Shown here piece after piece: positions 1-64,000 of a stretch of 64,000 nt of DNA (position 1 is the first letter of the stretch; the number at the start of each line of letters is the position of its first letter). The notes under the pieces are model-generated. The model saw only the letters and a list, made by a program, of their open reading frames with translations. It was not told the origin of the DNA and ran no database searches. The stretch comes from Pseudomonadota bacterium (GTDB lineage Bacteria; Pseudomonadota; Alphaproteobacteria; Rhodospirillales; Magnetospirillaceae). A program made the translations under genes and the position numbers. The stretch spans positions 1 to 64,000 of the forward strand of contig JAJZVW010000003.1 in the NCBI GenBank assembly GCA_021847015.1, read 5' to 3'.

Positions 1-20
1 TATGCGGCATCAGGGCATGT

Positions 21-104
21 TGTCATCCCGAGGGAGCGGAGCGACTGAGGGATCTTTCACGCGAAAGTGCCGGAAAGATCCCTCGCCGTCGGCTCGGGAT
101 GACA
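21..104. repeat. Dispersed imperfect palindrome, family 1 copy A
   Basis: An 84 bp imperfect inverted repeat begins TGTCATCCCGA and ends TCGGGATGACA, with inner arms GAGGGATCTTTC and GAAAGATCCCTC. Related copies lie at 15207-15291, 21210-21292, 23268-23362 and 25651-25732. All are intergenic, so this is a REP/MITE-like family that could form a long RNA or DNA hairpin. It fills much of the gap before the dodecin gene; no gene is visible in 1-224. Confidence 0.8.
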
Positions 105-224
105 GCGAAAAATGCATAATGAGAACCTCTGGTCTCTTCCCCCCTTGGGGCCATCCTCCCGAGCAGGCGGAAGCGCACCGCTTCCGCCCACATTCCCACG
201 ATACGGGTCGCAAAGGAGAGGCGG

Positions 225-449
225 ATGAACACCGACAAGCACGTCTACAAGATCATTCATCTGGCCGGCAGTTCTCCCGACGGCATGGAAGCGGCCATCG
301 GTACCGCGATCGGCAAGGCGGCCAAAACCCTGCGCAATCTTCGCTGGTTCGAGGTAACGCAAACCCGTGGCCACATAGAAGACGGCAGGATCGCCCACTG
401 GCAGGTGATCCTGCGGGTCGGCTTCACCTTGGAGGAGGACGGCCAGTGA
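225..449 (+). CDS. Dodecin-family flavin-binding protein
   Basis: This 74-residue protein matches the dodecin family in length and sequence. It reads [19 protein letters not shown], followed by the hallmark block [21 protein letters not shown] and the closing strand [13 protein letters not shown]. Dodecins are small beta-alpha-beta-beta proteins that form hollow dodecamers in the cytoplasm and store or buffer flavins. The tryptophan in LRWFEV is the residue that stacks on the isoalloxazine ring in characterised members. The ATG has a strong AAAGGAG ribosome site. The gene stands alone, and no riboswitch-like leader was seen. Confidence 0.93.
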
Positions 450-548
450 CGGACGGCTTCGGCCGGCGAACGGCGAGCCAGACCTTCTATTGAAACGCAT
501 TCGCACTCCCCATATTAGGATAAACTGATATTCCTAAGGAGAGCGACC

Positions 549-992
549 ATGCTTATCTCCGGCTTTCCGTCCGATGGCGTCGTTACCGTAAATCGCGTCA
601 TCCTTCGGCACGGCTATACCGTCGACGACTTGCAGGAGCGGACGGCCGTGCTGTGCGAAAACGTCAAGACCTACCACTCCGATACCGGCTTCATCGGGGG
701 CTTCGTTTGTTTGAACTCCGGCCAGATATCCAATGAAGGATCGACCGTCGGGCAGGTGGTGAAGAGCCCGCTGGCCGAGCGGGAGGCCCTGATCGTCACC
801 TTCTGGCGCAGCTTCGCCGAGCATGAGCGGAGCCACCGCAGCCCGACCTTCCAGCCGCTTTTCAGGGAGTTGCTGGAGCTCTGCGAGAACGGGAACGAGG
901 AGATCGGCTATCAGCTTCTATGGCAGGGCAAAGCCTACAGCGGGGAGGAAGCCGAAGCGGCCCGCCGGGCCAAACACATGCACGCCGCATGA
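549..992 (+). CDS. Conserved hypothetical protein, possible dimeric alpha/beta barrel (ABM-like)
   Basis: This is a soluble 147-residue protein with no signal peptide or membrane segment. The N-terminal half (VTVNRVILRHGYTVDDLQERTAVLCENVKTYHSDTG in pieces, then GFIGGFVCLNSG) alternates strand and helix as in antibiotic-biosynthesis-monooxygenase-like ferredoxin folds. A middle block (EALIVTFWRSFAEHERSHRS) has the 'FWRSFAEHERSH' look of ABM proteins, where a helix follows the last barrel strand. The C-terminal third is helical and acidic. The ATG is preceded by TAAGGAG. Function is unknown and the ABM relation is only an impression. Confidence 0.7.
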   Translation: MLISGFPSDGVVTVNRVILRHGYTVDDLQERTAVLCENVKTYHSDTGFIGGFVCLNSGQISNEGSTVGQVVKSPLAEREALIVTFWRSFAEHERSHRSPTFQPLFRELLELCENGNEEIGYQLLWQGKAYSGEEAEAARRAKHMHAA

Positions 993-1194
993 TCGCATCC
1001 GGCAAAACCGGGGACGCGGGACCGACGGGGGCACTATCCGTCGGCCGCGTTCCCCCGCAAGCCTGCGGGAGTAATTTTCAGCGATCTGCGGTAGGATGGC
1101 CACCATGGAAATCGTGGCGGGGGTTGTACGCAAATTCCGCCTGCGATAGTGTAAATTTCATTCTGCGACCCGCACCCGAGAGGGGAACACGGCC

Positions 1195-1485
1195 ATGAGT
1201 GTGCAGCAGGAAGCGAATATCCGCGTCGTCGCTTATCGCCTTTGGGAAGAGGAGGGCCGGCCCGCCGGCCGCGATCTCGAACACTGGTATCGCGCCGAGA
1301 TCATTGTCCGGTCCGCGTCCATTGCTCCGGATCGAGGGCACCGTTCGGCCCCGGCCAAACCCAAAGAGAAGAAGACGGCCGCCGCCGAAAAGAAACCGGC
1401 TGCGAAAAAGAAGGCGTCGGCGGCCAAACCGGCCAGCAAGCCGAAGGCCTCTGCCGGCGCCAGGGTGGCCGCGGCCAAAGCCTGA
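1195..1485 (+). CDS. DUF2934-type protein with lysine/alanine-rich histone-like tail
   Basis: The first ~35 residues (IRVVAYRLWEEEGRPAGRDLEHWYRAE) match the DUF2934 pattern, a short helical module common in alphaproteobacteria. From about residue 47 the protein is low-complexity KPKEKKTAAAEKKPAAKKK-type sequence resembling the C-terminal tail of histone H1 or AlgR3-like proteins. The tail suggests nucleic-acid or polyanion binding, but this is inference. Length is 96 aa. No operon partner is evident: the next gene is convergent. Confidence 0.8.
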   Translation: MSVQQEANIRVVAYRLWEEEGRPAGRDLEHWYRAEIIVRSASIAPDRGHRSAPAKPKEKKTAAAEKKPAAKKKASAAKPASKPKASAGARVAAAKA

Positions 1486-1546
1486 CTCCGGGTTCCTCTC
1501 GGGGGGAAAGGCGCCGGCCTCGCTCAGACCGACGCAAGGCGGTCGG

Positions 1547-2002
1547 TCACGCCGGATTTTCAGCGGCGACGGCACCCTTGTTGGACTTCGCCCCCTCGCT
1601 CCCCGTCTGTGGTGGCGGCGCCTCAAGGCGCTTGGGCGCGCTGGCCCGGTGGATGCACTGGCCCTCCACGAAGGCGCCGGCCTCGATTTCCAGCACTTCA
1701 TGGGCGACGTCGCCGAGGACGCGCGCCGATCGGGCTATCGTCACGACCGCCGCATTGATCTTGCCCTTCAGCTCACCGAAGATCTTGGTGTGCTCGGCCG
1801 TCACCTCGCCGGAAATGCGGGCCCCTTCCCCGACCACCAGGGTGGTGCAGGTGATATCGCCCTCCACCTGGCCGTCCACATGCAGTTCGCCCTGGGAAAG
1901 AATGTCGCCGACGATCCGCACGTCGGGGCCGATTACGGAAAGGACCCCGCCCTGGTTGGACCCACCCGACGAAGAAACCGTCTTAACGAATTTCTGGAGC
2001 AT
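1547..2002 (-). CDS. Bactofilin (polymer-forming cytoskeletal protein)
   Basis: This 151-residue bactofilin has a central right-handed beta-helix of short repeats (VLSVIGPDVRIVGDILSQG, ELHVDGQVEGDI, VVGEGARISGEV, KINAAVVTIARSARVLGDV). Disordered Ser/Gly N-terminal and Pro/Ala C-terminal tails flank it, the usual layout. Bactofilins polymerise without nucleotide and act as membrane-associated scaffolds for cell-wall enzymes. The ATG at 2002 (MLQKFVKTV) is preferred; an upstream start at 2044 would deepen the overlap with the M23 gene. It overlaps the upstream M23 peptidase by 20 bp, which suggests coupled expression and a shared role in local peptidoglycan remodelling. Confidence 0.92.
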   Translation of the reverse strand: MLQKFVKTVSSSGGSNQGGVLSVIGPDVRIVGDILSQGELHVDGQVEGDITCTTLVVGEGARISGEVTAEHTKIFGELKGKINAAVVTIARSARVLGDVAHEVLEIEAGAFVEGQCIHRASAPKRLEAPPPQTGSEGAKSNKGAVAAENPA

Positions 2003-3137
2003 CACGACCTGCCGAAATGAATGTGAGGGGATCGCGGGGGACATCGATCATGCGCACTTCGTAATGCAGATGGGCGCCGGTGGACCGGCCGCTGTTGCCC
2101 AACAGGCCGATGACGGTCGCCGTCGAGACCGCCTGGCCGACCGTTACCTTGATGCGCGACAGATGGGCGTAACGGGTAAGGAAGCCGTTGCCGTGGTCGA
2201 TATCGACGGTATTGCCATACCGATCGTAAGGACCGGCCATTTTCACGATCCCGGCTGCGGTCGCATACACGGGCGTCCCGTAGGGTGCGCCGAGATCGAG
2301 GCCCTCGTGGATGCCGGTGCGGTTGTTGAGGGGGTCGTGCCGTGCGCCGAACGGACTGTTCACTTCCCAGGCTTGGTGGAGCGGGGCTGCGAGAGGAACA
2401 TTCTTCAGAACGGCCTTGATGGCGTTCCAGCGCTCCATGCGCCCGAGCAGCATGTCCAACCCGCTGTCGCCGCCCAGGGCCGATTGGGCGGCGGGGATGA
2501 ACGGTCCGCCCATCCCTTTCCTCTTCGCATTTTCCGCCAGCAGACGGTCGGGATCGGCCCCGATGTGCCGCAGCAGCGATTCCGCCTGGGCGATACGGCT
2601 ATTGGCGACGCCAGCCGTGTTCTGGACCACGCGGCCATAGGTGACCTTCAGCCGGTCGAGCGAGGCTTCGAGCCGCCGCACCTCGTCCCGGACGGCCTTC
2701 GCCTCGGCGCCGCCAGGCTGGGTCGCATCGTCATACGCGGGGTCGCCCACAGAGATCTGGGACGGGACCGGGGACGGGGCCGGTCGCGCGTCGGCATGCC
2801 GGCCGGTCAGGGCGGCGCTGGACTCGGCCAGAACCATGAGATCGGAGTGAACCGCGTCGACCTCGTGGGTGATGTCTCCCACCAGCCGATGGGCCGTCTC
2901 CAGCCGCTGCTCGGCGGCGTGATAGGACGCCATCACCTTATCGAGCTGGCGTTCCTTCACCGCCACTTCCTCGGGGCGGTGCATCAACAGCGCCGTGACC
3001 GTCAGCGCCCATAGCGAAACGCCCGCGAAAACGCCGAGGATGACCGTCTGGTGGCGGCGGGTGAAGGTGAAGTGGCCACCGCGTCCATCCGGCCTGCGGA
3101 TGAACACCTGCCATTCGGGCAGAACCGCCCCCAGCAT
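1983..3137 (-). CDS. Membrane-anchored M23 family metallopeptidase
   Basis: This is a 384-residue protein. A basic N-terminus (WQVFIRRPDGRGGHF) is followed by one membrane segment near residues 29-52, a coiled coil of roughly 55-140, and a C-terminal LytM/M23 domain. Zinc ligands are visible as HEGLD (His277, Asp281) and HLHYE (His ~358). The family cleaves peptidoglycan cross-links. The start at 3137 (MLGAVLPEWQ) is chosen because the upstream extension to 3248 is arginine-rich and unlike the family. Downstream and overlapping is a bactofilin, a pairing known to place M23 enzymes at curved or polar sites. The catalytic residues look intact, so an active hydrolase is likely. Confidence 0.92.
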   Translation of the reverse strand: MLGAVLPEWQVFIRRPDGRGGHFTFTRRHQTVILGVFAGVSLWALTVTALLMHRPEEVAVKERQLDKVMASYHAAEQRLETAHRLVGDITHEVDAVHSDLMVLAESSAALTGRHADARPAPSPVPSQISVGDPAYDDATQPGGAEAKAVRDEVRRLEASLDRLKVTYGRVVQNTAGVANSRIAQAESLLRHIGADPDRLLAENAKRKGMGGPFIPAAQSALGGDSGLDMLLGRMERWNAIKAVLKNVPLAAPLHQAWEVNSPFGARHDPLNNRTGIHEGLDLGAPYGTPVYATAAGIVKMAGPYDRYGNTVDIDHGNGFLTRYAHLSRIKVTVGQAVSTATVIGLLGNSGRSTGAHLHYEVRMIDVPRDPLTFISAGRDAPEIR

Positions 3138-3291
3138 TCGGCGGAGTCTTATTTTCCCGTCCCCACCCTGACGGTGCCCAAAGCGCCGGTCCCCCACTTG
3201 CCTTCCCCTGCCGCTGCGGATATCCGGTAGCGCGGCCAGTCTACCCATTCGAGCGACCTTAGGCTACAGGTAATAGCCGAAAATCCCCGGG

Positions 3292-5340
3292 TCAGCGACC
3301 CTCGCGCCGCCACGTCCACAGCAGGCCGCCGATGGCCAGAACCAGAAGGACGCCCCCAGGGATCAGCGGCACCTCGCGAAGGCCGGTGACGGAATGGTCA
3401 TCGCGGGCCAGCAGGCCGATCCACCCCCGCCCGCTGGCCACCCCACCCGCGGGCACCCGACGGATCTCGGGAAGACCGCCATCCACAAGCCAATGTACCG
3501 CCCCCCCCGTAGCCTGCGCGACCGGGCTCAGCCTCGCGGCGGTTGCCGCAAGTTCGGACAGCTCGATCGGGTTGGGGCTTCCGATGACGGCGACCGCGCT
3601 GCGCTGCCCGTCCTCGACGCGCCACAACCCCGCCTGCCCGGCCTCCATACTCGCCGTGGCACGCCCGCCCCCCTGATCGACGAGCGGCAGGGACGCGGTC
3701 GAACCGTCGGGGCGGGTGACGGTGACCGTTTCCGGCACCGTGTCCAGCGAACGCCGGGTCACCTCGATGCGCGATCCCTTGACCTCGGCCGAGAGGGAAT
3801 CCTCCTCCAGGTCCGGCTCCTTCATCAGCCAATGGGCAAGCCGGCGGAGAAGCTCGTTGTAAGGGCCTCCGCCTTCCCACCCCCGCGCCCACAGCCAGAA
3901 GGTGTCGGACAGCACCTCGGCCACCCGCCCTTCGCCCACCCTGTCGAGGATGATGAGCGGCCGATTGTCGAGGCCGGCAAGGACGGCGACCCCGGATTTC
4001 TGCCGCACGGCCATCTGCCGAAGCCACCGTCCCCAAGGCTTGGCGCCAGTGTCAAAGCCGGCCGTTACCGGATGCCGGCGCCCGAGCGCGGTGATCGTCG
4101 GGCGGAAGGGACGGGCCAGCACCGTCCCGGTCGGCTCGGCGGGCATGATCTCCGCAAGCGGTGCCGCGAACAGCCCATCGGGCTCGGCGAATTCCGGCCC
4201 GACCGCCGCCAGCAGGGCGCCGCCGTTGCGGACATAATCGGCCAAGGCCTTGTAGTAATTGGCGGACAGCACCCCACGGCGGCGATAGCGGTCGAAGATG
4301 ACAAGGTCGAACTGGGACAGCTTCTCCTCGAACAATTCCCGCACCGGGAAGGTGATGAGGGACAACTCCCGGATGGGGGTGAAGTCGTCCTTTTCCGGTG
4401 GCCGCAGGATCGTGAAATGGACGAGCGCCACGGCCGGGTCCGCCTTCAGCAGGTCGCGCCACGTCCGCTCACCGGCATTGGGCTCGCCCGAGATCAGCAG
4501 GACCTTGAGCCGGTCGCGGATCCCCGAGATGGCGAAGGCAACGCGGTTGTTGGCTAGCGACAGTTCATGGGGACCTGGCTCGGCCGCCAATTCCACCACC
4601 GTCTGGCCGGCGTGGCGCACCGGCACCTCGATACTGGTGTCCCGGTTCAGCGGAACCTGGGCGGCAAGATAGGGTTGACCGTCCACACGCACGTCGACGC
4701 GGGCGGCACCGGTGCCGCCCGGTTCCTCCACCCGGAGCCGCACCGCCGCACTGCGGCCCACCAGGGCGAATTTCGGACCGTCCCGAAGCACTAGCCGGCG
4801 GTCCACTTCTCCCGGCCGTCCGGATAGCAGGACATGGACCGGCGCCCCCAGCGACCGCCCCAGATCCTCAGGAACGTCGTGCACCTCGCCATCGGTGATC
4901 ATCAGCACGCCGGCCAGCCGCCGTTTGGGCACATCGGCCAGCGCGTGGTCAACGGCGGCGAACAGCCGGGTCCCCTGATCCTCGCCGTCACGGTTGCCGA
5001 CGCGCTCGATCCGCACATCCAGGTTCGGCTCGTGGGCCAGCCGTTGCCGTATCTGGGCGAGAGCCGCTTCGGTTTGGGCGCGCCGGTCCCCGATCCCCTG
5101 CGACAGGGTGTCGTCGACCACCACCACCGCAATATCGGGGAGCGGCTGACGCTCCTCGGTCACCAGCCGGGGATTGGCCAGCGCCACCAGGAGGGCCGCC
5201 AGCGGGATGGCCCTCGCCCAGGCGCCGCGCGCGCGGCGCCCCAGGGCCAGCAGCCAGACCGCAAGGGCCACCCCGGCCAGCGCCGCCAGCAGCGGCCAGG
5301 GCACCAGCGGCGCGAAGGCGATCCCCGACAAGGCGTTCAT
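3292..5340 (-). CDS. Membrane protein with glutamine-amidotransferase-like/VWA-like periplasmic region (MoxR-operon partner)
   Basis: This 682-residue protein has two N-terminal membrane segments (about 8-30 and 42-58), a large soluble region and a single C-terminal membrane segment (VPLIPGGVLLVLAIGGLLWTW). The soluble part contains a VWA-like start (PDIAVVVVDDTLSQG) and a GATase1-like region (FDLVIFDRYRRRGVLSANYY...GGALLAAVGPE) without an obvious catalytic cysteine. It is the last gene of the MoxR/DUF58/BatA-type operon, overlapping the gene before it by ATGA. Such operons are linked to envelope stress and chaperone-like assembly; the exact role is unknown. Confidence 0.85.
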   Translation of the reverse strand: MNALSGIAFAPLVPWPLLAALAGVALAVWLLALGRRARGAWARAIPLAALLVALANPRLVTEERQPLPDIAVVVVDDTLSQGIGDRRAQTEAALAQIRQRLAHEPNLDVRIERVGNRDGEDQGTRLFAAVDHALADVPKRRLAGVLMITDGEVHDVPEDLGRSLGAPVHVLLSGRPGEVDRRLVLRDGPKFALVGRSAAVRLRVEEPGGTGAARVDVRVDGQPYLAAQVPLNRDTSIEVPVRHAGQTVVELAAEPGPHELSLANNRVAFAISGIRDRLKVLLISGEPNAGERTWRDLLKADPAVALVHFTILRPPEKDDFTPIRELSLITFPVRELFEEKLSQFDLVIFDRYRRRGVLSANYYKALADYVRNGGALLAAVGPEFAEPDGLFAAPLAEIMPAEPTGTVLARPFRPTITALGRRHPVTAGFDTGAKPWGRWLRQMAVRQKSGVAVLAGLDNRPLIILDRVGEGRVAEVLSDTFWLWARGWEGGGPYNELLRRLAHWLMKEPDLEEDSLSAEVKGSRIEVTRRSLDTVPETVTVTRPDGSTASLPLVDQGGGRATASMEAGQAGLWRVEDGQRSAVAVIGSPNPIELSELAATAARLSPVAQATGGAVHWLVDGGLPEIRRVPAGGVASGRGWIGLLARDDHSVTGLREVPLIPGGVLLVLAIGGLLWTWRREGR

Positions 5341-8045
5341 CGGTTAAGCCGCTCCAGGATGGCCGGCAGATGCACCTGGTCGGCCTTGTAGTTTCCGGTG
5401 AGCGCGTACATGACCAGGTTGATGCCGAACCGATAGGCCATTTCGCGCTGACGCTCACCCCCCGGGACGGTGGCGAACATCGGCCGGCCGGCGGCATCCA
5501 CCGCCCAGGCGCCGGCCCAATCGCTGCCGCCGACGATGACGGGCGAAACCCCGTCGTTGTCGGCCGGCGCACCGTCCTGGGCCCAGACCGTCCCGCCCTC
5601 GTACCGCCCGGGCATGTCTTTGAGCAGGTAGAAGGCCCGCGTGAGGACATGCTCGCCGGTGACCGGCGCCAGCGGCGGGATATCCAGTCCTTGGGTCAGC
5701 GCGCGCAGCCTCTCGCTTTGCCCTCCGCCGGAAACGCCTCCGTCCCCGCTGTCGAAGACGATCAGCCCGCCGTGATGGAGATACGCGTTGAGCTTATCCG
5801 CCACCGCCGGGGAGACCGGGGGCTGGTCGGGCGTCACGGGCCAATAGAGCAGGGGAAAGAACAGCACCGGATCGGTGGCGAGGTCGAGCCCCATGGGCTC
5901 GGCCAGTTCGGCGGTCGAGCGCCGCGCCAGGACCTGGGTCAGGCCGATCAAGCCCGCCCGGCTCTTGGCATCGGTCGCGGCATCGCCGGTGCGGACATAG
6001 GCCAGCCGCGTTTGGAGGGCCGCCTGAAGGGCGAACGCGTCACTGTCGTCCGCGTGGGCGGAAAGCGGGATGAGGGCGAGCGCCACCAACGCGGCCGAGA
6101 TGGAGCGACGCCCCAGAAGACCCCGCAATCCCAGCGCCACCAGAAGATCGGCCACCGCCATCGCCAGCGCCAGCGCCAGCAGGGGTGGCCGCAGGTCAAG
6201 TTCACGGCTGGTCTGGGACAAGGACGAACGGGCGATCCCGGCAGGCACCGGCAGGAATCGAGGCTGCCCCACCGCCGCCCCCAGATTGAGGGCCACACGC
6301 ATCCCACCCTCTCCGTACAGGCCGGGGGGATGCCGGGGTCCCGGGACGGCCGTCGCCGGATCTCCGACGATGGCCGAAGCGGCGCCTGTCGGCGCGCCGA
6401 GGCGCCCCAGTCCATCCAGCACCTCGACCGGCGGCAACGGCCCTCCGCCCTTGCCGGGCATACCCTCGGCCAACAGCACCAGACGCCGCAGCATTTGGGG
6501 AAACAGGCCCGACAAGGCCAAATTGCTCCATTCGGCGTTCGCGGTGGTATGGACCAGCACCACCCATCCCTTGCCGTGGCGGGCGGCGGTCACCAGCGGA
6601 GTGCCGTCGGTCAGCCGCGCCCACGTGCGCGACTCCAGCTCGAGCACGGGTTCCGCCAAGACCTGCGCCGAAACCTTGACGTCGGCGGGAATGGCGATGC
6701 CGGCGAACGGACCGCTTTCCGGGAACGGCGCCAGCCCCATCGGCGCCGTCCACGACATCGCCCCTCCCAAACTGCGGTCGCCGCCGTGGAGCCGGACGGG
6801 GAGGAACGGGTCGGTCTCCCCCGGTTCAGCCTGCGCGGCGGCGTGCGCCAACGCGGGGCCGGCGAAACGCACCAGCACGCCGCCCTGGCTTACCCAGGAA
6901 TCGAGGCGGTCGGCGGTAGTCCCCAGAATTGCGGGAACGTCGGCCAGCATCAGCACCGCGACCTTGCCGGCCAGGAGTTCGGACAGGTCGCCCCGATGGA
7001 GGTCCGCCACGGGGGCCAGGGCCTTGTCGATATAGTAAAGCTGATCGAGGAGCGGCGCGGTCGCCCCGCTCCCCCCGGCCACCAGTCCGACCGGCCGGCG
7101 GCGCCAGCGTTCATCGATCAGCACCACGGCGGCGGCCGAACTCTCGTTCTCGATGTCGAGCCGCACCAGTTTGTTGCGCAATTCAACCGGCAGGCGGAGG
7201 TGGGCCGTGGCCTCGGACTGGCCGGGAGCCAGGGCCACCTCCTGGCGCCCCAGCGGACGGCCGGCGCCATCGAGGGCGCGAACGACCAGGACGTCCGGGT
7301 CGTCGAGCCCCGAAAATCGCCGCACGGGCACGTCCAGCCGTCCCGGATCCGCCGTCTCGGCCGGCGGCATCAGGGCCCGCGCCGTGCGCCCCGTCACCAC
7401 CTCGACACCGCCGCCCAGAGCCTGGAGCGCGCGCACGAACCGGGTTCCGGAACCGTCATCCAAACCGTCGGCCAGCCAAACAGCCTCCATAGGCGCGGCG
7501 TGGCCGACACGTCCGACCGCCCCGGCGGCGGCGGCACGGTCGCTTCCCCACGGTTTGGGAACCAGGGCCTGAACCGCGGCACGCGCGTCCACGGCCGGCA
7601 TGGGGCCGCGAACCTCGATCGGCGAGCCGTCGGCCGGCGGCGCGGTCGGCACCAGCAGAACCGCACGCCCCTCCCTCTGGGCGCGCGCCAGAAGCGCATC
7701 GAGCCAGGCACGCCGCTGCGACCAATCCCGCGCCGCCGCCCAACCGTCATCAATGGCGACCATCAGCGGCCCGCGGCCGGACATGGGCGGGCCGGGATGC
7801 CACAACGGCCCAGCGACGCCCACGATCACCATGGCGGCGAGAACCAGGCGCAAGAGCAGAACCCAGAGCGGCGTATGCGCCGCCGCGCTTTGCCGGGCAT
7901 CCAGCCCGAACAGCAGCCGGATCGCCGGGAAGCGGATCGTGCGCGGCACCGGGGGGGTGACGCGCAGCAGCCACCAGAGCGCCGGCAGGACCGCCAGTCC
8001 CGCCAACGCCCAGGGAGCGGAGAACGCGAGCGGGCCCAAAGCCAT
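5337..8045 (-). CDS. BatA-type N-terminal / DUF4159 C-terminal membrane protein
   Basis: This 902-residue protein starts with an aerotolerance-regulator (BatA) N-terminal region. Membrane segments sit at about 10-26 and 57-77, separated by the typical PPVPRTIRFPAIRLLFGL stretch. A long periplasmic or cytoplasmic body follows, then another hydrophobic pair near 650-700 and a DUF4159 domain at the C-terminus (FALQAALQTRLAYVRTGD...ADKLNAYLHHGGLIVFDSGDGG). The start at 8045 forms a TGATG overlap with the DUF58 gene, favouring it over the upstream start at 8144. This is a standard alphaproteobacterial fusion. Function is only known as part of MoxR-associated modules. Confidence 0.9.
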   Translation of the reverse strand: MALGPLAFSAPWALAGLAVLPALWWLLRVTPPVPRTIRFPAIRLLFGLDARQSAAAHTPLWVLLLRLVLAAMVIVGVAGPLWHPGPPMSGRGPLMVAIDDGWAAARDWSQRRAWLDALLARAQREGRAVLLVPTAPPADGSPIEVRGPMPAVDARAAVQALVPKPWGSDRAAAAGAVGRVGHAAPMEAVWLADGLDDGSGTRFVRALQALGGGVEVVTGRTARALMPPAETADPGRLDVPVRRFSGLDDPDVLVVRALDGAGRPLGRQEVALAPGQSEATAHLRLPVELRNKLVRLDIENESSAAAVVLIDERWRRRPVGLVAGGSGATAPLLDQLYYIDKALAPVADLHRGDLSELLAGKVAVLMLADVPAILGTTADRLDSWVSQGGVLVRFAGPALAHAAAQAEPGETDPFLPVRLHGGDRSLGGAMSWTAPMGLAPFPESGPFAGIAIPADVKVSAQVLAEPVLELESRTWARLTDGTPLVTAARHGKGWVVLVHTTANAEWSNLALSGLFPQMLRRLVLLAEGMPGKGGGPLPPVEVLDGLGRLGAPTGAASAIVGDPATAVPGPRHPPGLYGEGGMRVALNLGAAVGQPRFLPVPAGIARSSLSQTSRELDLRPPLLALALAMAVADLLVALGLRGLLGRRSISAALVALALIPLSAHADDSDAFALQAALQTRLAYVRTGDAATDAKSRAGLIGLTQVLARRSTAELAEPMGLDLATDPVLFFPLLYWPVTPDQPPVSPAVADKLNAYLHHGGLIVFDSGDGGVSGGGQSERLRALTQGLDIPPLAPVTGEHVLTRAFYLLKDMPGRYEGGTVWAQDGAPADNDGVSPVIVGGSDWAGAWAVDAAGRPMFATVPGGERQREMAYRFGINLVMYALTGNYKADQVHLPAILERLNR

Positions 8046-8926
8046 CAGCGCCCCCCTCCCGACCGCGACCCGGACAGGCGCATGTGCAGCGCCAGCAGAG
8101 GCGTCTGCGGCGATTGGTCGGTATGGTGGACGGCGAAGCTCCACCCCACCGCGCGGGCGATCCCGGCCAGGCCGTCGCGATGGGCGGCCAGACGATCGCG
8201 ATACCCGGCGCGCACGTCTTCGGAGCGCCGGATCACCGTCTCCCCTTCGCCTTCCATCCCCGAGAACCGCACCCTGCCGGTGAACGGGAACACCTCTTCG
8301 GCCGGATCCAGCACTTGGAGCAGATGCCCCACGGCTCCCGTCGCGGCCAGGGCGCGAACGCGGGAATCCATATCCTCCAAGGGCATGAGAAAGTCCGAAA
8401 CCAGAACCACCTCGGCGTGGCGGGACAGGCGCTCGGGTCCCGGCAGGCCCGATCCGTTACCCGTCGGCGGGGGCAAAGACGCCGCCAACCGCGCCAGCGC
8501 ACTCCCACCCGAAGCCGGCGGCATGTCGCCACCCAACGGCGCCACCCGTTCCCCTCCCCTCAGCAGAACGGCGGCGAGAGCCAGGACGAGCAACTCGGCG
8601 CGCTCGCGCTTTTCCGGCAGAGCGGGGGTCGAACGCCACGCCATCGACGGCGAGGCATCCCGCCATAGCCATACCGTCTGCGAGGCCGCCCACTCCCGTT
8701 CCCGCACGAAAAGACGCTCGCCGCGCGCCGACTGACGCCAATCGACCGCGGTGGCGGGGTCTCCCGGCTGGTAGGTCCGGTACTGCCAGAACGTCTCCCC
8801 GGGACCGGCCTGATGGCGCCCATGCACGCCCGCCGCCACCGTGGCCGCGATCCGTTCGGCGGCGACCAGCAGCGGGGGCAGGCGCGATGCGAGTTCCTCG
8901 GCCTGAAGGTGCTTTGCGGAAGACGT
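8045..8926 (-). CDS. DUF58 domain protein, apparent ACG start codon
   Basis: The protein has the DUF58 signature (GRHQAGPGETFWQYRTYQPGDPATAVDWRQSAR) and a VWA-like remainder (VWLWRDASPSM, VVLVSDFLMP). DUF58 proteins are partners of MoxR ATPases. Family homology extends upstream of the first canonical start (GTG at 8839) into KHLQAEELASRLPPLLVAAERIAATV. The only codon well placed to start this is ACG at 8926, eight bases after AAGGAG. In frame there is no ATG, GTG or TTG between the stop at 8951 and 8839. Length from ACG is 293 aa. Either a rare ACG start or a T-to-C change or error in an ATG explains this. Confidence 0.85.
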   Translation of the reverse strand, partial: TSSAKHLQAEELASRLPPLLVAAERIAATVAAGVHGRHQAGPGETFWQYRTYQPGDPATAVDWRQSARGERLFVREREWAASQTVWLWRDASPSMAWRSTPALPEKRERAELLVLALAAVLLRGGERVAPLGGDMPPASGGSALARLAASLPPPTGNGSGLPGPERLSRHAEVVLVSDFLMPLEDMDSRVRALAATGAVGHLLQVLDPAEEVFPFTGRVRFSGMEGEGETVIRRSEDVRAGYRDRLAAHRDGLAGIARAVGWSFAVHHTDQSPQTPLLALHMRLSGSRSGGGR

Positions 8927-8950
8927 TGATCGCTCTCCTTCCGGTCTATG

Positions 8951-9982
8951 TCATTCCATCGCCGCGATCAGCTGGGCGACGATCTCGTCCACCGTGACGC
9001 CATCGGCACGGGCCGAGAAGGTCAAGGCCATGCGATGACGCAGGATCGGGAGGGCCAGGGCCGCGACGTCGTCGAAGGAAGGGGACAGACGACCCTCCAT
9101 CAGCGCGCGGGCACGCGAAGCCAGCATCAGCGCCTGCGCCGCGCGCGGCCCCGGCCCCCAGGCGACATGGCGTTTCACCTCCTCGACCACGGTCGATTCC
9201 CGGCGGCCGTTGCGGACAAGACCGAGAATGGCGTCCACCACCGCCTCGCCCACCGGCACCCGGCGGACCAGACGTTGGGCCGCCAGCAATTCGGCGGCCG
9301 TAAATATGGGCGACGGGACGGCCTCTTCGGCTCCCGTGGTCGCGACCAGCATGCGCCGCTCGGATTCGGCGTCGGGATAGCCCACGTCGATCTGCATGAG
9401 AAAGCGGTCGAGCTGTGCCTCGGGCAGCGGATACGTGCCCTCCTGCTCCAGGGGGTTCTGGGTCGCCACCACATGGAACGGGGTGGGGAGATCGTGGTAA
9501 TGGCCGGCAATACTGACCTTATGTTCCTGCATCGCCTGCAGCAACGCCGATTGGGTACGCGGCGACGCCCTGTTGATTTCGTCGGCCATCAGAAGCTGGC
9601 AGAACACCGGCCCCTGAATGAAACGGAACGCGCGGGCCCCGGAGGGGCTTTCCTCCAGCACCTCGGAACCGAGGATGTCGGCCGGCATCAGGTCGGGGGT
9701 GAACTGCACCCGCTTGTCATCGAGGCCGAACACGACGCCCAGGGTCTGCACCAGCTTGGTTTTGGCCAAACCGGGGACCCCGATCAAGAGGGCGTGACCC
9801 CCCGCCAGCAGCGTGATAAGACTTTCATCTATGACGCGACCCTGGCCAAATATGACGCGACCGATGCCCTCCCGGGCTTCGGATATGCGGAGGTTGAGCG
9901 CCTCGGCCTCGCGAACTACATCATCAATGATGCCCGCTTCGTCCAAAGGGCCGCTGGCGTCTGGATCGGATACGGTCTTCAC
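8951..9982 (-). CDS. MoxR family AAA+ ATPase
   Basis: This 343-residue MoxR ATPase has Walker A GVPGLAKT, Walker B MADEINRASPRTQSALLQAM, a sensor region (VATQNPLEQEGTYPLPEAQLDRF) and the C-terminal lid. MoxR proteins act as chaperones or activators working with DUF58 and VWA proteins, which follow directly in this operon. The GTG at 9982 is preferred (GGAG nine bases upstream); the longer TTG start at 9997 lacks a comparable site. The promoter must lie in the very short 35 bp gap to the divergent DUF1285 gene or overlap that gene. Confidence 0.95.
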   Translation of the reverse strand: MKTVSDPDASGPLDEAGIIDDVVREAEALNLRISEAREGIGRVIFGQGRVIDESLITLLAGGHALLIGVPGLAKTKLVQTLGVVFGLDDKRVQFTPDLMPADILGSEVLEESPSGARAFRFIQGPVFCQLLMADEINRASPRTQSALLQAMQEHKVSIAGHYHDLPTPFHVVATQNPLEQEGTYPLPEAQLDRFLMQIDVGYPDAESERRMLVATTGAEEAVPSPIFTAAELLAAQRLVRRVPVGEAVVDAILGLVRNGRRESTVVEEVKRHVAWGPGPRAAQALMLASRARALMEGRLSPSFDDVAALALPILRHRMALTFSARADGVTVDEIVAQLIAAME

Positions 9983-10017
9983 TGGAGACTTCTCCAACGG
10001 TCAGTCGAGTTGCCGTC

Positions 10018-10593
10018 ATGGATGAAGATGCTTTGGTTGTGTGGCACACTGCCGCCGTGGAGGAACTGTTCTTGCCTTCGTCCCTCGTTGGCGACACGCT
10101 CAACACACCTGAGAACCATGGCGATCTGGGCATCCACATCGACCGGAGCGGCCGCTGGCATTATCACGGCTCCCCCATCGGCCGTAAAGAGATGGTGTGT
10201 CTGTTCGCCTCGATGCTGTCGCGGCACGCCGATGGATCGTATTGGCTGGTGACGCCGGACGAGATGGGGCGGATCGAGGTCGACGACGTTCCCTTCGTCG
10301 CGGTGGAAACGTTCGTTTGCGGGTGCGGCCGGGACATGGTCGTGTCCTTTCGCACCAACGTGGACGAACTGGTCACCGTCGACGGCGACCACCCCTTGCG
10401 CATCGGCACGGATCCTCGAAGCGGCGATCCCGTCCCCTACGTGACGGTGCGTGAGGGATTGGAAGCGCGCGTGACGCGATCCGTGTACTATGAACTGGTG
10501 GCACGCGGGGTCGAGGAAAAGGTGGGAGGCGATAAGCTCTACGGCGTATGGAGCAGCGGCATCTTCTTTCCTCTCGGGCGTCTGGCGGACTGA
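10018..10593 (+). CDS. DUF1285 domain protein
   Basis: This 191-residue soluble protein matches DUF1285 across its length. Visible blocks are GDLGIHIDRSGRWHYHGSPIGRKEMVCLFASMLSR (in two parts), YWLVTPDEMGRIEVDDVPFVA, and a C-terminal block with YYELVARGVEE and GVWSSGIFFPLG. Structures of the family show tandem small beta domains of unknown role. It heads a rightward group with the Nudix and CCA-transferase genes, an arrangement common in alphaproteobacteria, so a link to RNA or nucleotide metabolism is possible but unproven. Confidence 0.92.
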   Translation: MDEDALVVWHTAAVEELFLPSSLVGDTLNTPENHGDLGIHIDRSGRWHYHGSPIGRKEMVCLFASMLSRHADGSYWLVTPDEMGRIEVDDVPFVAVETFVCGCGRDMVVSFRTNVDELVTVDGDHPLRIGTDPRSGDPVPYVTVREGLEARVTRSVYYELVARGVEEKVGGDKLYGVWSSGIFFPLGRLAD

Positions 10594-11207
10594 GCCGGGA
10601 CACGATCAGCGAACGCTTGGCGCGCGGGTGGCCCCCGCGCGGACGTGACGCCGCGACCGCGAACGGCGACCTCCTCCCCGGAGGGCCGATCCTCACCCGC
10701 CCCCTCAGGCCGGCCGCCGTTCTCGTGCCTCTGGTCGAACGGCCGGAGGGGGTGACCGTGCTGCTGACTCAGCGCACCGCCCACCTCGCCCATCATCCGG
10801 GCCAGATCAGTTTTCCCGGCGGCCGATTGGAGGACCGCGACCAGGGCGACTCCGTCGCCTGCGCCTTGCGCGAAACCGAGGAGGAAGTGGGCCTCTCGCC
10901 AGGAGAGGTCACCGTTCTGGGCCGTCTCGGCGACTACGCCACCGGCACCGGCTTCATCGTCACCCCGATTGTCGGCGCCACCTCCGCTCCGCTCGCGCTG
11001 ACGCTGGACCCTTTCGAGGTCGCGGACGTGTTCGAGGTTCCCCTCGACTTTGTGCTCGACACCGCCAATCATAGCCTGCATCGGCGTGAGGTTGACGGGC
11101 GTTCGCGTCCCTATTGGGCCATTGCCTGGGGCGAGCGGCTGATCTGGGGGGCCACCGCCGGAATTCTCGTCAATCTGTCGGAAGTGCTCGGCCGCGATGG
11201 CCAATGA
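10548..11207 (+). CDS. Nudix hydrolase, CoA pyrophosphatase-like
   Basis: This 219-residue Nudix protein carries the CoA-hydrolase type motif upstream (LLTQRTAHLAHHPGQISFPGG) and a Nudix core ending RETEEEVGL. The LLTxRt...hxGqisFPGG block is typical of NudL/CoA-specific Nudix enzymes, which split CoA or CoA derivatives into 3',5'-ADP and phosphopantetheine. The ATG at 10548 overlaps the DUF1285 gene by 46 bp. The true start may be later, near LSRDTISERL (about 10590), but no canonical start sits exactly there. It overlaps the next gene by 11 bp. Confidence 0.9.
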   Translation: MEQRHLLSSRASGGLSRDTISERLARGWPPRGRDAATANGDLLPGGPILTRPLRPAAVLVPLVERPEGVTVLLTQRTAHLAHHPGQISFPGGRLEDRDQGDSVACALRETEEEVGLSPGEVTVLGRLGDYATGTGFIVTPIVGATSAPLALTLDPFEVADVFEVPLDFVLDTANHSLHRREVDGRSRPYWAIAWGERLIWGATAGILVNLSEVLGRDGQ

Positions 11208-12507
11208 TCCCACCCTCCCCGCGCATCCCGAAGACCCCATCGGCCAATTGCCGCCGCAACCCTGGATGGATGCCCCCGAGACCCGGGCGGTGATCGCCGC
11301 CCTCACCCGCGACGGCGCCCAGGTGCGCTTCGTCGGCGGATGCGTCCGCGACTCGGTCCTGCGCCGGCCGATCAAGGATGTGGACATCGCCACCCACGAC
11401 CCGCCGGAGCGGGTCATGACCCTGCTGGACGCCGCCGGCATCCACGCCATCCCCACCGGCATCGCCCACGGCACCGTCACCGCGGTGATCGGCAAGGCCC
11501 ATTACGAGATCACCACGCTGCGCGAGGACGTGGAGACCTTCGGCCGCCACGCCCGCGTGGCCTACACCGACGACTGGACGGCGGACGCGGCCCGGCGCGA
11601 TTTCACCATCAACGCCATGTTCGCCGATCCCCAGGGGCGCATTTACGACCCCTTCGGCGGATTGGCGGATTTGGGTGCGGGCCGGGTCCGGTTCGTCGGC
11701 GACCCCGTGCGGCGCATCGCGGAGGACGTGCTGCGCCTTCTGCGATTCTTCCGGTTCCATGCCCATTACGGCCGCCCGCCCATGAACCGGGCCGCGCTGA
11801 CCGCCTGCCGCCGGATGGCCCCGCGCCTGAGCGCCCTGTCCGGCGAGCGGGTGGCCGGCGAGCTGGTGCGCCTGCTGCAAGCGCCCGACCCCGCCGAAGT
11901 GCTGATCGTCATGCGGGCGGAAGATATCCTTCAGCACATCCTGCCCGAGGCCCATGCGCTCGACCGCCTGAAGGTCCTGACGTGGCTGGAGACCCGCGCC
12001 ATGGTGCGGGAGAGCGTGGGACCGGACCCCATCCGCCGCCTGGGCGCCATGGTGACCGCCGACGCCGCCGGGGCGAAAGCCATCGCCGAACGGCTGAAGC
12101 TGTCGAACACCCAGGCCGTCCGTCTGTCGGCCATCGTCGCGCCGCCGGTGGCGATCACCGCCGGCATGGACACCCCGGCCGTCCGCCGGATATTGCGGCG
12201 CATCGGCCCCGACCGTTTCCGGGACCTCGCCCTGGTCGCCTGGGCCGGCGAGCGCAGCCGCGCCAACGGCGCGTCGTCGGACGCCACCGCCCGCTGGATG
12301 GCGATGCTGGACGCCGCCGATTCGTGGGTTCCGGTGGCCTTGCCGGTGCGCGGCAAGGATTGCCTCGACCTCGGGCTGGCGCGCGGCAAGGCCGTCGGCG
12401 CTCTGCTGACCGACGTGGAGCGCTGGTGGGAGGACAGGGATTACCGGCCCGGCCGCGAGGAATGCCTGGCCAAGCTGAAGGAGCTGGCGGGAGCCGGCGG
12501 CGGATAA
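11197..12507 (+). CDS. CCA-adding type tRNA nucleotidyltransferase
   Basis: This 436-residue class II nucleotidyltransferase has the head-domain motif VRFVGGCVRDSVLRRPIKDVDIAT with metal-binding DxD (DVD). It also has the ERV motif region (TADAARRDFTINAMF, YDPFGGLADL) and the neck helix RIAEDVLRLLRFFRF. It adds or repairs the 3' CCA of tRNA. The alphaproteobacterial form lacks the HD domain of the E. coli enzyme, as here. Translation is probably coupled to the Nudix gene. The tRNA-Ala in this window encodes its own CCA, so a repair role is at least as likely as de novo addition. Confidence 0.94.
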   Translation: MANDPTLPAHPEDPIGQLPPQPWMDAPETRAVIAALTRDGAQVRFVGGCVRDSVLRRPIKDVDIATHDPPERVMTLLDAAGIHAIPTGIAHGTVTAVIGKAHYEITTLREDVETFGRHARVAYTDDWTADAARRDFTINAMFADPQGRIYDPFGGLADLGAGRVRFVGDPVRRIAEDVLRLLRFFRFHAHYGRPPMNRAALTACRRMAPRLSALSGERVAGELVRLLQAPDPAEVLIVMRAEDILQHILPEAHALDRLKVLTWLETRAMVRESVGPDPIRRLGAMVTADAAGAKAIAERLKLSNTQAVRLSAIVAPPVAITAGMDTPAVRRILRRIGPDRFRDLALVAWAGERSRANGASSDATARWMAMLDAADSWVPVALPVRGKDCLDLGLARGKAVGALLTDVERWWEDRDYRPGREECLAKLKELAGAGGG

Positions 12508-12532
12508 CGGAGTACCCCCGGCCGGTCCCCGT

Positions 12533-14160
<1,628 letters not shown>

Positions 14161-14164
<4 letters not shown>

Positions 14165-15192
14165 GCGTTGGTCTTTCTGGGATCGAAGGCGTCGCGGACC
14201 GCCTCGCCCACGAACACCAGCAGCGACAGCAGCGCCGCCACCACCACGAAGCCGGTGAGGCCGAGCCAAGGCGCTTGCAGGTTCTCCTTGCCCTGGCGCA
14301 GCAGGTCGCCCAGCGATGCCGAGCCGGGCGGGAGCCCAAGGCCGAGGAAATCCAGCGCCGTAAGCGCGACGATGGAGGAATTGAGGATGAACGGCAGGAA
14401 GGTGAGCGTCGCCACCATGGCATTGGGCAGCACGTGGCGCACCATCACCCGCCCGTCGCTCATGCCCAGAGCCTTGGCGGCACGGACATAGTCGAAATTG
14501 CGGGCGCGCAGAAATTCGGCGCGCACCACGCCCACCAGGCCGGTCCACGCGAACAGCGTCAGCACCAGCAGCAGCGTCCAGAAACCGGGCGCGATCACCG
14601 ACGCGACGATGATCAGGATCAACAGTTGCGGCAGTCCGCCCCAGACTTCAAGCAGGCGCTGGCCGACAAGGTCCAGCTTGCCGCCGAAATAGCCCTGCAC
14701 CGCGCCCACGGCGACGCCGATGACGCTGGATACCGCCGTAAGCGCGAGCCCGAACAGGATCGACAGCCTGAGACCGTAGATCAGCCGCGCCAGCACGTCG
14801 CGGCCCTGGTCGTCGGTGCCCAGCCAGTTTTCGGCCGACGGCGGAGCCGGGTGGGGCCGCAGACGCTCGTAGCTGATGGTGCGGTAGCCGAACCGGACCG
14901 GCGGCCACAGCGCCCAGCCGTGCTCGGCGATCTTCTGGGCGATGTAGGGGTCCCGGTAATCGGCGTAGGTGAGGAAGTCGCCGCCGAAGGTGACCTCGGG
15001 ATAATCCCGCACCACGGGGAAATAGAGCTTGCCGTCGTAATCCACCGCGATGGGGCGGTCGTTGGCGATGAATTCGGCCAACAGGGTCACCAGGAACACC
15101 GCCAGGAAGACCCACAGGCTCCAGAAGCCGCGGCGGTTCCGCCGGAACGCGGCGAGCCGCCGCCGCGTGAGCGGGGAGAGACGGTGCCTCAT
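14161..15192 (-). CDS. yejE: Peptide ABC transporter permease YejE
   Basis: This 343-residue inner-membrane permease of the OppC type begins with a cytoplasmic basic N-terminus and a membrane helix (GFWSLWVFLAVFLVTLLAEF). It then has the DLGTDDQGRDVLARLIYGLR-type DppC/OppC motif (LGTDDQGRDVLARL) and the EAA loop (FDYVRAAKALGMSDGRVMVRHVLPNAM) that contacts the ATPase. It pairs with YejB. An ATGA overlap joins it to yejF. Between it and yejB lies a 124 bp gap carrying a dispersed palindrome, unusual inside an operon. Confidence 0.95.
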
Positions 15193-15206
15193 GGCCGCCC
15201 CTTTCC

Positions 15207-15291
15207 TGTCGTCCCGAGCGCAGCCGAGGGACCTTTCGGGCAGGGCGCGCGTAAAGGGTCCCTCAGTCGCGGACGCTCCTTCGGAACGACA
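15207..15291. repeat. Dispersed imperfect palindrome, family 1 copy B, inside the yej operon
   Basis: This 85 bp copy starts TGTCGTCCCGA and ends TCGGAACGACA. Inner segments GAGGGACCTTTC and AAAGGGTCCCTC echo the family. It sits between yejB and yejE, so in the polycistronic mRNA it would fold into a long hairpin. It is more diverged at its 3' end than copies A, C and E. Confidence 0.75.
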
Positions 15292-15316
15292 GGGAGGTCA
15301 TAACTGCCGATCATCC

Positions 15317-16426
15317 TCACACCTCCCTCTTCTCGAAGTCGATGCGCGGATCGACGAAGTGGTAGGTGAGGTCGCTGACGAGGTTCAGCACCAGCCCCAG
15401 CAGGCTGAAGATGTAGAGGGTACCGAACATCACCGGATAATCGCGGTTGATGACGGCCTGGTAGCCCAGCAGGCCGATGCCGTCGAGCGAGAAGATGATC
15501 TCCACCAGCAGCGCGCCGGTGAACAGGATGCCCACCAGGGCGGACGGAAAGCCGGCGATGATCAGCAGCATGGCGTTGCGGAAGACGTGGCCGTAAAGAA
15601 CGCGCCGCTCGGTCAGACCCTTGGCGCGGGCGGTGACCACGTATTGCTTGTTGATCTCGTCGAGGAAACAGTTCTTGGTAAGCATGGTCAGGCTGGCGAA
15701 GCCGCCGATCACCAGCGCCGTCACCGGCAGGGCCAGGTGCCAGAAATAATCCCGGATCTTGCCCGCCCAGCCGAGCTGGTCCCAGTCGGGCGAGGTCAGC
15801 CCCCGCAACGGAAACCACGAGACATAGGTCCCACCCGCGAACAGCACGATCAAGAGGATGGCGAAAAGGAAGCCGGGCACGGCATAACCCACGATCACCG
15901 CCCACGACGTGCCGATATCGAAGGCCGAGCCGTCGCGGGTGGCCTTGGCGATGCCCAGGGGAATCGAGACCAGATAAATGATCAGCGTGCTCCACAGTCC
16001 CAGCGAAATGGACACGGGCATCTTCTCGACGATCAACCGCACGACGGGGACGTCGCGGTAGAAACTCTTGCCGAAATCGAAGCGGATATAGTCCTTCATC
16101 ATCTTGGCGAAGCGCTCGGCCGGCGGCTTGTCGAAGCCGAACTGCTTCTCGATCTCCTTGATGAAGGCGGGATCCAGCCCCTGCGCACCGCGATAGACCG
16201 AGGTCCCCTCCTGCTGGGCCATGGAGCGCGAGACTTGGCCGCCCATGGTCTCGCCGCCGGCACCCGACACGCGGGCGGTGGCTTCCACTGCGGTGCCTTT
16301 GATGCGCGCGATCATCAGTTCCACCGGCCCGCCCGGCGCAAGCTGGGCGACCGCGAAATTGATGAGCATGATCCCGAACAGCGTGACGGGAATGAGGGCG
16401 AGGCGGCGGACGACATAGGCAAGCAT
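15317..16426 (-). CDS. yejB: Peptide ABC transporter permease YejB
   Basis: This 369-residue OppB/DppB-type permease has the N-terminal helix [34 protein letters not shown] YejB-typical insert ([19 protein letters not shown] ... [19 protein letters not shown]) precedes the transmembrane core, and the EAA loop reads [26 protein letters not shown]. It starts 7 bp downstream of the yejA stop, showing co-transcription. Together with YejE it forms the membrane channel. Confidence 0.95.
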
Positions 16427-16433
16427 GGATGGC

Positions 16434-18407
16434 TCAGTCCCTTCGCCGCCTGTTGCGCATGAGGAGGAGGGCGGCGACGCCGCCGCCGCCGATCGCCAGC
16501 CACAGCCACGGATCGCCTCCCGAGGAGGATGCGGGCGCAGGCGATGCGCCGGCCGGCGGATGCGCGCCCCGCTCCGCCGAGGCGGGCCGGGAGCCGGCGG
16601 CCAGGGCGGCGCCCGGCTTGATCCACCACGCGAACAACTGCACGCCCTGAGCCGGAATCACCTTGGGCATGCCGAACTTGTCCCAGTACGCCACGCGGTC
16701 GACGCCGAGATGCCATTGCGGGATCACGTAGTGGTTCCACAGGAGAACCCTGTCCAGGGCGCGCGTGCGGGCCACCAGCGTTTCCCGGTCGGGCGCGGCC
16801 ACTAGCCTTTCGACCAGGGCGTCCACCGCCGGATTCTTGATGCCGACCAGATTGTTGCCGCCGATCTCGTCGGCGGCGGCGCTGGTCCAGTATCCGAACT
16901 GCTCGTTGCCGGGAGACGGGGATTCGCCCCAGACGTTGACCGCCACGTCGAAGTCGTAATGGTCCACACGGTTCTTGTACTGGGCGGTGTCCACGGTCCG
17001 CACGCTGGCCTCGATTCCCAGCCGCGCCAGATTCTGCGCGAACGGCAGGGAAATGCGTTCCCAGATCGGATTGTCCAGCAGGATTTCGAAGCGGAATGGC
17101 CGGCCGTCCTTGGTCAGCTTGCCGTCCACCACCTGCCAGCCCGCTTCCTCCAGCAGTTTCATGGCTGCCCTGAGATTGGGGCGGATGTTGCCGGTGCCGT
17201 CGGTGACGGGCGCCCGATATTCCGTGGTGAAGACCTCCGGCGGCACCTGGGACCGCAGGGGCTCCAGCACCTCAAGCTCCTTGGGGCCGGGCAGCCCCCT
17301 GGCCGCCAGTTCGGAATTGGCGAAATAGCTCTCGGAGCGCTTGTACTGGCCGTAGAACAGGTTCTTGTTGGTCCACTCGAAATCGAAGGCGTAGGCCAGG
17401 GCCTGCCGCACCTTCGGGTCCTGGAACAGGGGCCGGCGGAGATTGAAGGCGTAGGCCTGCATGCCGGCCGGGCGGCTGTTCGGGAAGGCGGTCATCCGGC
17501 CCCGCCCGTCGGCCAGGGCCGACCAATCCTGGTAGCCCGTGGCCCATTTCTTGGCTTCGTTTTCCAGGCGCCAATCGTATTCCCCGGCCTTGAACGCCTC
17601 CAGCGCCACCGTGGAATCGCGGTAATAGTCGTAACGCACGCGGTCGAAATTGTACTGGCCCTTGTTGACCGGCAAATCCTTGCCCCAGTAATCCTTCACC
17701 CGCTCGTACACCACGAAGCGTCCGGGCTCGAACGAGGCGATCCGATAGGGGCCCGAGCCCAGCGGCGGCTGCAAGGTGGTCTGGTCGAAGGCGCGGCCCT
17801 GCCAATAATGCTTGGGCAGAATCGGCATCTGGCCGACGATCAGCGGCAGTTCCCGGTTGTCGCCGGGCTTGAAGGAGAATTTCACCCGGCGCTCGCCCAG
17901 CGCCTCGGCCTTCGCTATCGCCTGGTAATAGAAGCGGAACTGCGGCATCCCCTTGGTGCGCAGGATGTCGAAGCTGAACAGCACGTCATCCGCGGTGATC
18001 GGCGTGCCGTCATGCCAGCGCGCCTCGGGCCGCAGGTTGAAGATCACCCACGAGCGGTCGGCCGGAACCTCGACCGATTGGGCGATCAGGCCGTACTCGC
18101 TGAAGGCCTCGTCGGCGGAACTGGCGAGCAGCGTCTCGAACGGCAGGCTCGCCCCGTCGGCCGGCACGCCCTTGACGATGAAGGGATTGAGGTTGTCGAA
18201 GGTGTCGCCCACCACCGCCAGCCGGACGTCGCCGCCCTTGGGAGCGTCGGGATTCACGTAGTCGAAATGATCGAACCCCGGCCCGTATTTGGGCGCCCCG
18301 TGCATGGCGATGCCCCCGACGGGCCTGATGTCCTCGGCCCATGCGGACCGGGCAAACCCGGCCAGCCCCACGGCAAGGCAGACGACGATGGCGGCGGCGC
18401 GGCGCAC
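16434..18407 (-). CDS. yejA: Peptide-binding protein YejA (SBP family 5) with C-terminal membrane tail
   Basis: This 657-residue extracellular solute-binding protein has a cleavable-type signal peptide ([24 protein letters not shown]). A family 5 domain ([29 protein letters not shown] split over two motifs) runs to about residue 600. Unlike most periplasmic binding proteins it then has a Pro/Ala/Ser linker (~603-630) and a hydrophobic tail [20 protein letters not shown] followed by RRRRD. This would fix it to the inner membrane, or be processed by a C-terminal sorting protease. It is the first gene of yejABEF. The tail could also be a fusion specific to this lineage. Confidence 0.94.
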
Positions 18408-18523
18408 GAAATCCCCTTCGGTCCCAGGTCATCCTTCGAAAGCAAGCGAGTGTGACCGCAACGATCGGTGAGGACAAGCCCGCCATCGGCCACCGCCGGG
18501 GACGGCCGAGGCGGGAGCCCCGA

Positions 18524-19297
18524 TTAGCCGGCCAATACCCCCAACGCCTGGGCATGCACGCGCGCATCCCCGGCCGCGCAAACCCGTCCCTCCGAGCCGA
18601 GGCCGAGCTTTTGGCCGCGCCAATCGGTCGCGATCCCCCCCGCCCCCTCGATGACCGGCACCAATGCGGCGAAGTCGTAGGGCTTCAGTCCCGCCTCGAC
18701 GACCAGATCGACGAAGCCGGTGGCGAGCAAGGCATAGGCGTAGCAATCGGCGCCATAGCGCGGCTGCTTGACCCGCCGGGCGATGCGCTCCCAGGCGGGC
18801 AGGCTGGCGGCGTCGAAATGGTCGGGGCCGGTGGTATAGGCGTAGGCTTTGGCCAGGTCGGGGCAGGCGCGGACCTTGACCGGCGTGCCGTTCAGCGTGG
18901 TGGCCCGTCCCGCGCCCCCCACCCAGCGCTCGTCGGTGATGGCCTGGTCGATCACCCCCAGGACCGGCCGCCCGCGATGGGCCAGGGCGATCAGGGTACC
19001 GAACGACGGTTTGCCGGTGATGAACGATTTGGTCCCGTCGATGGGGTCCAGCACCCACGTCCATTCGGCGTCGGGATTTTCGGTGCCGTGCTCCTCGCCC
19101 AGGATGCCGTGCTCGGGAAACGCCTCCCGGATCAGCACCCGCATGGCCGCTTCCGCCTCGCGGTCGGCGATGGTCACCGGCGAGGAATCGTCCTTGTCGT
19201 CCACCGTCACCGGGGTACGGAAGTAGCGGCGGATCACCGGCCGGGCGGCGTCGGCGAGGCGCTCGGCCAGGAGCACGAATTCGGAAGGCAGGGTCAT
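18524..19297 (-). CDS. hisN: Inositol-monophosphatase family phosphatase, HisN-like (histidinol-phosphatase candidate)
   Basis: This 257-residue IMPase-fold enzyme has metal-binding motifs GEEHG, DPIDGTKSFITG and C-terminal KPYDFAALVPVIEGAGG. The DGTKSF motif with 'ITGKPSFGTLIAL' is typical of the alphaproteobacterial and actinobacterial HisN group, which dephosphorylates L-histidinol phosphate. A general inositol or sugar phosphatase role cannot be excluded. The ATG at 19297 (MTLPSEFVLLAERL) is chosen; the upstream extension is low-complexity. It is followed at its 5' side by the cytochrome gene 10 bp away, suggesting an operon. Confidence 0.85.
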   Translation of the reverse strand: MTLPSEFVLLAERLADAARPVIRRYFRTPVTVDDKDDSSPVTIADREAEAAMRVLIREAFPEHGILGEEHGTENPDAEWTWVLDPIDGTKSFITGKPSFGTLIALAHRGRPVLGVIDQAITDERWVGGAGRATTLNGTPVKVRACPDLAKAYAYTTGPDHFDAASLPAWERIARRVKQPRYGADCYAYALLATGFVDLVVEAGLKPYDFAALVPVIEGAGGIATDWRGQKLGLGSEGRVCAAGDARVHAQALGVLAG

Positions 19298-19307
19298 CGG
19301 CGTCGTC

Positions 19308-19877
19308 TCATTTCGGCGGTGGCGGCGCGTTGGGGGAAATCGAGTTGAGGTAGTCGATGATGTTGGCCCGGTCCTGGGGATCGGCATCGCCGGGGAAGCC
19401 CATCTTGGTGCCCGGGGCGTAAGCCTGCGGCTTGGTGATGAAGGTGTCGATCCTGTCGTCCGTCCAGACGCCGCCCAGCTTTTTCAGGGCGTCGGAATAG
19501 GTGAAGCCCGGCGCCGTCGCCACTTTGCGCCCCACCACGCCATGAAGGTTGGGGCCGACGCGGTTGGGGGCGCCTTCCGCGAAGCTGTGGCAAGCCCCGC
19601 ACTTCTTCGCCGCTTCCTGGCCCGCGGCGACGCTGGCCTTGGCGAGACGCGCGCCGAGGGGCTCCACCGGGGGTGCGGCTGCGGATTGGGGCGCCGCCGG
19701 CTGGGGCGTGGCCGGCGCCTTCACCCCGGCGGCGGCCGCCGCCTCGGCCGCTTCCTGCCGCTGCGTCTCGGCATGGGGTGTGACCGCCTTGTCGATGCTG
19801 TCGCCGACGATGCGGACACCCTGGAAAAGGATAAGGGCGAAGAGAACCCCGCCCGCAATCTTCTGCACATCGACCAT
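19308..19877 (-). CDS. Membrane-anchored class I cytochrome c (CycM-like)
   Basis: This 189-residue protein has an uncleaved N-terminal anchor (IAGGVLFALILFQGVRIV), an Ala/Pro-rich linker of ~50 residues and one c-type haem domain. The haem site is CGACH, and the axial Met lies in PGTKMGFPG. The pattern RVGPNLHGVVGRKVATAPGFTYSDALK is that of mitochondrial-like class I cytochromes c. CycM-type anchored cytochromes carry electrons from the bc1 complex to terminal oxidases. The start at 19877 is chosen because the anchor immediately follows. It lies upstream of the HisN-like gene. Confidence 0.93.
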   Translation of the reverse strand: MVDVQKIAGGVLFALILFQGVRIVGDSIDKAVTPHAETQRQEAAEAAAAAGVKAPATPQPAAPQSAAAPPVEPLGARLAKASVAAGQEAAKKCGACHSFAEGAPNRVGPNLHGVVGRKVATAPGFTYSDALKKLGGVWTDDRIDTFITKPQAYAPGTKMGFPGDADPQDRANIIDYLNSISPNAPPPPK

Positions 19878-20088
19878 GTCCGGAAACCCGCTGGGCCTCG
19901 ACGGCCGCGAGTGTGCCGGGTTTCCCCGCCGGGCGCCACCCCCGTCACGGCGGGCCTGCCGTTGGGCAGGCGGACAAGTCACGCGATTGGAGAGAAGTGT
20001 CGCACGAAATGATGCAATTTTTCGTGGACACCGCGCGGATGCGTTGTTAACGTGGGAACATTACATGAACACGCCACAGGGAGCGGTG

Positions 20089-20589
20089 ATGTACAATCCC
20101 ACGGAGCCGCGCGATCCGCGCGGGCGCTGGACGGGTGGGGGTGGCGGCGGGCGCGATCCGGCCAGCATCCTCTACCCGAACTTGGCCCCGCAACGTGAAG
20201 ACGTCGCATACAACGGGGTCTACCACGATCAGGTGGTCGAGTGGCTGATGGATGTATTTCAGTCTTTCGGGATACCGGCTGTGAAAAATGTGCCGATCGC
20301 CACCATTGACGGCCGTTCTACGGCTATCGTGGACATCATCAGTTTTCCGAAAAATGGGCCCCCCAATTTCATTGAGGTGAAAACCGGGAATACTCCCTCA
20401 TTTACCAACAACCAGATGGCCGTCCACCCCATGGCGTCGGTCGGCGGCCATGTCATATCAGCTACCGACAAACTTGCCCCTTTCGGCATTCCCCGCGGCG
20501 CCCCCCTACCCGCCGCGAATGTCTGGTCCGCCTACGCGGTGCCGGGAGAGGAGTTAAACGTTAGACCGGAATACAAGGCCATGCGCTGA
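20089..20589 (+). CDS. Candidate PD-(D/E)XK nuclease toxin with phage-type N-terminus
   Basis: This 166-residue protein begins MYNPTEPRDPRGRWTGGGGGG, a short segment that resembles phage structural-protein termini. The C-terminal ~120 residues show the spacing of a PD-(D/E)XK nuclease. A helix with a glutamate (YHDQVVEWLMDVFQSFGI) comes first. An aspartate strand (TAIVDIISF) follows, then the ExK strand NFIEVKTG after a short turn. The ATG at 20089 has GGGAG six bases upstream; an ATG at 20065 is also possible. Base composition is more AT-rich than neighbours, hinting at transfer. The next gene looks like an NTF2-fold immunity protein. A nuclease effector is the best guess; a simple restriction-like hydrolase is the alternative. 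Confidence 0.7.
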   Translation: MYNPTEPRDPRGRWTGGGGGGRDPASILYPNLAPQREDVAYNGVYHDQVVEWLMDVFQSFGIPAVKNVPIATIDGRSTAIVDIISFPKNGPPNFIEVKTGNTPSFTNNQMAVHPMASVGGHVISATDKLAPFGIPRGAPLPAANVWSAYAVPGEELNVRPEYKAMR

Positions 20590-20608
20590 GCGAACGGGGA
20601 ACAGAATC

Positions 20609-20968
20609 ATGAGTGGCAGAGAGCAGCAGCATTCCGTCGTGATTACCGCCGTTGTCCGTGGCGGAAGCATCATCAACAGGCCGGATTTCGCGGTGAAACT
20701 TGCGGAAGTCATTGTCGCGGAGGTCTGGGGAAAAGATATGCTGGCCATGCAAAAGCCTCTGGTCGCCGCCGATGACGGAGACAGGTGGGTCGTGCGCGGA
20801 AGCATCGAGAGCGAGGGAAGAGCCGGCGAGCACGGCAGAGTGAAGGTCGTCCTGAAAAAGTTCGACGGGCAAATCATGGACCTTTTTCTCCCTCATTTTT
20901 ACGAGGGTGCGCCGGAGGTCGAAGACATCGTCCGGGAGCACTACAAGAAGAACCCGCCTGACGTGTGA
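20609..20968 (+). CDS. NTF2-fold-type immunity protein candidate
   Basis: This 119-residue protein sits 19 bp after the nuclease candidate. The block DFAVKLAEVIVAEVWGKDMLAMQKPLVAADD, then DRWVVRGSI and a strand pair ending GRVKVVLKKFDGQIMDL, follows the layout of NTF2-like immunity proteins: helix, 'yG', 'kPl', 'W.V.G', 'v.i.k.dG.i'. Those proteins neutralise adjacent toxins of polymorphic systems. No signal peptide is present, so it acts in the cytoplasm. Assignment rests on pattern and context only. Confidence 0.68.
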   Translation: MSGREQQHSVVITAVVRGGSIINRPDFAVKLAEVIVAEVWGKDMLAMQKPLVAADDGDRWVVRGSIESEGRAGEHGRVKVVLKKFDGQIMDLFLPHFYEGAPEVEDIVREHYKKNPPDV

Positions 20969-20990
20969 GGGGCGCGCCGGGCGGGTAGCA

Positions 20991-21185
20991 TCACGGACAA
21001 CGGGGTCCTCTGGGAGGGAGGACGATCTTCTCCAATTCCCGGCCCAGGCGCACGTCCCGGATTTCGACGACGCAGCCCAACGTCTCGGCCCGGACAACCA
21101 AAGCCTTCATCTCGCGGGCAAGCTGTTCCGCGTCCGCCTGATCGGCAATCACCCCGCCGATGGTGGCGAGAATGTCGAACACCAT
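20991..21185 (-). CDS. Small hypothetical protein
   Basis: A 64-residue reading, MVFDILATIGGVIADQADAE and onward, has an amphipathic helical N-terminal half (AEQLAREMKALVVRAETL) and a basic proline-rich end. A purine-rich GAGAGAG lies upstream of the ATG. It is convergent to the immunity gene, 22 bp away. No family was recognised. Normal codon use and a plausible fold make it more than noise, but it could be a remnant. Confidence 0.45.
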   Translation of the reverse strand: MVFDILATIGGVIADQADAEQLAREMKALVVRAETLGCVVEIRDVRLGRELEKIVLPPRGPRCP

Positions 21186-21209
21186 GTCAAATCTCTCTCA
21201 AGTAAGGTC

Positions 21210-21292
21210 TGTCACCCCGAGGGCGGCCGAGGGGCCTTTCGGGCAGCGTGCGTGAAAGATCCCTCCGCGCGCTGCGCTTGGTCGGGATGACA
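21210..21292. repeat. Dispersed imperfect palindrome, family 1 copy C
   Basis: This 83 bp copy begins TGTCACCCCGA and ends TCGGGATGACA, with inner GAGGGGCCTTTC / GAAAGATCCCTC. It lies beside the accessory toxin/immunity patch. Around it, 21293-21387 shows only GC-rich sequence without a credible gene. Confidence 0.78.
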
Positions 21293-21387
21293 TGGAGCCG
21301 GACATCCCGGCCGGAGGCTGGGGCGGCGCGGCGAACGGGCCGGGCCGGAGCGGGGGGCCGACCAGCCCGACCCGCCGGCGCCGCCCG

Positions 21388-21480
21388 TCAGCCCCCGGCC
21401 GAAATCGCCCCGTCACAACCGCACGGATGCGGCGGTGCTGTGGGAAATCCGGACGATGGGGTATATTCGACGTCAGCCAT
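21388..21480 (-). other. Short ORF (30 codons) behind a strong ribosome site and hairpin
   Basis: Reading leftward, a hairpin (GACGGTG/CACCGTC, 21520-21539) is followed by GAAGGAG, a spacer and an ATG at 21480. The peptide begins MADVEYTPSSGFPTAPPHP and stops after 30 residues. The leader looks like a genuine gene start, while the coding part looks cut short. It may be the 5' end of a gene removed by rearrangement, or a leader peptide. Confidence 0.35.
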
Positions 21481-21569
21481 GACCTTGTGACTCCTTCACA
21501 GGGTTGTGGTCAGGGGTGGGACGGTGTTGCCGCACCGTCTCGCCCCGCTCTGCCCGTCGCTCGGGCGGA

Positions 21570-21728
21570 CACGCGGAAAAGTATAGCGGAACAGCCCATA
21601 CGTATCCACCGGAAACGGGCGTGCGGATACAGCCGCTGCCGCTGTCCGAGGAGGAGTGGCGGAACCCCGTCCGTCACCCCAACCCCCGCCTGATCGAAAA
21701 CATCCGTCGGGAGGGCAGGCCGTTGTGA
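21570..21728 (+). pseudogene. Remnant of MNT-type nucleotidyltransferase antitoxin (C-terminal end only)
   Basis: The last ~40 residues, YPPETGVRIQPLPLSEEEW then NPRLIENIRREGRPL, match the C-terminal end of minimal nucleotidyltransferases that pair with HEPN proteins. The catalytic GS...DxD core expected ~60 residues earlier is absent from all frames upstream. The stop overlaps the GTG of the HEPN reading frame (GTGA), preserving the ancestral operon junction. Confidence 0.6.
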
Positions 21729-21934
21729 CCGACCTTGTCCTCGATCTCATGGCAAAAGCCGGCCGCGCCGCCGTGTCCGCGCGGGCGCTCCTGGATCCCG
21801 GTGATGCCGACGGCGCTTGCAGCCGGGCCTATTACGCGATGTTCGATGCCGCCAGGGCGGCTCTGGCGACCAAAGGTGTTCCGCCGGAATGCCTGAAGAC
21901 CCACGAATCAGGGCAATCGATCGAACGGTTCTAA
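21725..21934 (+). pseudogene. Truncated HEPN-domain protein (MNT/HEPN toxin-antitoxin remnant)
   Basis: From the GTG at 21725 the frame reads a HEPN N-terminal half: DLVLDLMAKAGRAAVSARALL, DADGACSRAYYAMFDAARAAL and the strand toward KTH. Intact HEPN proteins of this type run ~120-130 residues, and the C-terminal helices with the RX4-6H motif are missing here. Homology ends at ...CLKTHE, exactly where the inverted-repeat element at 21909-22019 begins. The last residues (SGQSIERF) and the stop codon are supplied by that element. Confidence 0.75.
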
Positions 21935-22019
21935 AAGCAAAGTGACGGCGAGGAGGCCTGAATTTTCCCTCTCCCCTTGCGGGAGAGGGTTATTTAGAAC
22001 CGTTCGACCGATTGCCCTG
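21909..22019. mobile_element. MITE-like element with 27 bp terminal inverted repeats
   Basis: The arms at 21909-21935 and 21993-22019 are inverted copies with a single mismatch (CAGGGCAATCG...TCGAACGGTTCTAAA on the left). The 57 bp core includes a second hairpin, CCCTCTCCC/GGGAGAGGG. Total length is 111 bp and no protein is encoded. It interrupts the HEPN gene. No target duplication is obvious at the ends as drawn, so the boundaries may be a few bases off. Confidence 0.75.
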
Positions 22020-22096
22020 GGGGCCTGGCTTCCCTCGGTTGACACCATCCGGCGTGCCGCCGATACTTCCGCCGCCTTTCATTTTCGTCCGTGCCG

Positions 22097-22966
22097 ATGA
22101 CCGCATCCCCCGATCCCAGCCGTGCCATAGCCTTTCAGGGTGCGCCCGGCGCCTACTCGCACATGGCCTGCCTCAGCGCCTATCCGGCGATGGAGCCCTT
22201 GCCCTGCGACACCTTCGAGGACGCCTTCGCCGCCGTCCGCGAGGGACGCGCCCGCTACGCCATGATCCCCATCGACAATTCGCTGGCGGGCCGGGTGGCG
22301 GACGTCCATCACCTGATGCCCTATGCTGGCCTGCACATCATCGCCGAGCATTTCGAGCGCATCAGCCATCATCTGCTGGCGCCGGCGGGGGCGACGCTGG
22401 AGACGATCACGTCGGTGGAAAGCCACGTCCATGCGCTGGGCCAGTGCCGCAACCTGATCCGCCGGCTGGGCCTTGAGGTGATCGTCGGCGCCGACACCGC
22501 CGGCGCCGCGGCCGACCTCGCCCGTTCGGGCGACGTCACCAAGGCGGCCATCGCCTCGAAGCTGGCCGGGGAGATTTACGGCCTCACCTCGCTGATGGGC
22601 GGGATCGAGGACGCCGAGCACAACACCACCCGCTTCGTGGTGCTGGCGCGCGAGGCGGTCGAACCCAATCCCAACATCCCTTGCGTCACCACCTTCGTGT
22701 TCCGCGTGCGCAACGTCCCGGCGGCGCTCTACAAGGCGCTGGGCGGCTTCGCCACCAACGGCGTCAACATCACCAAGCTGGAAAGCTATCTGGTGGCCGG
22801 CGAATTCGTGGCCGCCCAGTTCTACGCCGACGTGGAGGCCCACCCGGCGCACCGCAATCTTCGGCTGGCGCTGGAGGAACTGGACTTCTTCAGCCACGAG
22901 GTCCGCATCCTGGGCGTCTACCCCAGCCATCCCTTCCGCCTCGCCCAGCGTCAGGCCGGGGAATAA
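22097..22966 (+). CDS. pheA: Prephenate dehydratase
   Basis: This is a monofunctional ~289-residue prephenate dehydratase for phenylalanine synthesis. The catalytic domain opens [15 protein letters not shown] and contains [10 protein letters not shown] and the key NTTRFVVL motif. A C-terminal ACT domain ([33 protein letters not shown] in two parts) provides phenylalanine feedback. The ATG at 22097 is preferred over the GTG two codons earlier (22091). No clear ribosome site is visible, and the gene follows directly after the inverted-repeat element, which may have affected its leader. Confidence 0.94.
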
Positions 22967-23026
22967 CGGACTTCTCTCCCGATACGAGACGCCGCAAGAT
23001 GGCTATCTACCTAAGGGAGAAACACG

Positions 23027-23241
23027 ATGGAGCAGCGGACATTGGGCGGGAACGGCATCCCCGTCTCGGCCCTCGGCCCATCCCCGGCACCCGGCGAATC
23101 ACGTACCTTGAGGAAAACGTCGGGGCGGCGGCGCTGGCGTTGAGCGCGTCCGACCTCGCCCGGCTGGATGCCGCCATGCCGCCCGGCGCGGCGGCGGGCG
23201 GCCGTTACCCCGAAGAGGGCATGACGGGAGTGGAGGTCTGA
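23027..23241 (+). pseudogene. Internally deleted aldo/keto reductase
   Basis: A normal start with AAGGGAG upstream encodes [17 protein letters not shown], the first strand of an aldo/keto reductase. Around 23077 the sequence jumps, in another frame, to [18 protein letters not shown] and ends with the family's C-terminal [23 protein letters not shown]. About 250 residues, including the catalytic Asp-Tyr-Lys-His set, are gone. The original frame terminates at a TGA near 23141. This is a deletion scar of a once-complete gene. Confidence 0.85.
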
Positions 23242-23267
23242 ACCCGCCATGAGCCTGCCGTTTCCTC

Positions 23268-23362
23268 CGTCATCCCGACAGAGCGATAGCGACGAGGTAT
23301 CCTTCAGCCGCGGGTGGCTGCCGTTCGTGCTTGAAAGATCCCTCTCTCCGCTCGGGATGACA
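23268..23362. repeat. Dispersed imperfect palindrome, family 1 copy D
   Basis: This 95 bp copy begins CGTCATCCCGA and ends TCGGGATGACA, with the right inner arm GAAAGATCCCTC. It is the longest copy, with an enlarged centre (GCCGCGGGTGGCTGCC). It lies between the deleted reductase and tsaE. Confidence 0.75.
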
Positions 23363-23456
23363 CCGTCACCTAAAGGTGGCGGCATCGAGTTCCGGGCCCA
23401 GCCATCCCCTTTTGGGGATTTGCAGCCCCCTGTTCGGCGGGCTACAAGCGGGAGCG

Positions 23457-23921
23457 ATGCCTGCCGCCGCGCTCCTCGACCTCCCCGATGAGGATTCCAC
23501 CCGCCGCCTGGGCCGGCGGCTGGCGGCGCTTGCCCGGCCGGGCGACGTCATCGCCCTGGGCGGCACGCTCGGCGCCGGCAAGACCACGCTGGCCCGCGCC
23601 TTCGTCCAAGCCCTGCTGGGCGAGGACGAGGAGGTGCCCAGCCCCACCTTCACCCTGGTCCAGACCTACGATTCCGAGGCCGGCACCATCTGGCATTTCG
23701 ACCTCTACCGGCTGGACCGGGCCGAGGACGTCTTCGAACTCGGCATCGAAGAGGCGCTGGCGGACGGCATCTGCCTGATCGAATGGCCGGACCGGCTGGG
23801 GCACCTGCTGCCCCGCCGGCGCCTGGATCTGGATCTGTCGGCCGGTGCCGGAGCCACCGCGCGCCGCGCCACCCTGACATCCCACGCGCAGTGGGACGAC
23901 CGCATCGGAGACATCGCATGA
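23457..23921 (+). CDS. tsaE: tRNA threonylcarbamoyladenosine biosynthesis ATPase TsaE
   Basis: This 154-residue TsaE/YjeE P-loop protein has Walker A GTLGAGKTTLAR, SPTFTLVQTY and the Walker-B-like WHFDLYRLD, plus LIEWPDRLG near the end. With TsaB, TsaC and TsaD it makes the t6A modification of ANN-decoding tRNAs. The ATG at 23457 (MPAAALLDLPDED) is chosen. It overlaps the amgK-like gene by ATGA, a conserved alphaproteobacterial linkage. Confidence 0.95.
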   Translation: MPAAALLDLPDEDSTRRLGRRLAALARPGDVIALGGTLGAGKTTLARAFVQALLGEDEEVPSPTFTLVQTYDSEAGTIWHFDLYRLDRAEDVFELGIEEALADGICLIEWPDRLGHLLPRRRLDLDLSAGAGATARRATLTSHAQWDDRIGDIA

Positions 23922-24910
23922 CGAACCGCGAAGCCCTGATCCAGAGCTTCCTCGATCGCGCCGGCTGGAGCGGCGCACGGCGCTCCCGCCTGGCCGGAGA
24001 CGCCTCGTTCCGCCATTACGACCGTGTGGCGGAGGGCAGCCGCCGCGCGGTGCTGATGGACGCGCCGCCCCCCAAGGAGGACGTCCGCCCCTTCGTCCGG
24101 ATATCCATGCATCTGGAACGGCTGGGCTATTCCGCCCCGCGCCTGTTGGCGGTAGACATGGACAACGGCCTTCTGCTGCTGGAGGATTTGGGCGACGACA
24201 CCTATACCCGGCTGCTCGCCGCCGGCCATGACGAGGAATCCCTCTACGCGCTGGCCATCGACCTTCTGGCCGATCTCCACCGCCAACCCGACGCCGTTCC
24301 CCTCGCGCTCCCGGCTTACGACGACGAAAAGCTGCTGACCGAGGCCACCCTGCTGACCGACTGGTACATGCCGGCGGTGCTGGGGCGGGACACCGCCGCC
24401 GACGCCCGCGAGGAATACGTCGCCCTGTGGCGCCGCCTCTTCCCGGTCGCCCGCCAAGTGCCCGACACCCTGGTGCTGCGCGACTTCCACGTGGACAACC
24501 TCATGCGGCTGCCGCGCGACGGCCTGGCCGCCTGCGGCCTCCTGGATTTCCAGGACGCGGTGGCGGGCCCGCTCGCCTACGACATGATGTCGCTGCTGGA
24601 GGATGCGCGGCGCGACATCGATCCGGGTCTGGTCCGGCGCATGACGGAGCGCTACCTCGCCAACTTCCCGGACCTCGACCGCGACGCCTTCGCGGCGTCC
24701 TGGGCGGTATTGGCGGCCCAGCGCCACGCCAAGGTGATCGGCATCTTCACCCGATTGTGCCGGCGCGACGGCAAGCCGGGCTATCTGGTCCACATCCCGC
24801 GCGTCTGGCGCCTGCTGGAGGCGTCGCTGGCCCACCCGGCACTCGCCGGGGTCGGCGGCTGGCTGGACCGTCACCTTCCCCGCGACCGGCGCACGGTGCC
24901 GGCGCCATGA
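23918..24910 (+). CDS. amgK: AmgK-like N-acetylmuramate/N-acetylglucosamine kinase (phosphotransferase family)
   Basis: This 330-residue aminoglycoside-phosphotransferase-fold kinase has the nucleotide-binding start AGDASFRHYDRV and LLLEDLGDDTYTRLL. The catalytic loop is LRDFHVDNLM, with metal site LLDFQDAV. The adjacent MurU-type nucleotidyltransferase identifies it as AmgK, the anomeric sugar kinase of the peptidoglycan recycling route that bypasses de novo UDP-MurNAc synthesis and can give fosfomycin tolerance. It overlaps both neighbours by 4 bp. Confidence 0.88.
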   Translation: MTNREALIQSFLDRAGWSGARRSRLAGDASFRHYDRVAEGSRRAVLMDAPPPKEDVRPFVRISMHLERLGYSAPRLLAVDMDNGLLLLEDLGDDTYTRLLAAGHDEESLYALAIDLLADLHRQPDAVPLALPAYDDEKLLTEATLLTDWYMPAVLGRDTAADAREEYVALWRRLFPVARQVPDTLVLRDFHVDNLMRLPRDGLAACGLLDFQDAVAGPLAYDMMSLLEDARRDIDPGLVRRMTERYLANFPDLDRDAFAASWAVLAAQRHAKVIGIFTRLCRRDGKPGYLVHIPRVWRLLEASLAHPALAGVGGWLDRHLPRDRRTVPAP

Positions 24911-25617
24911 GTTTCCGTCCGAAGCGCGCCATGGTCCTGGCGGCGGGGCTGGGCCTGCGCATGCGTCCCATCACGCTGACCACGCCCAAGCCGCTGGTGC
25001 CGGTGGCGGGGCGGACCATGCTGGACCGCGCCCTCGACCATCTCGCCGCCGCGGGCGTCGAGATGCTGGTGATCAATACCCATTGGCTGGCCGAAACGAT
25101 CCGGGCCCATGTCTCGGGCCGCACCGGGATCGACCTCGTCCACGAGGATGTCCTCTTGGAAACCGGCGGCGGGGTGGCCAACGCCCTATCCCGGCTGGGA
25201 GAAGATGCGTTCTACGTGGTCAACAGCGACATCATCTGGACGGACAGCAGCGTGCCCGCCCTCGAACGGCTCGCCGCCGCCTGGGAGGGAGAGTCCATGG
25301 ACGCCCTGCTGCTGATGCAGCCCACCGCGACGGCGGTGGGTTACGACGGCAAGGGCGATTTCTTCCTCGATCCCGCCGGCCTGCCGCGCCGCCGCCACGC
25401 CCATGAAGTGGCGCCGTTGCTCTTCGCCGGGGTCCAGATCCTCCATCCACGCTTGTTCGCGGACGCGCCATCGGGCAAGTTTTCGTTGAACGTCCTCTAT
25501 GACCGGGCGCTGGAGGAAAACCGTTTGCGCGGCATCGTCCACGACGGCCGCTGGTACCACGTCGGCACCCCCGACGCCCTGCCCGAGGTGGAAGCCCTGT
25601 TCGAGGACCGGGAGTAA
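24907..25617 (+). CDS. murU: MurU-like N-acetylmuramate-1-phosphate uridylyltransferase
   Basis: This 236-residue sugar-phosphate nucleotidyltransferase has the signature AMVLAAGLGLRMRPIT and TPKPLVPVAGRTM. It also has VVNSDIIW (metal-binding Asp) and the end motif GRWYHVGTPDAL. It is coupled to amgK by ATGA. The pair converts recycled MurNAc to UDP-MurNAc. Relatives include mannose-1-phosphate guanylyltransferases, but the gene context favours MurU. Confidence 0.9.
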   Translation: MSFRPKRAMVLAAGLGLRMRPITLTTPKPLVPVAGRTMLDRALDHLAAAGVEMLVINTHWLAETIRAHVSGRTGIDLVHEDVLLETGGGVANALSRLGEDAFYVVNSDIIWTDSSVPALERLAAAWEGESMDALLLMQPTATAVGYDGKGDFFLDPAGLPRRRHAHEVAPLLFAGVQILHPRLFADAPSGKFSLNVLYDRALEENRLRGIVHDGRWYHVGTPDALPEVEALFEDRE

Positions 25618-25650
25618 CGCGAAGGACCTTGGTGGCATGCGGGCTCAAAG

Positions 25651-25732
25651 TGTCATCCCGAGGCAGCGCAGTAAACGAGGGATCTTTCACGCGAAGATGC
25701 CTGAACGATCCTTCGCTGCGCCCGGGATGACA
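25651..25732. repeat. Dispersed imperfect palindrome, family 1 copy E
   Basis: This 82 bp copy begins TGTCATCCCGA and ends CCGGGATGACA, with inner GAGGGATCTTTC / GAACGATCCTTC. It fills the murU-addB gap and ends 24 bp before the addB start, so it lies in the addB leader. Confidence 0.78.
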
Positions 25733-25755
25733 CCCAAAACGCAAGACGTCCGCCG

Positions 25756-28677
25756 ATGAGCGCGAACGTTTTCACCATTCCGTCCGGGCTCCCCTTCGTC
25801 GATACGCTGGCGTCCGGGATGCTGGCGGAGGCCAAGGGCGATCCGCTGGCCCTGGCGGCGGCCGAGGTGCTTCTGCCCAACCGACGGGCCTGCCGCGCGC
25901 TGCGCGAGGCGTTCCTCCGGCTGTCGGAAGGGCGCCCTTTGCTCCTGCCGCGCATGCGCACCATCGAAGCGGTGGACGAGGATGAATTGCGCCTGGGGTC
26001 CGACGATCCCCTGGATATCCCGCCCGCCATCCCGGCGCTCGAACGCCGCCTGCTTCTCACACGTCTGGTCGTGGCCATGGGCGGCGGACGCGGCGGCGCC
26101 GTTCCCTCGCCCGAACAGGCGGTCCGGCTGGCCGACGAGCTGGCGGACCTTCTCGACGCCGCCCAGATCGAGCGGCTGTCCTTCGACCGGCTGGATGGAC
26201 TGGTCCCCGACGACTACGCCGAGCACTGGCAGAAAACGCTGGATTTCCTTCGCATCCTCACCCAGGCATGGCCGGCCATCCTGGCGGAACGCGGGGTGCT
26301 GGACCCTCAGGCGCGGCTCGACCGGGTCATCGCCGCCCAGACGGACGCCTGGCGCCGCAACCCGCCCAAGCACCCCGTGATCGCCGCCGGCTCCACCGGC
26401 TCGCGGCCGGCGACCGCGGAACTGCTGGCCGTCGTTGCCGGCTTGCCGAAGGGAAAGGTGGTGCTTCCCGGCCTCGACACCGGCCTCGACGATTCGGGCT
26501 GGGATGCGGTGGACGGGCCCCACCCGCAATTCGGCCTCAAGCGGTTGCTGGCCCAGTTGGGGATCGAGCGGCATCAGGTCCGGCCGTTTTCGACCACGCC
26601 CGATCCGTGCGCGGAACGGACCCGCCTGCTGTCCGAGGCGCTGCGTCCCGCCTCCACCTGCGAGGCGTGGCGGCACCTGCCGCCCTTCGCGGCCGGCGCC
26701 CTCGCCCGGGTCACGCGGCTCGACGCCCCCGGCCCGCGCGAAGAGGCCGGCGCCATCGCCTTGATGCTGCGCGGCGCCATGGAGACGGAGGGACGCACGG
26801 CGGCCCTCGTCACGCCCGACCGCGATCTCGCCCGCAGGGTGGCGGCCGAATTGGAACGCTGGGGCCTGGTCATCGACGATTCCGCCGGCCAGCCCCTGGG
26901 ACTCGCCGAGCCGGGCGTGTTCCTGCGGCTGGTGGCGGACATGGTGGCCGAGGACTTCGCGCCCCACGCCACCTTGGCGGCGCTCAAGCATCCGCTGGCG
27001 GCGGGCGGCGAAAACAGCGGCGCTTTCCGGGGGATGGTGCGGCGGCTCGACCGCGAGGCCTTGCGCGGCCCCCGTCCCGCCGCCGGGATCGCCGGCCTCA
27101 AGGCCGCCGCCGGGGACCGGCTGGCCGCGTGGCTGGACCGGCTGGAGATTCTGGCTGCGCCCTTCACCGCCGCCATGGCGGAGCAAACGGCCCCCCTGGC
27201 CGAGCTTGTGCGCGGTCACATGGAATTCGCCGAAGCTTTGGCCGCCGACGATGCCCTGCCGGGCGCGGCCCGGCTGTGGCGCGGAGAGGCGGGCGCGCAA
27301 CTGGCGGCCTTTGCCGCCGAATTGGCCGAGGCGGCGCCGGTCCTGGGCGACATCCCCACCCGGGCCTATCCGGCTCTGTTCGACGCCCTGTTGAGCGGCC
27401 GGGCGGTGCGGTCCCCCTGGGGCAACCATCCCCGTCTGTTCCTGTGGGGCCCCATGGAGGCGCGGCTGCAACACGCCGATCTGATGGTGTTGGGCGGACT
27501 GAACGAGGGCACCTGGCCGCCGGAGGCCGCCGCCGATCCGTGGATGAGCCGGCCCATGCGCCAGGCCTTCGGCCTGCCGCCCCTTGAGCGGCGCATCGGC
27601 CTGTCCGCCCACGATTTCGCCCAGGCCTTCGCAGCGCCCCAGGTTGTTCTGACGCGGGCGGTCCGGGTGGACGGCACCCCCACCGTGCCCTGCCGATGGC
27701 TGCTGCGCCTGGAGGCCGTGATGCGGGCGGCCAACCTGTCGTACCCCACCGACCCCGAAGACTGGGTGCGCTGGCATGCCCGCCTGGATGCGCCCGAAGA
27801 ACGGTTGTCGGCGGAGCGGCCGGCGCCCTGCCCGCCGGTGGACGCCCGCCCGCGCCGGCTGTCGGTCACCGAGATCGAGACGTGGATGCGCGACCCCTAT
27901 GCGGTCTACGCCCGCCACGTCCTCGGGTTGCGAGCGCTCGATCCCCTCGACGCCGACCCCGGCGCCGCCGATTACGGCAGCCTGGTCCACCGCGCGATCG
28001 AGCGTTTCCTCCGCGAGCATCCGGGCGCGCTGCCGGCGGACTCGGAAGCGCGCCTGCTGGCCATCGGCGAGGATACGTTCCGCGAGGTTCTGTCCCGTCC
28101 CGGCCTGTGGGCGTTCTGGTGGCCACGTTTCCGGTCGGTGGCACGCTGGGTCGTCGCCCAGGAGCGCCAGCGGCGCCCCGAGATCGAGCGCACCTTCTGC
28201 GAAGTGAACGGCGGGCTGGAGATCGAGGCGCCGGCCGGACCCTTCCTGGTCCATGCCCGCGCCGACCGCATCGACGTGCTGGCCGACGGCACGCTGGGAT
28301 TGATCGACTACAAGACGGGAGCGCTCCCCAAGAAAAAGGAAGTCGCGGCCGGCTATGCCCCGCAGCTTCCCCTGGAAGCGGCCATCGCCCGGCATGGCGG
28401 CTTCGACGGCGTGCCGCCGCTCGCCGTATCGCAATTGCGCTTCTGGCGCCTCAAAGGGGGCGAGGACGGCGGCGAGGAGAGCGACGTCGGCGACGATCCC
28501 GGCCGCCTCGCCAAGGAAGCCCTGGATGGCCTTGCCGCGCTGGTGGCCGTCTTCGACGACGAGAATACGCCTTACGAAGCGCGCCCCCATCCCGATATGG
28601 CGCCTCGCTATTCGGACTATCTTCACCTCGCGCGCGTCGGGGAATGGTCGACGGCGGGCGATGAGGACGGCGAATGA
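25756..28677 (+). CDS. addB: Double-strand break repair protein AddB
   Basis: This 973-residue AddB subunit has an N-terminal inactivated helicase-like region (AAEVLLPNRRACRALREAFL in place of a strong Walker A). A long middle follows with VLGGLNEGTWP, typical of the family. The C-terminal RecB-family nuclease domain carries the motif LIDYKTG near residues 850-856, after PFLVHARADRIDVL. AddAB resects double-strand breaks and loads RecA, replacing RecBCD in alphaproteobacteria. addA follows after 22 bp. Confidence 0.95.
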   Translation: MSANVFTIPSGLPFVDTLASGMLAEAKGDPLALAAAEVLLPNRRACRALREAFLRLSEGRPLLLPRMRTIEAVDEDELRLGSDDPLDIPPAIPALERRLLLTRLVVAMGGGRGGAVPSPEQAVRLADELADLLDAAQIERLSFDRLDGLVPDDYAEHWQKTLDFLRILTQAWPAILAERGVLDPQARLDRVIAAQTDAWRRNPPKHPVIAAGSTGSRPATAELLAVVAGLPKGKVVLPGLDTGLDDSGWDAVDGPHPQFGLKRLLAQLGIERHQVRPFSTTPDPCAERTRLLSEALRPASTCEAWRHLPPFAAGALARVTRLDAPGPREEAGAIALMLRGAMETEGRTAALVTPDRDLARRVAAELERWGLVIDDSAGQPLGLAEPGVFLRLVADMVAEDFAPHATLAALKHPLAAGGENSGAFRGMVRRLDREALRGPRPAAGIAGLKAAAGDRLAAWLDRLEILAAPFTAAMAEQTAPLAELVRGHMEFAEALAADDALPGAARLWRGEAGAQLAAFAAELAEAAPVLGDIPTRAYPALFDALLSGRAVRSPWGNHPRLFLWGPMEARLQHADLMVLGGLNEGTWPPEAAADPWMSRPMRQAFGLPPLERRIGLSAHDFAQAFAAPQVVLTRAVRVDGTPTVPCRWLLRLEAVMRAANLSYPTDPEDWVRWHARLDAPEERLSAERPAPCPPVDARPRRLSVTEIETWMRDPYAVYARHVLGLRALDPLDADPGAADYGSLVHRAIERFLREHPGALPADSEARLLAIGEDTFREVLSRPGLWAFWWPRFRSVARWVVAQERQRRPEIERTFCEVNGGLEIEAPAGPFLVHARADRIDVLADGTLGLIDYKTGALPKKKEVAAGYAPQLPLEAAIARHGGFDGVPPLAVSQLRFWRLKGGEDGGEESDVGDDPGRLAKEALDGLAALVAVFDDENTPYEARPHPDMAPRYSDYLHLARVGEWSTAGDEDGE

Positions 28678-28699
28678 CCCGCGACGGACGAGCCCGCCA

Positions 28700-31600
28700 A
28701 TGACCGCACCCGCCGCCCCCATCGTTGCCGATGCGACCCGTGCCCAGCGTAAGGCTGCCGATCCCGCAGCCAGCGTATGGGTGGCGGCGAGCGCCGGCAC
28801 CGGCAAGACCAAGGTCCTGACCGACCGGGTGCTGGCCCTGCTGCTGGCCGGCACGCCTGCGCACAAGATCCTGTGCCTGACCTTCACCAAGGCGGCGGCG
28901 GCCGAAATGGCCAACCGCATCGCCGCGCGGCTCGCCCGCTGGGCCACGGCGGCCGATGCCGACCTGGCCGACGAGTTGGAGGACCTGCTCGGCCGCACGC
29001 CCGAGGATGTCGTCCTGATCCGTGCGCGCCGGCTCTTCGCCAGCGTGCTGGACGTGCCGGGAGGCATGCGCATCGAGACCATCCACGCCTTCTGCCAGTC
29101 GCTTCTGCGCCGGTTTCCGCTGGAGGCGGGGCTGGCTCCCCACTTCCAGGTGATGGACGAGCGCGATGCCGGCGAGTTGCTGGAGGAAGCCAAGGAAGAG
29201 ATTCTCGCCGCCGCGCGCGAGGGCGCCGATTCCGGCCTCGCCCGCGCGTTGGAGGCCGTGATCGCCAACATTCACGAGACCGCCTTCCCCGAACTGATGG
29301 CCGAACTGTCGCGCGACCGCGGGCGGCTGGAACGGCTGCTGGACCGCCACGGCGGCACGGCGGGCGCGGTGGCGGCCATGCGCCGCCGTCTTGGTCTGGA
29401 GGCGGGTGAGACCGCCTCGGGAATTCTGGAGGCGGCGTGCCGCGACGAAGTTTTCGACGCGGAAGGATGCCGGCGCGCGGTGGACGCCTTGATGGGCGGC
29501 AAGGACACCGACAGGAAGCGCGCCGCCGCCATGGAGGTCTGGCTGGCGGATGCCGGCGTTCGGATGGCCGGATTCGCCGCCTACCGTTCGGCCCTGCTGA
29601 CGGCGGAGGGGGAGGTCCGCGCGAAACTGGCCACCAACGGCGTCCTTGCCGCCTTCCCTTGGGTCGAGGACGTCCTCCGCGCCGAGGCGGAGCGGCTGGT
29701 CCGGGTCGCCGAGCGCATCAAGGCGGCGATTGTGGCCGAGGCGACGGCGGCGCTGCTCGCTCTCGGTCATGCCCTGCTCGCCGCCTATCAGCGGCGCAAG
29801 GAAGCCCGCGCCGTGATGGATTACGACGACCTGATCCTGGCGGTGCGCCGACTTCTGGAGCAGGACGGCGTGGCGGCATGGGTGCTCTACAAGCTGGACG
29901 GCGGCATCGACCATGTGCTGATCGACGAAGCCCAGGATACCAACCCCGATCAGTGGGCGGTGGTGGCGGCGCTGACCGAGGAATTCTTCGCCGGGCGCGG
30001 TTCCCGCGAGATCATCCGCACGGTCTTCGCCGTGGGCGACGCCAAGCAATCCATCTACAGCTTCCAGCGCGCCGACCCGCGCGCCTTCGAGGAGATGCGC
30101 CAGCGTTTCGCCTTGCATGCGGCGGATGCCGGCCTGGCGTGGCGAACGGTCCCGCTCAACGTGTCCTTCCGCTCGGCCCCGACGGTGCTTCAGGCTGTCG
30201 ATGCCGTCTTCGCCGACGGGCGCCCCGGGCGCGACGGCGTCGCCGGGCCGGGCGACGACATCGGCCATGTGGCCAAACGCGAGGGCCAGGCCGGCGAAGT
30301 GTTGGTGTGGCCGCCCGTCGAACCGCGTCCGGCCGACGAGCGCCCGGCATGGAAGCCGCCCGTGGACCGCATTCGCGGGGACTCGCCCCGGACGCGGCTG
30401 GCCGGACTGGTCGCCTCCCGCATCCGCGCCATGGTGGGCGGCGAGAACCTTCCCTCGAAAGGACGCGCGATCCGGGCCGGCGACATCATGGTCCTGGTCC
30501 GCCGCCGCAGCGGGTTCGTCGAGGATCTGGTGCGCGAGTTGAAGCGGCTGGACGTGGCGGTGGCGGGCGCCGACCGTATGGTCCTGACCGAGCAGATGGC
30601 GGTGATGGACCTGATGGCGCTCGGCAACACGCTGCTGCTGCCCGAGGACGACCTCACCCTGGCCACCGTGCTCAAGGGCCCCTTGGTGGGCCTTTCCGAG
30701 GAGCGATTGTTCCATCTGGCCTGGAACCGCGGCGAGGCCGGCCTCTGGGAGACCCTCAAGAAGCGGCTGCTCGACGATCCTGCCTACGAGAACGCCTATG
30801 CGCTGCTGTCGGATTTGATGGCCAAGGCCGACCGCCTTTCGCCCCACGCGCTTTATGCGCACGTGCTGGGGCCGTTGGGAGGACGGAGGCGTCTGCTCGC
30901 ACGGCTGGGGACGGAAGCGGAAGACGCCATCGACGAATTCATGGCCCTCACGCTGGCGTACGAGCGGGGACGCGCGCCCTCTCTGCAAGGATTCCTGCGC
31001 TGGCTGGAAACCGGAGCGGTCGAGATCAAGCGCGACCTCGAACAAGGCGGCCGGGATGCGGTGCGCATCATGACCGTCCACGGAGCCAAAGGGTTGCAGG
31101 CGCCCATCGTCTTCCTCCCCGACACGCTCCAGGTGCCGACCAAGGGCGACCGGCTGCTGTGGCTCGGGACGGGCGATTCGGAAATCCTGCTCTGGCCCCC
31201 CAGGGCGGAGATGAATGATCCCGTATGCCGCCAGGGGCGCGACGAGCAGAAATCGGCGCGCGAGCGGGAAATGCGCCGGCTCCTGTACGTCGCCCTGACC
31301 CGCGCCGAGGACCGGCTGATCGTCTGCGGCTGGCAAACCCGCAGGGCGCCGCCGGATGGCTGCTGGTACAATCTGGTGCGCCAAGCGCTGGCGCCTCTGG
31401 CCGAAGAAATCGAGGACCCCGTTCTTGCCGCCGCCGGCGAGACCGCGACGGCCGGCGTGCTGCGATTGGCCCAGCGGCAAACCGCCGAGCCGGACGGGAC
31501 GGCCGAGGGTGGCATCGGGACTCTGAAACCGCCGCCCCCCTTGCCGGAATGGGCGCTTCGCCGCCCGCCCCCCGAGCCCATGCCGCCGCGGCCGTTGGCA

Positions 31601-32176
31601 CCGTCCCGCCCCGATGGCGACGAGCCGCCGGCGCGCTCTCCGCTGGCTGGCGGCGAGGGCGAGGGGCGGTTCCTGCGCGGCCGGCTGATCCACCGCCTGC
31701 TCCAGACTCTGCCCGACCTTCCCAGGGAATCCCGGGCCCGCGCCGCGACCCGGTTTCTGGCCGGCGCTGCACCGGGGCTGGACGCCGCGCAGCGATTGAC
31801 CATGGCGACCGAGGTGGACGCGATCCTGGAAGCCCCCCGGTTCGCCCGTTTGTTCAGCCCTGGCAGCCGTGCCGAAGTGCCGGTCGTCGGCCGCGTCGGC
31901 GACCGCGCCATCGCCGGGGTCGTGGACCGCCTCGCGGTGACCGACCGGGAGGTGCTGGTGGTGGATTACAAGACCGACCGGCGGCCCCCGGCATCCGGGG
32001 ATCCCATTCCCAGCCTCTACATCCGTCAGATGGCGGCCTACCGCTTGGCCCTGGCCTGCGTCTACCCCGGCCGCGGAATCCGCTGCGCGCTGGTGTGGAC
32101 GGACGGGCCGGCGCTCACCGAAATCCCGCCGGCCGCCATGGATGACGCCCTTGCCGAGATGATCGGGGCGAGCTGA
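28700..32176 (+). CDS. addA: Double-strand break repair helicase/nuclease AddA
   Basis: This 1158-residue UvrD-family helicase has Walker A ASAGTGKTKVLTDRV near residue 30, LCLTFTKAAAAEMANRI, and Walker B HVLIDEAQDTNPDQW. Motif III is AVGDAKQSIYSFQRADP, a late motif is RIMTVHGAKGLQAPIVFL, and LLYVALTRAEDRLIV follows. The C-terminal RecB-type nuclease motif VVDYKTDRRPP lies near residue 1088. The ATG at 28700 (MTAPAAPIVADATRAQ) is chosen. Both AddA and AddB nuclease motifs look intact, as expected for a two-nuclease AddAB. Confidence 0.95.
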   Translation: MTAPAAPIVADATRAQRKAADPAASVWVAASAGTGKTKVLTDRVLALLLAGTPAHKILCLTFTKAAAAEMANRIAARLARWATAADADLADELEDLLGRTPEDVVLIRARRLFASVLDVPGGMRIETIHAFCQSLLRRFPLEAGLAPHFQVMDERDAGELLEEAKEEILAAAREGADSGLARALEAVIANIHETAFPELMAELSRDRGRLERLLDRHGGTAGAVAAMRRRLGLEAGETASGILEAACRDEVFDAEGCRRAVDALMGGKDTDRKRAAAMEVWLADAGVRMAGFAAYRSALLTAEGEVRAKLATNGVLAAFPWVEDVLRAEAERLVRVAERIKAAIVAEATAALLALGHALLAAYQRRKEARAVMDYDDLILAVRRLLEQDGVAAWVLYKLDGGIDHVLIDEAQDTNPDQWAVVAALTEEFFAGRGSREIIRTVFAVGDAKQSIYSFQRADPRAFEEMRQRFALHAADAGLAWRTVPLNVSFRSAPTVLQAVDAVFADGRPGRDGVAGPGDDIGHVAKREGQAGEVLVWPPVEPRPADERPAWKPPVDRIRGDSPRTRLAGLVASRIRAMVGGENLPSKGRAIRAGDIMVLVRRRSGFVEDLVRELKRLDVAVAGADRMVLTEQMAVMDLMALGNTLLLPEDDLTLATVLKGPLVGLSEERLFHLAWNRGEAGLWETLKKRLLDDPAYENAYALLSDLMAKADRLSPHALYAHVLGPLGGRRRLLARLGTEAEDAIDEFMALTLAYERGRAPSLQGFLRWLETGAVEIKRDLEQGGRDAVRIMTVHGAKGLQAPIVFLPDTLQVPTKGDRLLWLGTGDSEILLWPPRAEMNDPVCRQGRDEQKSAREREMRRLLYVALTRAEDRLIVCGWQTRRAPPDGCWYNLVRQALAPLAEEIEDPVLAAAGETATAGVLRLAQRQTAEPDGTAEGGIGTLKPPPPLPEWALRRPPPEPMPPRPLAPSRPDGDEPPARSPLAGGEGEGRFLRGRLIHRLLQTLPDLPRESRARAATRFLAGAAPGLDAAQRLTMATEVDAILEAPRFARLFSPGSRAEVPVVGRVGDRAIAGVVDRLAVTDREVLVVDYKTDRRPPASGDPIPSLYIRQMAAYRLALACVYPGRGIRCALVWTDGPALTEIPPAAMDDALAEMIGAS

Positions 32177-32193
32177 GCAGTTCCTTCCCCATC

Positions 32194-32214
32194 CCCCGGC
32201 AAAAAGTGCCGAGC
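32194..32214. promoter_or_regulatory. Palindromic operator/enhancer candidate (FlbD ftr-like) upstream of fliK
   Basis: This 21 bp site reads CCCCGGCAAAA-N2-TGCCGAG and matches a second site upstream of fliF (34437-34457) at nearly every position. It lies ~70 bp upstream of the sigma-54 -24 element of fliK, a normal distance for an enhancer bound by a sigma-54 activator. FlbD, encoded at 38414, is the obvious candidate. Confidence 0.55.
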
Positions 32215-32282
32215 GGCCGGCAAGCCGCCAATGCCGAGGCCGCTACCGCCCCGGATTCCCTGCCCTTTTCCCGTCCACGGCG

Positions 32283-32299
32283 CTGGCACGGCGCTTGCT
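32283..32299 (+). promoter_or_regulatory. Sigma-54 promoter of fliK
   Basis: The sequence CTGGCACGGCGCTTGCT fits the -24/-12 consensus (TGGCACG-N4-TTGC) without a mismatch, with GG and GC separated by ten bases. It starts 58 bp before the fliK ATG. Control by sigma-54 and the FlbD-type activator encoded downstream is inferred. Confidence 0.85.
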
Positions 32300-32340
32300 G
32301 AACCCTGTGGGCCAGAGATTTCGACGCGGGAAAGCGCACG

Positions 32341-34089
32341 ATGACCGTCTCCACGATCAAGAGCCTCGACAAAGCGGGTACGGCCTCCGCCGTTTCCGGC
32401 GCGCAATCGCAGACGGCCTCGACCGACACCGGCTTCGCCCTGGCCTTGCAGGATTCCCTGCGGATCGCGGCCTCGACGATGCTGCCATCGCTCGCAAACG
32501 GTTTGCAGAGCGGGCTGCAAGCGGCGCTCTCCTCGCCGACGCCCGCGCGGAGCAGCCATTCCCAGGCGAGCGACACATCCTCGTGGAAAGCCAATCCGGA
32601 CACCGGTTCGGGGGCTGCGGCATCGCAGCAGCAGCCTTGGGACCAGAGCGCCGATACCTTGCTGACGGCGACGACGGCCCCCTTCATTCCAAACCGTCCC
32701 GTCGTCGCGAAATCCCAGGACTCGACTGTGCCGGGTCGCAAGAACGGCGACGATCGCCACACGGACGGCGGCACCGCGGCAGCGCAGCAGACCCAGCCGC
32801 CGCAGCCGCAGCCGCAGCCGCAATCCCAGCCGCAACAACAAATTCAGCAGCCGGCGTCGGTTGCGGCCACGCAACCCCAGACGGCGGCCGCCGCAGCCGC
32901 GATAGCCGCCGCCACCGGCCAGCAGAATGGTTCCGCATGGCTGGCGAAAAACCAGGGCGGCGCCCAGCCGGGGCAAGCCCCCGTGCCGGCTTCGGCTCAA
33001 ACCCAGCCGCCATCCGGCAATCCGCAGCAAGCCCCTGTCGCCACGCAGGCTCAGGCCGCCACGCTGCCGCAGGCCCAGGGGCAGACCCAGCCGCAATCGG
33101 CGCCCGCCACGGCGGCCGACCAGCAGGCGAATTCCTTGGCGCGCACGTTGGCTGGCACCGGCGCAGCCCTCAAGGTCGAGGTGAAAACCGCGCCGGCCAG
33201 CCAACAGCAACCCGCCTCCCAGGATGCGGGAGCGGCAACGCCTGGAACGGCGGTTGCCCAACAGCCGGCACAGACCGTGCCGGTTGCCCCTTCATCGGCC
33301 ATTACCCAGGGTGACGGCCAGGGCCAGGGCCAGGGTGGCCAGGACCCGACAGGCGGCAACAACGCCAACCAGACCAACGACCAGGCCGCGCAACAGATGG
33401 CTGCCGCCGGCCAGGCCGCGGCCACCAGTGCGCCTGGCAAGGTCGGCGGGGATGCGCCTTCGTTCGAAGCCCAGGTGGCCGCTCAAATCGGCGGGGCCAA
33501 AGGCACGGGCGCGACCCAGCAAACCCAGGGGGCTCCGCAGGCCCAGCCGCTCGCCGGGCTGGGCGGCCCCGCGGGCGTCCAGGCGGCACAGAAGGCCGCG
33601 CCCACCCAGGCGGCGCAAGCCGCCACCCCGCCCAAGGCCCTGCCGCAGAATACGGTGATGGATCAGGTGTCGGTCGAGATCGGCAAGCATGCCGCGGACG
33701 GCACCGACCTGATCAAGGTGCAGTTGAAGCCCGCCGAACTGGGCCGCATCGAAATCAAACTCGAGGTCGGGCACGACGGCCAAGTGGCCGCGACGGTCAC
33801 CGCCGACAACAAGGACACCTTGTCCTTGCTGCAAAAGGACGCCTCGGGGTTGACCAAGGCGTTGGCCGACGCAGGCCTCAAGGCCGACACCGGCTCGTTG
33901 AGTTTCAACCTACGCGGCGAACAGCAGCAACAGCAGCAGGCCAGCGGAAACGATGGCGGACAGGGCCGGACGTCCGGCCGTCAGCGGGGCTTGGGCGGGC
34001 TGAATGCCGTTGGCGACGTCGGCATGGCCGCGGCGGTGGCACAGAACCGGCCATCGTCCGGGCGTTCGGGCGTCGACATCAGCGTTTGA
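32341..34089 (+). CDS. fliK: Flagellar hook-length control protein FliK
   Basis: This 582-residue protein has a long low-complexity Gln/Ala/Pro N-terminal region (ruler part) with PQPQPQPQSQ-type tracts. The C-terminal Flg_hook domain covers about residues 440-545 (VSVEIGKHAADG, DLIKVQLKPAELGRIEIKLEV, GQVAATVTADNKDTL). FliK is exported during hook assembly and switches the export gate to filament substrates. A CAG/CAA-rich stretch encodes EQQQQQQ near the end. Expression starts from the sigma-54 promoter just upstream. Confidence 0.93.
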   Translation: MTVSTIKSLDKAGTASAVSGAQSQTASTDTGFALALQDSLRIAASTMLPSLANGLQSGLQAALSSPTPARSSHSQASDTSSWKANPDTGSGAAASQQQPWDQSADTLLTATTAPFIPNRPVVAKSQDSTVPGRKNGDDRHTDGGTAAAQQTQPPQPQPQPQSQPQQQIQQPASVAATQPQTAAAAAAIAAATGQQNGSAWLAKNQGGAQPGQAPVPASAQTQPPSGNPQQAPVATQAQAATLPQAQGQTQPQSAPATAADQQANSLARTLAGTGAALKVEVKTAPASQQQPASQDAGAATPGTAVAQQPAQTVPVAPSSAITQGDGQGQGQGGQDPTGGNNANQTNDQAAQQMAAAGQAAATSAPGKVGGDAPSFEAQVAAQIGGAKGTGATQQTQGAPQAQPLAGLGGPAGVQAAQKAAPTQAAQAATPPKALPQNTVMDQVSVEIGKHAADGTDLIKVQLKPAELGRIEIKLEVGHDGQVAATVTADNKDTLSLLQKDASGLTKALADAGLKADTGSLSFNLRGEQQQQQQASGNDGGQGRTSGRQRGLGGLNAVGDVGMAAAVAQNRPSSGRSGVDISV

Positions 34090-34118
34090 GCGGGAAGGCC
34101 GAGGAGTAGGAGATCGCC

Positions 34119-34358
34119 ATGAGCGTATACGGCGCTTTGTTGAACGGCATCACGGCATTCTCGGGCGAATCGCTCGTGATCGATGACGGGCGGAACAGTC
34201 CGGCACGCATATTCCCCCCCGTCGGCCGAACCGAAGCGCCGGATATCGGCCGCGAGATCATCACCCTGGTCGCCCTGCAATCGGCCCATTCCGCCGCCGC
34301 CAGTGTCGCCGCCACGGCCGATGCCATGATCCGGACCCTCCTGCGTCCCCTGGCCTGA
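34119..34358 (+). CDS. Small protein resembling the C-terminal helix of rod/hook proteins
   Basis: This 79-residue protein lies 29 bp after fliK. Residues ~42-79 (DIGREIITLVALQSAHSAAAS... TADAMIRTLL) follow the pattern of the conserved C-terminal helix of flagellar rod and hook proteins (FlgC, FlgG, FlgE: D..E...L...Q.a..A...i.TAd.ml..ll). The N-terminal matching helix and the core domains are absent. It might be an accessory rod or export-related protein. The resemblance is by eye only. Confidence 0.6.
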   Translation: MSVYGALLNGITAFSGESLVIDDGRNSPARIFPPVGRTEAPDIGREIITLVALQSAHSAAASVAATADAMIRTLLRPLA

Positions 34359-34436
34359 AGCGCTTTCCCGCGCCCCCGCCCGCCGCCACTGCTTTCGGCC
34401 AGCCCCCTGCTTTTTCCTCCCCCAGGCGTTCGGGTC

Positions 34437-34457
34437 ACCCGGCAAAAGTTGCCGGGT
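34437..34457. promoter_or_regulatory. Palindromic operator candidate (FlbD ftr-like) upstream of fliF
   Basis: This is a perfect inverted repeat with 9 bp arms, ACCCGGCAA-N3-TTGCCGGGT. A TATAAA lies 12 bp downstream (34469-34474), so the site would cover the -35 area of a fliF promoter. In Caulobacter FlbD binds near fliF as a repressor, which this placement resembles. No sigma-54 promoter is visible here. Confidence 0.55.
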
Positions 34458-34555
34458 CGTTAACCTCGTATAAATCGAGCGGCGAATAGCCTGCATCTTC
34501 GGAGACCTCGCCTCTGCGGCGGGTCGGCATTCCGGACGCATGGGGTGGGACCGCC

Positions 34556-36220
34556 GTGAACGCTTTCCTTCAAATGCTGAAGGGCCTTGGGCCCATGCGG
34601 CTGGCGGCGATCGCCGGGGTGGGCGTGTCCATACTCGGCTTCTTCATTTATCTGATGAGCCGCGTTGCCGCGCCGCAGATGGAATTGCTTTACGGCGACC
34701 TTGACCTTGGCGATTCGAAAGCCATCGTAGAGAAACTGCAGGCGGACAAGGTCCCTTACGAAGTCCGCAAGGACGGCACCGAAATCTGGGTGCCGAAAGA
34801 CAAGAAAAATGAAATGCGCGTCGCGTTGGCCGAGGTGGCCGTCCCATCGACCGGACGGATCGCCGGCTACGAGCTGTTCGACAAGCAGGACGCGCTGATC
34901 ACCACCAGCTTCCAGCAGAACATCAACTACGTGCGGGCGCTCGAAGGGGAACTGGCGCGAACCATCCGTTCGATCGACAAGGTCCGGAACGCGCGCGTTC
35001 ACCTGGTGTTGCCCCAGCGTGAAGCCTTCTCCCACGACACGACCGAGGCTTCGGCGTCAGTGGTCATCAAGATGCAGGGCAACCAGCGCCTGCAACACGG
35101 CCAAGTGATGGCGATCCAGAACCTGATCGCCGCCGCGGTGCCGAAGCTGAAGCCCAGCCGCATCTCGATCATCGACGACAAGGGCACCCTGCTGGCGAGG
35201 GGGTTCGAGAACGACCAGGAGGCGATGGCCCAAACGGCGGAGGATCTCCGGCTCAACACCGAGAGCCGGCTGGCCCGGACCATCGAGGACATGCTCGAAC
35301 GCACGCTGGGACCGGGGCGAGTCCGCGCCGAGGTGTCCGTCGAGATGGACATGTCGCGCGCCGTGACCACAGAAGAGACCTACGACCCGGACAGCAAAGT
35401 GGTGCGCAGCGAGGTCACGGTGAACGAGGGCGAAAGCAACTCGGACGGCGAACCTCCGCCGGTGTCGGTGACCCAGAACCTGCCCGACCCCAACGGAGCG
35501 GCCGGCAGCAACAGCCGCTCGTCGTCCAAGTCGAGCAAGAACCAAGACACGGTCAATTACGAAATCTCGAAAAAGACGAAAAACACCGTGCGCGAGATGG
35601 GCGAAATCAAGAAGATTTCGGCCGCCGTGCTGGTGGACGGCACCTACGAGACGGGTGCCGACGGCAAGAAGGTCTACCGCGACCGCACCGCCAAGGAAAA
35701 GGACGAGATCGCCGCCCTCGTGCGCTCGGCGATCGGCTACGACAAAGACCGCGGCGATCAGGTCACCGTCGCATCCATGCAGTTCGCCGGCGGCGAAGAC
35801 CAGTACCAGACGGATGAAACCGGCGAATTCATCTTCGGCATGCGCCGCGACTTCGTCGAAAAGCTGGCGTCCAATCTCGGCCTGTCGGTAGTGGCGATCC
35901 TGTTCCTGCTGCTGGTGCTGCGCCCGCTCATCAGCCGGGCCATCGAGAGCATGCAGGCCGGTCCGATGGGCCCCGACGGGCGCCGCCTGCTTACGGCCGA
36001 AGGCGGCATGGTGCCCCAACTCGCCGGCCCCGGCGCTCCGCCGCTGCCCGCCCCTGCGCTGGGAGGCGAGGAAGAGGTGATCGCCGACGAGCTGATCGAC
36101 ATCGACAAGGTGGAGGGCCGCGTCAAAGCCTCCTCGATCCGCAAGATCGGTGAAATCGTCGACAAACACCCGGAAGAAGCCCTGTCGATCCTGCGCACTT
36201 GGCTCTACCAGGAAAGCTGA
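34556..36220 (+). CDS. fliF: Flagellar MS-ring protein FliF
   Basis: This 554-residue FliF has an N-terminal membrane helix (MRLAAIAGVGVSILGFFIYLM), then ring-building domains (GRIAGYELFDKQDALITTSFQQ in two parts, the YscJ/FliF region) and the FliF C domain. A second membrane helix (LSVVAILFLLLVLRPLI) follows, and a cytoplasmic end (ALSILRTWL) binds FliG. It starts with GTG preceded by GGGGTGGGA. It leads the fliFGH-fliN-flbD-flhAFG series. Confidence 0.96.
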   Translation: MNAFLQMLKGLGPMRLAAIAGVGVSILGFFIYLMSRVAAPQMELLYGDLDLGDSKAIVEKLQADKVPYEVRKDGTEIWVPKDKKNEMRVALAEVAVPSTGRIAGYELFDKQDALITTSFQQNINYVRALEGELARTIRSIDKVRNARVHLVLPQREAFSHDTTEASASVVIKMQGNQRLQHGQVMAIQNLIAAAVPKLKPSRISIIDDKGTLLARGFENDQEAMAQTAEDLRLNTESRLARTIEDMLERTLGPGRVRAEVSVEMDMSRAVTTEETYDPDSKVVRSEVTVNEGESNSDGEPPPVSVTQNLPDPNGAAGSNSRSSSKSSKNQDTVNYEISKKTKNTVREMGEIKKISAAVLVDGTYETGADGKKVYRDRTAKEKDEIAALVRSAIGYDKDRGDQVTVASMQFAGGEDQYQTDETGEFIFGMRRDFVEKLASNLGLSVVAILFLLLVLRPLISRAIESMQAGPMGPDGRRLLTAEGGMVPQLAGPGAPPLPAPALGGEEEVIADELIDIDKVEGRVKASSIRKIGEIVDKHPEEALSILRTWLYQES

Positions 36221-36237
36221 GCACGAAGGTATAACCC

Positions 36238-37257
36238 ATGGCCCGCGTCAAAGAGGATTACCGCTCGCTCACCGGCCCGCAAAAGGCGGCGATTCTCATG
36301 CTGTCGCTAGGCGAAGAGCATTCCTCCAGGCTGTTCTCCATGATGGACGACGAGGAGATCAAGGAGCTGTCGCAGATCATGGCCAATCTGGGCACGATCT
36401 CGTCCAACCTGGTCGAGCGCCTGTTCGTCGAGTTCGCGGACCAGATTTCCTCCACCGGCTCGCTGGTGGGCTCCTACGAGAGCACGGAACGGCTCCTGAT
36501 GAAGTCGCTGCCCAAAGATCGGGTCAGCACCATCATGGAGGAAATCCGCGGTCCCGCCGGCCGGACGATGTGGGACAAGCTGGGCAACGTCAACGAGCAG
36601 GTCCTGGCCAACTATCTGAAGAACGAATACCCGCAGACGGTCGCCGTGGTGCTGGCCAAGATCAAACCCGACCATGCCGCCCGCGTGCTGTCGCTGCTGC
36701 CCGAGAACTTCGCCATGGAGGTCATCATGCGCATGCTCCGCATGGAGGCCGTCCAGAAGGAAGTGCTGGATGGCGTCGAGAAGACCCTGCGAACCGAGTT
36801 CATGTCCAACCTGGCCCGCACCCAGCGCCGCGACGCTCACGAAATGATGGCCGACATCTTCAACAACCTGGACCGCAACGCCGAAAACCGGTTCATGTCG
36901 GCCCTGGAGGAACGCAACCGCGAATCGGCCGAGCGCATCAAGCAGCTCATGTTCACCTTCGAGGACCTTGTCCGCCTCGACGCGGCGGGCATCCAGACGC
37001 TGCTGCGGAACGTCGAAAAGGACAAACTGGGGATGGCCCTCAAGGGCGGCTCGGATGCCGTCAAGGAACTGTTCTTCAAGAACATGTCGGAACGCGCCGG
37101 CAAGATGCTGCGCGAAGACATGGAGGCCATGGGCCCGATCCGCCTGCGCGACGTCGATCAGGCCCAAGCGCTGATCGTCGCCATGGCCAAGGAGCTGGCG
37201 GCCTCGGGCCAGCTGGTCATTTCGGAAGGCCGCGAAGAAGACGAGCTGGTCTACTAG
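36238..37257 (+). CDS. fliG: Flagellar motor switch protein FliG
   Basis: This 339-residue FliG opens with the N-terminal domain [20 protein letters not shown] that binds FliF. The armadillo-like middle contains [22 protein letters not shown], and the C-terminal torque helix reads [24 protein letters not shown]. The charged rotor residues that face MotA lie in this last block. It is separated from fliF by 17 bp. Confidence 0.96.
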
Positions 37258-37260
37258 CCC

Positions 37261-37989
37261 ATGGCCAATCTGCGCAAATTCACCTTCGACCTGGATTTTT
37301 CGTCGCAGCCTTCGCACCGGAAGGAGAGCGGGGCGGCGGCCGAGCCTCAACCCGCGGAGCCGCCGCCGCCGCCGCCGACGACGTTCAGCGAGGACGAACT
37401 CAACCTCGCCCGCGAAAGCGCCTTCGAGGAAGGACGGGCGCGAGGGTCCATGGAAGCGGCCGCTTCGGCCGACGGTCAGGTCGCCAAGGCGCTGACGGCA
37501 ATGGCCGCGCAGATGGACGATCTGGCGCGGCGCCAGGCCGAAGCCAACGACCGGGCCGCGCGCGAGGCCGTCCGTGTCGTCTTCGCCGCGACCAGGAAGA
37601 TGTTCCCCGCCGCCTGCGAGGCCCATGCCTTCGACGAGATCATCCGGATGGCGGAGGACATGGTCGGCCACGTGCTGGACGAGCCGCGCATCATCGTGCG
37701 GGTAGCGGAAGACTTGGCCGAAGCGGTACGTTCCCGGCTGGAAAGCCTGGGCGCGGCCCACGGATTCGAAGGCCGGATTCTCGTCCAGCCGACCCCCGGC
37801 ATGCCGATGGGCGACTGCCGGATCGAGTGGGCCGATGGCGGCGCCGAACGCGACCAGGCCCGGTTGCAGGCCGAGATCGACGCGCTCGTCGAGCGGGCCC
37901 TGGCCCAACCGGAACCACGCCCGGCCAACGAGGCGAGGGACGACGAACAAAGTCTGGCGGACAAGGAATTGGCCGACGCGGGGGTTTGA
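37261..37989 (+). CDS. fliH: Flagellar assembly protein FliH
   Basis: This 242-residue protein starts 3 bp after fliG. A disordered, proline-rich N-terminal part (PPPPPP run near 37) leads into a long helix (ELNLARESAFEEGRARG). The C-terminal FliH/HrpE domain ends CRIEWADGGAERD, the family's characteristic C-terminal block. FliH regulates the export ATPase FliI. FliI itself is not in this window. Confidence 0.9.
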   Translation: MANLRKFTFDLDFSSQPSHRKESGAAAEPQPAEPPPPPPTTFSEDELNLARESAFEEGRARGSMEAAASADGQVAKALTAMAAQMDDLARRQAEANDRAAREAVRVVFAATRKMFPAACEAHAFDEIIRMAEDMVGHVLDEPRIIVRVAEDLAEAVRSRLESLGAAHGFEGRILVQPTPGMPMGDCRIEWADGGAERDQARLQAEIDALVERALAQPEPRPANEARDDEQSLADKELADAGV

Positions 37990-38059
37990 TCCCCGCAGGC
38001 GAACCGAGTGATCGAGCGCGGCGTACCGTCCGTGAACGGCGACCCGCCAGGAGGAAGCG

Positions 38060-38386
38060 ATGGCTGGCGATTTCGAGCTGAACGACTTCAATGCCGAAGG
38101 GGAAGAACCCCGGGACGAACTGGTGGAGGGCCCCCGCTCCGCCCGCGATCTTGAAGCGGTTTACGACGTCCCGGTCCAGGTATCCGCGGTGCTGGGCAAA
38201 TCGACTTTGCAGGTCAACCAGTTGCTGAAGCTTGGCCGCGGCGCCGTGGTGGAGCTGGACCGCAAGGTCGGCGAGGCCATCGACATCTACGTCAACAACC
38301 GCTTGGTGGCGCGCGGCGAGGTGGTGGTGGTCGAGGACCGCTTGGGCGTGACCATGACGGAAATCATCAAGGCCGAGCGGACATAG
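38060..38386 (+). CDS. fliN: Flagellar motor switch protein FliN
   Basis: This 108-residue FliN has an acidic N-terminal tail followed by one SpoA domain (AVYDVPVQVSAVLGKSTLQV, LLKLGRGAVVELDRKVGE, DIYVNNRLVARGEVVVVEDRLGV in pieces). FliN forms the base of the C-ring and binds CheY-P with FliM. An AGGAGG ribosome site lies seven bases before the ATG. Confidence 0.95.
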   Translation: MAGDFELNDFNAEGEEPRDELVEGPRSARDLEAVYDVPVQVSAVLGKSTLQVNQLLKLGRGAVVELDRKVGEAIDIYVNNRLVARGEVVVVEDRLGVTMTEIIKAERT

Positions 38387-38413
38387 GCGGGTTTCGAGGC
38401 GAGAGGATAGAAG

Positions 38414-39796
38414 ATGCGCGTTCTGATCATCGGCTCGCTCGACGGGCAAATTGGCGCCGCCAGCCAGATTGCCGTGGCGCGCGGCGCCAAGGTCAGCGTC
38501 GCCGACGACATCGGCCCCGGATTGGAGGTCCTTCGCGAGGCGGGGGCGGATCTGGTGATGATCGACGTCAAGCGCGACATCAAGGCGCTGGTCGATTCCC
38601 TGGACGCCGAACGCATCCACGTCCCCGTGATCGCCTGCGGCATCGCGTCGGACGCCGCCGCCGCCGTCCGGGCGATCAAGGCCGGCGCCAAGGAATACAT
38701 CCCTCTGCCCCCCGACGCCGAGTTGATTTCCGCCGTGCTTGAAGCCGTGACCGCGGACGTCGGCGATCTTGTCTACAAGGACCCGCGCATGGGCCAAACC
38801 ATGCGCCTGGCCGAACAGGTGGCGAATTCCGAAGCATCGATAATGATCACCGGCGAATCGGGCACCGGCAAGGAACTGATGGCCCGCTTCATCCACCGCA
38901 AAAGCAAGCGCGCCAACAACCGGTTCGTCGCCGTGAATTGCGCGGCCATCCCCGAAGCCCTGCTGGAATCCGAACTGTTCGGCCACGAGAAAGGCGCCTT
39001 CACCGGCGCGGTGGCCCGCCGCCTGGGAAAATTCGAGGACGCCACCGGCGGGACGCTGCTGCTGGATGAGATTTCCGAGATGGATGTGCGCCTCCAGGCC
39101 AAGCTGCTGCGCGCCATCCAGGAGCGCGAGATCGACCGGGTCGGCGGCGCCCAGCCGGTGAAGGTGGACGTGCGGATCGTCGCCACCTCGAACCGGAACC
39201 TTGAGGACGAAGTGCGGCGGGGCGCCTTCCGCGAAGACCTGTATTATCGCCTCAACGTCGTCACTCTGGCCCTTCCCGCCCTGCGCGAACGTCCCCTCGA
39301 CATTCCGCTGCTGGCCGAACACTTCATCCGGAAATATGCGGAAGCCAACGGCATTCCGGCGCGGCCGCTGTCGGCGGACGCCCGGCACATGCTGGCGCGC
39401 CACAACTGGCGCGGCAACGTCCGCGAACTGGAAAACACCATGCATCGGGCCGTCTTGCTGTCCGGAGGGACGGAAATCACGCCCGATGCCGTTCTGCTGA
39501 ACGGGGGACCGATCGGCGGCGGCCAGGACATGGTCGTCGCCCAGGCCACCAGCGCCGCCGCCGCCGCCATAACCGGCGCAACCCAAATGGGCGGGCTTGT
39601 GGGCAAGACCGTCGCCGAGGTCGAGCGCGATCTCATCATCGACACCCTGATGCACTGCTTCGGCAACCGCACCCATGCCGCCACCATCCTCGGCATTTCC
39701 ATCCGTACGCTGCGCAACAAGCTGAAGCAGTACGCCGAGGAAGGGCTGGCCGTGCCCCCGCCGGCGGGCGGCGATGCCGAGCGGCCGGCACTCTGA
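38414..39796 (+). CDS. flbD: Sigma-54-dependent flagellar regulator FlbD
   Basis: This 460-residue activator has a receiver-like N-terminus, an AAA+ domain (Walker A GESGTGKE near 147; GAFTGA near 193; LLLDEISEMD) and a Fis-type helix-turn-helix (HAATILGISIRTLRNKLKQY). The receiver keeps an aspartate (VMIDVKRD) and a lysine (GAKEYIPLP) but has GS where the acidic metal pocket is expected, so control by ordinary phosphorylation is doubtful, as for Caulobacter FlbD. It probably activates the sigma-54 promoter of fliK and binds the two palindromes seen upstream. Confidence 0.92.
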   Translation: MRVLIIGSLDGQIGAASQIAVARGAKVSVADDIGPGLEVLREAGADLVMIDVKRDIKALVDSLDAERIHVPVIACGIASDAAAAVRAIKAGAKEYIPLPPDAELISAVLEAVTADVGDLVYKDPRMGQTMRLAEQVANSEASIMITGESGTGKELMARFIHRKSKRANNRFVAVNCAAIPEALLESELFGHEKGAFTGAVARRLGKFEDATGGTLLLDEISEMDVRLQAKLLRAIQEREIDRVGGAQPVKVDVRIVATSNRNLEDEVRRGAFREDLYYRLNVVTLALPALRERPLDIPLLAEHFIRKYAEANGIPARPLSADARHMLARHNWRGNVRELENTMHRAVLLSGGTEITPDAVLLNGGPIGGGQDMVVAQATSAAAAAITGATQMGGLVGKTVAEVERDLIIDTLMHCFGNRTHAATILGISIRTLRNKLKQYAEEGLAVPPPAGGDAERPAL

Positions 39797-39840
39797 CCAG
39801 ATGCGGCGGGACGGGACCATGACGCACACGGACGGGGACC

Positions 39841-41964
39841 ATGGCTGACGGTGCCGCCGGAACGGGCGTCAACGCGGCCAATGCCGCGAACGACCTATGG
39901 CTTCGCGTGCGGGGCGCGCTCCGGCGCGGCGACGTGGCCTTGGCGCTGGCCGTCATGGGGATCCTGGTCATCCTCATCCTGCCGATGCCGGCGTGGCTGC
40001 TGGATGTGGGGTTGTCCCTGTCCATCACCTTTGCCGTGCTGGTGCTGATGGTCTCGATCTTCATCGAGAAGCCGCTTCAGTTCAGTTCCTTCCCTACCGT
40101 CCTGCTGATCGCCACCTTGGTCCGTCTGTCGCTCAACATGGCCTCGACCCGCCTCATCCTGGGGCACGGCAACGAGGGGGTGACCGGTGCCGGGCATGTG
40201 ATCGCGGCCTTTGCCAGCTTTGTCATGAGCGGCAATTTCGTGATCGGCATCATCGCCTTCGTCATCCTGCTGATCGTCAATTTCGTGGTGATCACCAAGG
40301 GGTCGGGCCGTATCGCCGAGGTGGCCGCACGCTTCACCCTGGATGGTCTGCCCGGCAAGCAGATGGCCATCGACGCCGACCTGTCGGCCGGCCTGATCGA
40401 CGAGGCCCAAGCCAAAAAGCGCCGCGCCGACCTGGAGGCGGAAAGCCAGTTCTTCGGCGCGATGGACGGTGCTTCGAAATTCGTCCGCGGCGATGCCATC
40501 GCCGGTCTCATGATCGTCTTCGTCAATGTGATCGGCGGAATGATCATCGGCATGGCCCAGGGCGGGCTCAGCTTTTCCGAGGCGGCCGACATCTACACCA
40601 AGCTGACGGTAGGCGACGGATTGGTGACCCAGGTCCCGTCGCTGCTGATCTCGGTGGCGGCCGGCATGCTGGTTACCAAAGCCGGCGTTCAGGACACCGT
40701 GGACCGCGCCCTGTTCCAGCAATTGGGCGGCTATCCCCGCGCGATCGGCACGGCGGGCGCGCTGATGGGATTGCTGGCGCTGGTACCGAACATGCCGTTC
40801 GTGCCTTTCGCCCTCGTCAGCGTCGGCATGGGCGCCGCCGCCTATCTGATCGACAATTACCAGCGCAGCCACGCCGACCGCGCGAGCAAGGAGGACGCCG
40901 ACAAGAGCAGACAGCAGGCCGCAGCCGCCGAAGAACCGATCTCCACCGCGCTCAGGATCGACCATGTGCGCCTGGAACTCGGCTACGGACTGTTGCAGTT
41001 GATTAACAATCCCAAAGGCCTCAAGCTCACCGACCAGATCAAGGCGCTGCGGCGGGCGCTCGCCTCCGAGATGGGCTTCGTCATGCCCAGCGTCCGCATC
41101 CAGGACAACATGCAGTTGCCCGCCAACACCTACGTCATCCACATCAAGGAAGTGGAATCCGGCCGCGGCGACCTCCGCCCCCAAATGCTGCTGGTCATGG
41201 ATCCGCGTGGCGAGGAGCTGACCCTGCCCGGCGAAAAGACCCGCGAGCCGACGTTCGGCCTGCCGGCCATGTGGGTGGACGGGACGCACCGCGAAGAGGC
41301 GCTGTTCCGCGGGTACACGGTGGTCGATCCGCCCACCGTTGTGACCACCCATCTGACCGAAGTCATCAAGGACAACATGTCCGAGTTGCTCTCCCACGCC
41401 GAGACGCAAAAGCTGCTCGACGAGTTGGACAAGGAGCACCAGAAGCTCGTGGCCGAGTTGATCCCGACGCAGATGACCGTCGGGGGACTCCAGCGCGTGC
41501 TTCAGAACCTGCTGGCGGAGCGCATCTCCATCCGCGACCTGCCCACCATCCTCGAAGGCGTCGCCGAAGCGTGCGGGCACACCCGCAACGTGATGATGAT
41601 CACCGAGCATGTGCGCGGCCGGCTGGCGCGCCAGATTTCGGATGCCAACACCGCGCCCACGGGATTTATCCCCCTCGTTTCCCTGTCGCCCGATTGGGAA
41701 CAGGCCTTTGCCGAGTCCCTGATCGGCCCCGGCGAGGAAAAACAGCTTTCCATGGCGCCGTCGCGCCTGCAGGAATTCATTTCGCGGGTACGGCAGACCT
41801 TCGAGCGCTTCGCCATGCAGGGGGAAACCCCGGTCTTGCTGACCAGCCCGACCGTCCGCCCCTATGTGCGGTCGATCATCGAGCGCTTCCGGCCGGCCAC
41901 CGTGGTGATGAGCCAGTCGGAAATCCACCCCAAGGCCAAGATCAAGACGCTGGGGCAGATCTAA
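39841..41964 (+). CDS. flhA: Flagellar export gate protein FlhA
   Basis: This 707-residue protein has about eight N-terminal membrane helices and the FHIPEP signature region (STRLILGHGNEGVTGAGHVI, then FVVITKGSGRIAEVAARFTLD). A large cytoplasmic C-terminal domain follows, the nonameric ring that docks substrates and chaperones. The conserved aspartate linked to proton flow lies in the AIDADLSAGLID block. flhF begins immediately after its stop. Confidence 0.96.
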   Translation: MADGAAGTGVNAANAANDLWLRVRGALRRGDVALALAVMGILVILILPMPAWLLDVGLSLSITFAVLVLMVSIFIEKPLQFSSFPTVLLIATLVRLSLNMASTRLILGHGNEGVTGAGHVIAAFASFVMSGNFVIGIIAFVILLIVNFVVITKGSGRIAEVAARFTLDGLPGKQMAIDADLSAGLIDEAQAKKRRADLEAESQFFGAMDGASKFVRGDAIAGLMIVFVNVIGGMIIGMAQGGLSFSEAADIYTKLTVGDGLVTQVPSLLISVAAGMLVTKAGVQDTVDRALFQQLGGYPRAIGTAGALMGLLALVPNMPFVPFALVSVGMGAAAYLIDNYQRSHADRASKEDADKSRQQAAAAEEPISTALRIDHVRLELGYGLLQLINNPKGLKLTDQIKALRRALASEMGFVMPSVRIQDNMQLPANTYVIHIKEVESGRGDLRPQMLLVMDPRGEELTLPGEKTREPTFGLPAMWVDGTHREEALFRGYTVVDPPTVVTTHLTEVIKDNMSELLSHAETQKLLDELDKEHQKLVAELIPTQMTVGGLQRVLQNLLAERISIRDLPTILEGVAEACGHTRNVMMITEHVRGRLARQISDANTAPTGFIPLVSLSPDWEQAFAESLIGPGEEKQLSMAPSRLQEFISRVRQTFERFAMQGETPVLLTSPTVRPYVRSIIERFRPATVVMSQSEIHPKAKIKTLGQI

Positions 41965-42963
41965 ATGCGTCTCAAATCCTTCACTGCCCCGACGATGGCC
42001 GAGGCCATGGAAATGGTCCGGCAAGAGCTTGGAGACGATGCCATCATCGTTTCCACGCAGCGGGCGGCCGGCACCAAGGGCGTGCGGATCACGGCCGCGC
42101 TCGAACCGGCCGACGCGGATCTCGCCATTGCCGAAATCCTGCGGGAAGGCGACGGATCGGACGCGGCCAACGCCGTGCGCGAGGCGTTGGAACGCCACGG
42201 GGTACCGCAGCGCCTCACCGAACGCCTGGTCAATGCCGCGCGCACGTCGACCCTGTCCGATCCGGTGCTGGCCTGCGCCGCGGCGCTCGAGGCCGGATTC
42301 TCCTTCGCCCACCTTCCCGAACATTCGGCGCCGCGCCCCTTCATGCTGGTGGGGCCTCCGGGCTCGGGCAAGAGCATCGCCGTCGCCAAGCTGGCCGCAC
42401 GCGGTGTCCTCAGACAGCGGCGGATCGCCGTGGTGAGTTGCGACAACATCCGAGCCGGCGCCATGGAACAGTTGGCGGCCTTCACGCGCATCCTGCAAAT
42501 CGATCTGGTCAAGGCGCGCGGGCCGGAATCGTTGCAGCGCGCGGTGGAAGCGACCGCCGGGCTGTTCGATCTTGTGCTGGTCGACTCGCCCGGCCTCAAC
42601 CCCTTCAAGACCGGCGAAATGGACTTCCTGCGCAGCTTGGTCGAAGCCGCGGATGCCGAGCCGGTGCTGGTGATGGCGGCCGGCGGCGATCCCGCCGAAG
42701 CCGGTGAACTGGCGGAAGCCTTCGCATCGGTCGGCACGGCACGCCTGTTTGCGTCCCGTCTCGACACCACCCGCCGGCTCGGGGCGCTGCTCGGCGCCGC
42801 CGACGCGGCCCAGTTGGCGCTCTGCGATGTCTCGGCCAGCCCGCACGTGGCCAGCGGAATCGCCCCCATCTCGGCGTTGTCGATCGCTCGTCTGATGATG
42901 CCGGAATCGCCCGAGCCCACCCCTGTGAAGCCCCATTGGACCGACGAGGCAGCCGAACAATGA
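41965..42963 (+). CDS. flhF: Flagellar placement GTPase FlhF
   Basis: This 332-residue SRP-type GTPase has the FlhF N-terminal motif MRLKSFTAPTMAEAMEMVRQ and GDDAIIVSTQ. The P-loop is GPPGSGKSIAVAKLA and G3 is VDSPGLNPF. It marks the flagellar pole together with FlhG. The ATG abuts the flhA TAA without a gap. It is shorter than many FlhF proteins, mostly in the B linker. It overlaps flhG by ATGA. Confidence 0.93.
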   Translation: MRLKSFTAPTMAEAMEMVRQELGDDAIIVSTQRAAGTKGVRITAALEPADADLAIAEILREGDGSDAANAVREALERHGVPQRLTERLVNAARTSTLSDPVLACAAALEAGFSFAHLPEHSAPRPFMLVGPPGSGKSIAVAKLAARGVLRQRRIAVVSCDNIRAGAMEQLAAFTRILQIDLVKARGPESLQRAVEATAGLFDLVLVDSPGLNPFKTGEMDFLRSLVEAADAEPVLVMAAGGDPAEAGELAEAFASVGTARLFASRLDTTRRLGALLGAADAAQLALCDVSASPHVASGIAPISALSIARLMMPESPEPTPVKPHWTDEAAEQ

Positions 42964-43763
42964 CCACGGTACCCGAAGTTCCTACGCTCGCGCCGCCTGC
43001 CCCCCAGCGGGCCAAGAGCCGCAATCTCGTGGCCGTGGCCTCGGGCAAGGGCGGCGTGGGCAAGACCTGGTTCGCGATCACCCTCTCCCACTCCATCGCG
43101 CGTGCGGGCAAGCGGACGCTGCTGTTCGACGGCGACCTCGGTCTCGCCAACGTCGACATCCAGTTGGGCCTCATGCCCAAGACGGACCTTGGAAGCGTCG
43201 TCGCCGGCCGGCTGACCCTCAATCAGGCCGTCGTGCGCTATGCCGAGGGCGGCTTCGACGTCATCGCCGGCCGTTCGGGTTCGGGAACGCTGGCGAACAT
43301 TCCGTTGTCGCGGCTACAGATCCTTGGCGACGACCTTGCGCTTCTGGCGTCGGCCTACGACCGCGTCGTGCTGGATTTGGGCGCCGGCGTCGAGAAGACC
43401 GTGCGGCTGCTCGCCCAGAACGCCGGGACGGTGCTGGTGGTCACCACCGACGAACCGACCGCCCTGACCGACGCCTACGCCTTCATCAAGGTCACCCACA
43501 TGGAGCGCCCCGGCACCGACATGCGGGTGGTGGTCAACATGGCCAACTCCACCCGGGAAGGAGAACGCATCTACAACACCCTGCTGAAGGCCTGCGAGGG
43601 GTTCCTGAAGATTTCCCCCCCCCTTGCCGGTGTGATCCGGCGCGACCTCAAGGTCCGCGACGCGATCCGCAACCAGACCCCGATCCTCACCCGCTCGCCC
43701 AATTCGGAAGCCGCGGCCGATATCGAGGCGCTGGCGGAGCGGCTGATGAAAGGCGGAAAATGA
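42960..43763 (+). CDS. flhG: MinD-like ATPase FlhG (FleN)
   Basis: This 267-residue ParA/MinD family ATPase has the deviant Walker A KGGVGKTWFAITL, FDGDLGLANVDIQLGL and VVLDLGAG. FlhG limits flagellar number by controlling FlhF. A C-terminal amphipathic helix (AADIEALAERLMKGG) may serve as membrane target. Activation-helix residues typical of FlhG at the N-terminus are not obvious. The start at 42960 is chosen over 42936. Confidence 0.92.
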   Translation: MTTVPEVPTLAPPAPQRAKSRNLVAVASGKGGVGKTWFAITLSHSIARAGKRTLLFDGDLGLANVDIQLGLMPKTDLGSVVAGRLTLNQAVVRYAEGGFDVIAGRSGSGTLANIPLSRLQILGDDLALLASAYDRVVLDLGAGVEKTVRLLAQNAGTVLVVTTDEPTALTDAYAFIKVTHMERPGTDMRVVVNMANSTREGERIYNTLLKACEGFLKISPPLAGVIRRDLKVRDAIRNQTPILTRSPNSEAAADIEALAERLMKGGK

Positions 43764-43817
43764 CATGGCGGGCAGCACCGGCCACGGCCGGTCCAGCCCG
43801 CAACCGGGAGTGACGGC

Positions 43818-45347
43818 ATGAGCACCATCAACCCGTCGCTTCCCTCGTTCCAACTCGGCCCGACCCAACCCGTCGGACAAATTCTGGCCACGCCGGCCGG
43901 CCCGGTTCCGCCGCAGATCGCGGCGCTGCCCTCGGGCACGGTGTTGCAGGCCGCAATGCTGCCTCAGCAAGGAGCCGGCAGCCTGATTCAGGTCGCCACC
44001 GAGGCCGGCGCGATGACGCTGCGGGTGCGCGGAGACCCACTCCTGCCCGAAGGCGCGGCCCTCGGGCTGCAAGTGGTGCAGACCGGCAGCCAGCTCGGCT
44101 TACGGCTGGTGTCCGTCAACGGCCAGCCCCTCGGCCCGCCATCCGGGAGCGCAGCGCAGGCGGCCCTTCCCCCGCCCCCTCTCTCTCTCCCCCAGGCCAT
44201 GCCGGCCGTTTCGGCGACCGGCGGCGAACAGGGGGCACCGACCCTGGCGGGCCAGCCGGCGGCTCTGCCTCCCACGGCGCCGCAGCCCCCGCCATCCCAG
44301 CCGGCGCTGACGGCGACGGTGCTGCGGCCCGCGGAGAGCGGAGCCGCCGCGCCACCCCCCGGCATCCCGCCGAACCTGGTCCCCGGCAACCAGCTCGGCG
44401 TCCGCATCGCCCAGGCGACACCCCCGGGAATCGCACCGCCGTCGCCGTCCCCCGCTCCGTCCGGCGGCGGCTCCTCGGCCGCCATTCCGGTCCTTACGGG
44501 CACGGTCATCGACAACACGCCAAGCGGTCAGGCGGTGGTCCAGACATCGGCCGGCACCCTGGCGATGCCGACCGCCCAGAACCTGCCGCCGGGAACCGCC
44601 CTGACCCTCGAAATCGTCACGCTGCCCGCCGCCACGCCGAACGCTGCGCCGCCACCGCCAACTTCGGGCGCCCCCGGAGCCAATGGCTGGCCGGCCCTCG
44701 GCGAAGCCGTCCGGACATTGGCCCAAAACGAAAGCCCGGCCGAACTCCGGCAGATCCTGGGGACTTTGCCGCAACTGGATGCGCGTCTGGCCACCAACCT
44801 ATCGCTCTTCGCCAATGCGCTGAGTTCGGGGGACGCCTCTCTGGCGATCGGCAAAGCGATGACCCGCGCGCTCGACCGCGCCGGCCGCCGGGATCTGGCG
44901 GCACGGCTGCAAGCGGATGTCGGAACGCTCGGCGCCGACAGCGCCAAGCCCTTGGGCGATGGGGATTGGTCGGGCTTCACCCTGCCGCTGTTGGTCGGAC
45001 TGGCCGTCGAGCCCGTGCGCCTCTACGTCCGCCGGCCGCATGCCGACGGCGAAGAGGCCGCGGCGGGAAATGGGAGAAACAACGACCATCGTTTCCTGGT
45101 CGAGATAACCCTCAGCCGTCTTGGGCGGATGCAGTTCGATGGCCTTGTGCAACGGCCGACGAAGCGCTTCGATCTGATCATCCGTACCGGCCAGCCTTTG
45201 TCGGCCGATGTGCGCCGGGATATCCTCGGCATCTTCGCGGATGTCGGCGCGGCGACGGGCACACAGGGCAGCGTCACCTTTCAAGCCGGTGGCCGCTTCG
45301 TGGAGCTGCCGCCCTCGACCTTCGGCGAAACGCGGCTGACCGTGTGA
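43818..45347 (+). CDS. FliK-like hook-length control domain protein (second copy)
   Basis: This is a 509-residue protein with a Pro/Ala/Gln-rich N-terminal two thirds. A compact C-terminal domain covers about residues 410-500 (HRFLVEITLSRLGRMQFDGLV, FDLIIRTGQPLSADVRRDIL, QGSVTFQAGG). Strand order and the 'v.l.rLG.mq.dg' core resemble the Flg_hook domain of FliK. It follows flhG by 54 bp, so it belongs to the flagellar operon. It may be a second ruler, or a protein that helps export. The genuine fliK is at 32341. Confidence 0.65.
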   Translation: MSTINPSLPSFQLGPTQPVGQILATPAGPVPPQIAALPSGTVLQAAMLPQQGAGSLIQVATEAGAMTLRVRGDPLLPEGAALGLQVVQTGSQLGLRLVSVNGQPLGPPSGSAAQAALPPPPLSLPQAMPAVSATGGEQGAPTLAGQPAALPPTAPQPPPSQPALTATVLRPAESGAAAPPPGIPPNLVPGNQLGVRIAQATPPGIAPPSPSPAPSGGGSSAAIPVLTGTVIDNTPSGQAVVQTSAGTLAMPTAQNLPPGTALTLEIVTLPAATPNAAPPPPTSGAPGANGWPALGEAVRTLAQNESPAELRQILGTLPQLDARLATNLSLFANALSSGDASLAIGKAMTRALDRAGRRDLAARLQADVGTLGADSAKPLGDGDWSGFTLPLLVGLAVEPVRLYVRRPHADGEEAAAGNGRNNDHRFLVEITLSRLGRMQFDGLVQRPTKRFDLIIRTGQPLSADVRRDILGIFADVGAATGTQGSVTFQAGGRFVELPPSTFGETRLTV

Positions 45348-45469
45348 CACGGTCCAATGGCGATAGGGAGAGGCTGGCTGGTATAGTGCCGTAACGGCTG
45401 GCGTTCCCCAAAGGTTGACCGGCACGGGGATTGCTTGAAGCGCGGCGAGGCCATCCAAAATTGTTCGCC

Positions 45470-46957
45470 ATGTCGACGAACCCGCAAGACCCTCGTGGCT
45501 ATTACGCCGTCCTCGGCATTCCGACGGATGCCTCCATGGCCGCTGTCAAGGCAGCTTACCGGGCACGGGTGAAGGCTGTCCACCCAGACCGCAACGGCTC
45601 TCCCGACGCGAACAGCGCGTTCCGGCAAATCGTCGAGGCCTACGCCGTTCTCCGCGACGCCGTACGCCGCGCGGAGTACGACGCCACGGGAGCGGCCGCG
45701 GGAGACGATACGCCCCCCCCGGCGGCTCCGTTCGCCTGCTGCCGCTGCGGACATGTCACGGCCCAGCCGCGTTATCTGGTGCTGCACCAGGTAAAAAGTT
45801 ACCTGCTGTGGGCCAAGACCTCGCGCGTGGAGGGCATTTTCTGCCGGGATTGCGCCGACCGGGCCGCGACCCAGGCTTCGACGGCGACCTGGGCCTGGGG
45901 CTGGTGGTCGCTTCCCGGCCTGGTTCTGGCGCCGCTCGCCCTGATCCGCAATCTGCTGGGGGGGAGCAAGCCCCGCCACGTCAACGCCCGCATCCTGATC
46001 CGCCAGGCGCGCGCCTTCCTCACCCGCGGGGATTTAGGCTTGGCCCACGCGGTGGCGCGGCAGGCCCACCGTTACGCCCGCGTGTCCAGCCACCGCCGGC
46101 AAGTCGCCGACATTCTTCGTGCCACCGCGGGGGCCAAACGCAAGCTGAAGGACCGCTGGAAGCCCTGGAGCGGCAAATCCTTCGTCCCCCAATTGCTGCC
46201 CCTGGCCGCGCTTCCGCTCACGGCCGCGGTATTCACCATGATCGTCATCCGGCCATGGAACCCGGACCTGGGCGCCTCGGCCGGGATCGAGGTCTCCCCT
46301 CCGGCGGTCGGGGAGATCCGGCACGTCGCCGTCGATGCGTTGAAGGTTCGGCAAGCGCCCACGGACCGGGCTCCGGTGCTGACGCTCCTGGACCGCTTCA
46401 CCGCCGTAACCACCGTGGCGACGACCCCCGACTCGCCCTGGGTCCAAGTACGGGTTCCCTCGGGAATCATCGGCTTCGTGCCCGTCGCCAGTCTTTATGG
46501 AGGGTCCGAGGAATTGCTGCGCCACGAATGGTGCGGCGAGCACCGGGGAACTCCGCCGCAGGCGGGGGAGGCGCTGGTCCGCCGGGGATCCGGCGAACAC
46601 CAGTTATTGGTTCATAACGACGGCCGCAACGACGCGATCATCAAGCTGAAGACCCTGTCGGGCAATACCGTGGTGGCCTATTACATTCCAGCCACCTACC
46701 ACATCATCGTCAGCGGCATCCCCGAAGGCACCTATCGCATCGAGTTCGCCACGGGCGCCAATTTCTCCCGCGCCTGCGGATTGTTCGTGGACGGCATGAA
46801 GACGTCGGAACTGCCCTTCACCCTTACATTGCGGCACGTTCCCACCATCCGCATTTCCACACGGCCCGCCCTGCCGGAAATATCCCTGGCACCGCCGCAA
46901 GACGGCACCAGCTCCCCGCGGCCGATCCCTGCCGAACGCTTCATCGCCGACGACTGA
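45470..46957 (+). CDS. J-domain / zinc-ribbon / transmembrane / SH3 multidomain protein
   Basis: This 495-residue protein begins with a J-domain (YYAVLGIPTDASMAAVKAAY, HPDR) that should stimulate an Hsp70. Cysteine pairs CCRCG and CRDC (about 83-131) look like a zinc ribbon. Hydrophobic segments follow at ~138-158 and ~238-257. A bacterial SH3-like region (VDALKVRQAPTDRAPVL...WVQVRVPSGIIGFVPVASL) and a C-terminal beta domain end the protein. The SH3 part would face the periplasm. The architecture is unusual and function is unknown. It lies after flagellar genes but has its own leader. Confidence 0.82.
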   Translation: MSTNPQDPRGYYAVLGIPTDASMAAVKAAYRARVKAVHPDRNGSPDANSAFRQIVEAYAVLRDAVRRAEYDATGAAAGDDTPPPAAPFACCRCGHVTAQPRYLVLHQVKSYLLWAKTSRVEGIFCRDCADRAATQASTATWAWGWWSLPGLVLAPLALIRNLLGGSKPRHVNARILIRQARAFLTRGDLGLAHAVARQAHRYARVSSHRRQVADILRATAGAKRKLKDRWKPWSGKSFVPQLLPLAALPLTAAVFTMIVIRPWNPDLGASAGIEVSPPAVGEIRHVAVDALKVRQAPTDRAPVLTLLDRFTAVTTVATTPDSPWVQVRVPSGIIGFVPVASLYGGSEELLRHEWCGEHRGTPPQAGEALVRRGSGEHQLLVHNDGRNDAIIKLKTLSGNTVVAYYIPATYHIIVSGIPEGTYRIEFATGANFSRACGLFVDGMKTSELPFTLTLRHVPTIRISTRPALPEISLAPPQDGTSSPRPIPAERFIADD

Positions 46958-47055
46958 GAGTTTGCGAAAGAATGCCCATTCCGCTCCGACGGAAAAACAC
47001 CAATGTTTTCAATGGGAGCTCTTTCACGAGTTCGATTGATTTACAAACTCTGAGC
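46955..47055. repeat. Long imperfect inverted repeat between convergent genes
   Basis: GAGAGTTTG near 46957 pairs with CAAACTCT near 47048, and GAAAGAATGCCCATT pairs loosely with AATGGGAGCTCTTTC. The local sequence is AT-richer than its surroundings. It sits between the convergent J-domain and YqaA genes. It could be a bidirectional terminator or a decayed insertion remnant. Confidence 0.5.
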
Positions 47056-47074
47056 GTGCCGCCTTTGGCTCGGC

Positions 47075-47653
47075 CTAGAACAGCTTGATCGCCAGAACGC
47101 CCCCGACCAGAAGGACGACGAACGCGGTCGTGACCAGCTTCAGACGGCGCTCGACGAAATCGCGGATGGGAGGGCCGAAGCGCCAAAGCAGGGCGGCGAC
47201 CAGAAAGAACCGCATCCCCCTTGCCACGATCGACGCCAGGGTGAATTTCAGCAGATCGAAGTGGAAGGCCCCGGCGGTGATGGTGATGAGCTTGTACGGG
47301 ATGGGCGTCATCCCCTTCACCAGGATCACCCAGACGCCGTAGCGGTCGACCAGCGGCTTCATCGCCACGAACTTGTCGGTTAGATGAAAGGCCGCAAGAA
47401 TGGCGTGGCCCACCGTGTCCATGGCCCAGGCGCCGATGGCATAGCCGAAAAATCCGCCCACCACCGACGCAACGGTGGCGACAGCCGCCACCCGGAACCA
47501 GCGCGTCGGCGCCGCCAGGACCATAGGAATCAGCATGACGTCCGGCGGAATGGGAAAGAACGAGCTTTCCGCAAAGGAAATGGCCGCGAGCCATGCCAGA
47601 GCATGGCGATGGACCGCGCGATCCATCATCCAGTCGTAGGTCTTCCTGAGCAT
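47075..47653 (-). CDS. YqaA-type DedA/VTT family membrane protein
   Basis: This 192-residue inner-membrane protein has the VTT/SNARE-associated core. It shows ESSFFPIPPDVMLIPMVLA, the re-entrant loop and arginine region, VKGMTPIPYKLITITAGAF, and four or five hydrophobic segments. DedA-family proteins act in lipid-carrier recycling or membrane homeostasis. YqaA members lack a firm role. The start at 47653 is chosen (AGGA ahead of the ATG); the upstream extension is not hydrophobic. Confidence 0.9.
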   Translation of the reverse strand: MLRKTYDWMMDRAVHRHALAWLAAISFAESSFFPIPPDVMLIPMVLAAPTRWFRVAAVATVASVVGGFFGYAIGAWAMDTVGHAILAAFHLTDKFVAMKPLVDRYGVWVILVKGMTPIPYKLITITAGAFHFDLLKFTLASIVARGMRFFLVAALLWRFGPPIRDFVERRLKLVTTAFVVLLVGGVLAIKLF

Positions 47654-47843
47654 GTTCCTGTCTCGCAGCACCGGGCCAGCGGCTGATTTAGCAGGCGCCC
47701 CCGCCGGCCGCAACGCCCGAAGCCCGCGCGGCCCCGGCCGATCTTGCAATCGCACCGAAAAGGGCATAGCTTAACCCCGATGGGTGAATCCGGTTTCCTT
47801 CAGAAGAAGGGCGCCGGCGGGCAAGCGTCAGAAGGAATGCACC

Positions 47844-48665
47844 ATGTCCGTCACAACCAACATCGCCACGCGCGTCAGTTCGATGTTCCCGAACTCGGCG
47901 AATCCGTGGTCGGCAATCTCCAAACTGGCCAGCGGTTCGAACATCGTCAACGCCTCGGACAACCCCGCGGGCTTGGCGATCGCCACCCAATTGCAGGGTA
48001 ACCTTACGGCGCTCGGCCAAGCCGGAACCAACGCCGCCCAGGGGTCCGCGATCCTGCAGACGGCCAGCGGCGGCCTGTCGGCCATCGGCGGCGTCCTGCA
48101 ACGGATGATGACTCTCGCCACCCAGGCGGCCTCGGGCAATGTCACCGACGCCCAGCGGGGCGACATCCAGACCGAATTCGCCAACCTCGGCACGGAGATC
48201 AACCAGATCGCCGGCCAAACCAGCTTCGGCGGCCAATCGCTGCTGAACGGCACCGGTCCGTTTGCCGGGGGGGTCAACTTCACCGTCGGCGCCCAGGCCA
48301 GCGACACGGTTTCGGTCAAGCTGGGTAACGCCACCACCGGAGCCGGCGGGCTGAACATCACCGGCAACGTGAGCACGGCGGCCAACGCCCAGGCGATGAT
48401 GTCGACGGTCAGCCAGGCCATCGGCACCCTGACCCAGATGCAGGCGTCGATCGGGGCGTCGCAATCCCAGTTCAACGCGGTATCCCAGTCGATCGGCACC
48501 ACTGCCGACAACGTCGATGCCGCGGCATCGAGCATCACGGCCGCCGACGTCGCCTTGCAAAAGGTGGCCATGACGACCTCCGACGTGAAGGCGCAGGCCC
48601 GTATCGCGGCTCTCACGCAGGCCAACAAGATGTCCCAGCACGTCATCAACCTGCTGAAATCCTGA
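47844..48665 (+). CDS. Flagellin
   Basis: This 273-residue flagellin has conserved D0/D1 ends: N-terminal ISKLASGSNIVNASDNPAGLAI and C-terminal helices through ARIAALTQANKMSQHVINLLKS. The N-terminus MSVTTNIATRVSSMFPNSAN differs from the usual 'MNTNxxAmxAlrnL' start. The centre is short, without a D2/D3 insert. An AGAAGGAA ribosome site precedes the ATG at 47844. No clear sigma-54 or sigma-28 promoter was found in the 190 bp divergent gap. Confidence 0.93.
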   Translation: MSVTTNIATRVSSMFPNSANPWSAISKLASGSNIVNASDNPAGLAIATQLQGNLTALGQAGTNAAQGSAILQTASGGLSAIGGVLQRMMTLATQAASGNVTDAQRGDIQTEFANLGTEINQIAGQTSFGGQSLLNGTGPFAGGVNFTVGAQASDTVSVKLGNATTGAGGLNITGNVSTAANAQAMMSTVSQAIGTLTQMQASIGASQSQFNAVSQSIGTTADNVDAAASSITAADVALQKVAMTTSDVKAQARIAALTQANKMSQHVINLLKS

Positions 48666-48711
48666 TCGGCTGCCCCAACCCGGGGCCCGGGCGCTCGCAC
48701 AGGAGGCTAAC

Positions 48712-49005
48712 ATGCGCGTGCCGAATGTCGCCAATGCAGCCAACGTCAATACCCAGACGTTGGCCACTCCCGCCTCGACCCAGGCGGCCGCGCGGAAGGA
48801 GGACACCTCCAACGCCGGCAATCCCTCCGCGACTTATCCCAGCCCTGTCTCGGCACTCGATGCCGTGACAGGCGCATCGGTCCTGCAATACCGGGACCCG
48901 AGGACGGGAAACGTGATCGACCAGGTGCCTTCCCGCGCGGTTCTCCAATACGAGCAGGCGCAGCGCCTGGACGCCAACAACGCCAAAGCCGCGTCTACGG
49001 CCTGA
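48712..49005 (+). CDS. FlaG-like small protein downstream of flagellin
   Basis: This 97-residue protein has an Asn/Ala/Thr-rich N-terminal half and a C-terminal block VLQYRDPRTGNVIDQVPSRAVLQYEQAQ. That block follows the FlaG pattern (v.v.D..tGevirqiP...vl). FlaG proteins influence filament length or capping. It lies 46 bp after flagellin and ends before a terminator, so the two form a unit. The FlaG link rests on this short motif. Confidence 0.7.
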   Translation: MRVPNVANAANVNTQTLATPASTQAAARKEDTSNAGNPSATYPSPVSALDAVTGASVLQYRDPRTGNVIDQVPSRAVLQYEQAQRLDANNAKAASTA

Positions 49006-49043
49006 GCGGGGCGCATCCGCTTCAGCGGACGGCGGTTTTCCTT

Positions 49044-49075
49044 GGGCGCCAGGCAATCCGGCGCCCTTGTCTTTT
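49044..49075 (+). terminator. Rho-independent terminator of the flagellin/FlaG-like unit
   Basis: The stem GGGCGCC / GGCGCCC has a nine-base loop and is followed by TTGTCTTTT. It lies 39 bp after the FlaG-like stop codon. Confidence 0.75.
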
Positions 49076-49121
49076 CCGGCTTGTCTCGGCACTCTGCCTC
49101 TGAGAACAGGCAGGGGTCTCC

Positions 49122-51608
49122 ATGCAGTCTTTCCTGGCGGAGATGGTGGCGGCGGCTGCGGCCCACGCCCAGCAATTGCAGGCCGCAGGCTTCCTGTCGG
49201 CGTTACCCGATCCGGTCGGCATGGCGGTTGGCGCGGGAATCATGCTGCCCTTCGTTTTCTCGGTTCTCGCGGTGCAGCAGTGGCGGACAGCCAAGCTAGC
49301 CCGCCTGGTCGAGGAAAAAGCCGTCGCCGTTCGGCGTCTCACCGGGGCGCTGGGCTCCGCTCCCGATGGATTCTATGCGTGGTTGCCGCGCGGAGAGGAA
49401 TTGTGTTCGCGGCGGCTGGCGATTCTGCTGGGGCTGGTCCGCGGCACGGATTCCGGCCTGGCCGAGGTGCTGGCGGCCTTCGCCCCGGCCGATGCCCAGC
49501 GTCTTGCCCAGGCGCTGCGATCCCTGGCCGGCGACGGCGACGGTTTCGAACTTCAGCTCGCGCTGGCCGAGGGTGGGCGGCGCGTGGGCGCCCAGGGCCT
49601 GCGTGCCGTCGCTGCCGACGGAGAAAAGCTTGCCGATATCCTGTGGGTTCGGGATGTCACCGAACAGGCGGCCGTGATCGAGGATCTGGCCCGGCAGTTG
49701 GCGATGCTGGTTACCGAGGCCCGACACGTTCGCGGCCTGCTCGATTCCCTGTCCGTACCGGCGTGGCTGCGCGACGACGACCTGTCGCTCCTGGTGGTCA
49801 ACAAGGCCTATGCGGCCGCGGTCGAGGCCCCATCCCCGGACGCGGTGGTCGCCGGCCAGATCGAGCTGGCGTCGGAGGGATTGGTGCGCGAAGCCCGCGC
49901 CCTGGCCGCCCGTACCCGGGCGGCCGGCGAACCCCGATCCGAAAGCTTTCATCTCGTCCTCGGCGGCCAACGGCGGATGACGTCCCTTACCGAGGTCCCC
50001 CTGTCCGTGGGCGACCGTCTGCTCACGGCCGGCTTCGCTCTCGATCAGACTCAGGTCGAAGAGATGCAGGCCCAGCTCGACCATCACATAACCGCCCATG
50101 CCGAAGTGCTGGAGCGGCTGGCGACCGCCATCGCCATATATTCGACCGACACGCGCCTGACCTTTTTCAATACGGCGTTCCAACGGCTGTGGCGCCTCGA
50201 TGCCGAATGGCTGTCGTCCCAGCCGACCTACGGCGGAGTCATGGACGCCTTGCGCGAACGCCGCCTGCTACCCGAAGTGGTCGATTACCGGGCCTACAAG
50301 GAGGAGGAGATTCGGCGTTTCATCACCGTGATCGATCCGGTGGAAACCCTGCTTCACCTCCCCGACGGCCGGACATTGCGGCGCCTGATTTCCGCCCACC
50401 CCTACGGCGGCCTGATCTTCACCTATGAGGACGTGACGGATTCCCTGGCGCTGGAACGCTCGTTCAACACCATGATGGCCGTCCAGCGCGAGACGCTCGA
50501 CCACCTCCACGAGGGTTTGGCGGTGTTCGGCGACGACGGCCGCCTCAAATTGTGGAATCCGGCTTTCGCCCGAATCTGGGGGCTCGACGCCGCCGATCTT
50601 GCGGGCGAACCGCACGTGGCTGAAGTCATCGATCGCATGAAGGCCTATTTCGCCGAAGGATCGGCCGGGGCTTCGGAATGGGAGCGCATGCGGGAGCGGT
50701 TTCTCGGCCTGATCGCGGAACGTCGGCCCTCCGAAGGCCGGCTGGAACGCCAGGACGACACCATTCTCGATTACGCCGCCGTTCCCCTGCCGGACGGCGC
50801 CATGCTGCTGGCTTGGCTTGACGTCGGCGACACGGCGAAGGTGGAACGGGCGCTCCGGGAGCGCAACGAGGCGCTCGCCGCCGCCGATCTTCTGAAGAAC
50901 GAGTTCATCGCAAACGTTTCGGCCGAGGTGCGCAAACCGCTGACCTCGGTCATCGGCTTTTCGGAAATGCTGTCCGCCGAATATTTCGGCCCGCTCAACG
51001 CGCGCCAGCGCGAGTACGCCAGCGGCATCACCGAGGCGGCCTTCGCGTTGCAGACCCTGTTCTCGGACATCCTCGACCTCGCCGCCATCGAAGCGGGCCG
51101 GATGACGCTGGAACTCGACACGGTCGATGTCCATCCCCTGCTGAGTTCGGCCCTGTCGCTGGTGCGGGAACGTTTGCGCGAGAAGAGGCTCGCGCTCCAT
51201 TTCGATTGTCCCCTCGACATCGGCTGGATCGTCGCCGACACGCTTCGCCTCAAGCAGGTGATGTTCAACCTGATCGGCAACGCTGTGCAATCCTCTCCCC
51301 CCGGAGGCGCCGTCACCGTCCGTGCCGTGCGCAGCGGCGGCAAGCTGGTTCTTACCGTCAGCGACACCGGCCCCGGCATTCCCGAAGCCGAGCAGAGCGC
51401 CGTCTTCGACAGTTTCGACCGCGGCCGTCACCGGGAGGGTCACGGCGGCGGTCTGGGACTCGCTCTGGTCAAGCGCTTCGTCGAGCTGCACGCCGGAGAC
51501 GTCGATCTGCACTCGACGCCCGGCCAAGGAACGACCGTCACGGTGCGCCTGCCGACCGAACCCGTCAATATTGCGGCCCACCCGATGGCTGCATCAGATG
51601 TAAACTGA
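49122..51608 (+). CDS. DivL-like PAS sensor kinase homologue lacking the phosphoacceptor histidine
   Basis: This 828-residue protein has one N-terminal membrane helix (GMAVGAGIMLPFVFSVLAV), several PAS-like domains (for example SVPAWLRDDDLSLLVVNKAY and LAVFGDDGRLKLWNPAFARIW) and a dimerisation/ATPase module. The H-box reads FIANVSAEVRKPLTSV, so Ala601 replaces the catalytic histidine. The ATPase boxes NLIGNAV, DTGPGIP and GGGLGLALVKRF look intact. Caulobacter DivL has tyrosine at this site and controls CckA-CtrA signalling, so this is probably its counterpart here. Its 3' end overlaps the convergent egtD by 44 bp. Confidence 0.88.
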   Translation: MQSFLAEMVAAAAAHAQQLQAAGFLSALPDPVGMAVGAGIMLPFVFSVLAVQQWRTAKLARLVEEKAVAVRRLTGALGSAPDGFYAWLPRGEELCSRRLAILLGLVRGTDSGLAEVLAAFAPADAQRLAQALRSLAGDGDGFELQLALAEGGRRVGAQGLRAVAADGEKLADILWVRDVTEQAAVIEDLARQLAMLVTEARHVRGLLDSLSVPAWLRDDDLSLLVVNKAYAAAVEAPSPDAVVAGQIELASEGLVREARALAARTRAAGEPRSESFHLVLGGQRRMTSLTEVPLSVGDRLLTAGFALDQTQVEEMQAQLDHHITAHAEVLERLATAIAIYSTDTRLTFFNTAFQRLWRLDAEWLSSQPTYGGVMDALRERRLLPEVVDYRAYKEEEIRRFITVIDPVETLLHLPDGRTLRRLISAHPYGGLIFTYEDVTDSLALERSFNTMMAVQRETLDHLHEGLAVFGDDGRLKLWNPAFARIWGLDAADLAGEPHVAEVIDRMKAYFAEGSAGASEWERMRERFLGLIAERRPSEGRLERQDDTILDYAAVPLPDGAMLLAWLDVGDTAKVERALRERNEALAAADLLKNEFIANVSAEVRKPLTSVIGFSEMLSAEYFGPLNARQREYASGITEAAFALQTLFSDILDLAAIEAGRMTLELDTVDVHPLLSSALSLVRERLREKRLALHFDCPLDIGWIVADTLRLKQVMFNLIGNAVQSSPPGGAVTVRAVRSGGKLVLTVSDTGPGIPEAEQSAVFDSFDRGRHREGHGGGLGLALVKRFVELHAGDVDLHSTPGQGTTVTVRLPTEPVNIAAHPMAASDVN

Positions 51609-52503
51609 ACAGCCCATCGGCGTGCAGCCACGTGGTGGTCGGCCGCAAGCCGGCCCGCTCGGCCAGCCGGTGGAACTCATCCGGCGGATATTTGTGGCAG
51701 TTCTCAGTGTGAATGGTCTCACCACGACGGATGCGGAAGGTGCGGCCGGCCACCCTGGCGCTCTGCTCGCGGCGGCAGACGAGGCGGTGCTCCACCCGGC
51801 TTTCCGCCGGGTTCCAGCGGACATGGTGATCGAAGGCCTGGACGTCGAAACCCGCGCCCAGCTCCCTGTTGGCCCGGACCAGCAGATTGCGCATGAAGGC
51901 CGCGGTCACGCCCTGCGGATCGTCATACGCGGCCCTCAGGCGCGCCGGGTCACGCACCGGATCCACCCCCACCAGCACCCATCCGTCGCGGCCGGCCCAC
52001 CCGGCCATGCGGGCCAAGAACCGCACGGCCTGGGGCGGCGCCAGATTGCCGATGGTCGACCCGGGGAAGAAAACCAGGATCGGCCCGGCGCCGGGAAGCG
52101 CCGGCAAGCGAAAGGAGCGGGTGAAGTCCGCCACGACAGGGGCGCGGAAAAGCCCCGGAAACTCGTCGGCGAGGGCGCTGGCCGCAGGCACGATTCCCTC
52201 GGCGACGTCGATCGGCGCATAGGCGGCCGGCCGGTCGAGCGCCGCGATCAGCAGACGGGTCTTCAGCATGGCCCCCGGCCCCGGCTCCACCACCCGTGCG
52301 CCGGGCCCCACCATCGCCGCCACCGCCCCGACCGCCGCGCTCAGCAGCGCGTTCTCGGCCCGGGTCAGGTAATAGCCGTCCAGCTCCGTTATCCTCTCGA
52401 ACAATTCCGAACCCACGGCATCGTAAAGGAAGCGGCACGGGATGCGGCGCGGGCGCCGGACCAGCCCGGTGAGCAGAGCCGCGCGGAATTCCGGGTTGGT
52501 CAT
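51565..52503 (-). CDS. egtD: L-histidine N-alpha-methyltransferase EgtD
   Basis: This 312-residue SAM-dependent methyltransferase opens with the EgtD motif PCRFLYDAVGSELFERIT and ELDGYYLTRAENALL. VVEPGPGAMLKTRLL binds SAM, and a strongly conserved FFPGSTIGNL follows. It trimethylates histidine to hercynine, the first step of ergothioneine synthesis. It overlaps egtB by ATGA. The start at 52503 fits the family length. No egtC is adjacent, as in many proteobacterial EgtBD pairs. Confidence 0.95.
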   Translation of the reverse strand: MTNPEFRAALLTGLVRRPRRIPCRFLYDAVGSELFERITELDGYYLTRAENALLSAAVGAVAAMVGPGARVVEPGPGAMLKTRLLIAALDRPAAYAPIDVAEGIVPAASALADEFPGLFRAPVVADFTRSFRLPALPGAGPILVFFPGSTIGNLAPPQAVRFLARMAGWAGRDGWVLVGVDPVRDPARLRAAYDDPQGVTAAFMRNLLVRANRELGAGFDVQAFDHHVRWNPAESRVEHRLVCRREQSARVAGRTFRIRRGETIHTENCHKYPPDEFHRLAERAGLRPTTTWLHADGLFSLHLMQPSGGPQY

Positions 52504-53651
52504 ACGTCCTCCGCCAGACGCATCCCCGAAAACTGCCACCGCGCCGAAGGCGGAAAGAAATTTCGATATGTCTTGCGGCAATGGCCCGCCGGGGTCGCCA
52601 GGCTGCCGCCCCGCAGGACGAAGCGGCCGGCCATGAACTTGCCGTTGTACTCGCCGAACGCGCCGGTCGGAGCCCGCCAGCCCGGATAGGGGCGGTGCGG
52701 GCTGGCCGTCCACTCCCACACCATCCCGCTGTCAAAGGAATCCGCGGCGTCTTCCCACTCCTCTTCGGTGGGAAGACGCTTGCCCGCCCAGCGGGCGTAG
52801 GCCTCGGCCTCCCACCAGCTCACGTGACACACCGGCGCCTCGGGATTGACCGGGCGCCGCCCCGCCACGGTCATCGCCGTCCACGCACCGTCCCGGTAAG
52901 ACCAATATTCGGGCGCGTTCCAGCCGTAGCGGCGGACGCATTCCCAGCCGTCGTCCTGCCACAGCAGCGGCTGGCGATAGCCTCCGTCGGCCATGAAGGC
53001 GAGATATTCGCCGCCGGTGACGGGCCGCCGGGCGATCCGATGCCGGCGCAACAGCACCGCATGCCGAGGCAGCTCGTTGTCGAAGGCGAACCCCACACCG
53101 TCGTGGCCGATGGCCACCCGGCCGCCTTCGCGGTCGAGCCAGCCCGCACCGGGCAGGGACGGAGCGGACGCCGTCTCGTGCCAGGCGGGTTCAAGGGGAT
53201 GGCGTGCGAACAGCGCAAGGGCGTCGGTGACGATGAGTTCCTGATGCTGCTCTTCGTGAGCCAGTCCCAGATCGACCAGCCGTTCCACCCGAACGCCCTC
53301 GCGTTCCAACAGGGCTGACATGGCCGTGTCCACCGCGCGCCGATACTCCCACACCTCGGCCAGCGAGGGGCGGGTCAGCAAGCCCCGCTCCGACCGCCGG
53401 GGCCGCTCGCCGACCGTGTCGTAATAGGAATTGAACAGGAAGCGGAACTCGGGCGAGGCTGGACGATAGCCCGGTGCCCGGGGAACAAGCACAAAGGTCT
53501 CGAAAAACCAGGTGGTGTGCGCCAGATGCCATTTGACCGGGCTGGCGTCCGGCATCGCCTGAGCGCCCGCATCCTCAGCCGAAAGCCCGCCGGCAAGCGC
53601 TTCCGTCGCCAACCTGACTCGCCCGTAACGCGCCACCGCCGCATCCGCCAT
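52500..53651 (-). CDS. egtB: Ergothioneine biosynthesis sulfoxide synthase EgtB
   Basis: This 383-residue protein has a DinB-like N-terminal iron domain (WHLAHTTWFFETF and LGLAHEEQHQEL carry His/Glu ligands). A C-terminal FGE-sulfatase domain (PVCHVSWWEAEAYARWAGKRLPTEEEWE in two pieces, MVWEWTASPHRPYPG, VLRGGSLATP) follows. EgtB joins hercynine to cysteine or gamma-glutamylcysteine with oxygen. The ATG at 53651 has AAGGAGG upstream and is preferred over 53738. It is first in the egtBD unit. Confidence 0.95.
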   Translation of the reverse strand: MADAAVARYGRVRLATEALAGGLSAEDAGAQAMPDASPVKWHLAHTTWFFETFVLVPRAPGYRPASPEFRFLFNSYYDTVGERPRRSERGLLTRPSLAEVWEYRRAVDTAMSALLEREGVRVERLVDLGLAHEEQHQELIVTDALALFARHPLEPAWHETASAPSLPGAGWLDREGGRVAIGHDGVGFAFDNELPRHAVLLRRHRIARRPVTGGEYLAFMADGGYRQPLLWQDDGWECVRRYGWNAPEYWSYRDGAWTAMTVAGRRPVNPEAPVCHVSWWEAEAYARWAGKRLPTEEEWEDAADSFDSGMVWEWTASPHRPYPGWRAPTGAFGEYNGKFMAGRFVLRGGSLATPAGHCRKTYRNFFPPSARWQFSGMRLAEDV

Positions 53652-53734
53652 GGCCCCTCCTTGGGTCGCCCTCGACGTTGGAAGCGGGTCGGCCGCGATC
53701 AACCCCGCTTCCGGTCCGCCACCATCGGACTCGT

Positions 53735-54844
53735 TCACACCGACGGATGTCTCTCATCGGCGAACTGGTTGGGTGCCCGGCTTTCCATCAGCTCCCGGTA
53801 CACAGCCGCGTAAGCCTCGGCCATGGCCTTCGCCGGGAATCCGAGCGCCCGCCGCCGGGCCGCGATCCCCATGGCCTCGCGCAGGCCAGGATCGCCGATC
53901 AACGTCCGCAAGCCCGAAGCGATGGCGCCGGGATCGTCCGAAGAAACGAACAGGGCGGCCCCATCCCACAACTCCCGCAGCGCCGCGGTATCCCCCAGGA
54001 CCAGGGCACACCCCGCCAGAGCCGCCTCGGGAACGAACGTTCCGGTGCCTTCGGCTGCCAGGGCCACATAAACCGCCGACCGGCTGAACCAGGGAACCAG
54101 TTGCGCGACGTGCAGCCGTCCCAACACGGATACGCCCTCCAAGCGCACCGGCTTGCCGTCGGAATCCCCTTGCTCCCCCCCCACCACGACCGGCCAAGGG
54201 AGACGGGGAGCGGCGTGTTCAAGGGCGGAGACGAGCGCCGGATCTTGCCGCACTGCCCCTACCGAGAGAACGATCGGCTCCTTTGCCGCCGGCAGATAGC
54301 GGCTGGGGTCGCGCCCATCACGGATGGTGCGCCCCCGCGCGATGCCGAAATTCCGCTTCAGCGCGGCCATCATGGTGTCGGTCGGCGTCACGACCTCATC
54401 GGCCCGGTCGAAGCCGTAGCGGAACGCCGCGCGGCAAAGCCGGCGGCGGCCCGGGTCGAGCCGGCCGTACGACGCCCCGCTTCCGGGATAGCCGGCCACG
54501 AGAACCTTCCCGCACCACGGCAAGCCGGCATGGAGATATCCCGTGAGGTGGATCACGTCGGGGTTGAGCATCTCCTCCGCCGCAAGAAGCCAGGAGGCAA
54601 TGCGGGTGCGGTTGGCGAGGTGCTCCGCCGGGGATGATGCCGGTGTCGGACAGGCCAGCAACTCGACGCCCGCGATGCTGGAGTAGGCGATGCGCTGACC
54701 CGGCCGCAGGGGAGTGATGGCGGCGACCGTCATCTCGACGCCGAGGCCTGCCAATTCCCGCACCAGGGTATCGACATGCGGCCACGCCGTCCCTGGCGGC
54801 TCGACCGAAAGCAGGATGCTGGGGGGCGCGAACCGCTGTGCCAT
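53735..54844 (-). CDS. GT4-type glycosyltransferase
   Basis: This 369-residue GT-B fold protein has N-terminal nucleotide-fold strands (ILLSVEPPGTAWPHVDTLVRELA) and a C-terminal donor domain with the EX7E motif EGTGTFVPE. It also has PIVLSVGAVRQDPALVSAL and the pattern GAALFVSSDDPGAIASGL. It likely transfers a sugar to an envelope glycan or small molecule. It lies 83 bp upstream of egtB in the same direction, so it may share a transcript. The acceptor is unknown. Confidence 0.82.
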   Translation of the reverse strand: MAQRFAPPSILLSVEPPGTAWPHVDTLVRELAGLGVEMTVAAITPLRPGQRIAYSSIAGVELLACPTPASSPAEHLANRTRIASWLLAAEEMLNPDVIHLTGYLHAGLPWCGKVLVAGYPGSGASYGRLDPGRRRLCRAAFRYGFDRADEVVTPTDTMMAALKRNFGIARGRTIRDGRDPSRYLPAAKEPIVLSVGAVRQDPALVSALEHAAPRLPWPVVVGGEQGDSDGKPVRLEGVSVLGRLHVAQLVPWFSRSAVYVALAAEGTGTFVPEAALAGCALVLGDTAALRELWDGAALFVSSDDPGAIASGLRTLIGDPGLREAMGIAARRRALGFPAKAMAEAYAAVYRELMESRAPNQFADERHPSV

Positions 54845-55240
54845 GGGATGAGCCTTTCTCGGAATCCGATGACGCCGTCAGCCCCCATGCCATCACAAGC
54901 CGCCAGGAAATCATTGCCATCAGAAGCGGTACATCACCGCCCCCGACGAGGTAGTCCAAGAGCCCCCATGCCCCCGCCATCATCCGCAACTCGCCGCGGG
55001 GCGAATGCGGCGATCGGCCCATGCGCCCAAGGCGTCTTCCGCGCGTCAAAGGAATGAGAAGGGCTTGGGCGAGAGTGGATGGAACTTTCCGCCAGAGTTA
55101 CCCCCTCAGGTCATCTTACTTTGCTCCGCGGGTATGCACACCTCTCGAATAACAAAAAGCTACGGCCTGTCGAGATAAGAATAGAATACCGAATTCTCAA
55201 TTGACAGCCAAACAAACTTGTCCAAGGCAAGGTGATGCAC
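54845..55240. other. Intergenic region, no confident gene
   Basis: This 396 bp gap separates the divergent glycosyltransferase and sigma factor genes. The left half is GC-rich and can be read leftward as a short hydrophobic peptide (MMAGAWGLLDYLVGGGD and onward), but that frame continues antisense-like into the glycosyltransferase. The right part (55090-55220) is AT-rich, contains TTGACA near 55202 and probably holds the sigma gene's promoter. Confidence 0.5.
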
Positions 55241-55816
55241 ATGGCCGTATTCGCCGAGATGGTCTCAGAGAACATTCCGAACCTTCGGCGCTATGCACGC
55301 GTTCTCGTCCGCGATTCGGTCCACGCCGAAGATTTGGTGCAGGACTGCCTTGAGCGCGCCATCTCGCGTGAGCACCTGTGGCGCGAGGGAACCAATCTGC
55401 GCGCCTGGCTGTTCACGATCCTCCATAACCTTTACATCAACCAGTATCTGCGGCACGGTTCCGTCGGCACGATGGTCCCGCTGCTCGACGAGCACAACCA
55501 CTTGTCCAGCCCCGCCCGCCAGTATCACAGCGTCACCTTGAAAGATTTGGCGCGCGCCTTCGACCGCCTGCCCGAGCAGGAGCAGCAAGTCGTGCTGATG
55601 GTCGGCGTCGATGGAATGCAGTACGAGGACGCGGCCGCGGCCCTTGGCGTACCCATGGGCACGGTCAAATCCCGTCTGTCGCGCGCACGGCGGCGATTGC
55701 GGCGGCTGATGGACGGCGAAGCCGACGGCGAAACGGCGCGAGCGCCCCGGCCGGGTGAGCTGGCCATTGCCGCCATCGACCGGCGGCAGCCGGGGGTCAC
55801 GCCCCCGAAACCGTGA
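55241..55816 (+). CDS. ECF-type RNA polymerase sigma factor
   Basis: This ~191-residue sigma factor has region 2 (AEDLVQDCLERAISREHLWREGTNLRAWLFTILHNLYIN in two parts) and region 4 (AFDRLPEQEQQVVLMVGVDG, YEDAAAALGVPMGTVKSRLSRARRRLRR), with no region 3 or 1.1. Three closely spaced starts (55232 GTG, 55235 ATG, 55241 ATG) are possible; the last has AAGG eight bases upstream. No anti-sigma gene is adjacent. Region 2 resembles, but is not clearly, the EcfG general-stress group. Confidence 0.92.
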   Translation: MAVFAEMVSENIPNLRRYARVLVRDSVHAEDLVQDCLERAISREHLWREGTNLRAWLFTILHNLYINQYLRHGSVGTMVPLLDEHNHLSSPARQYHSVTLKDLARAFDRLPEQEQQVVLMVGVDGMQYEDAAAALGVPMGTVKSRLSRARRRLRRLMDGEADGETARAPRPGELAIAAIDRRQPGVTPPKP

Positions 55817-56038
55817 CTGCCGAGGCGGGTGCAGGGAGCAGGTCCTGGAAGATGCCCCCTGAACGCGGCGGCGCCGCTCTTGCCTGATTGCGCAACGCGC
55901 GGGAGCGCCAGGGCATCATCAGGGCTGGGGGAGCGTATCGGTCGAGGCGGTGCAGACCCGGCAAACCGCGGAACGGGCCGAAGGCGACCGGTCGGCGGGG
56001 CGGGGCGTACGCCTTGCCGCCTCCCCGTCCGTTCGCCG

Positions 56039-56704
56039 TCAGCGAGCCAAATGGCTGGCGTCGGGAGCCGTCAAACCCAATTGGGAAGCCGCAACCACGG
56101 CACGGGTGCGGTTGTTGACGTTCAGCGCCTTCAGGATGGCGGTGACGTGCAGCTTGACCGTGCCTTCCGCCAATTGCAGAACGCGCGCGATTTCCTTGTT
56201 GGACTTACCCTGGCCCAACAGCGTAAGGACCTCGCGTTGACGAGGCGTGAGAAACGACACGGCGTTCTCGTTCGCCAAGGGGCCGCCACTGTCGGTCTGC
56301 CCGCCCTGATCAAGCAGTGCCGGCGGCAGGTAGACGCCCCCGGACAGCACCAGCTTCAGCGCCGAAAGCATCACCCGGCTGGACGAGGTTTTCGGGATGA
56401 AGCCGGCCGCGCCGAGATTGACGGCTTGCAGCACATGCCGACGGTCGTCGGATGCCGAAAGGATGATGATCGGCACATGCTCCGGCAGGAGATCCCTGAG
56501 CCGCTGAAGGCCTTCGTTCCAGACCATCCCCGGCATGGAGAGATCGAGAAGGACGATGTCGATGTCCCGTTCGCGCTCGACCATTTCGATGGCCTGCTGA
56601 AAGTCACTGGCTTCGACGGTAGTCAGCGGGCCGCCCAATTGGTCGAGGACGTGCCGCAGGCCGTCACGGAAAAGCTCATGGTCATCGGCGATAAGGATTT
56701 TCAT
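56039..56704 (-). CDS. NarL/LuxR-family response regulator (orphan)
   Basis: This 221-residue regulator has an intact receiver: acidic pocket LIADDHELFRD, phosphoacceptor IVLLDLSMPGM, and lysine in GFIPKTSS. The C-terminal LuxR helix-turn-helix reads LTPRQREVLTLLGQGKSNKEIARVLQLAEGTVKLHV. No sensor kinase is adjacent. It converges on the ECF sigma gene across 222 bp without a gene. The ATG at 56704 (MKILIADD) is chosen. Confidence 0.93.
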   Translation of the reverse strand: MKILIADDHELFRDGLRHVLDQLGGPLTTVEASDFQQAIEMVERERDIDIVLLDLSMPGMVWNEGLQRLRDLLPEHVPIIILSASDDRRHVLQAVNLGAAGFIPKTSSSRVMLSALKLVLSGGVYLPPALLDQGGQTDSGGPLANENAVSFLTPRQREVLTLLGQGKSNKEIARVLQLAEGTVKLHVTAILKALNVNNRTRAVVAASQLGLTAPDASHLAR

Positions 56705-57148
56705 TGTTCCCCACCATTTTCCTTCGGACAGCCTGCCCGGTTTCACATTACCCGGCCATAACGCTGTTTGGACACGTATCGGACCCTTTTACTGGCCACC
56801 CCCGGCCGTAGCACCGAAGGCACCGATTTATGATCCCAAAAGTGTCTCCGCGTCGTTATGAAAAAGGTTTGTGCATTTTTCGCAAGAACCGAGTCGCAGC
56901 GTCCTTTCGCACTTGCAAAAATATGTGATGGGACTGGGAATGCAATATGAAACTCGGCTGAAACTGATCGCGCATACTATGGACATAGAGACACAATACA
57001 TACAACTTCGACTTCCAGGATGGGAGGAAATAGTCCTTTTTACAAGGGCATTCTGAGCCACCTTGCGGCATCGCACAAACGGGCCTTCGCCCTCGGCCCG
57101 ATACACCCTCGACCGACGATCGGCTTGTGGTCCGAACCCGACAAAAGG
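56705..57148. other. AT-rich intergenic stretch
   Basis: From ~56820 to ~57060 the sequence is markedly more AT-rich than the rest of the window. Short frames exist on both strands (e.g. rightward 56871-57056, leftward 56856-57071), but neither has a ribosome site or family resemblance. It may hold promoters, a small RNA, or foreign DNA. No gene is called. Confidence 0.5.
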
Positions 57149-57169
57149 TTCAGGGGCCTGAATTTTTTT
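57149..57169 (+). terminator. Terminator-like hairpin with T-run
   Basis: TTCAG-GGGC-CTGAA is followed by seven T residues. It faces rightward at the end of the AT-rich stretch, with no annotated gene upstream. This hints at a short transcript (possible small RNA) from that stretch. It ends directly at the left repeat of the next element. Confidence 0.55.
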
Positions 57170-57366
57170 GGCTCTGTTCGCGGATCGTATTGGCGCTATA
57201 AAATGGCGTAATTTCAACGTGATATCGTCATGGCCGGACGTGTTCCGGCCATCCATGCCGTGCTGCTCCTCCACCGCCTGTCAGGTGGAACGGCGTGGAT
57301 GCCCGCGACGAGCACGGGCATGACGGGTAAGGTGTGGCCCGATCAATACGATCCGCGAACAGAGCC
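57170..57366. mobile_element. MITE-like element with perfect 23 bp terminal inverted repeats
   Basis: The left arm 57170-57192 starts GGCTCTGTTCGCGGATCG. The right arm 57344-57366 is its exact inverted copy. Total length is 197 bp with no coding capacity. T-runs flank both ends (TTTTTTT before, TTTTTTTT after). The terminal GGCTCTGTTCG looks like an insertion-sequence end, so a non-autonomous derivative is likely. A family 2 palindrome (57226-57325) forms its core. Confidence 0.75.
57226..57325. repeat. Dispersed palindrome, family 2 copy F (inside the MITE-like element)
   Basis: This 100 bp imperfect inverted repeat begins CGTCATG and ends CATGACG. It contains TGGCCGGACGTG and TCCGGCCATCCA. 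A second copy lies at 61060-61168 in the other orientation. Confidence 0.7.
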
Positions 57367-57623
57367 TTTTTTTTCGGGGAATCGGCCCACAAAATCATTG
57401 AATTGTGGAAACGAATCCAATGTTCGCACCGGGCGCAGACGTTGGATTTGGTGCCAGAGGGCGTGATGCCTTCGTTTTTTCACAGGCGGCGGGGCCGCTC
57501 CGGCGAAACCGCGGCCGTGTCTTCCTTGGGGCACCCCAAAATCGTCCTTCCCCCATGGCACCTGTTGCCCTTAGACACCACGCCTCGGCCGACTGCGGGG
57601 TCGGCGGAAATGGAGGAACGAAG

Positions 57624-57842
57624 ATGAGCCGTCGCCGCGAGGTCGCCATCGGGCAACGCTATCAGCCCACCCAATCCAACGCCGTCTGGGAAATCCTGGA
57701 ACTGGTCCGCGACGCTGCGGGAATCCAGCACGCCCGCCTGATCCGAATCGGTGACCCCACCGCCATCAAGATGATTTCGGCGTCGGCACTCAAGGACGTC
57801 CGGCTTTACCGCCTGCTGACCGACGGCGAGAGCGCGGCCTGA
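57624..57842 (+). CDS. Small conserved-looking hypothetical protein
   Basis: This is a 72-residue soluble protein, MSRRREVAIGQRYQPTQ and onward. A beta-rich middle (AVWEILELVRDAAGIQHARLIR) and DPTAIKMISASALKDVRLYRLL look like a compact globular fold. GGAGG precedes the ATG by seven bases. No family is recognised. It resembles small DUF proteins that start with 'vGq.Y....' and handle nothing yet known. The region between the MITE and this gene (57367-57623) shows no other gene. Confidence 0.72.
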   Translation: MSRRREVAIGQRYQPTQSNAVWEILELVRDAAGIQHARLIRIGDPTAIKMISASALKDVRLYRLLTDGESAA

Positions 57843-57965
57843 CGGGCCGGTGCGCGCCCGGATAGCGCTATCGGGCAAAGGTGGATGACGCCCCGGGCGC
57901 CTTGGTGGTGCCACAAACCGGCATTAAGCCGCAAGGAAAGTCCACCTAAGCCCAAGGAGATAACC

Positions 57966-58679
57966 GTGGCCCGCCGCCGAAGCCGCCGTGGCCAGCAGAG
58001 CTGGCTACTTTCGTTCAAGCTTTTGAAGTTGGCCCTGTTCCTCGCGACCATCGGCGCGGCCGCCTTCTATGCCTATGAAGTCGGCCAAAAGCTCGCCCTG
58101 GACGAGGTTGGGGGGTTGCGGCGGCAAATCGACGACCTCACGGCGGCGGAAACCGGCCGCAAGGAGGCGATCACCAGGCTTTCGGCCCAGCTTGATGAAA
58201 CCAAGAAACGCGCCGACGATTACCAGGCCAAGTACCAGCAACTGGCGCCGTCCAGCGACGTCGAGGACATTCTCACGCTGGTTCGCGGCAAACTCGCCTC
58301 CGGCCTCGACGCCAAGCGGTTGGCCTTCGTCATTCAGCAGGCCGAGCCGCCCCGCCATTGCGGCGATGCCGCCACCAAGCGGTTCATGGTCAAGACGGCC
58401 AAATTCAGCGGCTCGTCCACTTGGGTACGTTTCGCCGACCTGATCACCATCACCGCCAACGGCATCGGCGCCAACGCCGGCAACGAACAGTGGTACGACC
58501 CGGACATGCCGGTCGCGGTCACGTTCACCGCCATCGGCGGCAAGGAAAGCCGGATCGAGGGCAAACTTCCGCTACAGCACAGCATGGTGGTCAAGAACGG
58601 CGAATACCGCTTCACCATCGCCCCCGGCGCGCGCGGTTTCGTCGAAGTCACCGGCGATCGCTGCGACTACAAGGGATGA
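57966..58679 (+). CDS. Membrane-anchored coiled-coil hypothetical protein
   Basis: This 237-residue protein starts with GTG (AAGGAG upstream). A basic N-terminus and membrane helix (LLKLALFLATIGAAAFYAYEVG) are followed by a coiled coil (~45-95, LRRQIDDLTAAETGRKEAIT). A periplasmic beta domain ends at a CDYKG C-terminus. Cysteines in RHCGDA and DRCDY could form a disulfide. No family was recognised. Confidence 0.8.
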   Translation: MARRRSRRGQQSWLLSFKLLKLALFLATIGAAAFYAYEVGQKLALDEVGGLRRQIDDLTAAETGRKEAITRLSAQLDETKKRADDYQAKYQQLAPSSDVEDILTLVRGKLASGLDAKRLAFVIQQAEPPRHCGDAATKRFMVKTAKFSGSSTWVRFADLITITANGIGANAGNEQWYDPDMPVAVTFTAIGGKESRIEGKLPLQHSMVVKNGEYRFTIAPGARGFVEVTGDRCDYKG

Positions 58680-58728
58680 GGCCGGGGCCCGCCGGCGGCC
58701 GCTTTCGCCGAGGACACGGGCGGGCGTT

Positions 58729-59442
58729 TCACCGCCGTCCGGCGTGCAGCCGCCGGAGGTCGGAGAGTCCCACCCCATCCAGGTCGGGAAACACCGCAAG
58801 CGCGCTGGCGGCATCGTCCGCCTCGGTATAGGCGCTGAGGGTGACCACCACCGGCACACCGGCGGCACTCGCGGCGCGGACGCCGTTGGAGGAATCCTCG
58901 ACCGCGAGGCAGGCTTCGGCCGGGAGCCCCATCCTGTCGAGGACGTACCGATAGACCTGGGGATCGGGCTTCTTGAGCGGCGCGTCCTCGGCACAGGCCA
59001 GAACCTCGAACCAATCGTGGGCCTCGCCCCCGGTGGCGCCGTCGATCAGCGCGAGCACGTTGGCCCGCGAGGTGGTGGTCGCCACGGCCAGCCGCAGGCC
59101 GGCCTCCCGCGCTTCGGCGATCAGCCGGGACACGCCCGGACGCAACGGCACGGCGCCGGCCGCGACCCGCTCGGTATAGATGGCGGTCTTGCGCTTGTGG
59201 AGCGCGGCGATGCTCTCATCCAGCCCCGGCTCCAAACGGGCCGGGTCGAAGCGCTGGACATAGGCCCGAATCCGCTCCTTGCCGCCGGAAACGGCCAGCA
59301 AGTCCTTGTAAAGCGCAAGGTCCCACGACCATGGCAGATCGTGTTCGGCGAAGGCCTGGTTGAAGGCCAGACGGTGGGCGTCCTCGGTCTCGGCGAGAGT
59401 ACCGTCGACGTCGAAGATCATGGCGGAGAGTTCTTGTGTCAT
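58729..59442 (-). CDS. HAD-superfamily hydrolase, CbbY-like
   Basis: This 237-residue HAD phosphatase has motif I AMIFDVDGTLAETED, motif II LAVATTTSR, the lysine in APLKKPDPQVY and motif IV AVEDSSNGVRAA. It belongs to the CbbY/phosphoglycolate-phosphatase-like group, which in CbbY removes xylulose-1,5-bisphosphate. The substrate here is uncertain because no Calvin-cycle genes are near. The start at 59442 (MTQELSAMIFD) is chosen. Confidence 0.9.
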   Translation of the reverse strand: MTQELSAMIFDVDGTLAETEDAHRLAFNQAFAEHDLPWSWDLALYKDLLAVSGGKERIRAYVQRFDPARLEPGLDESIAALHKRKTAIYTERVAAGAVPLRPGVSRLIAEAREAGLRLAVATTTSRANVLALIDGATGGEAHDWFEVLACAEDAPLKKPDPQVYRYVLDRMGLPAEACLAVEDSSNGVRAASAAGVPVVVTLSAYTEADDAASALAVFPDLDGVGLSDLRRLHAGRR

Positions 59443-59543
59443 GCGGGAGACAGTAATCCGCTCCGGCCGCAATCGCCACGCCCCGGCGGGTGGCCCGGCA
59501 ACCGCCCCGGCCATCCGCCCGATGGTGCTGGTTGCCTTGCGCG

Positions 59544-59930
59544 TCAGGCCAAGGGCACCGCCATCCGTGCGGACCGAAACGTCGGAGCATGCCAGTGCCA
59601 ATCCAGCCCCTTGGCTCTCGCCAGCGGCTCGTAGGCGGCAACGATGGGCTCGATCACCACCCCCAGGGGAACGGTCTCGATCTTCGGGTCACGGCCGCCC
59701 GCATCGATGCGCGCCACATCGAGCAAGCCGTCCATCATGTCCTTCATGCCGGTGAGCGCCAGTTCCATGCGGCCCAAAGCCTGGCGTGCCCGGTCGTCGC
59801 GAGGCGACGCGGCCAAGACGCTGAGAAACAGGAACACCGATTGCAGCGGCTGAGGTATTGCGGAGGAGGTAGGGAAATTGAATGCCGGAAAGGCCGCCAT
59901 GAGGGCCGAACGGCCCGCTGTCACCGCCAT
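59544..59930 (-). pseudogene. Truncated histidine kinase fragment
   Basis: A 128-residue frame contains only a dimerisation region similar to NahK-type hybrid kinases (PQPLQSVFLFLSVLAASPRDD, LDVARIDAGG, and EPIVAAYEPLARAKGL). The usual SHDLRQPLQ H-box reads SSAIPQPLQ, so the histidine is lost. The ATPase domain is absent, and the frame ends soon after KGLDWHWHAP. It starts within the last codons of the upstream gene. It is a decayed remnant rather than a working gene. Confidence 0.7.
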
Positions 59931-60277
59931 GACGGCTTCAGCACCGATGTGATGCCGTTCCGTTCCTTGATATCCGCGACATCCTCCAGCATCCGTTTGA
60001 GATCGTGAACCGCTTTGGCCTCGGCGTCCGTCAGATCGGCGTCCGGGCGAAAATATTTCAGCAGCACGACCAGCGCGTCCCCAATTCGCCCAAGCTGGCG
60101 GCCGTAACTCCCGACCTCGGACAGAATCTCCTGCTCGACGCCAGGCTTCGACGATGTGCCAAGACTGACCGTCGGGGGGTCGGGCGGGTATGGCTGCGGA
60201 TTGAAGCACAAGGGCCAGGGATTGACGGTGATGTTCTGGACCACCGGCCCCGACAGCGGCAATCTGACCTCCGCCAT
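59921..60277 (-). CDS. Hypothetical protein with proline-rich N-terminal half
   Basis: This 118-residue protein has a strand-and-loop N-terminal part (NPWPLCFNPQPYPPDPP) and a helical C-terminal part (VEQEILSEVGSYGRQLGRIGD, LTDAEAKAVHDLKRMLEDVAD). GGGAGGACAAGTC precedes the ATG, giving good ribosome-site support. No family recognised; it could be a small accessory protein linked to the lost kinase downstream. Confidence 0.65.
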   Translation of the reverse strand: MAEVRLPLSGPVVQNITVNPWPLCFNPQPYPPDPPTVSLGTSSKPGVEQEILSEVGSYGRQLGRIGDALVVLLKYFRPDADLTDAEAKAVHDLKRMLEDVADIKERNGITSVLKPSWR

Positions 60278-60444
60278 GACTTGTCCTCCCTCGCCCACGC
60301 GCGCAAACGTGAAACTGGTTACATCCAGCCGTCCGAACAGCCGGAATGTCCGCCGGTTCGCACGTGCGACCGCTCAAGGGTAAAGCCGCGATCTGGTCCA
60401 TGGGCTTTGACCACCAGATCAATTCCGACTATTTCGCTTATCTA

Positions 60445-60460
60445 TTTGCGCTAGCGCAAA
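60445..60460. promoter_or_regulatory. Perfect 16 bp palindrome, operator candidate
   Basis: TTTGCGCTAGCGCAAA is fully palindromic and lies 60 bp upstream of the secreted-protein gene start (60521). It is AT/GC-symmetric like sites of dimeric repressors. No regulator can be assigned. Confidence 0.5.
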
Positions 60461-60520
60461 GACAGCAGCGCGGCGGCACCCCATTGTGGAGGGACAACTC
60501 ATCCGGAAAGGAGCCCCCCA

Positions 60521-60931
60521 ATGACGAGTAAAACGGTAGGCTTTCGCCCCCATCATTCCCAGGTCTGCGAATCGACGGCCAGGATCCGCATCCCCCTCGC
60601 CATCCGCACGATGAAGCGAGCTATATCCGCAGCGGCTGTCGCCCTGCTTCTGGCCGCCCCGGCCCTGGCACAAAGCGTCATCCCCGGCGCCACTGGTCCC
60701 GGCAATCTCGGCGACGAGCGACAGGGGACCATTTCGGGCGCCCATCCAGCCACCATCGCGTACAACTTTCCCCTACTGAATGAAGGAAATGGCAGTTCCT
60801 CGCCACAAGTGCGCAACCAACCCAATCCGATCCAGATCCTGGGTGTCCCGCAGCAGAAGCTCACGGTCCTGCCGAACGGGCATATACCGGGTCTGCCACC
60901 GGGCTATCCTACCGAGGACATCGTGCGCTGA
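60521..60931 (+). CDS. Small secreted hypothetical protein
   Basis: A 136-residue frame starts at the ATG with AAGGAG seven bases upstream. Thirty residues in is a signal peptide (MKRAISAAAVALLLAAPALA, cleavage after ALAQ or ALA), so translation from the inner ATG at 60611 (106 aa) is possible but has no ribosome site. The mature part is Gly/Pro/Asn-rich (VIPGATGPGNLGDERQG; HIPGLPPGYPTEDIV) and probably little folded. No family known. Confidence 0.65.
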   Translation: MTSKTVGFRPHHSQVCESTARIRIPLAIRTMKRAISAAAVALLLAAPALAQSVIPGATGPGNLGDERQGTISGAHPATIAYNFPLLNEGNGSSSPQVRNQPNPIQILGVPQQKLTVLPNGHIPGLPPGYPTEDIVR

Positions 60932-61059
60932 CGCCAGCAACGTCGCCGGCGAACAGCACCGGCAGGCGCGGCCGCACGGGGACCGCGGGTGGCCAAGACT
61001 GCCATTGCCGTTGCAGCTAGCGGGTTGACCATTCACAGAGTAGGGAATTTCGCTTTTCG

Positions 61060-61168
61060 GTCATGCTCCGGCTTGGCCCGAGCATCCACGTGGCTGCCGC
61101 AAGCGCCAATGTTTCCAATAGGATAGCTGCGGACCCACGTGGATGGCCGGATCACGTCCGGCCATGAC
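61060..61168. repeat. Dispersed palindrome, family 2 copy G
   Basis: This imperfect inverted repeat of 109 bp begins GTCATGCTCCGG and ends with TCCGGCCATGAC. It shares the CATGGCCGGACGTG / TCCGGCCATCCA block with copy F, in opposite orientation. It lies in the 600 bp gap between the secreted-protein gene and tRNA-Ala. Confidence 0.7.
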
Positions 61169-61257
61169 GGCCAAGGGAAACCGTAAATCTTCTGTTGTGT
61201 CAATGCACAGTGGGTTGTGGATGGTGTGATCGGGGTCGATGTGAAACCCCGATCGGC

Positions 61258-61462
61258 ATAGGGGGCGGTCAGTATGCCTGACCGTCCCCTCCCACACCAC
61301 CCGGCATGCGGGTCCGCACCGGGCGGTTCGAGGAGTGGAGGTTTCCCTACGTCCGCTTTGGTCTGTCGCGGTCACCCTTCCGCAGTTGCGCTTCACTTCG
61401 CTCGCTGTGACCAGCTTACGGCGGGACTCGCACCCGCAAGAATGCGCCCATGCTGGGCGCAC
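61258..61462 (-). mobile_element. Shrunken, ORF-less group II intron remnant
   Basis: Read leftward, the piece opens GTGCGCCCAGCATGGGCGC, the group II intron 5' consensus, followed by GCGGGTGCGAGTCCCGC as in domain I. Near its end lies a domain-V-like hairpin (CCCGG-TGCG-loop-CGCA-TG-CCGGG, 61296-61324) followed by a domain-VI-like hairpin (CGGTCAG...CTGACCG) and a CTAT end. Only 205 nt remain; the maturase gene and most of domains I-IV are gone. It begins six bases after the tRNA-Ala terminator hairpin, the insertion preference of class C introns. Confidence 0.6.
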
Positions 61463-61468
61463 AACGCG

Positions 61469-61496
61469 ACAGGCCGGCGATTGCTCGCCGGCCTGT
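61469..61496 (-). terminator. Strong hairpin downstream of tRNA-Ala
   Basis: A perfect 12 bp stem (ACAGGCCGGCGA / TCGCCGGCCTGT) with a four-base loop lies 37 bp past the tRNA 3' end on the same strand. A T-run is not evident, probably because the group II intron entered at this point. Confidence 0.6.
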
Positions 61497-61533
61497 GGAA
61501 TTTCTACAGTCCGATCAAGGACTTGCGGAAATT

Positions 61534-61609
<76 letters not shown>

Positions 61610-61725
61610 GAAAATCGTCGCGCCAGCCTTGGGTCGCCGTCGGTGGAGGCGGAACATAGGGATTCCGCCGGGGTGATGCAAGCGGAAAATTTCTCGCCGA
61701 CACCCCCGGAAGACGAGGCTTTCGC

Positions 61726-62112
61726 CTAGACCTCGTCCTCGATTTCTTCGTCGAGATGGTCCATGACCTCGGCCATGTCGTCGTCGTCGCCACCCAGGTC
61801 GGACGCGTCCTCGATCAGGCCGCTTTCGTCGTCCTCGCTGCTTTCCGCCTCGCCCTCGCCCGCATCTTCCTCGTCTTCCAGCGCGGTCAGATCGTCGGCA
61901 TCAAGCTCAAGCGTGTCCTCTTCGGCGACCGGAGCCAACACCTTGGGCTCCACGACAGCGGCGGCGGCGCTGCTGCGGCGGACTTTGAACGGAACGTCCG
62001 GTTCCACCGCAACCCCGCATTTCGGGCAGGTAATCGGCGTGCGAGCCATATCGTAGAAGCGGCAACCACAGCTTGTGCAGGTTCGCTTCTGGCCCCATTC
62101 TGGCTTAGCCAC
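61726..62112 (-). CDS. TIGR02300 family (FYDLN acid domain) zinc-ribbon protein
   Basis: This 128-residue protein starts with GTG (GGAGG upstream). It opens AKPEWGQKRTCTSCGCRFYD with a four-cysteine zinc ribbon (CTSCG, CPKCG). A long acidic tail (DEEDAGEGEAESSEDDE) follows. The family is restricted to alphaproteobacteria, lies next to aroA, and has no proven role. Confidence 0.93.
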   Translation of the reverse strand: MAKPEWGQKRTCTSCGCRFYDMARTPITCPKCGVAVEPDVPFKVRRSSAAAAVVEPKVLAPVAEEDTLELDADDLTALEDEEDAGEGEAESSEDDESGLIEDASDLGGDDDDMAEVMDHLDEEIEDEV

Positions 62113-62327
62113 CTTCGCGTCCTCCTCGCATTCGGCACCCAATCCTTTGATGGACACCGGTTGGGGGGCGATTTGCCATGTTCGCCAGCGTGTGTCAAAA
62201 CGAAAAAACCATGCCCTCGCCGGCAGGGATGCCCGTCCACGCCGGTCTATGCCGGACGGGGCGGCTGTGGTAGATGACGGCCGTTGATTTCGAGCGGCGC
62301 CCCAAGCGCCGCCACGCGGGAGAGAAC

Positions 62328-63662
62328 ATGCAGAAACCAATGGTTTCCAGCCGTGCCGGCGCGCTTGCCGGCACCGCGCGGGTGCCGGGCGACAAGTCCG
62401 TCTCGCACCGGGCGCTGATGCTGGGCGCGCTGGCGGTCGGCGAGAGCGTGATCGAAGGCCTGCTGGAAGGCGAGGACGTCCTGTGCACCGCCGAGGCCAT
62501 GCGCGCCCTGGGCGCCGAGGTCGAGAGGCTGGGCGACGGCCGCTGGCGCCTGCATGGGCGTGGCGTCGGCGGGCTGACCGAACCCGAAGGCGTGCTGGAC
62601 ATGGGCAATTCCGGCACCGGCGTCCGGCTGCTGATGGGCTTGGTCGCGACCCATCCGTTCACCACCTTTTTCACCGGAGACGCCTCGCTGCGGTCGCGGC
62701 CGATGAAGCGGGTGGTCGAGCCGCTGTCCCGCATCGGCGCCGGCTTCGTCACCCGCACCGGCGGACGCCTGCCGGCCGCGGTGATCGGCACGCCCATGCC
62801 GCGCCCCATCACCTATGAACTGCCGGTGGCGTCGGCGCAGGTGAAGTCCGCCATTCTGCTGGCCGGGCTGAACACCCCCGGCGAAACCACGGTGATCGAA
62901 CGCGAAGCCACCCGCGACCATACCGAACTGATGCTGAGGAATCTGGGCGCCGCCATCACCGTCGAACACCTGCCCGAAGGCGGGCGGGCGATCCGTCTGG
63001 TCGGGCAGCCGGAACTGACCGGACGGCCGGTCATCGTGCCGGCCGACCCCTCCTCCGCCGCTTTTCCGGCCGTCGCCGCCCTGGCCGTGCCGGGGTCCGA
63101 CGTGCGTCTGACCGGTGTCGGAGTCAATCCGTTGCGCACCGGCCTTTACCAGACGCTGGCGGAAATGAGCGCCGACATCCGTTTCGAAAACGGCCGCACC
63201 GAAGCCGGCGAGCCGGTGGCGGATCTGGTCGTGCGTTTCTCGGCCCTCAAGGGTGTGGACGTGCCGGCCGAGCGGGCGCCGTCCATGATCGACGAATACC
63301 CGATCCTGGCGGTCGCCGCCGCCTTCGCGGAAGGCAAGACGCGCATGTTCGGCCTGGCCGAATTGCGGGTCAAGGAAAGCGACCGCCTGGCCGCCATGGC
63401 CCGCGGACTGGCCGCCTGCGGCGTGAACGTCGAGGAGGATGCGGACACCCTGGTGGTCCATGGCACCGGCAAGCCCCCCAAAGGGGGAGCCACCATCGCC
63501 GTCAACCTCGACCACCGCATCGCCATGGCCTTCCTGGTCCTGGGCATGGCGTCGGAGGAACCGGTCGCCATCGACGACGCGCGCGCCATCGACACCAGCT
63601 TCCCCGCCTTCCCCGCCATGATGAACGCCTTAGGGGCGCGAATCGCGGCAAGGGAGGGGTGA
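62328..63662 (+). CDS. aroA: 5-enolpyruvylshikimate-3-phosphate synthase
   Basis: This 444-residue EPSP synthase has [15 protein letters not shown], the [14 protein letters not shown] loop, [10 protein letters not shown] and the second signature [15 protein letters not shown]. It makes EPSP in the shikimate pathway. The residues LMLGAL near the N-terminus and the GNSGTG loop with Ala/Gly variants resemble the class II type often less sensitive to glyphosate, which is an inference. The ATG at 62328 ([13 protein letters not shown]) is preferred. cmk follows after 6 bp. Confidence 0.95.
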
Positions 63663-63668
63663 CGGCCA

Positions 63669-64000
63669 TGATCATCGCCATCGACGGTCCCGCCGCCGCG
63701 GGAAAGGGCACCCTGGCCCGCCGGCTGGCCGCCGAACTGGCGTTCGACTATCTGGACACCGGCCAGATCTATCGCGCGGTCGGCATGAGGGTGGCGCGGA
63801 CGGGCGCCGATCCGGCCGATCCGGCGCTGGCCGCCGACGCGGCCCGCGCGCTGGTGCCCGCCGATCTCCATGCCGGGGATTTGCGCGGCGACGATGCCGC
63901 CCAGGCGGCATCGAAAGTGGCCGCCATCCCCGAGGTGCGGGCGGCGCTGTTGGATTTCCAGCGCGCCTTCGCCGCGCGGCCGCCGGGAGGGAGCGGCGCG
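63669..64000 (+). CDS. cmk: Cytidylate kinase, 5' part (runs off the window)
   Basis: The first 110 residues are present: [20 protein letters not shown] with the P-loop, and [14 protein letters not shown], the CMP-binding region. Cmk phosphorylates CMP/dCMP. The order aroA-cmk (then normally rpsA) is standard in alphaproteobacteria. The remaining half lies beyond 64000. Confidence 0.94.

Follow-up and report, generated by a model that had tools for sequence, protein, structure and literature searches.

A palindrome of FlbD type stands at the fliF promoter of the window (the whole stretch of 64,000 nucleotides analyzed here, from a contig of a Magnetospirillaceae bacterium), where it is conserved among relatives at a narrow spacing from a CtrA-like box and is tied to the presence of FlbD. 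A site of the same type lies upstream of fliK. We consider it likely that FlbD activates fliK through sigma-54 and represses a CtrA-driven fliF. FlbD, encoded downstream of the fliF promoter, would bind both sites. At fliK it would activate transcription from a sigma-54 promoter in the role of an enhancer-binding protein, and at fliF, where the CtrA-like box appears to overlap the −35 region of an ordinary (sigma-70 type) promoter, it would shut down the early operon driven by CtrA, probably by getting in the way of that protein or by making contact with it. If this operon reaches flbD, the arrangement would provide negative feedback and a handover from early to later flagellar genes.

Two FlbD-type sites in a flagellar gene cluster

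The cluster includes fliK (positions 32341 to 34089, forward strand), which encodes the hook-length control protein (Pfam PF02120 Flg_hook, E = 8.8e-14), and fliF (34556 to 36220, forward strand, GTG start), which encodes the MS-ring protein (NCBIfam TIGR00206, 289.2 bits; cut-off, 129.75). Between them lies an open reading frame of 79 residues (34119 to 34358) that has no Pfam match and a partial match in 25 of 75 loci from the same order. On the 3' side of fliF follow fliG, a fliH-like gene (233.2 bits with its best NCBIfam model, slightly below the cut-off of 235), fliN, flbD, flhA, and a gene for an SRP54-type GTPase (flhF-like), where fliG and flhA are our reading of the sequence. The flbD gene (38414 to 39796, forward strand), some 4 kb past the fliF promoter, encodes the proposed binder of both sites. 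Its product matched NCBIfam NF050807 over its full length (residues 1 to 454) with 767.1 bits against a curated cut-off of 750, and carries a sigma-54 interaction domain (PF00158) and a Fis-type helix-turn-helix (PF02954, residues 400 to 440). Seven other strong sigma-54 activator domains were found in the genome, and a ctrA gene lies on the window's contig (NF045991, 410.2 bits; cut-off, 350).

The two 21-bp sites, CCCCGGCAAAAAGTGCCGAGC at 32194 to 32214 (fliK) and ACCCGGCAAAAGTTGCCGGGT at 34437 to 34457 (fliF), share CCCGGCAAAA-N2-TGCCG-N-G, and both lie at the coordinates given in the initial annotation. The fliF site is a nearly perfect palindrome (18 of 21 positions), and the fliK site is a weaker one (12 of 21) in which the inner GGCA-N5-TGCC is exact. 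That annotation also held that the idea of FlbD control would fail if the motif were not enriched near flagellar genes. By count there was no excess, a result that in part goes against the idea: with up to two mismatches the window had 19 occurrences of the motif where 14.9 were expected (16 of 100 shuffles reached 19), and CGGCA-N5-TGCCG occurred 23 times in the whole genome against 53 for a reversed control. Because the counts stood at chance level, we compared relatives, and this comparison showed that it is the position of the motif, not its number, that lies above chance. The co-occurrence with FlbD at fliF, the pairing with sigma-54 sequences at fliK, and the nearly unchanged FlbD reading helix, all described below, together make a convincing case in comparative sequence tests that both sites behave as FlbD sites.

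At the predicted FlbD site of fliK (forward strand), the core GGCA-N5-TGCC occupies 32198 to 32210, and a GGCA half-site follows 21 bp further on (32219 to 32222). The site starts 86 bp before a sigma-54 promoter sequence, TGGCAC-N5-TTGCT, at 32284 to 32299 on the forward strand (TGGCACGGCGCTTGCT), which is the only exact match in the window; the placement at enhancer distance from a perfect sigma-54 promoter was thus correctly described from the start.

At fliF, the predicted operator (34437 to 34457, forward strand; core, 34441 to 34453) would lie at about −62 to −42. A gap of 6 bp separates its core from a CtrA-like box, TTAA-N7-TAAA, at 34460 to 34474 on the forward strand, so that the promoter reads GGCAAAAGTTGCC, GGGTCG, TTAACCTCGTATAAA, and then TAGCCT (34487 to 34492, forward strand). 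The last hexamer is the likely −10 element, because 64 promoters, when aligned, favor T-A-N3-T at +27 to +32 counted from TTAA; with this −10, transcription would start near 34499 and TTAA would begin at −39. The box differs from TTAA-N7-TTAA at one position in eight (its second half is TAAA; most relatives have TTCA). In the initial annotation, the fliF site overlapped the likely −35 area just before a TATAAA promoter element. Neither part held up: the palindrome adjoins the CtrA-like box and is centered near −52, and TATAAA (34469 to 34474), rejected here as the −10, forms the end of TTAACCTCGTATAAA, a conserved box that had been missed. No sigma-54 match with up to one mismatch was found near fliF in the window, and a sigma-54 promoter at this gene was therefore rejected. 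The CtrA-like boxes of the genome, like the palindromes, were not enriched by count (TTAACN6TWHA was found at 10 places and its reversed control at 30). The window also holds a reading frame that we read as flagellin-like (47784 to 48665); the palindrome CGGCACTCGATGCCG starts 186 bp past its end, and no sigma-54 match was found near that palindrome.

Conservation of the promoters and co-occurrence with FlbD

To compare fliF promoters across the order, we used 75 loci around flbD (L076 to L150), taken from FlbD matches in order genomes, with rows near contig edges and part of those from genera that were already represented left out. Twelve of these loci lacked a usable fliF start; the remaining 63 and the window gave 64 promoters. 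A plain TTAA-N7-TTAA box with at least 7 of 8 matches was present upstream of fliF in all 64, whereas among 1920 windows drawn at random from these loci 152 had one. The aligned layout consists of GGCAA-N3-TTGCC, 5 to 6 bp, TTAAC-N6-T-[TA]-[CTA]-A, 12 bp, and the T-A-N3-T preference; measured from where TTAA begins, the conserved −10 in this family of promoters follows at 27 bp. The inner palindrome was exact in 52 of the 64 promoters and matched at 7 or more of 8 positions in 56; the same number, 56, had such a palindrome starting 17 to 20 bp before a TTAA-N7-T-[AT]-N-A box, a box definition picked after the order alignment had been viewed. The second half of the box carried C (TTCA type) in 50 of the 64.

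Eight order promoters (those of L091, L134 to L136, L141 to L143, and L145) had no site beside the box despite the presence of FlbD. The FlbD reading helix (ILGISIRTLRNKL and near variants) was nearly invariant across the order loci, including those without the fliF site, and an altered helix was therefore rejected as the cause of the missing sites. In L142 and L143 no palindrome stands beside the fliF box, yet sites are present at fliK; the repressing arm may thus have been lost in these two.

The fliK comparison covered 18 other order genomes, namely 18 new regions, less two with no recognizable fliK (L477 and L478), plus L082 and L143. Of the 18, 17 (all but L483) had a sigma-54 sequence (up to one mismatch) close to the start of fliK, and in 16 at least one palindrome (7 or more of 8) lay 60 to 135 bp before it, the exceptions being L483 and L484. 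The same arrangement was found in 48 of 3720 control windows of 800 bp, which came from the same loci and may themselves contain fliK promoters. The Fisher test for this comparison used a hand count of 15 of 17, where the scripted count is 16 of 18. Tandem palindromes 19 to 24 bp apart were seen in 10 of the 18 fliK upstream regions.

Other genes of the same genome may be FlbD/sigma-54 targets. An EF-hand protein gene on contig C48 (L014, 955 to 1371, reverse strand) is one candidate: its weaker sigma-54-like sequence (two mismatches) is preceded by a palindrome at a distance of 80 bp. The gene was found in 9 of 55 family genomes, including this one, and in 6 of the 9 a sigma-54 sequence (two mismatches at most) had a palindrome (7 or more of 8) 65 to 94 bp in front of it; in a control, a looser pair of palindrome and sigma-54 sequence (60 to 100 bp) occurred in 14 of 3360 random stretches. 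The other is a gene on contig C10 (L074, 7830 to 8260, reverse strand) for a low-complexity protein, P0001, of 238 residues, which is rich in Ser, Ala, and Gly, contains a His run, and has no Pfam or NCBIfam match; tandem FlbD-type sites (at −98 and −77) and an exact sigma-54 promoter lie upstream of it. Separately, sigma-54 promoters precede genes on contigs C8 and C23 (L017 and L021) that we read from their sequence as nifE-like and nifH-like, and so the organism may fix nitrogen.

A strict composite of operator and box (GGCAN5TGCC-N5/6-TTAACN6TWHA) was present in 179 of 297 order genomes and its reversed control in 2. Among 385 genomes of the class it was present in 46, of which 43 were from outside the order, and the control again in 2. 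Of 60 composite loci, the window included, fliF was present at 59; L191 had no fliF, and the best alignment to fliF in L161 was confined to the C-terminal part. A tighter composite matched at least 115 loci in named genomes, and fliF lay 20 to 250 bp downstream at 92 of the 115 listed. Among the first 80 of these, 65 had fliF at this distance, 9 of the other 15 bore titles from outside Alphaproteobacteria, and none of the 80 was titled Caulobacter.

The presence of the site followed that of FlbD. Among the 385 class genomes, 222 had FliF and 188 had FlbD at E of 1e-100 or less, an arbitrary cut-off; 184 had both, and 38, counted by hand comparison of lists, had FliF and no FlbD. From these we assembled 119 loci, comprising 30 FlbD-negative loci drawn from the 38 genomes and 89 FlbD-positive loci, about half of the 184, that were hand-picked after the composite search had been seen; four loci with less than 150 bp upstream were dropped, leaving 87 FlbD-positive and 28 FlbD-negative genomes. 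In the 350 bp upstream of fliF, an exact GGCA-N5-TGCC was present in 48 of the 87 FlbD-positive genomes, being missing in the other 39, and in 2 of the 28 FlbD-negative genomes (Fisher P = 5e-6, with kinship ignored). These two, L334 and L385, are incomplete (69% and 83%), and other members of their families have FlbD. A palindrome of 7 or more of 8 was found upstream of fliF in 70 of 87 against 7 of 28, although sites at this level often arise by chance (343 of 2370 stretches of 250 bp drawn at random held one). A count independent of the hand-picking, that of the strict composite, gave 44 of 184 genomes with FliF and FlbD against 1 of 38 with FliF and no FlbD (Fisher P = 0.0015, again with kinship ignored).

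Two positions of the operator were recognized in the class. In the first, as in the window, a palindrome (7 or more of 8) starts 17 to 20 bp before the box, and it was found in 43 of the 87 FlbD-positive genomes and in 1 of the 28 FlbD-negative ones. A second palindrome 20 to 23 bp further upstream accompanied it in 14 of these 43 class genomes against 2 of 56 in the order. In the other layout, the palindrome starts 24 to 25 bp after the start of TTAA, where it would lie over the −10. This layout was present in 13 of the 87 (7, plus one at +22, when the whole box was required) and in none of the 28, and most of its sites are 7-of-8 matches. The offsets +24 and +25 were used in 5 and 8 FlbD-positive genomes, respectively, against a mean of 0.54 per offset outside the peaks. 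Three FlbD-positive genomes had both layouts together, and 22 of the 87 had no box by the expression used.

Alternative readings of the fliF site

As read from sequence and by analogy, FlbD would act negatively at fliF. A site over the −10 fits a repressor, and it offers the best sequence-based reason to suppose repression in the upstream layout as well. Repression is further suggested by the Caulobacter precedent and by the absence of a sigma-54 match near fliF. Many activators work from near −52, and the position of the palindrome and its narrow spacing from the box would suit a co-activator; FlbD might then assist CtrA or RNA polymerase at fliF. We regard this as distinctly unlikely, as FlbD is an activator of the sigma-54 type and the window's fliF lacks a match with up to one mismatch to such a promoter, as the palindrome covers the −10 in other lineages, and as FlbD of Caulobacter represses fliF in published accounts. 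The regulator bound here could also be another one, since GGCA-N5-TGCC resembles the sites of NtrC-family regulators generally and the genome encodes seven further strong sigma-54 activator domains. The chance of an NtrC-like protein other than FlbD is nevertheless slim: the presence of the site tracks FlbD across the class, and the site recurs at fliK sigma-54 promoters. Finally, the lack of enrichment in window and genome would be expected of chance matches or of inherited sequence without function, an explanation that is barely credible beside fliF at 59 of 60 composite loci, a narrow spacing held across many families, and a reversed control found in only 2 of 297 order and 2 of 385 class genomes.

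Whether the box is CtrA's is a separate matter. Most relatives carry TTCA in its second half (C in 50 of 64) and the window carries TAAA, as might be the case for a plain −35 or the site of some other regulator. We think this unlikely, if less so than the readings above, because the box begins with TTAA, has a spacer of 7 bases, overlaps the −35, and is predicted to start at −39, all of which match the full CtrA motif of Caulobacter, and because the genome has a ctrA gene. Taking FlbD as the repressor and the box as CtrA's, a more specific mechanism can be put forward tentatively, as possible but somewhat short of probable: FlbD may be a direct anti-activator that touches CtrA at fliF, the operator having moved onto the −10 elsewhere. 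Direct contact between the two proteins would account for a palindrome kept 18 to 19 bp, more rarely 17 or 20 bp, before the box in many families of Alphaproteobacteria. If this is true, early flagellar genes would be shut off through two exchangeable geometries of one operator, in a device like that of SciP.

The Caulobacter switch and a proposed DNA module for it

The two-way FlbD switch is already known from Caulobacter. According to PMC3930126 and PMC3096577, CtrA activates early genes there, and FlbD acts through ftr4 to repress fliF and turns on class III and later sigma-54 genes, the initial annotation having likewise named FlbD as repressor of fliF and activator of later sigma-54 promoters; FliX governs the switch (PMC3096577). 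The further claim that the same switch is encoded in the window stands as to the sites, which in the comparison with relatives behave like FlbD sites, and as to the FlbD gene, with the geometry of the fliF site and the reading of its promoter corrected as above. The likeness to Caulobacter crescentus covers the regulator family, the two kinds of targets (ftr4 at fliF, the other ftr sites at class III/IV sigma-54 promoters), and fliF repression with later sigma-54 activation, which for our organism is a prediction; as to placement, ftr4 may stand upstream of the Caulobacter CtrA box, over the −10, or in some other layout.

According to PMC4287350, ctrA P2 of Caulobacter has a full CtrA box that starts at −39, and SciP motifs lie mostly at −60 to −90, with 49 of 61 such start sites also having a CtrA motif. 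The fliF promoter resembles the CtrA-activated class II promoters (TTAA-N7-TTAA near −35) in the type of box, the 7-base spacer, and the predicted −39. It differs from them in the second half, which reads TAAA in the window and TTCA in the majority of order promoters, and in the FlbD-type operator that stands beside the box at a nearly fixed distance. To SciP repression in Caulobacter it is alike in having a (here putative) repressor site upstream of CtrA boxes, whereas the protein and the motif are different (SciP, GCGNC-N5-GNCGC) and the partner here is a sigma-54 activator.

No description of a phased FlbD-CtrA module was found in the titles, abstract openings, and passages of open-licence full texts covered by the search. 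Three features did not appear there: the nearly fixed spacing of FlbD and CtrA elements, their occurrence across many families at fliF, usually as one copy in a genome, and the existence of two positions of the operator. The layout may be partly described in primary Caulobacter papers. The module gives exact bases for mutation and makes it testable whether FlbD represses by contact with CtrA or by blocking polymerase, and the motif can be used to predict FlbD regulons in unstudied bacteria. Our results suggest that the early-to-late flagellar switch of Caulobacter is written as a DNA module in many Alphaproteobacteria, one that joins the cell cycle regulator CtrA to the flagellar regulator FlbD, as a rule in one copy per genome.
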